A DNA stretch of 38,252 nucleotides, taken from IMG/VR virus record IMGVR_UViG_3300040809_000699, positions 1 to 38,252 of that record; one strand, written 5' to 3'. The notes beneath the pieces are model-generated. The model searched no databases. It had not been told where the DNA came from and worked only from the letters and a program-made list of their open reading frames with translations. Position 1 is the first letter of the stretch. The number at the start of each line of letters is the position of its first letter. The DNA is from a virus. Below, one piece after another: positions 1 through 38,252 of this stretch. Made by a program: the position numbers and the translations under genes.

Positions 1-127
1 AACATTCCAGAAGAGGAGTGGACGGATGAAGAAAGGCAAGAAATCGCAGAGCAACAAGCGCTCGCAGCTCAACAGCCGCCACAGGAAGACCCGAACATGG
101 TTCTTGCTAGAGCAGAAGAAGGGAAAG
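1..127. repeat. Terminal direct repeat, left copy (identical to 38126-38252)
   Basis: The first 127 bases are identical to the last 127 bases of the window, in the same orientation and the same reading frame of the portal gene. An exact overlap of this size is what an assembler leaves on a circular or circularly permuted molecule, so this is most simply the join of a complete genome. A true short terminal repeat is less likely because it lies inside a gene and P22-like phages package by headful. Confidence 0.95.
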
Positions 128-519
128 CAATGGCAGAGCAAGTTAACGCCCAAACTAAGCAGATGGAAACTCAAGCTCAAATCCAGCTTAAACTGCAAGA
201 CCAGCAAATAAGAATGGCTGAGATCCAACTTAAACAGCAAGAGTTTGAAAGAGCAGGTCAAGCCAAGTTTAACACTGAGTTAATCAAATCTGACCAAGAG
301 CAACAGAAGATTGACTTACAAGCTAACGACCAGCGCTTTAACCAAATGATGGAAGTTCAAAACGCTGTACTTAATGAGCTTAAAACACAAGCCGAGACAA
401 TGAAAACATTACGTGAAGCTATGGGCGTAGATGCTGTAGTTAGCCCGCAAGGCGCTCAAACATACCAAGAGCAAACAGAAATCGTTCAAGAGTCACAGGA
501 GAATCAAGATGCCGATTAA
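1..519 (+). CDS. Portal protein, C-terminal part (continues from 36428-38252)
   Basis: Base 1 is the first base of a codon in the frame that enters from the end of the window, so this is the last 172 codons of the portal gene and not a separate gene; a start at the internal ATG (97) would be an artefact of the cut. The segment is rich in Gln, Glu and Lys with long uninterrupted helix-forming stretches, as expected for the C-terminal helical barrel that extends P22-type portals into the capsid. The whole protein would be 738 residues, close to the 725 of P22 gp1. Confidence 0.93.
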   Translation, partial: NIPEEEWTDEERQEIAEQQALAAQQPPQEDPNMVLARAEEGKAMAEQVNAQTKQMETQAQIQLKLQDQQIRMAEIQLKQQEFERAGQAKFNTELIKSDQEQQKIDLQANDQRFNQMMEVQNAVLNELKTQAETMKTLREAMGVDAVVSPQGAQTYQEQTEIVQESQENQDAD

Positions 520-652
520 GAAAAAGTCAAACGGATGGTACTGGGGCGGTCAGGGGCCTTTCAAAAGCAAGAAGAAAGCCGAAGAAGTACAGCGAGCTGC
601 ATACGCTAACGGCTACAAAGGCAGTAAAAAGAAGCATGGGACATATGAATAA
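509..652 (+). CDS. Small basic hypothetical protein after portal
   Basis: A 47-residue ORF starts in a 4-base-plus overlap with the end of the portal gene, behind an AGGAGAATC ribosome site. It is very basic (about 12 Lys in 47) with a Trp-Tyr-Trp-Gly-Gly cluster near residue 10. The compact coupling suggests it is translated with portal. I do not recognise a family; a small DNA- or virion-associated protein is possible. Confidence 0.6.
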   Translation: MPIKKKSNGWYWGGQGPFKSKKKAEEVQRAAYANGYKGSKKKHGTYE

Positions 653-670
653 GCCTCTTAATTGAGGCTT
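651..670. terminator. Bidirectional hairpin between portal operon and leftward cassette
   Basis: AAGCCTC-ttaatt-GAGGCTT forms a 7-bp stem with a 6-nt loop. It lies right after the 47-aa gene on the plus strand and at the stop codon of the leftward cassette on the minus strand, so it can end both transcripts. The T-tract on the plus side is poor (TCTATT), so it may be leaky, allowing late transcripts to reach scaffold and coat. Confidence 0.55.
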
Positions 671-801
671 TCTATTAATCCCTTTATTGTCCGCTTATGG
701 TGTGCTTTTTCAGTGTTATTTGCCGCATTGCAAGCTAGAGCATAAAGGAATAACAGCTCGTAATGAACAAGGCTATAAGCTCTAATCTTTGGTTTCATCA
801 T
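658..801 (-). CDS. Small hypothetical protein, last gene of the leftward cassette
   Basis: A 47-residue ORF starts at a double ATG (801 or 798) that overlaps the end of the 782-976 gene, and stops inside the hairpin at 651-670. It has an LVHYELLFLYALAC segment followed by a basic KAHHKRTIKG tail. The overlap with its upstream neighbour and the open frame up to the terminator support it as a coupled gene. No family recognised. Confidence 0.4.
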   Translation of the reverse strand: MMKPKIRAYSLVHYELLFLYALACNAANNTEKAHHKRTIKGLIESLN

Positions 802-976
802 CCAGCCCCGTCTTTTCCTCAAAAGCTTCCATCATCTTCTCTTCATCCGCTCCACACTCTATGGCTTTATCTACAAAGTATCCGAATATTTGTAAAGCAT
901 CTGTGAACTCTACAAATACTTTCTTGTGTAGTTCAGGGTTTTTGTTTATGTCGCGTATTCTGTATTGTTTAATCAC
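782..976 (-). CDS. Hypothetical protein of HTH-led cassette
   Basis: 64 residues, acidic at the C-terminus, starting in an ATGA overlap with the stop of the 973-1269 gene, so translation is probably coupled. Predicted to be soluble and mostly helical. No motif recognised. It belongs to the leftward set of genes headed by the regulator at 1545-1748, which interrupts the otherwise rightward head genes. Confidence 0.6.
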   Translation of the reverse strand: MIKQYRIRDINKNPELHKKVFVEFTDALQIFGYFVDKAIECGADEEKMMEAFEEKTGLDDETKD

Positions 977-1269
977 TCTTCCTCTCCTTTCTTTTCTATC
1001 GGACTGTAATATTCTGGTCTTTTAATCTTGACGGTATCACTTGCTCCGTACTCTGCTTTCCCGTCCTTGAATGATTGGTATAACATATTATTGATGACCT
1101 CTCTAAACGGGTATAGATACCAGGGTATATTTTGCTTGCATTTCGCGTAGGATTTTTTTGTTTTTCTCTCGTTCCTTTGAAAGATGTTTTCTCTCGCTAA
1201 ACGTTCCGCATAAGCCTCTTCAAATTTTTTACTAAACCTTTGCATGAATTCTAAACTTAACTTATCCAT
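973..1269 (-). CDS. Hypothetical charged protein of HTH-led cassette
   Basis: 98 residues, highly charged and helical, starting MDKLSLEF with an AGAGG ribosome site a few bases upstream. It follows the 1273-1545 gene by only 3 bases and overlaps the next gene by an ATGA. No domain recognised; the C-terminus is strongly acidic and lysine-rich (KKGEEE). Confidence 0.6.
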   Translation of the reverse strand: MDKLSLEFMQRFSKKFEEAYAERLARENIFQRNERKTKKSYAKCKQNIPWYLYPFREVINNMLYQSFKDGKAEYGASDTVKIKRPEYYSPIEKKGEEE

Positions 1270-1272
1270 TAT

Positions 1273-1545
1273 CTACCTCTTTATTATCTTAGCCGCTACA
1301 GGCTCATCGCTATCAGCCACAAAAAGCAACCGAATAGCGAAATCCTTTCCTTTTATGGTGCCAGTTTGAAATATAATATCTGAATCACCTTTTTTCTCTA
1401 TATCAACATCACTTAAAAGACTTTCTATTTTGCTTAGCACTTCAAAAGCGTCAATCATTCTGCTTGAATATGAGACAGCCTTCTCTCTTGTTGAGTAGGT
1501 ATCTATTTCTAATTTAGATCTGTGTTTATTTTTAAACTCAAACAT
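1273..1545 (-). CDS. Hypothetical protein of HTH-led cassette
   Basis: 90 residues from the ATG at 1545, chosen because AAGGAGG lies 9 bases upstream and the start overlaps the stop of the regulator gene (TGATG). A longer reading frame exists upstream but only overlaps the regulator. The protein has alternating beta-type segments toward the end (FAIRLLFVADSD). No known family. Confidence 0.65.
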   Translation of the reverse strand: MFEFKNKHRSKLEIDTYSTREKAVSYSSRMIDAFEVLSKIESLLSDVDIEKKGDSDIIFQTGTIKGKDFAIRLLFVADSDEPVAAKIIKR

Positions 1546-1748
1546 CACTCTTCGCCTCCTTTGATAATTTCCCATACTTTCATATCTAAAGCATTAGCAC
1601 ACTTAATCATCATATCCATAGATGGCAGCCTATCACCATTACAGATAGAGCATATAAATGGGCGTGTAGCCTCAACCCTTCTTGCTAGCTCAGATTGGCT
1701 AATTTGTTTTTTTGCTAACGCAACTCTAAATGCTTGCGCTATATCCAT
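1545..1748 (-). CDS. Helix-turn-helix regulator (Cro/CI-type, XRE-like)
   Basis: 67 residues from the ATG at 1748, which has GAGG 7 bases upstream; a longer frame starting 15 codons earlier lacks a good site. Residues 5-60 match the HTH_XRE pattern: helix, ISQSELARRVEATRPFIC (helix-turn-helix), then a helix with LPSMDMMIKCANALDM, and a final hydrophobic helix. Such small proteins bind short operators and act as repressors. It is the first gene of a leftward cassette and probably represses its own promoter, since a 15-bp imperfect palindrome lies just upstream (1761-1775). Confidence 0.8.
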   Translation of the reverse strand: MDIAQAFRVALAKKQISQSELARRVEATRPFICSICNGDRLPSMDMMIKCANALDMKVWEIIKGGEE

Positions 1749-1760
1749 GTAATCACCTCG

Positions 1761-1775
1761 TTTACTTTCGGTAAA
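1761..1775. promoter_or_regulatory. Candidate operator upstream of the HTH gene
   Basis: TTTAC-tttcg-GTAAA is an inverted repeat with 5-bp arms, 13 bases before the regulator's start codon and close to its expected promoter. Position and symmetry suit self-repression by the 67-aa protein, but there is only one clear copy, so this is inferred. The rest of 1749-1916 holds no gene; a promoter for scaffold and coat may lie there, but I cannot define its boxes. Confidence 0.35.
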
Positions 1776-1916
1776 TAAATGCGAGCGTAACACAGCAACG
1801 AGTAAGCAGCAAGCAACAACTTATAACTAATACAACAAAGCGTTAAAATAATCAATAGGTTTACAGTTACCTTAAAACTGGCACGACAAACAGTCTATAC
1901 CTAAAAGGGCATCAAT

Positions 1917-2732
1917 ATGAGTGAGCTACAAAACGATGTAGTTGATACTGACTTGACACAAGCAGGATTAAACGAAACCGAAAACCTTGACGAACCTCAA
2001 GGCTCTGACTTAGCACCAGATAGTGAAGCGACACACGAAGAAAAGCCGCAAGCTGACGTTGAAAATGAGAATGTTCAGAAAGTCATTAATAAAAAGCACT
2101 ATGAGAAGATGGAGGCAGAGCGTAAAGCAGCCGATCTTCAAGAAGAGCTAGAAAGATATAAGCAGCAAGAGCAGCAGCAGAAAGTAGAGCAGTATTCTTC
2201 TAGCCCTCAAGCTCCTGATCTTTTCGATGATGACTATGAGCAAAAGATGGTTGAGTACAGCCGTCAGATTGAAGAACAAGCAATGTTTAAAGCACAGCAA
2301 AATCTTCAACAGCAAGCATATCAACAGCAGCAACAACAAGAGCAATTAGCAAGACAGCAAGAGCTACAGCAGAAAGCAACTGCTTATTTAGAAAAAGGTA
2401 AAGAGTACGGCATGACGCAGCAAGAATTAGAAGCTGCTGGCAATACGCTGATTAGTTATGGTGCTTCTGAGCAGTTACAGGAAGCTATCTTAACTGATGG
2501 AGATGGCCCATTAATTACGAAGTATCTGGCAGCTAACCCTACAGATATTGAAGCATTAACAAGTGGCAACCCTTATCTAGCAGGCGCAAAACTCGCTGAA
2601 GTGAAACTGAAAGCTGAAGCTCTTAAACCGAAAACAACTGAAGCTCCAGAGCCTACCAAGCGTTTAGAAGGTGGTGCAGTGAAAAACGAGGACGCTCAGT
2701 TTAACCACGTTAAAAGTGATAATTTTAGTTAA
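1917..2732 (+). CDS. Scaffolding protein (P22 gp8-like)
   Basis: 271 residues, acidic N-terminus, then a long Gln/Glu/Lys coiled-coil region (about residues 60-160, with runs of QQQ) and a charged C-terminus. It lies directly upstream of the coat gene and after portal, which is where P22 gene 8 lies; P22 gp8 is 303 residues and likewise helical. Scaffold assembles inside the procapsid and leaves before DNA packaging. AAAGGG lies 8 bases before the start. Sequence is low-complexity, so the assignment rests mainly on position and composition. Confidence 0.8.
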   Translation: MSELQNDVVDTDLTQAGLNETENLDEPQGSDLAPDSEATHEEKPQADVENENVQKVINKKHYEKMEAERKAADLQEELERYKQQEQQQKVEQYSSSPQAPDLFDDDYEQKMVEYSRQIEEQAMFKAQQNLQQQAYQQQQQQEQLARQQELQQKATAYLEKGKEYGMTQQELEAAGNTLISYGASEQLQEAILTDGDGPLITKYLAANPTDIEALTSGNPYLAGAKLAEVKLKAEALKPKTTEAPEPTKRLEGGAVKNEDAQFNHVKSDNFS

Positions 2733-2743
2733 AGGAGCCACTC

Positions 2744-4015
2744 ATGGCGAATAATTTTGAAAGTAACTTTACGCGAAAGCTAATGATGAAGGTCGCTGAT
2801 CGACTCGAAGCTAATCGCATAATGTCAAAAATGGTAGACTCACAAACATTCAAAGGTGCGTTTAACCCTAACACCGGCGATACTATCGATATCAAACGTC
2901 CTACGGACTACAAAACAACTCGAACTGCTGACGGTGATATTACAGCAACCACAGCGCAATCAATCATTACTGGTAAGGCATCTGCTACAGTACAAGATTA
3001 CATCACTGTAGAAGTAGATTACCAAGAAGCTGATGAAGCACTTAAAATGGGTACGGACAACGAGCGTTTCTTTGATGATATCGCTAACCGTATCGTAATC
3101 GATCTAGAGCTAGACTTCGCTAAGTTTGCAATGCAAAACGCTGGCTTACGTGCTGGTACAACAGGTCAAGGTGTAGATTCTTGGAATGAAATCGCCGAAG
3201 CTGGTGCATTAATGCAGTCAACTGGTGTAGCGATGAATAAGAAGTGGTGTTACTTCCTTAACCCTTACTCGCAAGTTGCAATCGCTAACGAGCAGCGTTC
3301 ATTAGGCGTTAACCCTGAAGTGGGTACAGCAACAGAGCGTGCAATGGTTAGTCGCGGCTTTGCTGGTTTCGATGTTTACACAGCGACTACATTGTCTAAC
3401 TACGTTACTGACTCAGCAGCAGATCGCGTTGGTGCAGTGGCAGTTAACCCTGATGTAACTTACTTAACAGCTAAAGATTCTATGACACAGCAAATCGCTG
3501 TATCTGGTTTTGGTGCTAACTTAGTAATTAAAGCTGGTGAAACAATCGAAGTAACAGGCCGTAACCGCCTGAACTTAGCTACTCGTCAAATCGCTACCAA
3601 AGCCGATGGTTCAGTAGTTGTATTCACTGGTACGGTTGTTAATGAAGTTACACTAGACGGCTCAGGTGCAGGTACAATTACCATTACAGGCCCAGGCATC
3701 TTCGAAGCGGCTGGCGCTTACAACACTACTGATACAGCAATTGTGGCTGGTGATGTTGTTACATTAGGTGGTGCAGCTTCTACAGTGATTCAACCTAACC
3801 TATTCTGGCATCCAGATGCGTTCACAATCGCTTACGTAGATATGAAGAAGCTTAACTCAACGGATACTATCTACCGCTCAAATGACGGTCTAGTTATGCG
3901 TTGTTCTAAAGATTCAGACGTACGTGCTAACAAGCAAATTGTACGTTTCGATTTACGTCCAGCTTACGGTGTCTCTAATCCGTTCATGGCTGGCCAAGGC
4001 TTTGGTACGCCTTAG
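2744..4015 (+). CDS. Major capsid (coat) protein, P22 gp5 family
   Basis: 423 residues, near the 430 of P22 coat. The N-terminus (MANNFESNFTRKLM) and the segment around residues 40-110 (TGDTIDIKRP, TVQDYITVEVDYQEAD) follow the P22 coat pattern, an HK97 fold with an inserted I-domain. Codon use is biased to frequent codons, as in a highly expressed gene. An AAAGGAG site is 7 bases before the ATG, and a strong hairpin follows the stop. Confidence 0.93.
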   Translation: MANNFESNFTRKLMMKVADRLEANRIMSKMVDSQTFKGAFNPNTGDTIDIKRPTDYKTTRTADGDITATTAQSIITGKASATVQDYITVEVDYQEADEALKMGTDNERFFDDIANRIVIDLELDFAKFAMQNAGLRAGTTGQGVDSWNEIAEAGALMQSTGVAMNKKWCYFLNPYSQVAIANEQRSLGVNPEVGTATERAMVSRGFAGFDVYTATTLSNYVTDSAADRVGAVAVNPDVTYLTAKDSMTQQIAVSGFGANLVIKAGETIEVTGRNRLNLATRQIATKADGSVVVFTGTVVNEVTLDGSGAGTITITGPGIFEAAGAYNTTDTAIVAGDVVTLGGAASTVIQPNLFWHPDAFTIAYVDMKKLNSTDTIYRSNDGLVMRCSKDSDVRANKQIVRFDLRPAYGVSNPFMAGQGFGTP

Positions 4016-4026
4016 TAGAATAGTTG

Positions 4027-4047
4027 TAGCCACCCTTATGGTGGCTA
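4027..4047 (+). terminator. Hairpin after coat gene (attenuator-like)
   Basis: TAGCCACC-cttat-GGTGGCTA forms an 8-bp stem with a 5-nt loop right after the coat stop, followed by TTATCAATT. With a weak T-tract it probably reduces rather than blocks read-through, keeping coat mRNA more abundant than the downstream head-completion mRNA. Confidence 0.65.
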
Positions 4048-4072
4048 TTATCAATTCTATTAGGAGTTAGTT

Positions 4073-4219
4073 ATGCATAAGCTATACAAACCATGCGGTA
4101 AAGAAGTTCAGGTTAATGATTCTTCATTATCTCACGCTCTATCTCTTGGCTGGAAAGAAAAGAAACCAGCAGTAAAGAAAACAACTAAAAAGGCTTCTAC
4201 TGATGGAAACAGCAAATAG
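4073..4219 (+). CDS. Small hypothetical protein between coat and gp4
   Basis: 48 residues starting at ATG 4073 behind TAGGAGTTAGTT, a good ribosome site. N-terminus MHKLYKPCGKEVQV, then a Lys-rich tail ending in GNSK. It overlaps the gp4-like gene by 17 bases in another frame. Its sequence (a short acidic-neutral head with a KKPAVKKTTKK tail) looks like a small head-associated accessory protein. No family assigned. Confidence 0.65.
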   Translation: MHKLYKPCGKEVQVNDSSLSHALSLGWKEKKPAVKKTTKKASTDGNSK

Positions 4220-4685
4220 TCTCGTTAGAGATGCACTTGCAGAAATACTCGTACAACCAGCAGAGCAACCAGTTCAGGCAGTAGACTTTCAAACTGGTGT
4301 CAGATACTTAAACCGTATGATGTCTATGTGGGATGCTGACGGAATTTCATTGGGTTATACTCAGGTAGTAAATTCAGCAGATCCGATTACCGTTCCGGCT
4401 GGTGCTATTTCAGGCATGATTTACAACTTAGCTTTATTGCTTGCACCTCAATATGACATGCAAATAAATCCAGAGCTTAGAAGCGCAGCTAATCAAGGTT
4501 TAAACGCTATTCGTAAAATAGCAGTAAAAATTCAACCTACTGTTTATCCTTGCACATTGCATATTGGCTCAGGTAACGAAGGTAACACAAGTTACAACAT
4601 AGACCACTTCTACCCTTGTGAAAGTGACAACGCACTGACAGAGCGCGAAGGCACAATATTATTAGAGAGTAATACTAATGGCTAA
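4203..4685 (+). CDS. Head-tail adaptor / tail accessory factor (P22 gp4-like)
   Basis: 160 residues, close to P22 gp4 (166). The helical N-terminal half (SLVRDALAEILVQ, GVRYLNRMMSMWDADGISLGY) followed by PAGAISGMIYNLALLLAPQY matches the P22 tail-accessory-factor family, which docks under the portal to stabilise packaged DNA. It is in the expected place between coat and gp10-like genes. The last codons overlap the next gene's start. Confidence 0.85.
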   Translation: METANSLVRDALAEILVQPAEQPVQAVDFQTGVRYLNRMMSMWDADGISLGYTQVVNSADPITVPAGAISGMIYNLALLLAPQYDMQINPELRSAANQGLNAIRKIAVKIQPTVYPCTLHIGSGNEGNTSYNIDHFYPCESDNALTEREGTILLESNTNG

Positions 4686-6261
4686 TTACTACGGGGCTAA
4701 CTCGTTAAAAATAAGTGAATTCCAAACAGTAACAGGGTATCTTGATTCTGACTTGCTTACATTTGTGCGTAACGGCACAAACTTTAAAGCTACATTCGCT
4801 TCACTAAAATCTGATCTAGGCGTTACAGGCTCGATAACAAGTGTAGGCGCACCATTGGCAAGTCCTATCCTTACTGGTAGTGGTACTGATTACCAAATAA
4901 GAAGCCTAGAATCAAACAAAGGGATAGTTTCAAGTGTTAGTGCACAAAACGGTATTAATATAGCCTGTAACTTCACTCAGTCTAATTCTGGCTTTCCAAT
5001 CATCAATAACCTAAATGATAGTCAGTATAAGTTTAAAACACTGAAAGCTACAGCGCCTATCGAGATAACGTCTGATGATGATTTTATTACGATTAGTCAA
5101 TCTGAATCACCGTTAGCGCAAACGAATACTGTTGTCGTTTCAGATATTACAGACTTTCCAACACCTTCTAGCGGCGTAATAACGCTTGATAACGATACTA
5201 ACTATATTATTGTTCAACCTATTTCTACGTCAAACAGATTTCAGTGCGGAACGAACAATCATATAACATCTAACAACCCGTTTACTCCATTATTTGAGTA
5301 TACAGGTGTAGGAACGATGTTTACGGGGGTCGATGTTAACTTTTTAACAACATTCTGCGTTTTGTCTGCTCCTAATGGTCAGTTATTTGATTTCAGCTCG
5401 ACAAGCTCAGGTAACACCTTCGGTATTGATACAGTAACGATATCAGGCTGCAACAAGTTCGGTACGTTTGATGATTTAAGATCTTTCAATGCGACAAACG
5501 TAGGCGGATTCAATTGTAATGATGGCGTTACATTTGCTGGTGTTACTAATTGGGAAGTCTCGAGCGCTATCAGGTTTAGACTAGAAACTTCGAGCGCTAC
5601 ATTTGTAGGTATGGATTTTACAAACTCAGTCCATAAAACATTAGAGATTGCAGATCCAATATTTAGAGGCCCAGTTGGTGCAATTGGCTTGTCTGGCTTG
5701 GCAAATAGCGGAAACGTGCAACCAGAACAGATAGCAGCCGTCACAAATGGCGAATTCTCTGGCGGTCTAACTCCTTTGCAAAACATCAACGAGGACGATG
5801 CGAGATGGGAGTTCCAAGGTAATACTGGTATCCCTGATTCAATGACTGACGGTCTGATTAGTGTTGTAGGCTCTTCAACTGAAACAGTTATTCCTGTTAG
5901 AGGCGTAAAGGTAAAAGTCAACAATACATGGACTGAAGAGATAACAGCTCGTTTTGATTTTGACGCTAGCGGGAGATTAACCTATGTAGGCGAAAGACCG
6001 ATCAGATTACCTATTGATGTAACGTCTACAATCTTGATGGCATCCGGCGGCGATAAGCAGGTTGAAATGTGTATAGCTATCAATGGCGTGGCTGTAACTC
6101 AAACCTGTAAGCAGGCAACATCTAACAGCTCGAAGGCTGCTTCTGTAACAACTTTTTGGCAATACGAATTCAAAACAGGTGATTATGTAGAAGTGTTTGT
6201 ATCTAACGAGGACGACACCACAAAAATCATCGTCCAACAAGCTATTGTAAGGATTAATTAA
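4678..6261 (+). CDS. Beta-rich structural protein between gp4 and gp10
   Basis: 527 residues. The N-terminus (NSLKISEFQTVTGY, FVRNGTNFKATFASLKSDLG) resembles the head-proximal domain of several phage fibre or decoration proteins. The middle is rich in Asn, Ser, Thr and Gly and probably folds as a beta-helix. The C-terminal third (RWEFQGNTGIPDSMTDGLIS and after) resembles a trimeric beta-structured tip or receptor-like domain. P22 has no gene here. A decoration, head-fibre or tail-fibre role is inferred. Confidence 0.65.
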   Translation: MANYYGANSLKISEFQTVTGYLDSDLLTFVRNGTNFKATFASLKSDLGVTGSITSVGAPLASPILTGSGTDYQIRSLESNKGIVSSVSAQNGINIACNFTQSNSGFPIINNLNDSQYKFKTLKATAPIEITSDDDFITISQSESPLAQTNTVVVSDITDFPTPSSGVITLDNDTNYIIVQPISTSNRFQCGTNNHITSNNPFTPLFEYTGVGTMFTGVDVNFLTTFCVLSAPNGQLFDFSSTSSGNTFGIDTVTISGCNKFGTFDDLRSFNATNVGGFNCNDGVTFAGVTNWEVSSAIRFRLETSSATFVGMDFTNSVHKTLEIADPIFRGPVGAIGLSGLANSGNVQPEQIAAVTNGEFSGGLTPLQNINEDDARWEFQGNTGIPDSMTDGLISVVGSSTETVIPVRGVKVKVNNTWTEEITARFDFDASGRLTYVGERPIRLPIDVTSTILMASGGDKQVEMCIAINGVAVTQTCKQATSNSSKAASVTTFWQYEFKTGDYVEVFVSNEDDTTKIIVQQAIVRIN

Positions 6262-7739
6262 TGCCTAGAGTGCAACTTCCTTTTAATGGCTTCTATGTTT
6301 CTGATAGTTTACCTATCAGTAATCAAGAGTGTGTAAACTGGCGATTAAACATTCCTCAGACGCAAGGCGCATTATCACAGGCTACAATGTACGGCACTGA
6401 AGGATTGACCCAGTTATCAACTACAGGCCAGATAAGAAACGTGAACAGGGGTGCGCATGTTAAAGAGGGCAAGCCTTACTTTCTTAATGGTGAAACGCTT
6501 TACAGGCTAGACCTCGCTCTTAGCGATGATGGGAAGGAAGTGTTTACCAATGTAGCATTAGGCACTATACCTGGCGACTCTAGGGTTTCTATGGCTGATA
6601 ACGGTAAACAGTTGATGGTGCTAGTACCTGGTGGCAAAGGCTATATTATTGATGAAAACGCGGTGCCGATCTTTCAGGAGATAACAGATTTAGATTTTTA
6701 TGCTAACGGCAATCCTCAAATAGTGGTATTCATTGATTCTTTCTTTGTTTGTAACACTGACGAAAAGAAAATTATAAAATCAGCCTCTAATAATGGCATA
6801 TCATGGAATGCTTTAGATTTCGGTAGCGCAGAAAGCGACCCTGATGCAATATCAACTGTTCACGTATACAACAACAAACTTTATGCTTTAGGTGCTGAAA
6901 TAAATACAGAAGAGTTTCAGAACTTAGGTTCTGGCGGCTTCCCATTCCAGCGAACAGGGTTTTTTATAGATAAAGGCTGCTATGCGCCATTCTCGGTTAT
7001 TTCTGTTAACAATAGCTTTATGTGGATTGGTGGCGGAGAAAATGAAGGCCCAGCAATTTGGACGTTAAGCGGTAACTCTGCACAGAAAGTATCAACAACC
7101 GCGATCGACTCAGCTTTACAGGATTTTACACAAGATGAAATTAGCCAAGCATTCTCTTACTCCTACGCTCAAAATGGTGTTTATATCGTTGGCTTTTCTC
7201 TCCCTTCTCGCACTTTTGAATACAACGTAGTTACTCAAGCATGGAATGAAAGAAAATCAAAAATAGTTAATTCAGAAGGATTAACAGAGACTATAAGATG
7301 GCGGGCTAATTCAGTTGTTAGCGCTTACAATAGAATTTTGTGCGGAGACTCGCAAGATGGTAGAATAGGAAGCGTAGAAACAGACGTTTACAGTGAATAT
7401 AATTCGGAAATAGTAAGAGAGTTTGCTATGCAGCCGTTAAGTGATATGGGTAATGTTATCACTATTAGTCAACTTGAGATAACAATGGAGTCAGGTGTAG
7501 GTGATTTTTCATCACAGGATCCTGAAATAAGAGTGAGCACTTCGCCTGATGGTAAAACGTTTAACAACAACCTTACTAGAAAAATAGGCAAGATAGGCGA
7601 GTTTATTAAAAGGTGTATCTGGTACAGGCTTGGTAGGTTTCCAAGATTCGCGGTGTTTAAGTTTAGTATGTCCGATCCAGTTAAACCTGTTGTTATAAAG
7701 GTAGAGGCTAATGTAAGAGGGCATGAAATTGGTTCGTAA
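6261..7739 (+). CDS. Packaged-DNA stabilisation protein (P22 gp10-like)
   Basis: 492 residues; P22 gp10 has 472. The start MPRVQLPFNGFYVSDSLPIS with the NQECVNWRLNIPQ segment is the hallmark of the gp10 tail-hub family, which builds the hexameric base of the tail under gp4. Beta-propeller-like repeats follow. The ATG is adjacent to the previous stop, and the end overlaps the next gene by 17 bases, showing tight coupling. Confidence 0.9.
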   Translation: MPRVQLPFNGFYVSDSLPISNQECVNWRLNIPQTQGALSQATMYGTEGLTQLSTTGQIRNVNRGAHVKEGKPYFLNGETLYRLDLALSDDGKEVFTNVALGTIPGDSRVSMADNGKQLMVLVPGGKGYIIDENAVPIFQEITDLDFYANGNPQIVVFIDSFFVCNTDEKKIIKSASNNGISWNALDFGSAESDPDAISTVHVYNNKLYALGAEINTEEFQNLGSGGFPFQRTGFFIDKGCYAPFSVISVNNSFMWIGGGENEGPAIWTLSGNSAQKVSTTAIDSALQDFTQDEISQAFSYSYAQNGVYIVGFSLPSRTFEYNVVTQAWNERKSKIVNSEGLTETIRWRANSVVSAYNRILCGDSQDGRIGSVETDVYSEYNSEIVREFAMQPLSDMGNVITISQLEITMESGVGDFSSQDPEIRVSTSPDGKTFNNNLTRKIGKIGEFIKRCIWYRLGRFPRFAVFKFSMSDPVKPVVIKVEANVRGHEIGS

Positions 7740-7989
7740 AGTTGCACAGCCTGACCCTAACAAGCCACTTGTAGACGAAAGAGGTGGTCAATCAGAGCAA
7801 ATGCGTGTCTGGACTCGTATCATAACCAACCAAGCTTTGATTATTGGCACTGGTAATCCTGAAGGCGTGGTTGAAGCTGAGCAAGGCGCTAGCTATATGG
7901 ATGATGCAGGAATAGCAGGGAGCATTAAGTACATTAAACGTGACGCTGATATAGGTGGCGATAAAACACAAGGTTGGATATTGGTTTGA
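7723..7989 (+). CDS. Small virion-module hypothetical protein
   Basis: 88 residues starting within the end of the gp10-like gene. Residues 18-60 (DERGGQSEQMRVWTRIITNQALIIGTGNPEGVVEA) have the pattern of small proteins found next to tail genes of many podoviruses, with a C-terminal Gly-rich beta segment. In P22 the tail needle gene 26 would be here, but this protein is far shorter and lacks the long coiled coil of gp26. A structural role is inferred from context. Confidence 0.7.
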   Translation: MKLVRKVAQPDPNKPLVDERGGQSEQMRVWTRIITNQALIIGTGNPEGVVEAEQGASYMDDAGIAGSIKYIKRDADIGGDKTQGWILV

Positions 7990-8432
7990 TAGTAGAAAGA
8001 ACACTTGATACGGGTGAGGTTTTAAAAGTTCTCACTAACAAAGAAATATTTGATGCTATTAGCGAGGATGATTCCAGCTATGACGACCTATCTCCCGATG
8101 TCTTAAAGGAATACTGGTTAAGGGTTGTTGACGGCAGCGTACTGATAGGTGTTGTTAATTTTAAGCCGACAACAAAAAAATGCTATGAAGGACATATTCA
8201 TATTTTGCCGCAATTCAGGAAGGCTAGTTCTTTAATTGCTGGTGACGGGATTGTTAACTGGCTAAACAAAAATATGAAAGGCGTAACCGTCCACACTAAA
8301 ACGCCAGCGTGTTACCCGAACGTACAAGGGTTTTTGAAAAAGTTTGATTTTGAAAGCACTGGAAGAATGAAAAGCTCATGGTTGAAAGGTGGTGAGCTGC
8401 ACGATTTAATCATTATGAGTAGGAGTTTCTAG
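7974..8432 (+). CDS. P22 gp14-like head protein (DUF2824, GNAT-like fold)
   Basis: About 148-152 residues. Segments such as LKEYWLRVVDGSVLIGVVNF, GHIHILPQFR and a final KFDFESTGRMKSSW are those of an acetyltransferase-like fold, as in DUF2824 proteins; P22 gp14 has similar length and the same position before the ejection genes. The start is non-ATG: TTG at 7974 or TTG at 7986, the latter overlapping the previous stop (TTGA). Enzymatic activity is not shown; gp14 is needed for head maturation in P22. Confidence 0.7.
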   Translation: MDIGLIVERTLDTGEVLKVLTNKEIFDAISEDDSSYDDLSPDVLKEYWLRVVDGSVLIGVVNFKPTTKKCYEGHIHILPQFRKASSLIAGDGIVNWLNKNMKGVTVHTKTPACYPNVQGFLKKFDFESTGRMKSSWLKGGELHDLIIMSRSF

Positions 8433-8433
8433 C

Positions 8434-8979
8434 ATGGGTTTAGAAGCGGCAATTATAAGTACAGGTGTTTTGGGTGCAGTAGCATCCGATAGAGCATCTA
8501 GCAAAGCAAGAAGAACACAAGTTGAAGCTGGCGACCAGCAAGCACAACTAATCAGAGAGGCTAACGCTCAAGCAAGACAAGATATAGAGCGCCTTTCACC
8601 TTTAGCGCAAGAAAACCTTATGCGAGGCAATCAAGCAGCGTTAAGTATATTTGGTGGTCTAGCTCCTGCACAAATGGACGTTTTCCAACAAGGCAACGTA
8701 GGCGCTCAACAAGCTTTACTATCTGGATTACCTCAGATGCAAAACGCGTTGCTAGGCGCTCCAGTTGATTACAGCGCATTACAGACGCAGCAATTACAAA
8801 TGCCCGACTTAGGATTTTTAAATACTCAACTACCAAACTTTGTTGGTGCTGGCTTCGATCCTGCATCTCACACAGTTAACCCAAATCCTGTTATACCGCC
8901 AAATGTAGGCGTTAACAATCCGTTGGCTGGTACTGGTTTCTTTGGTGGCTTCGGTCAGCGCGTTAAACAATATTTATAG
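8434..8979 (+). CDS. DNA-ejection protein, P22 gp7 position
   Basis: 181 residues. A short hydrophobic start (MGLEAAIISTGVLGAVAS), then a long Ala/Gln/Arg helix and a Pro/Asn/Gly-rich C-terminus. P22 ejection proteins gp7, gp20 and gp16 occur in this order, and this gene is first. These internal proteins are packed in the head and form a channel across the envelope. AGGAG(TTTCTAGC) precedes the start. Confidence 0.7.
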   Translation: MGLEAAIISTGVLGAVASDRASSKARRTQVEAGDQQAQLIREANAQARQDIERLSPLAQENLMRGNQAALSIFGGLAPAQMDVFQQGNVGAQQALLSGLPQMQNALLGAPVDYSALQTQQLQMPDLGFLNTQLPNFVGAGFDPASHTVNPNPVIPPNVGVNNPLAGTGFFGGFGQRVKQYL

Positions 8980-8989
8980 GTAAGCAAAC

Positions 8990-10381
8990 ATGGTAGCACC
9001 ATTACAAGCAATTCAAGCAAACAGAATTAGAAAGTCACCATTTCCTAGTATTGGCGGCCCTAATATTCACCCACCAAGACCAGGACAAGGGCGATTGGTT
9101 GATATGCAGCCTGTTGATGATTTGGCTAGAACAACTATGCCTATGCAGCCACAAGTTCAACCAACGCAGGCAGTACAACAAACTATGCCACAAACAGGTC
9201 TGTCTGGTTTTGAATCTGCTTTACAAGGCGGAATGCAAAGTGGCGCACAAGCATTACAAGGCGGAACCCAGCAAGCATTAGGTACTTTATTATTAGGTCA
9301 GCAAACAGCGCAGAATCAATTAGGTCAAGCAGCAAACTTGCTAGGCGGTAATTTTTCAGCGGCAGCAAATCAAGTAGACACTGGCATCGGACAGCCATTA
9401 TTTCAACAGGCGGCTGAAGGTGTTGGCTCGTTCTCTCCTGTAGGTTTAGACGCACAACAAAGACAAGCAGCGTTATCTGGTACTCTAGGTCAAGAAGCGT
9501 TCAATCAAGCTTTGATTAACAATCCTGCTATGCAATTTTTGCGAGAGCAAGGGCAAGAGGCAATCATCAACCAAGCTGCCGCTACTGGTGGTTTAGTTGG
9601 TGGTAATGTGCAAAAGGAGTTAGCTAGATTCGGGCAAGGATTAGCAAGCCAAGACTTACAAAACCAAATTGCTAACCAACAGGCTTTATCTCAGCAAGGA
9701 TTGCAAGCGGCAGGGCAGCAAGGACAGTTTTTATCTCAAGCTGGTCAGCAACAAGGAAATTTAGCGTCGCTTAATGCTCAACTAGGCACGCAGGCTTCTA
9801 TGCAAAACGCTAGAAATAGATTACAAGCAGCAGGCCAAGCGGCTGGCTTGATAGGCCAAGGCGCAGGTATTACCGCGTCATTAGCTGGGCAAGGCGCAGG
9901 TATGCAGCAACAGACAGGCGGATTGCTTTCTAACCTGTATGGAAATGTAGCCAGCCAAGTCGGGCAGGGCAGATTGCAAACAGGCAGAGATATAGCCTCT
10001 CAAATCGGTCAAGCATCGAGTGCACTTTCTAACTTGATTAATCAGCAAGGCGGTGGATTGAGTGATATACTAGGGCAGAGCGGCGTTAATATTGGAAATT
10101 TATTAAGCGGCACTGGTCAACAGTTAAGTCAGCAGCAGTTACAAGAAATGCTAACACGCGCTAATTTAGCTACAGGACAAGGCACTCAGTTAAGCGGCAT
10201 TGCTGGTCAAACTGGAGCGGCGGCGGCTCAAGCGGCATTGGCTAGAGGGCAGAACCAGCAAAACTTATTAGGTAATTTGTTAGGTGCGGCGGCGGTTGGC
10301 GGCGCTTTTAGTCCTACTCCGGTAGCGCCAATTAATAACACTACAATGAATTTAGCAGCGCTTGGCGGACTGCCTTTTTAG
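8990..10381 (+). CDS. Internal DNA-ejection protein, Gln/Ala/Gly-rich (gp20 position)
   Basis: 463 residues, more than half Gln, Ala, Gly or Leu, with many QQ, GQ and LLGN repeats through residues 70-430. Predicted as long amphipathic helices, as in P22 gp20 (471 residues), which it matches in length and place. Low complexity makes distant homology calls weak, but composition and order agree with an ejection protein. Confidence 0.7.
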   Translation: MVAPLQAIQANRIRKSPFPSIGGPNIHPPRPGQGRLVDMQPVDDLARTTMPMQPQVQPTQAVQQTMPQTGLSGFESALQGGMQSGAQALQGGTQQALGTLLLGQQTAQNQLGQAANLLGGNFSAAANQVDTGIGQPLFQQAAEGVGSFSPVGLDAQQRQAALSGTLGQEAFNQALINNPAMQFLREQGQEAIINQAAATGGLVGGNVQKELARFGQGLASQDLQNQIANQQALSQQGLQAAGQQGQFLSQAGQQQGNLASLNAQLGTQASMQNARNRLQAAGQAAGLIGQGAGITASLAGQGAGMQQQTGGLLSNLYGNVASQVGQGRLQTGRDIASQIGQASSALSNLINQQGGGLSDILGQSGVNIGNLLSGTGQQLSQQQLQEMLTRANLATGQGTQLSGIAGQTGAAAAQAALARGQNQQNLLGNLLGAAAVGGAFSPTPVAPINNTTMNLAALGGLPF

Positions 10382-10391
10382 GAGATTATAA

Positions 10392-11516
10392 ATGGCAAAC
10401 GGTTTCAACCCATTAGCAAATCTTGCCCAAGGTTTAAATATCAGACAAGGTATGCAACAGCAAGAGCAGCAAAACCAATTAAACCAGCTTAGAGCTACTA
10501 TTGGCCAACAAGCTTCACAAGGTGGCTTTAATCCTGCTCAAAGTTTAGAGTTTCAGCAATTGGCGGCTTTAGATCCGACAGGGGCATCACGATCGCTAGC
10601 TACCTTTAACGCTTTAGATCAAACAAGAAAGGTTGCTATGTTTCAAGATGCTAGAGAGGCTAAGCGGATGCTTGAATCCGGCAACGAGGAGGGCTTCCTA
10701 AATCTTATCGGGAGCAGGATACAGGCTGTCAATCAGTTAGGTGGCGATCCTTCAGATGTTTTATTTATTGCTAATCAATACGAGCAAGGAAACATAGAAG
10801 GCGTAATGCAATCTTTATCTAATATGGAAAAAATAGGCATTCTACGAGGCTACTTGAAAGCGCCAGAGCAACAACCTTTAATAGATAAAGACTTCCTCAA
10901 AGAAGAGCGTAAAGTGGCTAGAGATGCTGTAACTAACTTCAACAAGCGAGCTGGTGAAATAAGATCGTCATTTGGCAAGGTAGATACCATCCTAAACAGC
11001 GGAAAATTGAACCGCATGAAGATAGCTTCAGCCATGACTTCTATGGCTCGATTACTTTCTCCTGGTATCGTTACTGAATCGGACTTCAGAAACCTATCAA
11101 ATTCTACAAATCCAATCGCAACAGTGATCAATACATTGCGCGGAAAGGGTGCAGAAGGTGAAAGTGTGGTTGATGAGCTTCAGAAATATGTAGATCCTAC
11201 AAATCCCGATCTCTTTGATCGTGAGGCTTTCTTGCAGACAGCTAGTAATGTCGCGGCTGCTGAAGCCCCTTCACTCATCGATACATTAAAAGACGCTGAG
11301 CAAAGAGGTATAACCGCTGGATTATCACAGAGAGCTATGGACGCTAATTTCAAGAATAACAAAAACCTTAAAGCTCTTCAGGGTATGATTGACGCGAATA
11401 AGCCTGTGATGAAACATCCGGTTTTAGGAAATGTAACAGAAGATCAAATACAAAAGACCATGAAAAACAAGAACATGACTCGTGAGCAAGTTTTAGCAAT
11501 CTTAAATCAAGGGTGA
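10392..11516 (+). CDS. Internal virion protein, ejection module
   Basis: 374 residues. Gln-rich start (residues 1-60), then mixed helices (ALDQTRKVAMFQDAREAKRM, KTMKNKNMTREQVLAILNQG at the end). P22 has three ejection proteins; this is a fourth member of the module, between the gp20-like gene and the largest one. AGGAG lies 8 bases upstream. Function inferred from location and from the Gln-rich, helical character. Confidence 0.65.
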   Translation: MANGFNPLANLAQGLNIRQGMQQQEQQNQLNQLRATIGQQASQGGFNPAQSLEFQQLAALDPTGASRSLATFNALDQTRKVAMFQDAREAKRMLESGNEEGFLNLIGSRIQAVNQLGGDPSDVLFIANQYEQGNIEGVMQSLSNMEKIGILRGYLKAPEQQPLIDKDFLKEERKVARDAVTNFNKRAGEIRSSFGKVDTILNSGKLNRMKIASAMTSMARLLSPGIVTESDFRNLSNSTNPIATVINTLRGKGAEGESVVDELQKYVDPTNPDLFDREAFLQTASNVAAAEAPSLIDTLKDAEQRGITAGLSQRAMDANFKNNKNLKALQGMIDANKPVMKHPVLGNVTEDQIQKTMKNKNMTREQVLAILNQG

Positions 11517-11520
11517 AGGC

Positions 11521-13398
11521 ATGACTGATTTAATAGATCAACTAAGAAAGGCAAACGAGCAGCAAAAAGATTTAATAGACAGGCTATCTCCTTCAATTCA
11601 GAAAAACTTTGAAGCAAGTAAAGACCCTGAGTCATTAAGAAAAGCCATGACTGTACAGCATTTACAAAAGGTTGGTTCTCCTGCTGGCGCTTTCTTTTCT
11701 GATATGGGGGCGGCATTTAACAAAATAATGCCAAACCTAAAAAGAGTAATAGATCCTGACAATAAAGAAGCAATGGCAGAGTTAAAAGAAATAGAGGATT
11801 TCCAAGATACACTTAGAACAGCTTTTCCTTCTGCTGTTTTTGGTGGCGAGGTTGCCGCGCCCGCTTCTGCTGCCATACCTACGATGGGTGTTAGCGTTCC
11901 TGCTGCTGTTGGTTTAGGTGCGATTGAGGCTGCGGGGTTCACGCCTTCTGAGTCAGATCCTAGAGTGAGCGCAGCTATTGCTGGTATTTTACCTTTTGTG
12001 CCTGACGCATTCAAAAAGAGTGGAAGCGCAATTGGTGAATTTATAGAATCAGCAGCAAGAAGAACCGGAGATATACTGACGGCATCACCAGACCAGCAAG
12101 CAGGAAGGGTTTTAAAGCGCTTTATGGATGAGATTGAAGTCAATCCTGAAGATATATTAAAACAAAGAGGCTCTCTAGGTGAAGGAGCTACTCTTGCTGA
12201 CGTGCAGGAGCTTGAAGGACTTGCTCAAGGCGCTGCAATAACACCGCAAGGACGGCAGGCAATGTCGTTTTTTGAGAATAGACAAGTCCAACAACAAAGC
12301 AGGATAAAAGACAAGTTATCAAGAATAACAGGCAAGAAAGCTGAAAACTTCACAGGCGATCTAGGTTCATTTATTAATCAAAGAGCCGAGTCGGCAAAGC
12401 CATTATACGACAAAGCATTTCAGGCTGATTTTATACCAAGCGATGACTTCGACACTCTTTTTAAACGCATAAGAAACTCAGGCGCACTGAAAAAAGCTAG
12501 CGACATAGCCAAGATAGAAGGAAGACAATTAAAATCTGATAGCCTTAATTATACAGATCTTCACTCCATGAAAATGGCGCTAGACGACCTTATAGGTGCA
12601 GAAGCTAAAAAGGGCGGCAAAAACAAAGTAACGGCACTAACAAAGCTAAAACAAGACCTGTTAGATGAAATAGAGGGTGCAAACCCTGACTACAAACTAG
12701 CTAGAATGCAATTCAGTGGTGATAGCGGAGTTATTAACGCGGCTGAGCTAGGCGCTGATATATTCAACCCTAAAAAAATGGGTTTAAAAATATCAAACGA
12801 GCAACTAAAAGAAGAAGTCAAAAGAATGTCGGCTGATGAATTTACGGCATTCCAAGGCGGTATGACTAAAGCAGTATCAGATAAAATAGCAGACATCCCT
12901 GAAACGGCCGATGCAGCACGTAGATTATGGAGTAGGCCAAAGGTTAAAGAAGCTTTGTCGCTAGCTTTTGAGAACAAAGCTCAATTTGATACGTTCTTGG
13001 ATTCTTTAAATAAAGAAACACGATTTACTGACACTTTAAGGAAGTTATACCAAGGATCGCAGACAGCTCAAAGACAAGCCGGTCAGTCCGCCTTAAAAAC
13101 TGGTGAGATAGCAGCTCTAGAACCATTCAAAAAAGTTCTTAGAGGAGAGGTTTCGCCGGAGGGGATGCAAAGCTTGTCGAGATTAATGTTTGATCCGAGC
13201 GTATCCAATGCGGAGATAAGAAAAACAATGATAGAAGCAGGCATAATAAACGAAACAGCTAGTGCAAAAGCTATTGCAGCAATGCGTAAAAAATGGGGCG
13301 AGGTATGGTCAAGATCTAATTTACCTAGCGTCAACTTGCAGCAAAAAACAGCTATTTCTTCAGTAACAGCTCCTTTATATCAAGGCGAGGAACAATGA
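11521..13398 (+). CDS. Large internal virion / ejection protein (P22 gp16 position)
   Basis: 625 residues; P22 gp16 has 609. Early Ala/Gly-rich segment with hydrophobic patches (VPAAVGLGAIEAAGF, AAIAGILPFVP, about residues 128-165) that could insert in a membrane. Then long charged helices (SRIKDKLSRITGKKAENF and similar) to the C-terminus. It is the last of the four internal proteins, and its stop overlaps the start of the tailspike gene (ATGA). Confidence 0.7.
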   Translation: MTDLIDQLRKANEQQKDLIDRLSPSIQKNFEASKDPESLRKAMTVQHLQKVGSPAGAFFSDMGAAFNKIMPNLKRVIDPDNKEAMAELKEIEDFQDTLRTAFPSAVFGGEVAAPASAAIPTMGVSVPAAVGLGAIEAAGFTPSESDPRVSAAIAGILPFVPDAFKKSGSAIGEFIESAARRTGDILTASPDQQAGRVLKRFMDEIEVNPEDILKQRGSLGEGATLADVQELEGLAQGAAITPQGRQAMSFFENRQVQQQSRIKDKLSRITGKKAENFTGDLGSFINQRAESAKPLYDKAFQADFIPSDDFDTLFKRIRNSGALKKASDIAKIEGRQLKSDSLNYTDLHSMKMALDDLIGAEAKKGGKNKVTALTKLKQDLLDEIEGANPDYKLARMQFSGDSGVINAAELGADIFNPKKMGLKISNEQLKEEVKRMSADEFTAFQGGMTKAVSDKIADIPETADAARRLWSRPKVKEALSLAFENKAQFDTFLDSLNKETRFTDTLRKLYQGSQTAQRQAGQSALKTGEIAALEPFKKVLRGEVSPEGMQSLSRLMFDPSVSNAEIRKTMIEAGIINETASAKAIAAMRKKWGEVWSRSNLPSVNLQQKTAISSVTAPLYQGEEQ

Positions 13399-14294
13399 CC
13401 CGTTATATAAACCCAGCGCAAGAGTACGCATATATAGATCCAGTTTCAGGTGTGTATGGCCCTGTAAAGCTTGGCAAGCTGTATTTTTATAAGTCGCAAA
13501 CAAATACACCTTTAGATACTTTTAAAGATGATAAGTTAACGATACCTAACACTAACCCTGTAATTTTAAGTGCTGACGGTAGAGCGCCAAATATATTTTA
13601 CGAAGGATCAGCTCGCGTAGTATTGACTGACGCTAATGATGTCCAAGTATGGGAGCGCGATCCTGTAGGCGGCGACGCAGGGTTAGGACAGTTTTCATTA
13701 TGGGAACAACAGGTAAGGTATGATACCAATGATTACGTTATCGGCTCTGACGGAAAGATATATAAATCACTAATAAACCCTAACGAAGCGAATGACCCGA
13801 CAACTTCACCTTCTAGTTGGGAAGAAGTTAGATTTATGGGAGTATGGAATACTAATATATCTTATGACACAGGTATCGTAGTTCAAACAACCGACGGCAA
13901 CTTATGGAAGTCAACGCAAGCTGCAAACGCTGGCAATGACCCAATGGTTGATAATGGTTCAAACTGGCTACCAGCAGTAGATATCGCTAATATTTTATCT
14001 GATACAAATACTGTCGTTATTCAAACTGGCGGTGGAGCGTTAACGGCTTTAAGAGTTAATGAGCTAAGAGATGGTTCAGCTTATCAGTTGCCTGCTGCAA
14101 ACTCAGTTAAAAACGGTCAAACCATTACACTATCTCACCCTGATGAATACAAGACTAATGAGCCGCTAGTGCAGAGAAATGGCTCTGACAATATTACTTA
14201 CTCAGGCGGCACAGATACAGAGATACTTTTTAATCAACGCGCTAGTTTATCTTTAACCTTGACGTCTAATGGCGTTGATACATGGAGCTTTTAA
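13395..14294 (+). CDS. Tailspike/tail fibre N-terminal protein with two carbohydrate-binding-like modules
   Basis: 299 residues. Residues 1-95 (INPAQEYAYIDPVSGVYGPV, LGKLYFYKS, ILSADGRAPNIFYEGSARVVLTD) form the head-binding domain that attaches P22-type spikes to the tail hub. Then come two similar modules of about 45 residues (near 102-146 and 150-195) with aromatic-rich W..Q..Y....V..G......S motifs like chitin-binding CBM5/12. The protein lacks the long catalytic beta-helix of P22 gp9, so it may be a shortened spike or an adaptor for the next protein. Confidence 0.8.
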   Translation: MTRYINPAQEYAYIDPVSGVYGPVKLGKLYFYKSQTNTPLDTFKDDKLTIPNTNPVILSADGRAPNIFYEGSARVVLTDANDVQVWERDPVGGDAGLGQFSLWEQQVRYDTNDYVIGSDGKIYKSLINPNEANDPTTSPSSWEEVRFMGVWNTNISYDTGIVVQTTDGNLWKSTQAANAGNDPMVDNGSNWLPAVDIANILSDTNTVVIQTGGGALTALRVNELRDGSAYQLPAANSVKNGQTITLSHPDEYKTNEPLVQRNGSDNITYSGGTDTEILFNQRASLSLTLTSNGVDTWSF

Positions 14295-14726
14295 ATGACT
14301 ATTAGACTATCTTCAATTGCAGGCGGCGGAGCAATTAAATTAGCTCCAGACCTTAATTATATATCAGAGGTTATTTCTTTTGGCGGAAGTAGCGCGACAC
14401 CCTACAGGCAGACAGGAGACATAAATGGAACGGCTGGACTTGTGACAGCTTTAAGCCTTGCGGGTAAGTTCGCGTTGTCAGGTCTTTCTATTACATTGAA
14501 TATAAATGAAGTTTACAGAATAAAATTAACCATTGATGGCGAAGTAAAATGGGACAGTTCGAATACGATGGATATTAACGCTAATATTTTAGGTAACATA
14601 GCGCCAACAGCAACGACTAACGCTGCTTACTTTCCTATTCAGTGTGAAAGTTCTATTTTACTAGAGACAGAATCGACAACCGATACTGCTTATAGATTCA
14701 ATTACGATGCGAGGCCAATTGTATGA
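14295..14726 (+). CDS. Hypothetical beta-rich tail protein
   Basis: 143 residues beginning at the base after the previous stop, so co-translated. Rich in Ser, Thr, Asn, Ala with alternating beta strands (SLAGKFALSGLSITLNINEV, IKLTIDGEVKWDSSN). It probably forms a receptor-binding tip or trimer with the tailspike N-terminal protein, judging from adjacency; no family recognised. Confidence 0.6.
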   Translation: MTIRLSSIAGGGAIKLAPDLNYISEVISFGGSSATPYRQTGDINGTAGLVTALSLAGKFALSGLSITLNINEVYRIKLTIDGEVKWDSSNTMDINANILGNIAPTATTNAAYFPIQCESSILLETESTTDTAYRFNYDARPIV

Positions 14727-14965
14727 TCGTATTAAACACGCCAACTCATAAAATTGAGGTTGCTGGAAATCCTAACGATGAGCCAATTAGAAAACCTGAA
14801 ACAGAAAGGTATTGGCGAGATTTAGAGTTATCAAGAACTGATGATTTAATGCTGATACCTGACTACCCTCAATCAGAAAAAGATGCGCTCACCGTTTATA
14901 GGCAAGCGCTTCGTGACTACCCTAGTCAACCTGATTTCCCTAACGGTGTTAGGCCGACGGCTTAA
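14723..14965 (+). CDS. Tail fibre assembly chaperone-like protein
   Basis: 80 residues with ERYWRDLELSRTDDLMLIPD and LTVYRQALRDYPSQPDFPNG, the pattern of phage tail assembly chaperones (Phage_tail_APC-type: arginine-rich helix, sDw-like motif, YRQALRD). These small proteins follow the fibre gene and help fold it. The start overlaps the previous stop (ATGA). The last 17 bases overlap the convergent gene on the other strand. Confidence 0.75.
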   Translation: MIVLNTPTHKIEVAGNPNDEPIRKPETERYWRDLELSRTDDLMLIPDYPQSEKDALTVYRQALRDYPSQPDFPNGVRPTA

Positions 14966-15797
14966 TTTTAATAGAGCGTACAAAGCTTTCTATACTGAAA
15001 ATAGTGCGCTCTGACTCTTCCTGCATCGTGTTGTAGTTTTCATCCCAATACATACCCCACTTAATATAAGACCATTCAAGATTTGATTTTGTCTTATAAT
15101 CAACGTCTGATACTACATTTCCGTCTACAATGAACTTAACACCAGTCAGAGAGATAATTAACTCAACGTGGTAGCTCTGGTTCATTTCTATTCTGAACGC
15201 GCCATTACAGCGGTTTTCTTGATGATGTACGCCATCATTAGGATGAGGAGCATCACCCCAGCACCCTCGATTCCAATCAGGTATAGAATGAACAGAATCA
15301 TCGTGATTGTTATCCGCAGCAAAATCATACTCCCATTGCCAGGCATTATCAAAGTGTCCTATATACATAGCGCCGTTGTAGTTCTTTAGTTTTAGTGTGG
15401 TGATTGGGTGGCGGCCCATTGAATCGCGAGCATTTTGTTTTCGCCAATCCTGTAAAATGATAATAAAGTAAGGGCTAGGCCATGACGGATACTTTTCAAC
15501 TTTAAAGTCGAACTCGTATTTCATCGTGGCTTCTTTCTGATACCACTCCACTAATTGAACGTCAGCTCTACGACAATTCCACTCCGTCCATTTACCTTCG
15601 CGTGGTGGGCAATCTTTTTTATTCGTGTTAGAAATAAATCGCCATGAATTATCGTTTAGTTTTTCGACTTCGGCGTTGTAGTAAGTATGTCTATCTCCAC
15701 CGTTAATCTTTGCTCTATCAATACCTACATTAGCAAAGTCATTAGCTGTTACACACATCGTTGACAATGCTAGTAATGCACCTAGTAATCTTTTCAT
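14949..15797 (-). CDS. Secreted protein with ConA-like/polysaccharide-lyase-like features
   Basis: 282 residues from ATG 15797, chosen because AGGAGAGAGG is 2-8 bases upstream; it gives a clear signal peptide (MKRLLGALLALSTMCVTA, cut near residue 18). The mature part has four Cys (KDC, WNC, GCW, RCNG) that could form two disulfides, and many Trp/Tyr/His in beta segments (TMKYEFDFKVEKYPSWPSPY). This looks like a concanavalin-like fold of a polysaccharide lyase or lectin, but catalytic residues cannot be confirmed. It is the last gene of the leftward operon that carries the endolysin. Confidence 0.6.
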   Translation of the reverse strand: MKRLLGALLALSTMCVTANDFANVGIDRAKINGGDRHTYYNAEVEKLNDNSWRFISNTNKKDCPPREGKWTEWNCRRADVQLVEWYQKEATMKYEFDFKVEKYPSWPSPYFIIILQDWRKQNARDSMGRHPITTLKLKNYNGAMYIGHFDNAWQWEYDFAADNNHDDSVHSIPDWNRGCWGDAPHPNDGVHHQENRCNGAFRIEMNQSYHVELIISLTGVKFIVDGNVVSDVDYKTKSNLEWSYIKWGMYWDENYNTMQEESERTIFSIESFVRSIKIKPSA

Positions 15798-15808
15798 TTC
15801 CTCTCTCC

Positions 15809-16066
15809 TTAATAATATGACGGTGAACAAGCATTTCCGATTTTATTTTGCTCAGTAGGTTTAACCCATTCATTAAGAAATGCTATTCTTTTCTCCAAAG
15901 CGTCTTTGTAGCCTCTCATAGAGTGGTACTGTGTTTGCAATAGGTGTTGCATATCATAATGAAGTTCAAAATATTTTTTGGAGTTAATAAACTCGTCTAA
16001 CTTAAATATTTTATCTTTTAACTCATCTAGCTCAACTTCTAGTTTTTCAATAATTTCTTTACTCAT
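15809..16066 (-). CDS. crAss001_48-related coiled-coil phage protein
   Basis: 85 residues: MSKEIIEKLEVELDELKDKI then KLDEFINSKKYFELHY, LLQTQYHSMRGYKDALEKRI. This arrangement (N-terminal coiled coil, short loop, L.TQ..SM..Y...L..RI) is the pattern of the family named crAss001_48-related protein, common in phages and of unknown function. Start overlaps the end of the 47-aa gene (ATGA) with GGAGAG upstream. Confidence 0.8.
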   Translation of the reverse strand: MSKEIIEKLEVELDELKDKIFKLDEFINSKKYFELHYDMQHLLQTQYHSMRGYKDALEKRIAFLNEWVKPTEQNKIGNACSPSYY

Positions 16067-16206
16067 TTTCTCTCTCCAAACATAAAATAAGGCATTACGC
16101 CATGAAGTTTTAATTTACTCATTGCTTGAGCTGCCGCATCAAGTTGAGATTGTTTTTTTACATCGCTTTTAAAATTACCTTTTGCACTTCTTAGAAATAC
16201 TCTCAT
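16063..16206 (-). CDS. Small basic hypothetical protein
   Basis: 47 residues (MRVFLRSAKGNFKSDVKKQS...HGVMPYFMFGERK), starting in an overlap with the last codons of the amidase and ending in an ATGA overlap with the next gene. The ribosome site is AGGTGAGTT. Residues 8-35 are amphipathic and basic. No family assigned; the overlaps on both sides support it as a real coupled gene. Confidence 0.5.
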   Translation of the reverse strand: MRVFLRSAKGNFKSDVKKQSQLDAAAQAMSKLKLHGVMPYFMFGERK

Positions 16207-16595
16207 AACTCACCTGTGTACACTTTGTTTTGCAACCACCACTGAACATCAAAGCCTGGGCATTTCTTATCTGATACTTCGTTATGGCCTCTTACTTTTG
16301 CTTCAGGGTATTTAATGATTAGTTTTCTTACTAAGTTTTCTAAAATAGACCATTGATCTAAATTAAACTTGTCAGTGCCAATCATGCAAATACCTATTGA
16401 GTCTTTGTTGTGACCTCTAACGTGAGCACCCTGCCAATATTCAGGTCTACCAACTTGCAATTGACCCTTAACGGTAATTACGTAATGATACCCAATACCG
16501 TCCCAGCCTCGTTCTAGATGCCATCGATGTATATCCTCTGCTGTATGATGGCGACCATTTGGTTTTGCTGAGCAATGGATAAATATTTCTTTCAT
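16203..16595 (-). CDS. Endolysin: T7 lysozyme-type N-acetylmuramoyl-L-alanine amidase
   Basis: 130 residues from ATG 16595 (AAGGAG 7 bases upstream; an upstream TTG gives 2 more residues). It cuts the amide between MurNAc and L-Ala in peptidoglycan. The zinc and catalytic residues of T7 lysozyme are all present at matching spacing: H7, Y36, H58, H104, K110, C112 (T7: H17, Y46, H68, H122, K128, C130). No signal peptide or SAR segment, so it needs a holin. Unlike P22, it lies in the leftward operon with SSB and Erf. Confidence 0.93.
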   Translation of the reverse strand: MKEIFIHCSAKPNGRHHTAEDIHRWHLERGWDGIGYHYVITVKGQLQVGRPEYWQGAHVRGHNKDSIGICMIGTDKFNLDQWSILENLVRKLIIKYPEAKVRGHNEVSDKKCPGFDVQWWLQNKVYTGEL

Positions 16596-16701
16596 TCTCA
16601 ATCTCCTTATGTAAATAAATATTAGCTGGTAGTATGGCTAGCGCTATAAAAGATAACGCTAGCACAAAATAACAAAAGTGTTTAAATACACAGTTTTTCA
16701 T
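16468..16701 (-). CDS. Possible small membrane protein (holin candidate) overlapping the endolysin
   Basis: 77-codon frame whose ATG overlaps the SSB stop (TAATG). Residues 6-30 (KHFCYFVLALSFIALAILPANIYL) are a clear transmembrane helix with a basic N-terminus. It then overlaps the endolysin for 128 bases in another frame. Placement directly before the endolysin suits a holin or a spanin-like protein. Against it: no ribosome site and a long overlap; re-initiation after SSB would be needed. Confidence 0.45.
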   Translation of the reverse strand: MKNCVFKHFCYFVLALSFIALAILPANIYLHKEIENERNIYPLLSKTKWSPSYSRGYTSMASRTRLGRYWVSLRNYR

Positions 16702-17201
16702 TAAAAAGGAATGTCGTCTGAATATTCTTGACCAGCATTACCGTTTACGCCTTTTTGCTGTTGTGTTGCCGGCTGCTGCTGGAATCCTCCTTGTTGCTGT
16801 GGTACTTGTTGCTGAAAGCCTCCTTGTTGCTGTGGTACTTGTTGTTGGAATCCTGATTGCTGTTGAGGTTTACTATCAAGCATCTTCATTTCATTAGCAT
16901 GAATCTCTGTAGTGTACTGATCTTGACCTTGCTGATTCTGCCATTTGCGAGTTTGCAATTTACCTTCAAGGTAAACCTTTGAGCCTTTCTTTAAGTACTC
17001 GCCAGCTATTTCAGCAAGACGTTGGTAAATAACAATACGGTGGAATTCTGCCTTTTCTTTTCTCTCGCCAGTCTGCTTATCTTTCCATTTTTCATTTGTC
17101 GCCACAGATAAATTTGCGACTGCAGAACCGTTAGGCATAAACCTAATTTCAGGATCTGCAGTCACGTTCCCTATAATCATAACCTTATTTAAATTTGACA
17201 T
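16701..17201 (-). CDS. ssb: Single-stranded DNA-binding protein
   Basis: 166 residues from ATG 17201 (AGGAG upstream; a longer frame adds 6 poor codons). Residues 1-108 form the OB fold: [63 protein letters not shown] Gln-rich linker with three repeats of about [11 protein letters not shown] follows, and the acidic tip DDIPF is the one that binds host repair proteins. It protects ssDNA during replication and Erf-type annealing, and lies in the same operon as those genes. Confidence 0.95.
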
Positions 17202-17661
17202 TGTTTCTCCTAAAGCCATTTTTTCTAGCTATATACCCAATAGCTTGACTACCAACCTCGTAAAAGCTGGATACGTAATTATATTTAAGCCCAGCAAAAA
17301 TCATCCATAAAACCTCATTAACCTCGTCATTGGAAAGTTTAGACTGAGGAAGTGATTCTCTTTTTGCTTGCCTGTGTTTCTTTACTGCATCCTGCATATT
17401 GTCCTTTCTCGTTCCTTGAAATAAATGAGCTGGATTTACGCATTTTCTGTTATCGCAACTATGACACACATCTTTTTGAGGGTCTATGAACCCATTAAAA
17501 GCCTCAAACGATAATCTATGAGCATAGTAACTCCCTCTCATAAATGTAACCCTAGCATAGCCATTATCTCTGCATTTTAGATTCCATTCCCAGCAACCAT
17601 TCACTACAGAAATTCTTTTTATTATTCTTTCTCTTGCTTTTTTACGTATATATTCAATCAT
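17185..17661 (-). CDS. HNH homing-type endonuclease
   Basis: 158 residues with the HNH_3 pattern: [12 protein letters not shown] (H48), [20 protein letters not shown] (C66, H67, C69, C74, N76, H79), then [14 protein letters not shown] and a C-terminal HTH-like NUMOD-type segment ([20 protein letters not shown]). Free-standing nicking or cutting enzyme that spreads itself. It sits between Gp157 and SSB with an overlap of 17 bases onto SSB, as if inserted into a Gp157-SSB operon. Confidence 0.88.
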
Positions 17662-17676
17662 AAATTATCACTACTA

Positions 17677-17705
17677 GTGGCATTATACTTATATTATAAT
17701 GCCAC
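17677..17705. repeat. Perfect inverted repeat upstream of the HNH gene
   Basis: GTGGCATTATA-cttatat-TATAATGCCAC: 11-bp arms with no mismatch around a 7-nt loop, 16 bases before the HNH start. One arm holds a minus-strand TATAAT box, so it may be an operator over a local promoter. It could also be an RNA hairpin in the operon mRNA or a target-like site for the endonuclease. The 17662-17770 gap has no gene. Confidence 0.7.
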
Positions 17706-17770
17706 CATAAATGAAAATACTCAAGATATAATTACTTTATTAACGCCTCTACTCGCCATTTTATTTACTC

Positions 17771-18259
17771 CTATTTAATTCTTAGGCTTGCTTTGCCTTT
17801 GGTTAATTCTGTACCACTAATCTCAACACCTTTTTTAAGGTCTGCTAAAATAGCGCGCTTGTCTGGATTCCACGTTTCTGGTTTGTGTGTCATGTAATCC
17901 ATAGGGATATCTTCAGCGTTCAATACGCTTACTACATCACGACCTTTGACGCGAGAAACCTTAAATAAATCGAACTCGTGTTTTTCGCCATCTTCCATAT
18001 TTGCCACAAGGTAATCTTTTAGCTTAACCACGTCCTTAGTTGCTTTATCCTCCATTTCTCCTAGTCGAATCAATTCTTTTTGTATCGCGCTTTTCTTTGA
18101 TTCCATTTCGCTAATAACAAATAAAATATTCTCAATCTTTTTGGTGCGATCTTCTGTTAACGAATCAAGATGATCTTTAACATCATCATTTGATAGCTCA
18201 CCATCTTCTACTAGCTTTTTAATTGCTAGCTGGTCACTTGTTAATTCACGTAAATTCAT
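17771..18259 (-). CDS. Gp157-like protein (siphovirus Gp157 family)
   Basis: 162 residues. N-terminal helix with QLAIKKLVEDGELSNDDVKD, then a coiled coil (residues 30-90) and the C-terminal signature FKVSRVKGRDVVSVLNAEDIP..Y...KPETW, DKRAILADLKKGVEISGTEL. These are the features of the Gp157 family, often found next to Erf or RecT recombinases and thought to help in recombination or DNA metabolism. The start overlaps the Erf stop (TAATG). Confidence 0.88.
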   Translation of the reverse strand: MNLRELTSDQLAIKKLVEDGELSNDDVKDHLDSLTEDRTKKIENILFVISEMESKKSAIQKELIRLGEMEDKATKDVVKLKDYLVANMEDGEKHEFDLFKVSRVKGRDVVSVLNAEDIPMDYMTHKPETWNPDKRAILADLKKGVEISGTELTKGKASLRIK

Positions 18260-18756
18260 TACTTATTCTCCTTTAATAGTTTTTCTATATAACTTCTGTA
18301 ATCTGGATCTATAATTTCTTCCAGTGTTGTTTGTTTATTCTTAATAGCATTAACCCATGACATATCATCTTGTGTAGGCTCGTTTCTATCTGCATCTTTA
18401 CTATCATCAATACAAAATAATCCATTCAAGGCGTACTTACGAGCATATGATGAAGCAGTTCCTGTTATCTGGCTATCATCCATACCTTTTTTATTTTCAG
18501 CTTCTCTAGCTAGCGCTGAGTTACTTAAAGACTCTTTGCCGTTAGTGATAGTTGCTGTAGCTTTCACATAGATGCGATTTCCTACCAGAACAACATCGTC
18601 ACCAACCGTCAAAACCAAGTCACCAAGCAAAGGCTTTAAACCCTCTAGGATATCCTCGCAGCTACGAAACTTATACTTACCAAAAGAGTTATATTGATTC
18701 TTTGGCGCTTTTAAATCGCGCTGTATTTTTGCTACCTGCTTAATAAAATCACTCAT
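18259..18756 (-). CDS. erf: ERF-family single-strand annealing protein
   Basis: 165 residues from ATG 18756, which overlaps the upstream zinc-ribbon gene. Core signature at residues 95-123 (SQITGTASSYARKYALNGLF followed by CIDDSKDAD) and YNSFGKYKFRSCEDILEGL earlier identify the ERF superfamily. P22 Erf anneals complementary ssDNA and circularises the injected DNA, a role consistent with the terminally redundant genome. Shorter than P22 Erf (204), lacking most of the C-terminal extension. Confidence 0.94.
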   Translation of the reverse strand: MSDFIKQVAKIQRDLKAPKNQYNSFGKYKFRSCEDILEGLKPLLGDLVLTVGDDVVLVGNRIYVKATATITNGKESLSNSALAREAENKKGMDDSQITGTASSYARKYALNGLFCIDDSKDADRNEPTQDDMSWVNAIKNKQTTLEEIIDPDYRSYIEKLLKENK

Positions 18757-18886
18757 TATCTGTAACCGCATCTAATTTAGCTTCTAATTCATAAGTACAA
18801 GCAATACAGTACTCGCCGTCAACATTCATATGCTCGGCAAGCTCCCATTGTTCAAACTCACCTTTACAACCATCACACTTAGCCAT
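18749..18886 (-). CDS. Small zinc-ribbon protein
   Basis: 45 residues (MAKCDGCKGEF...EYCIACTYELE) with two CxxC pairs, C4/C7 and C27/C30, spaced for one zinc ion. It overlaps the end of the 18879-19079 gene and the start of the Erf gene (8 bases), so it is tightly coupled with the recombination genes. Zinc ribbons of this size often bind nucleic acid or adapt other proteins. Function unknown. Confidence 0.65.
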   Translation of the reverse strand: MAKCDGCKGEFEQWELAEHMNVDGEYCIACTYELEAKLDAVTDNE

Positions 18887-19079
18887 TTAAACTATCCTCG
18901 TGTTTTTTATTTTCTTCTTGCCATTTTTCAATCCAGTATCTCAACTCATCATTTACTTGGTCGGCTGTTTTGAATTCGCTATCAATTGACATTTTCAAAA
19001 CAATCTCAAGCGCTCTAATTCTGCCGTTGTTAATGTGGATCTTTTCTTGCTCTAACTGCTTCATAATTGAATTATTCAT
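18879..19079 (-). CDS. Hypothetical helical protein
   Basis: 66 residues from ATG 19079 (GGAGAGCGGAA upstream; a longer frame reads into the upstream gene). Highly charged and helical, with W residues near the C-terminus (YWIEKWQEENKKHED). It starts inside the end of the repeat-protein gene. No family recognised. Confidence 0.65.
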   Translation of the reverse strand: MNNSIMKQLEQEKIHINNGRIRALEIVLKMSIDSEFKTADQVNDELRYWIEKWQEENKKHEDSLNG

Positions 19080-19659
19080 TTCCGCTCTCCCATTTAACAA
19101 ATAGGTCACGCAACTGCTTTGTAAACCCTTTCATTGCTGCTGACTCTGCTGCCCATCCTGCTGACTCTGCTGACTCTGCTGACCTTGCTGCCCATCCTGC
19201 TGACCTTGCTGATTCTGCTGCTGACCATGCTGCTGACCTTGCTGACCATGCTGCTGACCTTGCTGACCATGCTGCTGACCTTGCTGATTCTGCTACTGAC
19301 TCTGCTGCCCATCCTGCTACTGACTCTGCTGCCCATCCTGCTGCTGACAATGCTGATTCTGTAGGGTTGTTCAGATATGATGTGATTAGTTCATAATCTC
19401 TTTCTGAGCAGTAGGGTTTTATTTTTTCAATATTGATCAGCGCAGCATTACAGCCGAATACACGCAAGTCCTGCTTTTGTTTGTCGCTAAACTGGTCGTA
19501 AGTTTCTGAGATAAACCACCAAATATCATCCCAACCGTTAGAGTCTAACGCCTCTGATAATTTAACTTCTTTATCTCCGTGTGCCTCAATGAATACTTTA
19601 TAACCTGATTTGCAGGCATCTAATTCTTTCAATTCTTTTTTATTTGTTGATATCTTCAT
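19072..19659 (-). CDS. Ala/Ser-rich pentapeptide-like repeat protein
   Basis: 195 residues, first gene of the leftward operon. Residues 1-100 are a normal globular part (DGNSNGWDDIWWFISETYDQ-type Trp-rich segment). About residues 103-172 are a run of A-A-x-S-A five-residue repeats (SARSAAWSARSAAWSARSAA and similar) and then a charged C-terminal tail. Such repeats may fold as a right-handed helix or a coiled coil. Similar repeat proteins occur in other phages without known function. AGGAG(AGTAGAA) precedes the ATG. Confidence 0.75.
   Translation of the reverse strand: MKISTNKKELKELDACKSGYKVFIEAHGDKEVKLSEALDSNGWDDIWWFISETYDQFSDKQKQDLRVFGCNAALINIEKIKPYCSERDYELITSYLNNPTESALSAAGWAAESVAGWAAESVAESARSAAWSARSAAWSARSAAWSAAESARSAGWAARSAESAESAGWAAESAAMKGFTKQLRDLFVKWESGNE
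19137..19350. repeat. 15-base tandem repeats encoding the A-A-x-S-A repeats
   Basis: On the plus strand the repeat unit reads like TGCTGACCATGCTGC, varying in the middle bases. It is imperfect but nearly continuous for about 210 bases and keeps the gene in frame because the unit is a multiple of three. Slippage in this array could change the number of repeats. It is coding, so not a CRISPR array: there are no spacers. Confidence 0.85.
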
Positions 19660-19728
19660 TTCTACTCTCCTAAAAAACCAGTTTACTCCTTAGCATTTTT
19701 GCTGCTAGCGGTATGGACTTGAGCAAAC

Positions 19729-19781
19729 GGTGCAAGCTGCTTAACCGCTGAATGATTTAAATATTAGCACACTGTTGCACC
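19729..19781. promoter_or_regulatory. Operator-like inverted repeat GGTGCAA / TTGCACC
   Basis: Two 7-base arms, GGTGCAA at 19729 and TTGCACC at 19775, face each other 39 bases apart, with related TTGCAA at 19797. They flank and overlap the leftward promoter. Spaced half-sites of this sort can loop two repressor dimers. Protein bound is unknown; the adjacent Cro-like protein (19854) is the best candidate. Confidence 0.4.
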
Positions 19782-19788
19782 TTGTCAA
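19761..19788 (-). promoter_or_regulatory. Leftward early promoter (TTGACA / TAATAT)
   Basis: On the minus strand a perfect -35 box TTGACA (19788-19783) is followed after 16 bases by TAATAT (19766-19761), about 100 bases upstream of the first leftward gene. An arm of the GGTGCAA/TTGCACC inverted repeat (19729-19735 and 19775-19781) falls in the spacer, so a repressor could block it. This is the best-fitting promoter in the control region. Confidence 0.65.
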
Positions 19789-19796
19789 CAAAAAAG

Positions 19797-19825
19797 TTGC
19801 AAATAATCCAACAGGTGTTAATATT
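19797..19825 (+). promoter_or_regulatory. Rightward promoter for the Cro-like gene
   Basis: TTGCAA (19797-19802), 17-base spacer, AATATT (19820-19825), leading to the regulator at 19854. The boxes are weaker than the leftward ones. An imperfect palindrome, GTGTTAATATTACAC (19815-19829), covers the -10 box, as expected for a self-repressor operator. The region 19660-19853 has no gene; its leader also holds an AGCGGT/ACCGCT pair. Confidence 0.5.
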
Positions 19826-19853
19826 ACACTAAACTTAACAAAGAGGATAATTA

Positions 19854-20057
19854 ATGTTTAATATGAAGAAAGCTGTCAAAACAGCTCTAGCACAACGAGA
19901 TACAACAATGACCAGTTTGGCCAAGTCAATAGGTAAAGACAGAGCATCATTAACTGATAGCCTGTATAACGGTAATCCTGTACTAGATACCGTTAAGTTA
20001 GTTGCTTATGAGCTAGATTATACTTTAAGTGAATTTATTAAATTAGGAGAAGATTAA
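19854..20057 (+). CDS. Cro-like helix-turn-helix regulator
   Basis: 67 residues. MTSLAKSIGKDRASLTDSLY (residues about 20-39) reads as a helix-turn-helix, followed by a conserved LDTVKLVAYELDYTLSEFIKLG helix pair. It heads the rightward operon and is divergent from the recombination operon, so it probably controls the switch between them. AGAGG lies upstream. Together with the HTH at 1545-1748 it is one of the two HTH repressor-type proteins here. Confidence 0.8.
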   Translation: MFNMKKAVKTALAQRDTTMTSLAKSIGKDRASLTDSLYNGNPVLDTVKLVAYELDYTLSEFIKLGED

Positions 20058-20320
20058 TGAAAAATAAAATAGAGTCTGTACTTTTTGGCGGTATCATTTT
20101 GATAATAGTTATGTTGGTTGTATTAGCTATCGGGTTTACCTCTACGTATCTATTAGGATTTGAGCTACAGCAGATAGAAGGCCGTTCATATTCAGCAATG
20201 GACGAGGTTTACTCTAGATTGGTGATTGGCCTTATGTTTTTCGCAGCGGTTAAAGGCGTGTTTGACTTGTTTAATATATACAAGTACGCGGTTAAATTCT
20301 ACATGGATAAGGAGGTGTAA
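20057..20320 (+). CDS. Small membrane protein, two TM helices
   Basis: 87 residues overlapping the regulator stop (TAATG). TM1 near residues 10-33 (GGIILIIVMLVVLAIGFTS) and TM2 near 52-72 (RLVIGLMFFAAVKGVFDLF). Predicted inner-membrane protein; possible superinfection-related or unknown role. GGAG(AAGATTA) upstream. Confidence 0.7.
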   Translation: MKNKIESVLFGGIILIIVMLVVLAIGFTSTYLLGFELQQIEGRSYSAMDEVYSRLVIGLMFFAAVKGVFDLFNIYKYAVKFYMDKEV

Positions 20321-20323
20321 GAA

Positions 20324-20398
20324 ATGAACAAACTACTTAAACTAATAAACGAACTACTAGGCTGTAACAATAAGGAGATGTGGAAAGATGAAACATAA
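20324..20398 (+). CDS. Tiny ORF, 24 residues
   Basis: MNKLLKLINELLGCNNKEMW and a few more residues, behind GGAGGTGTAAGAA, an excellent ribosome site. It overlaps the start of the next small gene by 11 bases. Amphipathic helix. It may be translated only to couple the next gene. Function unknown. Confidence 0.45.
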   Translation: MNKLLKLINELLGCNNKEMWKDET

Positions 20399-20561
20399 AC
20401 TAAAACCAACGCTAGCTGTACTGGCATTTAATCTAATAGCTATACCAGCAATATTATCATGCTCTAAAAATGGCTTTTATGAATTCTCTGGCATTATAGC
20501 TGTAGTGGCTATATATGCCGATATTTTATTTTTAAATGATTTAAGGAAAAACAATGACTAA
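20388..20561 (+). CDS. Small membrane protein, two TM helices
   Basis: 57 residues starting at ATG 20388 (AAGGAGATGTGGAAAG upstream). TM segments LAVLAFNLIAIPAILSC and FSGIIAVVAIYADILFL. It overlaps neighbours on both sides. Typical of rapidly evolving accessory membrane proteins of phages. No known function. Confidence 0.55.
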   Translation: MKHKLKPTLAVLAFNLIAIPAILSCSKNGFYEFSGIIAVVAIYADILFLNDLRKNND

Positions 20562-20625
20562 CTTTCTAAAATTATGCAATTGGCTAGTAGGTATAGATAA
20601 CGAAACAATAGATTGGAGTGAGTGA
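20554..20625 (+). CDS. Tiny ORF, 23 residues
   Basis: MTNFLKLCNWLVGIDNETID and three residues more, starting in the end of the previous gene with AAGG(AAAAACA) upstream and stopping 1 base before the next ATG. The pattern (short LLKL helix with Cys) resembles the 24-residue ORF at 20324, suggesting a common origin or role as coupling peptide. Confidence 0.4.
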   Translation: MTNFLKLCNWLVGIDNETIDWSE

Positions 20626-20626
20626 A

Positions 20627-20806
20627 ATGGAATGGATAAGAACTAAAGAAAAAACGCCAGATAAAGGTCAGCAGATATTAATTTATTACGGAAACAACAC
20701 CAATAACGGAATTAAGGTTATGGCTATTTGCTACGTGGAAAGATTTTTTAATATGATGAATCCGTCTCACTGGATGCCTTTACCTGAACCCCCAAAGGAG
20801 AAATAA
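20627..20806 (+). CDS. DUF551-family phage protein
   Basis: 59 residues from ATG 20627 (GGAGTGAGTGAA upstream; a GTG three codons earlier is possible). MEWIRTKEKTPDKGQQILIY, then a final SHWMPLPEPP, is the signature of DUF551, a small protein of lambdoid and related phages. Function unknown. Confidence 0.85.
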   Translation: MEWIRTKEKTPDKGQQILIYYGNNTNNGIKVMAICYVERFFNMMNPSHWMPLPEPPKEK

Positions 20807-20807
20807 A

Positions 20808-20936
20808 ATGAGACAAAAAGGACAATACAAATTCTGGCTATCCGCAATAGCTATATCAATAGCAATATCAGCTACAATTATATTAGCTGTCGAGCATCAA
20901 ATTCATTCTTATATGGAGGAGAGTAAAAATGACTGA
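20808..20936 (+). CDS. Small single-TM protein
   Basis: 42 residues. MRQKGQYKFWLSAIAISIAI followed by SATIILAV forms one N-terminal TM helix with a basic start. AAAGGAG precedes the ATG and the end overlaps the next start (ATGACTGA). Function unknown. Confidence 0.55.
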   Translation: MRQKGQYKFWLSAIAISIAISATIILAVEHQIHSYMEESKND

Positions 20937-21276
20937 GCTAACAGACTTACAGATTAGAAAAAAAATAACAGAAATTGAACTTAGTGACGGCATAGCAAAA
21001 GATAAACCAATAGAGTTTGACGAAAAGCAAAACTGCTACTGGATAGAGAGCGCTGGATTTTCAAGTTACCCACTTCTTGATCCGATAAATGATGACGGAC
21101 TTTGTTTTAGGTTAATGATCAAGTACAAAATCAGGTTATTAGACGAGTATTACACTGGGGTTTGTGATTCATGGTTTGCTGAGTTCGGCCCTGAAAATAT
21201 GTCTAGATACGTAAAAAGCGAAAATCCTAACAAAGCAACCTGCTTAGCTATCATAGAGTCGCATAAAAATGACTAA
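20929..21276 (+). CDS. Hypothetical protein, 115 aa
   Basis: Soluble, mixed alpha/beta, with Cys and aromatic residues in the middle (FDEKQNCYWIESAGFSSYPL). Strong GGAGGAGAG site upstream. Overlaps both neighbours by 8 bases, so part of a polycistronic unit. Not recognised. Confidence 0.7.
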   Translation: MTELTDLQIRKKITEIELSDGIAKDKPIEFDEKQNCYWIESAGFSSYPLLDPINDDGLCFRLMIKYKIRLLDEYYTGVCDSWFAEFGPENMSRYVKSENPNKATCLAIIESHKND

Positions 21277-21466
21277 ACAAGATATCGAATGGGTGGTTTT
21301 ATCGCTTTTATTGGCAGTATGTATTATAGGGTGGTTTTCAATGGAGATACTTGAGATAAAAACAATGAGTAAAGAAAGAAAATTATGCAACAGCAAAAAT
21401 GGTATTTTAATTGAGGGAAAGTGCCTTAATAAAGATGTGATTATAGATATAAATAAGGATAGCTAA
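21269..21466 (+). CDS. Small single-TM protein
   Basis: 65 residues. One strong TM helix (VVLSLLLAVCIIGWFSMEIL, residues 9-28), then a charged segment with two Cys (KLCNSKNGILIEGKCLNKD) that may lie in the periplasm. Unknown function. Confidence 0.65.
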   Translation: MTKQDIEWVVLSLLLAVCIIGWFSMEILEIKTMSKERKLCNSKNGILIEGKCLNKDVIIDINKDS

Positions 21467-21467
21467 A

Positions 21468-21638
21468 ATGACTGAACAAGAACTACAAGACAAAAAAGAA
21501 AGGTTCGAAGCTAAAGTTAAACCGCTAGCAGAGAAGCTAAAGAAAGAAAAAACAGCTAAACAATTATACACTAGGAGAAGAATAGAGCACTTGCAAGAAG
21601 AGCAAAGACTAAGAAACATGATTGAAAGCTATGAATAA
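21468..21638 (+). CDS. Charged coiled-coil protein upstream of the Mom-like gene
   Basis: 56 residues, MTEQELQDKKERFEAKVKPL onwards, nearly half Lys, Glu, Arg. It has no cysteine, so it is not a Com-type zinc finger although it has the position that com has before mom in phage Mu. Follows the previous stop by 1 base. Confidence 0.6.
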   Translation: MTEQELQDKKERFEAKVKPLAEKLKKEKTAKQLYTRRRIEHLQEEQRLRNMIESYE

Positions 21639-21653
21639 AAAAGGAGAGAGAAG

Positions 21654-22262
21654 GTGGATGTAAGGCAAATAAACAGGTCTGACTGCCAGCACTTTATTTT
21701 AAATGTTCATTACGCTAAGCGATGGCCATCAATAAGTTACGCTTACGGACTTTTTGATAGGGACGAGCTTGTTGGTATAGTCACATATGGCACACCCCCT
21801 AGCGCACCCTTGAAAAAAGGAATCGCTGGTGATAAAAATAAAGACAAGGTAATTGAACTTAATAGGCTTTGCCTGAAGTATAACAGAAAAAACGAAGCTA
21901 GCTTTTTAATATCTAGAAGCTTAAAGCTTTTACCTAAAAATAAAATAATAATATCATTTGCTGATATATCTCAAGGTCATAACGGCTGCGTTTACCGGGC
22001 TTCAAATTTTAGTTATCACGGCCTGAGTGCAAAAAGAACAGATTGGAGAGTGAGAGGAAAAGAGCACCTTCACGGGCAAACAATAGCAGACGAGTTTAGA
22101 GGGGTAAAAAACAGAGCTAAAGCAATGAGGGATAAGTACGGTGATGATTTTTACCTACAAGAAAGACCTAGAAAACATAGGTATATTTTTATCACGGGCA
22201 GCAAGTTACAGAAAAGAAGATTGAAAGCAGATATTAAATATAAAGAAGTAGAGTTCAAATAA
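21654..22262 (+). CDS. Mom-like adenine-modification protein (GNAT-like)
   Basis: 202 residues, GTG start at 21654 behind GGAGAGAGAAG. Features of the phage Mu Mom family: YGLF (31-34), LVGIVTYGTP (39-48), IELNRLCL (67-74), SFLISRSLKLL (83-93), and SFADISQGHNGCVYRASNFS (101-120), then a Lys/Arg-rich C-terminus. Mu Mom changes adenine to N6-carbamoylmethyladenine, protecting phage DNA against restriction. It is the last gene of the rightward operon, near the end of the transcript. Substrate and activity are inferred; related families with different chemistry exist. Confidence 0.82.
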   Translation: MDVRQINRSDCQHFILNVHYAKRWPSISYAYGLFDRDELVGIVTYGTPPSAPLKKGIAGDKNKDKVIELNRLCLKYNRKNEASFLISRSLKLLPKNKIIISFADISQGHNGCVYRASNFSYHGLSAKRTDWRVRGKEHLHGQTIADEFRGVKNRAKAMRDKYGDDFYLQERPRKHRYIFITGSKLQKRRLKADIKYKEVEFK

Positions 22263-22266
22263 AAAA

Positions 22267-22286
22267 GCCCTTACATACATAAGGGC
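22267..22286 (-). terminator. Leftward terminator after the 22414-22590 gene
   Basis: GCCCTTA-cataca-TAAGGGC, 7-bp stem; on the minus strand the stem is followed by TTTTTTATTT, a strong U-run. It stops leftward transcripts before they enter the Mom-like gene. Confidence 0.75.
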
Positions 22287-22292
22287 AAAAGG

Positions 22293-22328
22293 AGAGTTAG
22301 AATTAATCAAAGGAAAACTTCTAACTCT
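22293..22328. terminator. Inverted repeat between convergent operons
   Basis: AGAGTTAGAA (22293-22302) pairs with TTCTAACTCT (22319-22328), 10 bp, loop 16 nt, followed on the plus strand by TTTATTAT. It may be part of a compound terminator with its neighbours on both sides. Confidence 0.5.
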
Positions 22329-22339
22329 TTTATTATAAC

Positions 22340-22371
22340 AAGGCTGATTTAATTGTCAGCCTTTTCTTTTA
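22340..22371 (+). terminator. Rightward terminator after the Mom-like gene
   Basis: AAGGCTGA-tttaattg-TCAGCCTT, 8-bp stem, followed by TTCTTTTAT. A standard Rho-independent terminator for the rightward operon that ends with the Mom-like gene. The three hairpins at 22267-22371 separate two convergent operons. Confidence 0.75.
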
Positions 22372-22413
22372 TCTTCTCTCCATATTAAGTAATAGTTGTT
22401 ATTTAATATGTGG

Positions 22414-22590
22414 TTAGTTAAAACTCATTTCTCTAGACACTATTACCACTCCCTTTTTGTCGTCTTTGTGAACATTATTAAGAAAGCGAACGGCGTCTTC
22501 TTTAAAATCAAAAATCAATAAACACCCGTTCTCATCATCTTTTTTTATTTGCTTTGTGCTCTTGTCTATTAAAATATAACTCTCTTTCAT
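22414..22590 (-). CDS. Small hypothetical protein
   Basis: 58 residues (MKESYILIDKSTKQIKKDDE onwards) behind GGAGAGACAGA. It has IFDFKEDAVRFLNNVH and KGVVIVSREM beta-alpha segments. Last gene of the leftward unit, before the minus-strand terminator. Family not recognised. Confidence 0.6.
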   Translation of the reverse strand: MKESYILIDKSTKQIKKDDENGCLLIFDFKEDAVRFLNNVHKDDKKGVVIVSREMSFN

Positions 22591-22616
22591 TCTGTCTCTC
22601 CATATTTAAAACATAG

Positions 22617-23126
22617 TTAATTAATATAAGATTTTCTACTTTTGAGGTGATCTCCTAAAAAGCCATACTTCTTGTTTGCTTTCATTCTTAATATAATCGC
22701 TGAGACAAGATCTTTTGTCCTTCCGAGGGTTATGCTTTTGCCCTCCACTTTTACTCTAGCAACAAAGACCGACTGACTTTCCAAAAAGCTCACTCCGTTA
22801 AATCCGATCTTGTTGTTTTTATTTGTTTTTCTGTTTCTTTGATTTTCGGCTGCCGTTGTAACCCTAAGATTTACAATCCTATTATCTGCCCTGTCACCAT
22901 TTACATGATCTAGGTCGCCCGCTGGAAGTTCACCATAACAATAAAGCCACGCAAGTCTATGTGCCCTGTATTGTTTTTTATCTATTTGTATATATCTGTA
23001 GCCGAACGAATGAACGGAACCAGCCTCACTTCCTTTTTTAGATCTACCTAAAGTGTTTTTCCATACAAACATTCCTGAATCAAGATCGTAAACCAAAACC
23101 TCTTTCAATCTTTTTTGAGTAATCAT
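22617..23126 (-). CDS. HNH homing endonuclease with AP2-like DNA-binding domain
   Basis: 169 residues. HNH part: YRAHRLAWLYCYGELP (H56), DLDHVNGDRADNRIVNLR (D73, H74, N76, D81, N82). An AP2-like domain follows (about 106-150: NKIGFNGVSFLESQSVFVAR, KVEGKSITLGRTKD). This architecture is common in free-standing phage homing endonucleases. It lies just downstream of the candidate RNA (23246-23582) and could have inserted into that locus. GAGG(TCTGC) precedes ATG. Confidence 0.9.
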   Translation of the reverse strand: MITQKRLKEVLVYDLDSGMFVWKNTLGRSKKGSEAGSVHSFGYRYIQIDKKQYRAHRLAWLYCYGELPAGDLDHVNGDRADNRIVNLRVTTAAENQRNRKTNKNNKIGFNGVSFLESQSVFVARVKVEGKSITLGRTKDLVSAIILRMKANKKYGFLGDHLKSRKSYIN

Positions 23127-23245
23127 GCAGACCTCTTTTTTTAAATTAAAGTTACACCAACCCCTTTTTCCTCCTTTGATACCATGCAGGTTTTATACAA
23201 AGTTTATTTAGAGAGGATAAACCAAATTGCCTTATCTTTATTTCT

Positions 23246-23582
23246 AAATAAAAAGCCCTAAGGCTGAGTACTAAACAAATCCTCCTTCCTGATTACTCAG
23301 GCCATTCATAAGAATGTCGATCCTCCGAAGAGTATCAATAGGCGCACGTTGGTAATTGGGACACCCAGAGCGTGACTAATGCTATTTAAAGTTTAGCTAA
23401 CTGTTGGTTTGGTAAAGTCTAACCCTTGTAAACCCTATAAGGCTTAAAACGGTCTTTGGGAAATAAATTGATTAGAAAATATGACCCACTAATTGTTGTT
23501 TTAATCCGCCACTAATTTGAACTAAAGTTCGGATGTGCCAGGGGTCATTAGTGGAAAACCCTTTTCGCCTATCGCTAGGCAC
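23246..23582 (-). ncRNA. Candidate standalone structured RNA, about 337 nt
   Basis: The 470-base gap between two leftward genes has no plausible gene. A near-consensus promoter (TTGAAA-17-TAAAAT) points into it, and the expected start is at GTGCC, the first stem. Helices visible on the minus strand, in order: GCCTA-GCGA-TAGGC with a GNRA loop; CCACTAAT with ATTAGTGG, crossed by ATCCG/CGGAT (a pseudoknot); TGGG-tgt-CCCA inside CACG/CGTG; CTC-TTCG-GAG with a UUCG loop; CATTC-ttat-GAATG; CTGAGTA/TACTCAG; then AGCC-ttag-GGCT followed by TTTTTATTT. I do not recognise a known family. Covariation has not been tested. Confidence 0.55.
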
Positions 23583-23589
23583 AAAACTA

Positions 23590-23618
23590 ATTTTAATTTA
23601 CTCCTGATTATTTTTCAA
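23590..23618 (-). promoter_or_regulatory. Promoter of the candidate RNA
   Basis: TTGAAA (23618-23613), exactly 17 bases, TAAAAT (23595-23590) on the minus strand: 5/6 matches to each consensus box. It overlaps the last codons and stop of the 23598-24017 gene. The expected start site is about 23583, right at the first stem of the RNA candidate. Confidence 0.65.
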
Positions 23619-24017
23619 GCTTAGTGTTGTTTTCTTATCTCTTAACTCGTACCTATCTAAGCATTCGTTCATTATTTTCATATATGTTTCCTTATCTAAA
23701 AACTCTCTGGCTACATTCATAAATGCAATACCTTTATTTAATCGATGTTCGCATTCTGGTTTGTTATTTCTATTAAAGTTTTTTATAAGGGCGTTAACTT
23801 TTGATAGCTCACTTTCAAAAAACTTTTTAGTGTAATTATCTTTAGATATATTTAGATTGTGTATTAAAGTCGCCCTACTGGTAACAAGGTCAATAAAATC
23901 ACAATCTTTAAACTCGTCACCTAAATCACTATAACCTCGCTTGCTACCATGTGTACTAAATGATGCAACTCTGAATCTAAACTGCTCTTTTTTTGCGTTT
24001 GTTAATGAGTGACTCAT
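23598..24017 (-). CDS. Hypothetical protein, 139 aa
   Basis: Soluble, charged, mostly helical. Segment FRFRVASFSTHGSKRGYSDL near the start, LVTSRATLIHNLNISKDNYT in the middle. Ribosome site AAGGAG(AGTTAGAG). Its end overlaps the promoter of the RNA candidate. Not recognised. Confidence 0.65.
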   Translation of the reverse strand: MSHSLTNAKKEQFRFRVASFSTHGSKRGYSDLGDEFKDCDFIDLVTSRATLIHNLNISKDNYTKKFFESELSKVNALIKNFNRNNKPECEHRLNKGIAFMNVAREFLDKETYMKIMNECLDRYELRDKKTTLSLKNNQE

Positions 24018-24049
24018 CTCTAACTCTCCTTATGTGTTTGGTTGTTTGA

Positions 24050-24712
24050 TTATTCTTTGAACTCTTTAAGTGATTCTTCGTACCACTCCCAATTATCAAC
24101 ACCGCCGCGCTCCAAGGCTGTTAGTTTTTTATCTCTTTTTAGTAGCTCTTGATATTCATGCATGGTTATTTTTTGATTTCCGCATCCTATTTCTATAATT
24201 ATTTTGTTGTGCTTCTCTTGTAGTTTATTAATACCATTCCTTGATGTTTTCAGCATATTATCTGCCGCTTCTCTAGAGAGTTCTAACGAATTAATCTCTT
24301 CTTTTAGTGCCTCTACAGATTTTTCTAGTGACTTTTTCGACTGCCTCCACTCTTCATGAAGTTCTTTTGTTTGTTGAAACTCTAACTTCTGCTCATCTAT
24401 TTTTCTCTGTAGCGAGTCGATAGTTGTGGCTTCAACAGGTTTGTCGTGAAGTAGTCTTTTTTCAACCATACAAATAATTGAGTTTTTTTCGTCTTGAATA
24501 TCATCAATTATTGCTTGAGCTTGATCGTACTCATCTTGGTAACGCTCGCCACCTCCCGTTGGTGAAATAAACTCAGAAGGCGTGCAGTAGTATTCAGATT
24601 CAATGTTTGTCGCGAAATGCACGTTTAACTGTATCTCGCAAAAATCATCATTGATATCTCTAATAATTACGCAAGGGTTGTTTTGGTAAAATTTAATTTG
24701 TTTATCACTCAT
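24050..24712 (-). CDS. Coiled-coil hypothetical phage protein, 220 aa
   Basis: The N-terminal part (MSDKQIKFYQNNPCVIIRD, beta strands, EYYCTPSEFISPTGGG) is followed by long coiled-coil helices (residues 60-195). These contain SLQRKIDEQKLEFQQTK and SLEKSVEALKEEINSLELSR. This architecture is typical of early phage proteins of unknown role. It overlaps the upstream gene by 8 bases. Confidence 0.65.
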   Translation of the reverse strand: MSDKQIKFYQNNPCVIIRDINDDFCEIQLNVHFATNIESEYYCTPSEFISPTGGGERYQDEYDQAQAIIDDIQDEKNSIICMVEKRLLHDKPVEATTIDSLQRKIDEQKLEFQQTKELHEEWRQSKKSLEKSVEALKEEINSLELSREAADNMLKTSRNGINKLQEKHNKIIIEIGCGNQKITMHEYQELLKRDKKLTALERGGVDNWEWYEESLKEFKE

Positions 24713-24914
24713 CTTTACTCTCCTTATGTGTTTGGTTGTTTATCAATTCCACTCTAAGCTCTTCGTTTTCGTAATTATAGCTTTTAGCTGACAATATTAA
24801 TTCTTTATCTATATTCGGGATGTATTTTTTTGCTTTATACATGGCCTTATAAATACAGGTAAAGCTTAAATTTAAAACCTTATTTCCATTTATGTAAACT
24901 TTCATATCAATCAT
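24705..24914 (-). CDS. Hypothetical protein, 69 aa
   Basis: Starts at ATG 24914 (GGAG, 7 bases before); the frame also has a GTG two codons earlier. MIDMKVYINGNKVLNLSFTC suggests a beta hairpin, then a basic helix (YKAMYKAKKYIPN) and a charged end. First gene of the leftward unit, divergent from the antitoxin gene. Confidence 0.6.
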   Translation of the reverse strand: MIDMKVYINGNKVLNLSFTCIYKAMYKAKKYIPNIDKELILSAKSYNYENEELRVELINNQTHKESKDE

Positions 24915-24961
24915 CTTCACTCTCCATTTAATTAAGATGATATAAATTTAGCAAAAGATAT

Positions 24962-24990
24962 TTGACTTGTCCAGAACTTTGTGTAATTAT
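24962..24990 (+). promoter_or_regulatory. Promoter of antitoxin-led operon
   Basis: TTGACT (24962-24967), 17-base spacer, AATATT-like box AATTAT (24985-24990) preceded by TGT, an extended -10. A TTGTACAA palindrome follows at the expected start of transcription. A minus-strand promoter (TGGACA at 24973-24968, then TAAATT 17 bases on) starts inside the same region and serves the leftward genes. Confidence 0.6.
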
Positions 24991-24998
24991 TTGTACAA
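24991..24998. promoter_or_regulatory. TGTACA palindrome, likely antitoxin operator
   Basis: TTGTACAA lies at the start site of the operon promoter. E. coli YefM binds palindromes with a TGTACA core, and the first gene of this operon encodes a Phd/YefM-like DNA-binding protein. Half-sites ACTTGT (24965-24970) and ACAAGT (24995-25000) flank it as a wider inverted repeat. Self-repression is inferred. Confidence 0.55.
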
Positions 24999-25018
24999 GT
25001 TCAACGAAGGAGAGATAA

Positions 25019-25192
25019 ATGAGAATAATTAAATACTCAGCAGCAAGAGAAAACCTAAGAAAAGAATTAGATATAGTAGCAGAAAGCTCTCAGCCTACCT
25101 GTATCGTATCTAAAAGCAATCAGGTAGTGCTTATATCAAAGAAAGAGTACGACGCTATTATGAAGCGCATAGGAGGCAGCAATGAAAGTTAG
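25019..25192 (+). CDS. Orphan Phd/YefM-family antitoxin-like repressor
   Basis: 57 residues, MRIIKYSAARENLRKELDIV then ...VVLISKKEYDAIMKR. The start IKYSAARENL and the end VLIS..EY...M match the YefM/Phd N-terminal DNA-binding domain (YefM: TISYSEARQNL, AVLMSLEEYN). No RelE/YoeB/Doc toxin gene follows, so it appears to be an orphan. It may serve as an operon repressor or counteract host toxins. GAAGGAGAG lies upstream; the end overlaps the next start. Confidence 0.8.
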   Translation: MRIIKYSAARENLRKELDIVAESSQPTCIVSKSNQVVLISKKEYDAIMKRIGGSNES

Positions 25193-25619
25193 ATTTTTAT
25201 ATCCTTTTGCCTTACACCATGAGGGCGTTGTTTGTTTTTCAGCGGAAGTTATGGATGTTAAGGAGGTTAAATATTTGAACAACATTGAAGCTGTGTTTGA
25301 TAACGGGTTTGGTATCCCTTTAGCTGTATTTTTTAAAATAACAGAGCCAGTAAAAGAAAAAAGCGCAGGGAAAAGGATTACATACCCTAAAAACTTCGAC
25401 GATCAGTTTGAAAGGCTTTGGGCTGCTAAAGGTAAAAAAGGCTCTAAAGCAAAAGCAAAGAGCAAGTATAAGGGCATGTTTACCAATGAGAGCGACGAAA
25501 CATGTGAAGATCTGACTAATATACTAGTAGACGACATTGAATCGAATATAGAGGAGTTAGGAGCTGCTGAGATGCATTTAACAACTTATCTTAACCAAAA
25601 AAGATGGGAGCGTGATTGA
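25182..25619 (+). CDS. Hypothetical protein with replication-protein-like C-terminus
   Basis: 145 residues. Segment FDDQFERLWAAKGKKGSKAKAK (about residues 68-89) and the ending LTTYLNQKRWERD resemble the C-terminal domain found in phage replication proteins (fdeFW.aypkk.gk..A...tYLnqerW). The first 60 residues form a beta domain of other origin. A role in helicase loading is possible but unproven. Start overlaps the antitoxin stop and has AGGAGG(CAGCA). Confidence 0.6.
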   Translation: MKVRFLYPFALHHEGVVCFSAEVMDVKEVKYLNNIEAVFDNGFGIPLAVFFKITEPVKEKSAGKRITYPKNFDDQFERLWAAKGKKGSKAKAKSKYKGMFTNESDETCEDLTNILVDDIESNIEELGAAEMHLTTYLNQKRWERD

Positions 25620-26035
25620 TGACAAGCGCTAGCGATTTAGTAAAGAGTCTCGGCCAAAAGTCTAAACGGAAAGAACAGGAGGTTAAGTCATATTCTGAAT
25701 GGCCTAAATGTTCAGCTCCAGGATGCCCACTAAGAACAACAATCAAAGCTGATGATTGTACGTGTTATTTTCACTTTAGGAAAAAGCATGGTTTAGAGGG
25801 TGAATGCATGACTGAAGCAATAAAAGAAAATCTTGGCTTGCTAAATAAACATGCGAAGATGACTTTCTGGTCAGTAAATACATGGAAAGAAAAACGAGCG
25901 CAGATATTAGGCTGGGATGCTTTACCATGCACAGAAGAAGAGCTGAATAACCCTACTATGTATCTAAACAAGTTTAAGAAGTGGATTAACAAAGTTATAG
26001 AAGATAGATCCAGAGAGCTTTATAACAACCAATAG
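25619..26035 (+). CDS. Cys-rich hypothetical protein
   Basis: 138 residues from ATG 25619 (a TTG one codon earlier is possible). PKCSAPGCPLRTTIKADDCT and YFHFRKKHG hold Cys/His residues that could bind zinc (C32?-C37, C48, H). The C-terminus is helical (WKEKRAQILGWDALPCTEEE). Overlaps the previous stop. Adjacent to the replication-like protein, so DNA binding is plausible. Confidence 0.65.
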   Translation: MTSASDLVKSLGQKSKRKEQEVKSYSEWPKCSAPGCPLRTTIKADDCTCYFHFRKKHGLEGECMTEAIKENLGLLNKHAKMTFWSVNTWKEKRAQILGWDALPCTEEELNNPTMYLNKFKKWINKVIEDRSRELYNNQ

Positions 26036-26045
26036 GAGAGTAGAT

Positions 26046-26114
26046 ATGTTACCAGAACCATTAAAAAAAGATTTCGACAAGATATTCGGCAAGAAGAAGA
26101 GGAATGAGAAATGA
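26046..26114 (+). CDS. Tiny basic ORF, 22 residues
   Basis: MLPEPLKKDFDKIFGKKKRN and two residues more, behind AGGAGAGTAGAT, a good ribosome site, ending in an overlap with the next start (AAATGA). It may serve translational coupling. Function unknown. Confidence 0.4.
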   Translation: MLPEPLKKDFDKIFGKKKRNEK

Positions 26115-26296
26115 AACACGAAGTAAGTTTAGATTTATTGTATGAGATGGCGGAATGTATTCATTCTTGCAGTTGGAATAGTGAAGAAGAGGTTTACGCT
26201 TATATGAAGTCTTGCGTTACGGGTGATGATAGTTACGATCCTGAAGATTGGAAAGGAAAAGAAACTATGTGCAGAACTATTGAGATTTTTGATTAA
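26111..26296 (+). CDS. Small acidic hypothetical protein
   Basis: 61 residues, rich in Cys, Glu and Asp (LYEMAECIHSCSWNSEEEVY, DDSYDPEDWKGKE). Coupled to the previous ORF. Not recognised; possibly a DNA-mimic-like or enzyme-inhibiting acidic protein, but this is only a guess from charge. Confidence 0.6.
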   Translation: MKHEVSLDLLYEMAECIHSCSWNSEEEVYAYMKSCVTGDDSYDPEDWKGKETMCRTIEIFD

Positions 26297-26312
26297 CAGA
26301 GGAGGATTTAAA

Positions 26313-26510
26313 GTGAAGGAAATAAATTTGAAAAAGCTAGAAGATTTTCTAGAGTTTGAGGTATCTGATTTGCAATGTTTAGAATCATGCGCTGAGCAAG
26401 GCTTTACTATTCACGATTGGATTCAATGCAAAAGCGATACGGTTGATTATTTAAAATACAGATGTAGTAAATTAAGAAACACAAAAAGCCTCAATCAAGA
26501 AGCTAAATAA
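26313..26510 (+). CDS. Small hypothetical protein, GTG start
   Basis: 65 residues starting at GTG 26313, which has GAGGAGG 7 bases upstream, the strongest site nearby; the frame is open upstream to 26223 but only overlaps the previous gene. NLKKLEDFLEFEVSDLQCLE then SCAEQGFTIHDW is helical and acidic. Last gene of this rightward unit. Confidence 0.6.
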   Translation: MKEINLKKLEDFLEFEVSDLQCLESCAEQGFTIHDWIQCKSDTVDYLKYRCSKLRNTKSLNQEAK

Positions 26511-26533
26511 AAACCAGCATCAAACTAAACGTT

Positions 26534-26587
26534 TGGCGGATCGTCTAACGGTAGCGGTGGGAGATACGGAGCACGTTCCTCTCGCCA
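26534..26587 (+). other. Shortened tRNA-like element
   Basis: TGGCGGATCGTCTAACGGTA is just like the 5' half (acceptor strand and D-arm, with the GG of the D-loop) of a tRNA, and CTCGCCA ends a matching acceptor strand (TGGCG/CGCCA, 5 bp). The whole is only 54 nt, lacks a normal anticodon arm and has no T-loop TTCGA. So it cannot be called a working tRNA: it may be a decayed tRNA, a tRNA mimic, or an old attachment-site remnant. It lies between a rightward and a leftward gene; 26511-26607 holds no gene. Confidence 0.45.
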
Positions 26588-26607
26588 TTTCTTTTCTATC
26601 ATAACCT

Positions 26608-27027
26608 TTAGTCATTTTTTTTGGACTCATTTAAACGGGCTAGCCCATGTGACCCGAAGAAAAATATACATATAGCTGTTGTAACTGTAATCATTAGTGT
26701 TGATGTAGCTAGCTTAAAATAAAACTCAGCCAGTACCATGTCAAACGGAGCGGCTATACAGCACATTAAGATAATCCCTAGTTGAGCTTTAATCCATAAC
26801 ACTGCAATAGCACGCCTTGTTTTAGACCTTTCTGTAGACTCTCCCAACGTGGCTTTGACGAACTCTTGTACACTTGTTAACGTCTTGTTGTTAAACTCAA
26901 TAACTTCCTCTTGCGTTAGATTCATATTACCAATCCAACCGCCGACTTGAGCAAGCAAGCCATTGTCTTTATCTAAAACATCTTCACGAGTTTTCTCACC
27001 CCATGTAAACGGATTCCACCAGCTCAT
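26608..27027 (-). CDS. Membrane protein, holin candidate
   Basis: 139 residues. Soluble N-terminus (MSWWNPFTWGEKTREDVLDK, amphipathic), then two TM helices near residues 72-100 (IAVLWIKAQLGIILMCCIAA) and 103-125 (FKLATSTLMITVTTAICIFF). Short charged tail (NESKKND). The size and layout fit a phage holin, but it lies alone, with its own promoter, far from the endolysin. GAGATAG upstream of the start is weak. Confidence 0.6.
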   Translation of the reverse strand: MSWWNPFTWGEKTREDVLDKDNGLLAQVGGWIGNMNLTQEEVIEFNNKTLTSVQEFVKATLGESTERSKTRRAIAVLWIKAQLGIILMCCIAAPFDMVLAEFYFKLATSTLMITVTTAICIFFFGSHGLARLNESKKND

Positions 27028-27055
27028 ATCTCTATCTCTTAGTTAACATGTGGTT

Positions 27056-27064
27056 ATTATATCA
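27056..27064 (-). promoter_or_regulatory. Extended -10 promoter for the leftward membrane gene
   Basis: On the minus strand TGATATAAT is a perfect extended -10 (TGnTATAAT), about 30 bases before the start of the 26608-27027 gene. No good -35 is seen, which is usual with extended -10 promoters. Confidence 0.6.
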
Positions 27065-27151
27065 CCGTTTTTATTTACGTTATAGGTTGTACTGTTTTTA
27101 TGAAGATTTGTTATTTCACAAACACAAATCAAACCTCTACTATTTACACAT

Positions 27152-27224
27152 GGCTTGTCCTTTCATTTAACTTAAAACTTAAATGATAAATACGTTAATT
27201 GTAAATAATTAGTTAGGGCAAGCC
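27152..27224 (+). promoter_or_regulatory. Structured leader of the beta-helix gene
   Basis: GGCTTGTCC (27152) faces GGGCAAGCC (27216), 8 of 9 bases pairing, with an inner perfect stem CATTTAA-cttaaaac-TTAAATG (27164-27185). This forms a long hairpin that ends 34 bases before the start codon. It may control transcription or translation of the downstream genes. The rest of 27028-27258 contains no gene. Confidence 0.4.
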
Positions 27225-27258
27225 TTTAATTAACAAAATACCCCGAAGGAGAGAAAGG

Positions 27259-27912
27259 ATGGAAAATAAAAAATATAAATTTACAGGAAAAGAGAAAGTT
27301 GCTTTTGGTGTTACGTTAAAGCAGATAGTTTGCGTAACCGCATTTGCTTCTGTTTCGGTTGGTGATATTGGTGGATGGATAGAGAAAGAAGACAATCTAA
27401 GTTATTTTGACAATGCTTGGGTGTCTGGCAATGCTATGGTGTATGGCGATGCTTGGGTGTCTGGCAATGCTTGGGTGTCTGGCGATGCTAGGGTGTTTGG
27501 CAATGCTAGGGTGTTTGGCAATGCTGAGGTGTATGGCGATGCTAGGGTGTTTGGCAATGCTGAGGTGTATGGCGATGCTGAGGTGTCTGGCGATGCTAGG
27601 GTGTTTGGCAATGCTATGGTGTATGGCGATGCTTGGGTGTCTGGCAATGCTAGGGTGTCTGGCAATGCTTGGGTGTCTGGCGATGCTAGGGTGTTTGGCA
27701 AGTCAAAATCCACAAAGCTTGTTAAGACCATAAATAGCGGAATTTATCACGTAACAATTACTGATAATCATATAGCTATAGGTTGTCAAAATCACACGTA
27801 CAGTCAATGGAAAAGATTAAGCAAAAATAAAGCTGTTGACATGCTAGGCGAAAGAGATGCTGGGCTATGGTTTAAGTACAAGGACTTTATTTTAACGCTT
27901 GCTGAGGAATAA
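27259..27912 (+). CDS. Hexapeptide beta-helix repeat protein
   Basis: 217 residues. About residues 52-152 consist of repeats of the form G-[ND]-A-x-V-x (VFGNAEVYGDARVFGNAEVY and so on), typical of a beta-solenoid with one turn per three hexads. An N-terminal YKFTGKEKVAFGVTLKQIV strand pair and a C-terminal globular region (residues 155-217) flank it. Similar proteins occur in many phages, function unknown. A strong AAGGAG(AGAAAGG) site precedes the ATG. Confidence 0.8.
   Translation: MENKKYKFTGKEKVAFGVTLKQIVCVTAFASVSVGDIGGWIEKEDNLSYFDNAWVSGNAMVYGDAWVSGNAWVSGDARVFGNARVFGNAEVYGDARVFGNAEVYGDAEVSGDARVFGNAMVYGDAWVSGNARVSGNAWVSGDARVFGKSKSTKLVKTINSGIYHVTITDNHIAIGCQNHTYSQWKRLSKNKAVDMLGERDAGLWFKYKDFILTLAEE
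27412..27708. repeat. 18-base tandem repeats encoding the beta-helix hexads
   Basis: Units of 18 bases of the form GGCAATGCTAGGGTGTTT alternate with GAT and ATG/TGG variants and run for about 300 bases. Both strands and several frames stay open over the array because of its period, so the other-frame ORFs there are artefacts. Recombination could change the repeat count. Confidence 0.8.
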
Positions 27913-27914
27913 CT

Positions 27915-28151
27915 ATGGGATTAGAACAAATAAAACACCTTGAGCGATTAGTTAAAAGCAAGGATATAGAGATCACCGAACTAAAAAAGAAACTCTATAA
28001 CGCTAGTGCAATCATCAAAGAAAAAAATGAATCAATAGAGTTTTTAAAAGAAGTATTAGAAGAGTCTAGAAAAAACTTTAAAGCTCAAAAATCAATTGAA
28101 GAGGCTGCTAAAAAAGGAATGAAGTGGAGTGAAGAAATTAAACATGGATAA
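27915..28151 (+). CDS. Coiled-coil hypothetical protein
   Basis: 78 residues, almost entirely a heptad-patterned helix (LEQIKHLERLVKSKDIEITEL onwards, all Lys/Glu/Leu). GAGG(AATAACT) site. Overlaps the next gene by 8 bases. Function unknown. Confidence 0.65.
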   Translation: MGLEQIKHLERLVKSKDIEITELKKKLYNASAIIKEKNESIEFLKEVLEESRKNFKAQKSIEEAAKKGMKWSEEIKHG

Positions 28152-28272
28152 TCAAAAAACACCGATTTGGATTAAATTAATAATCGTCGCTATTACTTTT
28201 GCCCTAGTTACATCTCCTGAGTGGGTAGAAGCTATCGGTAAGTATTTAACTGAGGTCTTGGTTTATGCTTAA
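28144..28272 (+). CDS. Small single-TM protein
   Basis: 42 residues: MDNQKTPIWIKLIIVAITFA then LVTSPEWVEAIGKYLTEVLV. One TM helix near residues 9-24. Overlaps neighbours by 8 bases on both sides. Unknown. Confidence 0.55.
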   Translation: MDNQKTPIWIKLIIVAITFALVTSPEWVEAIGKYLTEVLVYA

Positions 28273-28447
28273 TCTAAAACAAGTAAGACTTATAAGAGGT
28301 TGCGTAACTTTAAGTGATAAAGATGCTGACAAGATAGTAAAGAAGTATCGAGGTGGAACTTCAATATCTAGGCTGTCAGATCAATACGGTCAATCATACG
28401 ATACAATATTTAGATTGGTGAAAAAGCATGAAAGTCAATGTAGTTAA
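28265..28447 (+). CDS. HTH-like small DNA-binding protein
   Basis: 60 residues. TLSDKDADKIVKKYRGGTSI and SRLSDQYGQSYDTIFRLVKK form a helix-turn-helix of the resolvase/homeodomain-like type (DKIV..Y..G.S...LS...G.S...I...V). Such short proteins can be transcription regulators. The stop overlaps the next gene. Confidence 0.65.
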   Translation: MLNLKQVRLIRGCVTLSDKDADKIVKKYRGGTSISRLSDQYGQSYDTIFRLVKKHESQCS

Positions 28448-28865
28448 AACTGCTAACAATAAGCTTTGGGCTGCTGACGAAGAAGATGAAGAAAAGCTTC
28501 GTAACATGAAAGTAGCTGAAGTGTACGAAGTAGACATTAAGGTTAATCAAAACTATCAGTTGCACAAGAAGATATTTGCTTTCTTTAAATTTTGCACACA
28601 GCATTATTACGGTGATATTGATGTAACTACTGAGCAAGTTGAGTTTACAAGAGAGAAGCTTTTAATGTCTGCTGGTTACGTTAAGCAAGTATTCTATCCT
28701 GACGGGCAAAGATTTGAACTTAAACCTATGTCAATGAGTTACGCTAAAATGTCACCAGAAGAGCGCTCAGAGTGTTACAAGCGACTAATAAACACAGCAT
28801 TAAAAAGAGTATTTAATAACAATATAGATAAAGTGACAGAAAATCAGTTAATGTCATTTTTTTAG
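28428..28865 (+). CDS. DUF1367-family phage protein
   Basis: 145 residues, with QNYQLHKKIFAFFKFCTQHY near residue 40 and FELKPMSMSYAKMSPEERSE later, the pattern of DUF1367, found in lambdoid and related phages often next to nin-type genes. Function unknown. Starts inside the end of the HTH gene. Confidence 0.85.
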   Translation: MKVNVVKTANNKLWAADEEDEEKLRNMKVAEVYEVDIKVNQNYQLHKKIFAFFKFCTQHYYGDIDVTTEQVEFTREKLLMSAGYVKQVFYPDGQRFELKPMSMSYAKMSPEERSECYKRLINTALKRVFNNNIDKVTENQLMSFF

Positions 28866-28876
28866 GGAGAGGTAAA

Positions 28877-29563
28877 ATGAAAAACAAAGCATTAAAACTA
28901 GAAGGTTTAACAGAATCACAGATTAACGCGGCTATTGCAGTTGCGGAGGCTAATGGTTTTAGTAAGCACTCAAACTTTAACAGTTGTAAGCCTGAAATAT
29001 GGGGATACCTAACAGCTAATGACTCGCTAATCCTTTTCTTGAACAATCACACAAACAGTAAAGATGAATTAACCCTAGAAGAATGGTTATTCTATGGTGC
29101 GCCTGATTGGGCTGCCAGTATCAGGTTGGCAAAAAATGGAAGGTACGCATACCTTAATAACTATAAGTATCAATACTTAGATGAATCCGAGTGTTCGGAG
29201 TTTTTCCCAGCCACGGTTATAAATGGTGAAGTAATAGCAACACGCCAGCAAGAAGAATGGATACCTAGTGTTGGTGATGAGGCGATTACGAGTGCGGGCA
29301 ACGTAGAAATACTAAAGAAAGCATACAACGGGGCATTTTATGTATACGCCTGCCGAATCATTAACGGCGAAGTAGGTCACCTAGAATGGTTTAACCTTGA
29401 CCAACTAAAACCAATCCCAAAATACACAGACGAAGAGCTTTTAGCTTATGAGGTTTACGATATCATATGTCAAAATCCTATGACTATGGATGAGTTTTTA
29501 TCTGCTAATGACACTACTAAAGATATCTGTTTTAATATTGCTGAGTCAGGAAGATTTAAATAA
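28877..29563 (+). CDS. Hypothetical protein, 228 aa
   Basis: Soluble protein of mixed structure. Trp- and Tyr-rich middle (LEEWLFYGAPDWAASIRLAK) and PSVGDEAITSAGNVEILKKA as an SH3-like barrel candidate. GGGAGAGG upstream. Its stop overlaps the start of the next gene. No family recognised. Confidence 0.65.
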   Translation: MKNKALKLEGLTESQINAAIAVAEANGFSKHSNFNSCKPEIWGYLTANDSLILFLNNHTNSKDELTLEEWLFYGAPDWAASIRLAKNGRYAYLNNYKYQYLDESECSEFFPATVINGEVIATRQQEEWIPSVGDEAITSAGNVEILKKAYNGAFYVYACRIINGEVGHLEWFNLDQLKPIPKYTDEELLAYEVYDIICQNPMTMDEFLSANDTTKDICFNIAESGRFK

Positions 29564-29748
29564 TGAAACCAGTAACCAACAGAAAATACTGCAAATGCCA
29601 TCATTGCTTATCTGATATATACAGCGGTGATACAAAGTACATTAAGCGTGGTAAAAAGTTTCTGTGCTTTAAATGCGGTCAGAGTAAAAAGAGCAAAGGT
29701 GTAGTGTCTAACATAATTAATAAAATATATAACTGGATGGAGAGATAG
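29563..29748 (+). CDS. Small zinc-ribbon protein
   Basis: 61 residues. KYCKCHHCLSDIYSGDTKYI followed by KKFLCFKCGQSKKSKG gives C10, C12/C15 and C35, C38 for zinc. Short, basic at the C-terminus. It resembles the small zinc-finger Com regulators in style only; it is not next to the Mom-like gene. Function unknown. Confidence 0.6.
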   Translation: MKPVTNRKYCKCHHCLSDIYSGDTKYIKRGKKFLCFKCGQSKKSKGVVSNIINKIYNWMER

Positions 29749-29750
29749 AT

Positions 29751-30110
29751 ATGATAGAGGAAATATACGCCGCAAGAAAGTACATAAAAAAACACCAAAA
29801 CGCACAAAAATCAGGCATCGAGTTTACACTCACTTTAAGTGAGTTTAGGAAAATAGTATCTAGAAAAAAATGCTTTTACACTGGAGTATTGATGAATAAA
29901 CCAATAGGTGAGCATTCAAAGGATTGGCACGATCTTACGCTTGACAGAATAGATAGCAGCAAAGGTTATATTAAGGGAAATGTTGTTGCGTGTATCAAGG
30001 CGGCAAACAATCTTAAAGCAATATGGGAGAATCCAGACTTTAAATTAACACCTAAAAACGCAATGGATATAGCCAAAAAGACAGTTGAACTGATAGAGAG
30101 TAAAAAATGA
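29751..30110 (+). CDS. HNH-like endonuclease domain protein
   Basis: 119 residues. CFYTGVLMNK, then LTLDRIDSSKGYIKGNVVAC and IKAANNLKA match the HNH pattern in which D-R-I-D replaces the first His, followed by GYI.GNV..C...N..K (residues about 40-90). No AP2 or NUMOD domain. Its place in the nin-like region suggests a host-type HNH nuclease rather than a homing enzyme. Overlaps the next start (ATGA). Confidence 0.75.
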   Translation: MIEEIYAARKYIKKHQNAQKSGIEFTLTLSEFRKIVSRKKCFYTGVLMNKPIGEHSKDWHDLTLDRIDSSKGYIKGNVVACIKAANNLKAIWENPDFKLTPKNAMDIAKKTVELIESKK

Positions 30111-30484
30111 ATAATAATTATTTAAAAATCGATCTTGAGCTTTTCTCTATGGATTTGTATTTCTCACACAAAAAAGAATCTTTTAGCGAAAATTTAGGTT
30201 CTGGAAATAATGAAGGCGCTGAGTTTATAACGGTTCACGCTGATAGAGATATATACATCCTTGTATCGAATGAGTTTGATTCAGCTAAAGACCCTAGGTT
30301 TTTACAATGCCTGACTCATGAATGCAATCATGCTGCCCTGTGCGTTATGCTTTATTCAGGTATTCTACTGTCTTATGAAAATCAAGAGATTCTTTGTTAT
30401 CTTCAGGATTTCATTTTTAGGAAGTGTTACGAGTTTTCTCTAGAAACAATAAAACCTAAGAGAAAAAAAAGAAATGCCAAATAA
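30107..30484 (+). CDS. HExxH metallopeptidase-like protein
   Basis: 125 residues with CLTHECNHAALCVMLYSGIL: HECNH (71-75) is an HExxH zinc-binding motif in a helix, and DPRFLQCLT precedes it. A third ligand could be Glu or His downstream. Small phage proteins of this kind have been noted near NinG but are uncharacterised. The basic C-terminus KPKRKKRNAK overlaps the next start. Confidence 0.65.
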   Translation: MNNNYLKIDLELFSMDLYFSHKKESFSENLGSGNNEGAEFITVHADRDIYILVSNEFDSAKDPRFLQCLTHECNHAALCVMLYSGILLSYENQEILCYLQDFIFRKCYEFSLETIKPKRKKRNAK

Positions 30485-31043
30485 AAAGCGCTGCCCTTAC
30501 TGCAAAGACTACAACAAAGAAGAGGATGCGGTTGAGATAAACAATCGCTACTTCTGTAATCAAGAGTGTGTAGTTCAGTATGCAATTAAAAACAAACCAA
30601 AAGGTAAGAAGAAGCTAGAGCGAGAGTTTAAGAAAGAGACTGTAAGACGTAAAAAAGCTTTAAGGGAGTCAGACTTAACCATAAGACGAAAAGCAGCAGT
30701 AAGAAGCTGTCACGCATACATAAGAGAGCGAGATAAAAACAAAGGCTGTATTACTTGTGGTGCTAGCTTGATAGGAGTTAAGTTTGATGCTGGTCATTTT
30801 TTCAAATCTACTCACAGTTATACTAAGTTTATGGAAAAGAATATACATGGACAGTGTGTCGCCTGTAATCAGTACAGAGGCGGAGAAGAATTGAAATACA
30901 GAGAAGCTATTATTGCTAAATACGGTATTCGTACTTTAAAGGCGCTTGAGAAATGCAAACATAAGAAAGTTAAACGAACAGCACAAGATTATAAGAAAAT
31001 TGAAGAATACTATAAACAAAAGCTAAAGGACTTGTTACAATGA
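30474..31043 (+). CDS. ninG: NinG (Rap) recombination protein
   Basis: 189 residues. Zinc ribbon at the start (C7, C10, C28, C32: KRCPYCKDY, RYFCNQECV), then the charged middle and an HNH-like end: GCITCGASLIGVKFDAGHFF (C92, C95, H108) and HGQCVACNQYRGGEELKYRE. These are the features of lambda NinG/Rap, a Holliday-junction endonuclease with Erf/Red-type recombination. Length is typical (about 200). Confidence 0.93.
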   Translation: MPNKKRCPYCKDYNKEEDAVEINNRYFCNQECVVQYAIKNKPKGKKKLEREFKKETVRRKKALRESDLTIRRKAAVRSCHAYIRERDKNKGCITCGASLIGVKFDAGHFFKSTHSYTKFMEKNIHGQCVACNQYRGGEELKYREAIIAKYGIRTLKALEKCKHKKVKRTAQDYKKIEEYYKQKLKDLLQ

Positions 31044-31606
31044 ACGAGGTTTCAATTATAGAGGAGTTATTGAAATGCCTGGAACTAGTAAACCACCTAA
31101 AAAGTCAAAACGCGGTACTAGCAAAACTCGCAAGTAATTTTCTTGTGGCTGCTTATGTATTAAGTTGGATCATCACAAAGCAAAGCCGCTATCTAGTGGC
31201 TTTTTTGTTTGCTGAATGTTTTACTATGTGGCTTTTGTACAGAGGTGTAGATGCTATTACTTATTTTCAGCTCTCTACAATTGTCGCTTGTTTTATATGT
31301 TATGTCGGTGAATTTACAAAATTTAATCTTAAAGCTCTTTTCGGTTATGTTATCATATGCTTATTTGAACTCGTGATGGTTGCAGATGCTTATTTTTACA
31401 GTGAAGTTGAAACGTTTTTGTACAGCTATTATGAATATTTCATTGTGGTTATTCATCTTTATATCATTGCTTCATTATTTCGATGGTCGAGAATTAGGAA
31501 AGGTATGGGGCGTTACCTTGATGGTATTTTCGGTATTTCTAGCAATGGTTACAGTCTTGCGTTTTTATTGTATAATGCTTTCAAGGCGACAATTAAACCG
31601 AGTTAA
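31040..31606 (+). CDS. Multi-TM hypothetical membrane protein
   Basis: 188 residues with an ATG overlapping the NinG stop. TM helices near residues 35-52, 55-75, 80-95, 105-120 and 135-150 (for example NFLVAAYVLSWIITK, LVAFLFAECFTMWLLYRGV). The true start may be a later GTG (31145), because the first 35 codons overlap a small basic ORF in another frame. Its last third also overlaps a better-looking frame (31380-31616), so a frameshift is possible. May be holin-related. Confidence 0.55.
   Translation: MNEVSIIEELLKCLELVNHLKSQNAVLAKLASNFLVAAYVLSWIITKQSRYLVAFLFAECFTMWLLYRGVDAITYFQLSTIVACFICYVGEFTKFNLKALFGYVIICLFELVMVADAYFYSEVETFLYSYYEYFIVVIHLYIIASLFRWSRIRKGMGRYLDGIFGISSNGYSLAFLLYNAFKATIKPS
31075..31137 (+). 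CDS. Tiny basic ORF (20 aa) with a strong ribosome site
   Basis: MPGTSKPPKKSKRGTSKTRK starts behind GAGGAGTTATTGAA, a better site than that of the enclosing membrane ORF. It is strikingly basic. It is embedded in frame +1/-1 in the first codons of the membrane gene. Real translation is possible; function unknown. Confidence 0.35.
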   Translation: MPGTSKPPKKSKRGTSKTRK

Positions 31607-31616
31607 AAATGAGTGA
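31380..31616 (+). CDS. Overlapping frame with TM and basic end (possible true C-terminus)
   Basis: From about residue 18 it reads MNISLWLFIFISLLHYFDGR then ELGKVWGVTLMVFSVFLAMV and TVLRFYCIMLSRRQLNRVKN, a two-TM protein with a positive tail that overlaps the next start (ATGA). It is in frame +1 relative to the 31040 ORF. This looks more natural than that ORF's own tail (IFGISSNGYSLAF). Either a separate gene or a frameshifted C-terminus. Confidence 0.4.
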   Translation: MQMLIFTVKLKRFCTAIMNISLWLFIFISLLHYFDGRELGKVWGVTLMVFSVFLAMVTVLRFYCIMLSRRQLNRVKNE

Positions 31617-31893
31617 CAACCGAACAGAGCAGTTACTTGATACATTAATACAGCAAGTTAGTAAACTAACGGCTTCAGTAGATCATCTTGTATCAATAGA
31701 TGCAGCGAGAATCGAAAAAGAAAAACATCAGGAAGAAAAAAACAAAGAAGCAAAGAAGTTTATGGATGATTACAAGCCTACGCTTGATAGAGTAAAGACA
31801 TGGCATGAGACAGTGGATAAAGTAAAGGTTCCGTTGATATTTGCTATTATTGTTGCTCTAGGCACTCTTTTAGGTTTTAACTGGAAGTCATAG
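31609..31893 (+). CDS. Coiled-coil membrane-anchored protein, holin-like
   Basis: 94 residues. Charged coiled coil (TEQLLDTLIQQVSKLTASVD, residues 1-70), then one C-terminal TM helix (VPLIFAIIVALGTLLGFNW). This is the layout of a tail-anchored phage membrane protein; holins of this type exist but usually have the TM first. Start overlaps the previous frame. Confidence 0.6.
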   Translation: MSDNRTEQLLDTLIQQVSKLTASVDHLVSIDAARIEKEKHQEEKNKEAKKFMDDYKPTLDRVKTWHETVDKVKVPLIFAIIVALGTLLGFNWKS

Positions 31894-31940
31894 CTATGTT
31901 CTTCTGTATTGATTTAACAAATATAAAGGTAGGTTAGTAA

Positions 31941-32375
31941 ATGCCTTTTTCTCTCCATATGAAATACGCAGAAAACAAATATAAAAAAGGCGATTGTGTA
32001 TCAGTAAACCCTGATGGCTTTGAATATGCTGAAGGTGACTGTCCTCGATTGTGGCTAAAGTCTGGAAGAAGCTTGCAAGATTGGAGAAATACATTTGCCA
32101 TTATTAATATCACCGATACTAATATGACTGGCCAAGAAGAAGAAGTTAAAAACCTTATAGAGCCATACGGGTTTAAAGAAATAACAACTTACGACCAAAA
32201 CGGACAAAACCCAAAACAGGAAATAGTAATCGATCCAGAAGCTCCTTTTGCGAGAAGATACTTTATAGACCTACCACAAGACTATAATCATCCTGTCAGA
32301 AAAGAATTAAGAGAAACAGGTGAGGCGCAAACTACTTGGTCAGTGATTAAACCTTACATTACAAGGCGTGATTAA
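31941..32375 (+). CDS. Hypothetical protein, first of the pre-terminase structural cluster
   Basis: 144 residues. NKYKKGDCVSVNPDGFEYAE and LWLKSGRSLQDWRNTFAIIN suggest a small beta domain of the KOW/SH3 style; the rest is helical with AQTTWSVIKPYITRRD. It follows a 47-base gap and leads four genes that end at small terminase. AGGTAGG upstream. Confidence 0.55.
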   Translation: MPFSLHMKYAENKYKKGDCVSVNPDGFEYAEGDCPRLWLKSGRSLQDWRNTFAIINITDTNMTGQEEEVKNLIEPYGFKEITTYDQNGQNPKQEIVIDPEAPFARRYFIDLPQDYNHPVRKELRETGEAQTTWSVIKPYITRRD

Positions 32376-33733
32376 TGACTGTCTTTTGTGTTAATTCAGG
32401 CGTTACATACGCAGACATAACCGCAGCAGATGCCGCAGAATCTGGCATAGATTACGGCACGCCAACTATATTCGAACAATCAGGCGCATCAACAAGCGCT
32501 GTTGTATTTTCTAACGCTGATTATCCTAGCTCGTTTATATACAGAGCGGCTTCAGGCCAGGAAACAGACGGTACAACGGGAATAGGTGCTCAATGTACTG
32601 GCCAGGTTACGTCTTCCGTAGTAGGTCATCAATTTCTAGATATGCGCATGGGGCGCATCAATATCAGCTTCACGGGCACTACAGCAACTCTTGAAAGATT
32701 GGTTATTAATGGTACTGGAGGGGATCCTATCTTATTCCCTGCTAGTGCAACAGCTCAAAATATGACAGATGTTGTTGTTTATAACTGTTCGGATGCTTGG
32801 CGCTCTACATCAACAAATAATGACGTTATAGCGACGAATTGTACCGCTGTTGATTGTACTGGCTTTGGTTTCTTACGACCTCGCTGTGTCGATACAGTAT
32901 CCTTAAATACAGGTAGTGCTGCATACTTACAGGTGGGCGCATCAAGCTCTAACTATTGGGCAGATGATGGCACAGGATCGAATGCAATAACAGAAAGCCC
33001 TACTACAGATATATTTGCTGACTACGCTGGCGGTGATTACAGGATACTAGCTTCTAGCTCTGTCGGTGCTGCTGGTGCTGGTGCGTTCATTCAGAGTGCG
33101 AGCGGAATATCTGTAACAGAGCAATTAAAGAATATTAATGTAAGTCCACTAAACCCATCTATATCACTTACGGGTGTAATAAGCGTTTCAGAGCAGCTTA
33201 AAAACATAGATATAAGCACTCTAAACCCAACAGTAACACTAACAAGCTCCATATCAGTAACCGAGCAAACTAGCAATGTAAGCTACAGTGCTTTGAATCC
33301 TATCGTCACATTAACTGGTGTTATATCTGTTACGGAGCAAGTTAAAAATATTCAGTTTGGCTCGAACAACCCTGTGATAGACTTGACTGGCGTTGTTTCA
33401 ATTGTCGAACAAACATCAAGCTATACAATAACAAGTAATGACCCAAGCGTAACACTAACGCCTAAACCTATAGAGATAACAGAGCAGGCAAGCAGTGTTC
33501 AATATCAGTCGTTAAACCCTAGTATACTGTTAACACCAGAACCTATTGGTATAGTGTCAACCGTTTGTTTTCCTGGCTGCATAAAAAAGCTTAGCTTTAA
33601 TGGGGTGAATGTTGATTTATCATTTAATGGTAGCATCAAAAACATAGCGTTTAACGGTGACTTAAAAGATTTAGAATTTAATGGTACAATTAAGCAAAAT
33701 TGCACTAACGGCAAAATTAAAACAGATTGTTAA
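32375..33733 (+). CDS. Beta-helix/Ig-like repeat structural protein
   Basis: 452 residues. Residues 1-240 are Ser/Thr/Asp-rich, beta-helical in style. About 243-390 hold six tandem repeats of 24-25 residues (pattern ISVTEQ....V..LNPSISLTGV, with ISVSEQ, ISVTEQ, VSIVEQ and IEITEQ variants). The end (SFNG.NVDLSFNG, IAFNGDLKDLEFNG) has shorter FNG repeats. This looks like a virion surface or fibre protein. Its start overlaps the previous stop (ATGA). Confidence 0.7.
   Translation: MTVFCVNSGVTYADITAADAAESGIDYGTPTIFEQSGASTSAVVFSNADYPSSFIYRAASGQETDGTTGIGAQCTGQVTSSVVGHQFLDMRMGRINISFTGTTATLERLVINGTGGDPILFPASATAQNMTDVVVYNCSDAWRSTSTNNDVIATNCTAVDCTGFGFLRPRCVDTVSLNTGSAAYLQVGASSSNYWADDGTGSNAITESPTTDIFADYAGGDYRILASSSVGAAGAGAFIQSASGISVTEQLKNINVSPLNPSISLTGVISVSEQLKNIDISTLNPTVTLTSSISVTEQTSNVSYSALNPIVTLTGVISVTEQVKNIQFGSNNPVIDLTGVVSIVEQTSSYTITSNDPSVTLTPKPIEITEQASSVQYQSLNPSILLTPEPIGIVSTVCFPGCIKKLSFNGVNVDLSFNGSIKNIAFNGDLKDLEFNGTIKQNCTNGKIKTDC
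33106..33545. repeat. Six tandem 72-75-base repeats in the structural gene
   Basis: Each unit codes for about 24 residues beginning with I-S-V-T-E-Q and ending with V-T-L-T-G/P. Diverged at DNA level but clear in protein. In-frame length changes by recombination are possible. Confidence 0.75.
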
Positions 33734-33745
33734 GAGGCTAAAGAG

Positions 33746-34198
33746 ATGGCACAAGGTGATTCAAAACTATCAAATGAATTTGTATTAAGTATGGGTGAAG
33801 GTACATACACCAATCCAACTGATGTATTAAGGATTTATTTCTGCTCCGATACATACGCATCAATAGATGCTAATGCAGCACCATTAAACCTATCAAGTGT
33901 AACACAGGTAGGTGGTGGTAACTTTCCTATTGGCGGAGTTGTGCTTACTGGTGTTACATGGGCAAGAGCTGGTGCGGTGTCTACATTAGACTATAATGAT
34001 TTGACAACAATAGTTAAAGATGGCGCAAACCCGACAACAATTAGAACGGCTGTAATTGTAAACGACACATCACCATCGGATGATATTTACAAGATTGTAG
34101 ATTTAACTACTGATGGAACCACAGCTATAGATGTAGTTAATAACGATTTTGACTATGCTGTAAACGCTTCAGGTTCTATTACTGCTACGGTGGTGTAA
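33746..34198 (+). CDS. Hypothetical structural-type protein
   Basis: 150 residues, MAQGDSKLSNEFVLSMGEGT then beta-rich segments (DVLRIYFCSDTYASIDANAA, TTIRTAVIVNDTSPSDDIYK). Similar proteins occur beside terminase genes in other podoviruses and siphoviruses. AGAGG(CTAAAGAG) upstream. Possible tail- or head-decoration protein; unproven. Confidence 0.6.
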   Translation: MAQGDSKLSNEFVLSMGEGTYTNPTDVLRIYFCSDTYASIDANAAPLNLSSVTQVGGGNFPIGGVVLTGVTWARAGAVSTLDYNDLTTIVKDGANPTTIRTAVIVNDTSPSDDIYKIVDLTTDGTTAIDVVNNDFDYAVNASGSITATVV

Positions 34199-34199
34199 C

Positions 34200-34574
34200 A
34201 TGAGCTGCCCTAACAATCTATACAACAATTCAGGACAGACGTTTAAAACACGTATAACTGACTGTAACGATTCTACAGTAACAATAGATGCTTCTAATTT
34301 TACAGAGGCACTATATAGGATATTTGCACAGGACCAAACAACAGTGTTAGTGAGTGCCACTTTAACAGGTGGTGATATTGTTGTTGAAGGTGACACTGAC
34401 GAGCAAGGCAATCCAATCAACGTGTTTAGAACTACGCTAACAAAAACAAAGATGGATGACGCTATCATTCCTCAAGGGCAATACACACATCAATTCAAGG
34501 TAACTAATACCAACGGATTAGAATTACCTCCAGTATTTCAGAATACAGTGACCGTTGTAAGGGCTAATGATTAA
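34200..34574 (+). CDS. Ig-like hypothetical protein (baseplate-upper-protein-like)
   Basis: 124 residues. SGQTFKTRITDCNDSTVTID, FRTTLTKTKMDDAIIPQGQY and THQFKVTNTNG look like the small beta-sandwich domain seen at the N-terminus of BppU-type proteins (nsg.tF...i.d....v......). It starts 1 base after the previous stop and overlaps the start of small terminase. Confidence 0.6.
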   Translation: MSCPNNLYNNSGQTFKTRITDCNDSTVTIDASNFTEALYRIFAQDQTTVLVSATLTGGDIVVEGDTDEQGNPINVFRTTLTKTKMDDAIIPQGQYTHQFKVTNTNGLELPPVFQNTVTVVRAND

Positions 34575-34984
34575 TGTACGGCCAGCCAAGAAAGTTTAAA
34601 ACACCAGAGGATATGCAAGAAGCTATCTCTAAATACTTTAAAAACCCGCCTAAGAAGCCTTTTGTAAACAAGGAAGGGCAAGAGGTTATGGTGCCTTTCT
34701 TATCTATAACAGGATTATGCTTAGAGCTAGGCTTTGAAAGCCGTCAATCGTTCTATGACTATGAGAAGTTAGATGGCTATTCTTACACTATTAAAAAAGC
34801 TCGCATGTTAATAGAGAACGAATACGAGTTCCAGTTGCAGAAAGGTAATACAACTGGAGCTATATTTGCTCTTAAAAACTTTGGCTGGAAAGATAAGACC
34901 GAGATTGAGCAAGATGTTACTAGCGGTGGTAAACCGTTAAACACTTGGTCAGTACTTCCGGTAACTACGGATAAAGATGGCTAA
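34574..34984 (+). CDS. Terminase small subunit
   Basis: 136 residues. KFKTPEDMQEAISKYFKNPP, SITGLCLELGFESRQSFYDY and RMLIENEYEFQLQKGNTTGA then IFALKNFGWKDKTE are the features of P22 gp3/Sf6 gp1-type small terminases: an HTH N-terminus that binds pac DNA, and a region that makes the ring. It lies directly before the large subunit and overlaps it by 8 bases. Confidence 0.9.
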   Translation: MYGQPRKFKTPEDMQEAISKYFKNPPKKPFVNKEGQEVMVPFLSITGLCLELGFESRQSFYDYEKLDGYSYTIKKARMLIENEYEFQLQKGNTTGAIFALKNFGWKDKTEIEQDVTSGGKPLNTWSVLPVTTDKDG

Positions 34985-36434
34985 CATAGAGGCTAAGATA
35001 CCAGAAGGTATTGCATGGCTACTATCAAAGCCTAAGCGTATAAAGATTGCTGTAGGTGGTCGAGGCTCAGGAAAGAGTATAGGTGTTGGTGATATCATGC
35101 TTATGTTGTGTGATCATGGCGAAAGAATATGCTGTACTCGTGAATTCCAAAACTCTATCGATGACTCTGTTCATGAGAGTTTAAAGCAAGAAGTTGATAG
35201 ATTAGGCGTAGAGGGAATAACGGTAACTAACAACAATATCAACTCATCTAGTGGCGGAGAAATCTTTTACAAGGGTTTGGCGAGAAACATTACATCATTA
35301 AAATCTATTGCTGGTATTAATAGGTTATGGATTGAAGAGGGCGAAAGCGTATCAGAAAGAAGCCTCAGAGTATTAACTCCTTCTGTCCGCTCAAGTGTAT
35401 CTTCTAATTTATCTGATGATGAAAACCCACCGGAGATATGGATAACAATGAACCGCAACTCTCGTGAAGATGCTATAGCTAAAAAGTATTTGTCTCGTGC
35501 TGAATCAGAGTTGGAAAGATGTGGTAAGTACGAAGATGATTTAATGATGGTCGTTCAGGTTAACTATACTGAGAATCCTTGGTTCCCTGTAGAGCTTGAG
35601 CAAGAGCGATTAGACGATAAAGAAAACCTAGAGCCTGACGAATACGATCATATATGGAATGGTCATTATAATGAAACAGTAGAAAATGCACTCATTAAGA
35701 AAGCTTGGTTTGATGCTGCTATTGATTCGCATATTAAGCTAGGGATAAAACCTAGTGGCGCAACTATCTTTAGTCATGACCCTGCCGATGAAGGTGGAGA
35801 CAGTAAAGCCTACGCTTGCCGAACCGGTATCTTTTACCATGATGTAGGTGAGATAAACGCTAAAGACGGTAATGATGCTTTAGACTTTGCTACTGATAAA
35901 GCTATTAGAAACAATGCTGATTTGTTTGTGTGGGATGGTGACGGCATGGGTGCACTATTACGCAGACAAGTACAGCAGAATTTCTCAGGCAAGAAAACTG
36001 ATGTTAGAATGTATAAAGGCTCTAACGAAGTAGAAGACAAAAAGCAGCCTTATGATGGGATAAAGTCATTAGGCAATAAAGACAAACCAAAAACAAACGC
36101 TGATACATTCTTTAATAAAAGAGCGCAATACTACACTAAGTTAGCTAATCGCTTTTTTAACACGTATAGAGCGGTAGTAAAGGGCGAGTATGTAAGCCCT
36201 GATGAATTAATCAGTATATCTAGTGACATTAAATTATTAGATAAGCTTCGTTCGGAAGTTTGTAGAATACCAGTAAAACCTAACGGTGCTGGTAAAATAC
36301 AATTAATGAGCAAGCAAGATATGAAAAGAAAGTACGATATCGACTCGCCTGGTATGGCGGATTGTTTAGCGATGGGCGAGGAAATGCCTAGCGTTAGAAA
36401 ACCAGTAACAATGAGCTTTGAAACAATATGTTAA
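34977..36434 (+). CDS. Terminase large subunit (ATPase and nuclease)
   Basis: 485 residues. Walker A GGRGSGKS (27-34), Walker B RLWIEE (116-121) followed by ES; nuclease domain with FSHDPADEGGDSKA (D268, D271, D275) and VWDGDGMGA (D320, D322). This is the Terminase_3/Terminase_6C type as in Sf6 gp2 and P22 gp2. It packages DNA into the prohead by headful. It overlaps portal by 7 bases. Confidence 0.96.
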   Translation: MANIEAKIPEGIAWLLSKPKRIKIAVGGRGSGKSIGVGDIMLMLCDHGERICCTREFQNSIDDSVHESLKQEVDRLGVEGITVTNNNINSSSGGEIFYKGLARNITSLKSIAGINRLWIEEGESVSERSLRVLTPSVRSSVSSNLSDDENPPEIWITMNRNSREDAIAKKYLSRAESELERCGKYEDDLMMVVQVNYTENPWFPVELEQERLDDKENLEPDEYDHIWNGHYNETVENALIKKAWFDAAIDSHIKLGIKPSGATIFSHDPADEGGDSKAYACRTGIFYHDVGEINAKDGNDALDFATDKAIRNNADLFVWDGDGMGALLRRQVQQNFSGKKTDVRMYKGSNEVEDKKQPYDGIKSLGNKDKPKTNADTFFNKRAQYYTKLANRFFNTYRAVVKGEYVSPDELISISSDIKLLDKLRSEVCRIPVKPNGAGKIQLMSKQDMKRKYDIDSPGMADCLAMGEEMPSVRKPVTMSFETIC

Positions 36435-38252
36435 CACTAGACTTTAATAACTTAACCGATGTATTAAACGCCTTACTAGAAGTTCAAGGCTCAGAAAAGG
36501 ATATGCGCAAAGCGTGTAGAGATGCTAAACACTTCATTACTAAGCGTGATGGTCAGTGGGAGCCTTACGCAATAGAGAAAATGGACGGGCGCTATCGTGG
36601 GACTTTCGACATGTGCGGCCCTATCATTGATAATATCGCAGGCGAGATAGAAGAATCAGATTTCACTATTCGCGTTAGTCCTGCTGGTGGTGAGTCTACA
36701 GAGGATTTAGCCAAGACTTATGACGGCATGATTCGCAATATACGCAACATCTCTAATGCTGAAACAGTATTTAATCAAGCTGGTCGCTCTATGGTTATCG
36801 GTGGCTTTGATGCGTGGGAAGTTGTTCAAGACTATGCTGATGCAGATTCATTCGATCAAGACTTGTTTATTAAACGAATTCCTAACGCAGTAGACAATGT
36901 TTGGTTCGATGGCAATTCAAAAGAACAAGACAGAAGCGATGCTATGTGGGCTGTAGTTATGACAGCTCTCACTAAAAAAGAATACGAACGAATGTTTCCT
37001 AAAGGTTCTGGTATGTCGGTTGGTGATGACAGGCAATCAAATGCTTACTGGCAGAAGATGGCCCAAGTTAACGTTGGCAGAATCCTATATAAGAAGCCTG
37101 TAGATATTGAATTAGCATTAATGTCTAACGGTGCGGTTTATAAAGTAGATGAAGACTATGAAAAAGTTAAAGATGAGCTAGCGCAACAAGGTGTTACTGA
37201 AACTCGCAGACGTACTCGTAAATCACACAAGGTGTACTCTCGTTTATTTGATGGTCAAGCATGGTTAGAGGATGAAGAAGAGACAGTATTCATTCACCTG
37301 CCTGTTATCCCTGTATACGGTAACTTCGATATTGTAGAAAACAAATCTATTTACTACGGGAAGATTGAAAAGTTATACGACCAACAACGAAGCTTAAACT
37401 ATTTAATGTCTCGTGATATTGAGGATGGCGCGTTGAGTCCTGCTCCTTTCTACTGGATAACAACAGAGCAAGCGCAAGGCCACGACTATTCAAGAATGAA
37501 TGTAGATAATGCACCTATGCGTTTTTACAATCCTGATGCTGAAGCACCCGGCACACCTCAATGGAGTGGTGGCGTACAGATTCAACCAGGACTACAAACA
37601 CAAATAGCTAGTATGCAGCAAATGATTAGCGCAACTGCTAACTCGTTTAACGCTCAACAAGGCAACGCAAGCCCAACGCAATCAGGTGTCGCAGGTGCTC
37701 AACAAATCGACCAAGGTAACACAGGTAATATCAAGTGGTTCAAGTCTCTAGAGATTGCTATCTGTTACACTGGCAAAGTGTTACTAGATGCTATCCCTAA
37801 AGTTTACGATTCTACCAGACAAGTACGCATCCTTAATGAGGACGGTACTGGTAAAATGGTTACGCTCAATCAATCGGTAACAGACCAGCAAACAGGGCAG
37901 ATTATAACGCTTAATGATTTATCACAAGGCACATACGACGCTGTTTGTAATGTTGGCCCAGCTTTTAATAACCAGCAAAAAGAAACTGCTCAAGCATTCT
38001 TAGAAATGTCTCAAGTTGTACCGGGTATGGCTGATGTTGCGTCTGATGTGTGGGTAGGTAACTTGCAATCCCCTGGTATGGACCAAGTAGCTAAACGCCT
38101 ACGTAAAATACAAATGGCTAACGGTAACATTCCAGAAGAGGAGTGGACGGATGAAGAAAGGCAAGAAATCGCAGAGCAACAAGCGCTCGCAGCTCAACAG
38201 CCGCCACAGGAAGACCCGAACATGGTTCTTGCTAGAGCAGAAGAAGGGAAAG
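36428..38252 (+). CDS. Portal protein (P22 gp1 type), N-terminal part; continues at 1-519
   Basis: The frame opens at ATG 36428 and is still open at the window edge; its last bases repeat 1-127. The full protein is 738 residues. Segments such as AKHFITKRDGQWEPYAIEKM, RGTFDMCGPIIDNIAGEIEE, and FNAQQGNASPTQSG with GAQQIDQGNT match the P22 portal family, a dodecamer at one capsid vertex through which DNA enters and leaves. Overlaps the terminase stop by 7 bases. Confidence 0.95.
   Translation, partial: MLTLDFNNLTDVLNALLEVQGSEKDMRKACRDAKHFITKRDGQWEPYAIEKMDGRYRGTFDMCGPIIDNIAGEIEESDFTIRVSPAGGESTEDLAKTYDGMIRNIRNISNAETVFNQAGRSMVIGGFDAWEVVQDYADADSFDQDLFIKRIPNAVDNVWFDGNSKEQDRSDAMWAVVMTALTKKEYERMFPKGSGMSVGDDRQSNAYWQKMAQVNVGRILYKKPVDIELALMSNGAVYKVDEDYEKVKDELAQQGVTETRRRTRKSHKVYSRLFDGQAWLEDEEETVFIHLPVIPVYGNFDIVENKSIYYGKIEKLYDQQRSLNYLMSRDIEDGALSPAPFYWITTEQAQGHDYSRMNVDNAPMRFYNPDAEAPGTPQWSGGVQIQPGLQTQIASMQQMISATANSFNAQQGNASPTQSGVAGAQQIDQGNTGNIKWFKSLEIAICYTGKVLLDAIPKVYDSTRQVRILNEDGTGKMVTLNQSVTDQQTGQIITLNDLSQGTYDAVCNVGPAFNNQQKETAQAFLEMSQVVPGMADVASDVWVGNLQSPGMDQVAKRLRKIQMANGNIPEEEWTDEERQEIAEQQALAAQQPPQEDPNMVLARAEEGK
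38126..38252. repeat. Terminal direct repeat, right copy (identical to 1-127)
   Basis: This is an exact copy of bases 1-127. Joining the two ends keeps the portal reading frame open, which confirms that the molecule closes here. One copy should be removed, giving 38,125 bp. Confidence 0.95.

Follow-up and report, generated by a model that had tools for sequence, protein, structure and literature searches.

Phages are known to encode few structured RNAs, most of them still without an assigned function. Those that come closest to the locus described here are int-alpA (RF02996), which Rfam types as an sRNA, the large RNAs GOLLD and ROOL, and the structured RNAs that stand beside HNH genes, HEARO/OMEGA RNA and group I introns. 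In GOLLD the 3′ region is conserved and the 5′ region less so, and the RNA lies near tRNA islands (PMC12286853). Here, we analyzed a 38,252-nt stretch of viral DNA (hereafter the window; IMG/VR record IMGVR_UViG_3300040809_000699, positions 1 to 38,252), in whose minus strand an undescribed structured RNA had been predicted from the sequence beside a homing-type HNH gene.

A two-module structured RNA is predicted upstream of an HNH gene

Sequence comparison indicates that the window carries, from 23583 to ~23140 on the minus strand, a structured RNA of ~440 nt that was previously undescribed and is absent from Rfam as a whole. The same comparison indicates that it consists of two joined modules, an exchangeable 5′ module and a conserved 3′ domain, rather than the one compact unit of ~337 nt put forward in the original prediction. 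No long open reading frame was found within the region, as had been foreseen. Directly downstream, at 23126-22617 on the same strand, lies the expected HNH gene, which encodes a 169-amino-acid (aa) HNH_3 endonuclease (PF13392, E 2.9e-16; PHROG 99, E 9e-59). For the 139-aa protein encoded upstream, no relatives were found.

The candidate promoter TTGAAA-17-TAAAAT is indeed present at 23618-23590 (minus strand), matching the consensus at 10/12 positions, and relatives of the RNA carry TATAAT promoters at the same place, just 5′ of their RNA. Taken alone, the site is weak, since promoter-like sites occur about as often in shuffled sequence (12 in the region versus 8.7 ± 2.7 in shuffles by promoter scan). 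Fold energy is likewise unremarkable (z = −1.03 over the entire region, −1.08 in the 5′ module, and −0.22 in the 3′ part), and the support for the RNA is comparative, not thermodynamic. Since fold energy was uninformative, promoter density was near chance, and no terminator was found by scan, homologues were needed to decide the question.

Several other genes of the window were annotated along the way. A Mom-family DNA modification gene is located at 21654-22262 (+) (PF25680, E 9.8e-40), and the gene at 24050-24712 (−) encodes a 220-aa protein with a C-terminal T7 gp5.9-like RecBCD inhibitor domain (PF25708, E 3.7e-15). A Phd/YefM-type antitoxin gene lies at 25019-25192 (+). Two proteins contain long near-perfect arrays of short repeats, one alanine/serine-rich (19072-19659, −) and the other of the VSGNARVFG type (27259-27912, +).

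Homologues of the 3′ domain in Vibrio and Pseudoalteromonas phages

A blastn search with the 441-nt region, of the kind proposed along with the prediction, returned no match among phages and plasmids; the way to homologues was a 21-mer taken from the 3′ half, which had an exact match in one viral contig, L309 (~0.02 matches expected by our own estimate). Another 20-mer gave no match, and an 18-mer match was discarded as unrelated coding sequence. L309 and the window share 81% identity over 117 nt and 77% over 102 nt, reaching the gene start. No relation to the window is seen in the 5′ half of L309, which follows tRNA-Arg and tRNA-Met. With L309 and then its relatives as blastn queries, further copies were found in sequenced phages: the Vibrio phages 1.054.O, 242E40-1, 1.178.O, 1.276.O, 1.029.O, and 1.167.O and the Pseudoalteromonas phages H105/1 and Pq0.

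In these homologues, the RNA occupies intergenic stretches of ~460-820 nt, mostly without an annotated gene, and in every relative seen the 3′ domain is located upstream of a same-strand open reading frame. The cargo genes encode an HNH nuclease (1.178.O and 1.276.O), a calcineurin-like phosphoesterase (1.054.O), or otherwise hypothetical proteins. In 242E40-1, a "tRNA-Und" is annotated within the variable 5′ part of this RNA (L311:1811-1913), representing either an embedded tRNA or a misannotation.

Conserved helices and covariation in the 3′ domain

The conserved domain extends from ~23395 to ~23140 (−) and contains helices A-F. Helix A (23345-23374) pairs CACG with CGTG outside and TGG with CCA inside, and its outer stem is re-paired in relatives, reading CATG/CATG in L309, TAGG/CCTA in four phages, and CAAG/CTTG in 1.054.O. 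Helix B (23319-23336), with a mismatch in its stem, is the UUCG hairpin of the original prediction and was borne out by compensatory changes in L309, 1.167.O, and 1.029.O; L309 retains the UUCG loop on altered stem bases, and two relatives retain the stem with other loops. Hairpin B2 (CATTC-TTAT-GAATG, 23303-23316) also has a stem that is re-paired in relatives. In hairpin C (CCTGA-GTAA-TCAGG, 23288-23301), the GNRA loop is kept and all pairs (5/5) show changes on both sides. Helix D (GAG/CTC, 23266-23284) becomes GGG/CCC in relatives and is also part of the structure that RNAalifold gave for model R2 (see below).

Helix E (AGCC-TTAG-GGCT, 23254-23265) is re-paired in relatives as well. It is the terminal hairpin with TTTTTATTT that had been read as a terminator, a reading that was not upheld, and it lies internally in the RNA: its stem has only 4 bp, no terminator was detected by scan, and the helix of the relatives is not followed by a U-run. 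Nor does the RNA end at the U-run as proposed, since conservation continues for ~110 nt, to ~23140, with helix F lying beyond. Helix F (23203-23252; arms 23252-23243/23212-23203) forms 10/10 pairs, with both-side changes in 4/8 counted pairs, and its arms read TTTATTTAGA/TCTAAATAAA, TTTCTAAAGA/TCTTTAGAAA, TATTAAGA/TCTTAATA, or TGTTGAGA/TCTTAACA across members. The domain closes with a conserved 3′ end, ATCAAAGGAGGAAAAAGGGG...TGTAACTTTAATTTAAA (23140-23180), within which GGAAAAAGGG is present in 10/10 aligned members.

Covariation among homologues, on which the prediction had been staked, was assessed in a block alignment of helices A, C, and F from six divergent sequences. In this alignment, 99.2% of cells were paired (80.2 ± 2.6 in shuffles), and 25 cells, in 12/21 pairs, showed changes on both sides (7.6 ± 2.6 in shuffles). 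The covariation score was 0.606 versus 0.208 for shuffled alignments, with 0/500 shuffles as high, in a set that comprises only six divergent 3′-domain sequences and in which several helix arms were picked by eye ahead of counting. When the partners were slid by 1-3 columns, pairing fell to 33-44%. Since the arms had been chosen by eye, two other results provide more neutral evidence. RNAalifold, one of the analyses suggested for homologues, recovered helices A, B2, C, and D from the full block without guidance, and model R2 scored the window at 101.6 bits and detected, at E 2e-6 to 6e-6, four members that had not been used for training. Searched with R2, 369 sampled gammaproteobacterial genomes gave a single weak match (L324, E 0.006), which was set aside as chance, as it looks coding and lacks the conserved strings of the domain. 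Taken together, these data make it almost certain that the 3′ domain is a real conserved RNA. No Rfam family matched it in the window, the L309 region, or the relatives, even at permissive thresholds, and to this extent the earlier statement that the RNA belongs to no named family was correct.

The 5′ module resembles int-alpA RNA

That statement did not extend to the 5′ third. The first ~110 nt (23583-23470, −) resemble int-alpA, the one family suggested by the Rfam search (cmscan, 601 bases against 4227 families), with a match at 23583-23534 whose 22.7 bits (E 0.024) fall short of the 35.8-bit gathering threshold. R1, our own model built from 32 int-alpA-type viral loci with the window left out, scored the module at 29.9 bits (next match, 10.4 bits); its E value of 1.6e-6 is optimistic, since the pattern used to pick the loci was written with the window known and fits the window too, and the Rfam match is independent of that choice.

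The module shows the int-alpA hallmarks, a three-way junction (23534-23583) with UA, GAAAA, and CU joints between helices P1-P3. In order along the minus strand, these are P1 (23583-23578/23539-23534), UA (23577-23576), a short P2 (23575-23567), GAAAA (23566-23562), P3 (23561-23558/23545-23542), and CU (23541-23540). The predicted GNRA hairpin, GCCTA-GCGA-TAGGC, does exist but competes with this junction.

A repeat able to switch its pairing had also been proposed, and here the prediction proved right. The P3 loop CCACTAAT (23547-23554), the putative switching strand, has two exact 8-nt complements, the doubled AATTAGTGG, which are its two alternative partners as across the int-alpA family. 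Copy 1 (23516-23509) is the pseudoknot partner, forming 8 exact bp in a pairing that covaries family-wide, and copy 2 (23493-23486) takes the Shine-Dalgarno position of other int-alpA RNAs. When the 68 nt downstream were shuffled by dinucleotide, two such complements arose in only 5/20,000 cases, and the two 8-bp pairings have calculated energies of −10.0 and −11.1 kcal/mol. Copy 2 sits in the loop of a predicted P4-like hairpin, GATTAAAA/TTTTCTAATC (23470-23506), with a weak A-U stem. No start codon occurs 24-75 nt downstream of the module, and the HNH start is ~410 nt off. Because copy 2 has no start codon behind it, we did not file the module as an int-alpA member; on its sequence features, it is very probably a relative.

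No int-alpA leader was found by R1 at the second HNH_3 gene of the window (17185-17661, −) or at three HNH relatives in viral contigs (L079-L081). The UAG of CCTAGC was considered as a readthrough stop codon and rejected, as upstream genes mostly end before the motif.

Translational-switch features of the int-alpA family

A pattern made from int-alpA conserved strings picked 75 viral stretches and 55 in GTDB genomes, and most of the scanned viral loci scored above the Rfam cut-off. Helices P1-P3 covary strongly in these loci (93% of cells paired; 128 double changes versus 36 in shuffles), and RNAalifold gave the same P1-P3 fold. A start codon with a purine-rich site was found downstream in 88/98 nonredundant loci, a median of ~39 nt behind the module. 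Under a stricter rule (ATG, Shine-Dalgarno, and an open reading frame of 45 codons), 69/89 loci qualified versus 5% of random positions, and all 13 parsed Rfam-selected loci have a start codon 28-47 nt downstream.

As in the window, the P3 loop pairs with copy 1 (pairing score 14.83 versus 10.14 ± 0.27 for permuted partners), and in ~90 other loci it has as second partner the Shine-Dalgarno of a gene that begins ~38 nt downstream (13.59 versus 11.0 ± 0.25 for permuted partners). This Shine-Dalgarno pairing fell short of significance in the small independent Rfam-selected set (12.77 versus 12.0 ± 0.58, n = 13). The two alternatives are nearly equal in energy across the family (−8.95 and −8.15 kcal/mol), and the Shine-Dalgarno generally occupies the loop of an additional hairpin, P4 (10.65 versus 8.32 ± 0.31). 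Since one loop is complementary to both copy 1 and the Shine-Dalgarno at similar energies, and the Shine-Dalgarno is held in the P4 loop, int-alpA RNAs are likely to be cis-acting translational switches in 5′ leaders (loci L001-L075 and L098-L152).

Nucleases are frequent among the genes behind viral int-alpA RNAs: in 36 downstream proteins, Pfam identified Endonuclease_7 in 7, HNH_3 in 5, HNH in 2, and GIY-YIG in 1; in bacterial genomes, the upstream gene encodes an integrase in 14/25 upstream proteins scanned. In Thalassomonas phage BA3, int-alpA (51.7 bits) directly precedes an HNH gene homologous to that of the window (44% identity). A second int-alpA-like leader of BA3 (22.7 bits) is located before another HNH-type gene (L083:1499-1620; phage BA3 36065-36130). 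The data suggest that this family, typed as an sRNA in Rfam, acts in cis, as a translational switch before homing nucleases and other accessory genes.

Exchange of 5′ domains and downstream genes

Comparison of the loci indicates that the marine Vibrio and Pseudoalteromonas relatives keep the 3′ domain and exchange both the 5′ domain and the cargo gene. In four Vibrio phages the 3′ domain is nearly identical, and the 5′ domain, the cargo, and both flanks differ. In eight relatives (L310-L317), the 5′ domain consists of a TATAAT promoter and a long hairpin with a terminal U-run (z −1.7 to −7.3), giving promoter-to-U-run RNAs of 105-137 nt. Their 5′ end pairs with the loop of the terminator hairpin, giving a pseudoknotted terminator; only 4/2000 permuted partners paired equally well. 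The int-alpA module was present in 0/14 related records, so the combination of the two modules is known only once, in the window. The promoter stretch of this 5′-domain type also recurs alone in many of 324 Vibrio phage records.

The noncoding regions of five other phages (four Vibrio and one Pseudoalteromonas) hold mostly the same type of 5′ domain joined to a different 3′ domain. This second 3′ domain is conserved in L318-L320, L322, and L323, which share the strings CGACAACC, TTCTGCATATTG, and GGTCTAATGATAA; it is possibly another RNA family.

Possible functions of the RNA

A modular structured leader that controls an accessory gene, often that of an HNH nuclease, would account for this arrangement, and we consider the case for the full mechanism, drawn from sequence comparison, to be evenly balanced. 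Transcription would start near 23583 (−). The int-alpA-like 5′ module would then act as a two-state switch, with the P3 loop pairing with either of the identical downstream copies, and the 3′ domain would set the output of the downstream gene, its conserved end (GGAGGAAAAAGGGG...) abutting the ribosome-binding region of that gene. In the eight relatives, the 5′ promoter and U-run hairpin would serve as an attenuator, for which the int-alpA-like module is substituted in the window. A leader role is favored since conservation reaches the ribosome-binding region, a same-strand open reading frame comes next, and both kinds of 5′ domain are switch-like. Against it, the cargo genes are too diverse for one obvious regulatory logic, and the 5′ module scores under the Rfam cut-off with no Shine-Dalgarno and start codon behind it and is joined to the 3′ domain in the window only. 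An antisense action of the leader on the HNH start codon was rejected, as 34/300 shuffles pair as well, and this chance-level pairing also counts against a leader. Within the proposed mechanism, the conserved 3′ domain is better shown by comparison than the int-alpA-like nature of the 5′ module, which stands more weakly.

More broadly, and somewhat short of an even chance, the locus may represent a new family of ornate phage RNAs in which a conserved 3′ core carries a plug-in 5′ sensor domain, exchanged independently of the cargo. It is with equal reserve that we propose this sensor to be a promoter with attenuator or an int-alpA-type switch, providing swappable control of accessory nuclease genes.

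The conserved 3′ and variable 5′ parts, the phage location, and the variable downstream genes would suit a free-standing ornate RNA of the GOLLD/ROOL type, abundant late in infection as a particle or scaffold, with unrelated passenger genes as neighbors. The tRNA-Arg and tRNA-Met adjoining the L309 copy and the tRNA annotated in the 242E40-1 5′ domain point the same way. However, neither GOLLD nor ROOL covariance models matched the window, the L309 region, or the relatives even at permissive E values; the RNA measures ~440 nt versus >800, its conservation extends as far as the ribosome-binding region of the gene that follows, and the window contains no tRNA. We regard this explanation as unlikely, if still a serious competitor.

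Less probable again is that the 3′ domain belongs to a mobile cassette of RNA and nuclease gene and has its role in mobility, for example as a target for recombination or homing or as an RNA cofactor of the nuclease, instead of in gene control. This would explain how four Vibrio phages came to share a nearly identical 3′ domain between different flanks, and HNH nucleases are among the cargo in several cases. The element was also absent from 50 terminase-related records, in which the int-alpA module was not found and matches to the 511-nt region were only chance-level (≤31 nt); in 11 of these, an R2 search found no 3′ domain. Yet the cargo also includes the calcineurin-like phosphoesterase and unknown genes, and base-pair covariation argues for an RNA function rather than a DNA site. 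There was, moreover, no Intron_gpI match in the window, the L309 region, or the relatives, in a search that detected a true intron in L040, and no match to HEARO/OMEGA RNA in the same sequences.

That only the 5′ module matters, as a divergent or decayed int-alpA switch whose own gene was displaced and behind which an unrelated leader now lies, fits the int-alpA copy immediately before the homologous HNH gene in BA3 and the missing start codon after copy 2 but is highly improbable and already wrong in part, given the independently conserved and strongly covarying 3′ domain.

Because sequenced phage isolates of Vibrio and Pseudoalteromonas carry the RNA, its transcript, the transcript ends, and its effect are directly testable. 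The exchangeable 5′ half, in addition, offers a natural experiment in RNA-domain recombination.

Comparison with known systems

With ROOL, the RNA shares being a structured phage RNA without established function, and it differs in having no match to the ROOL model. The likeness to GOLLD goes further, as both are phage RNAs with a conserved 3′ and a variable 5′ part and one homologue, L309, has tRNA neighbors; in contrast to GOLLD, the RNA is about half as long, lies directly 5′ of cargo genes, and gives no covariance-model match. HEARO/OMEGA RNA and group I introns are likewise structured RNAs beside HNH genes, whereas here the neighboring gene encodes an HNH_3 protein of 169 aa and cargo genes differ among homologues. 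In structure, the 5′ module resembles int-alpA: the UA/GAAAA/CU three-way junction with P1-P3, the downstream pseudoknot partner of the P3 loop, and a location 5′ of an HNH gene, for which phage BA3 is the parallel, are all common to the two. The window differs from int-alpA in its score below the gathering threshold, an extra 12-nt hairpin, and a copy 2 without Shine-Dalgarno or start codon, and in the window it is a long conserved RNA domain that comes next.
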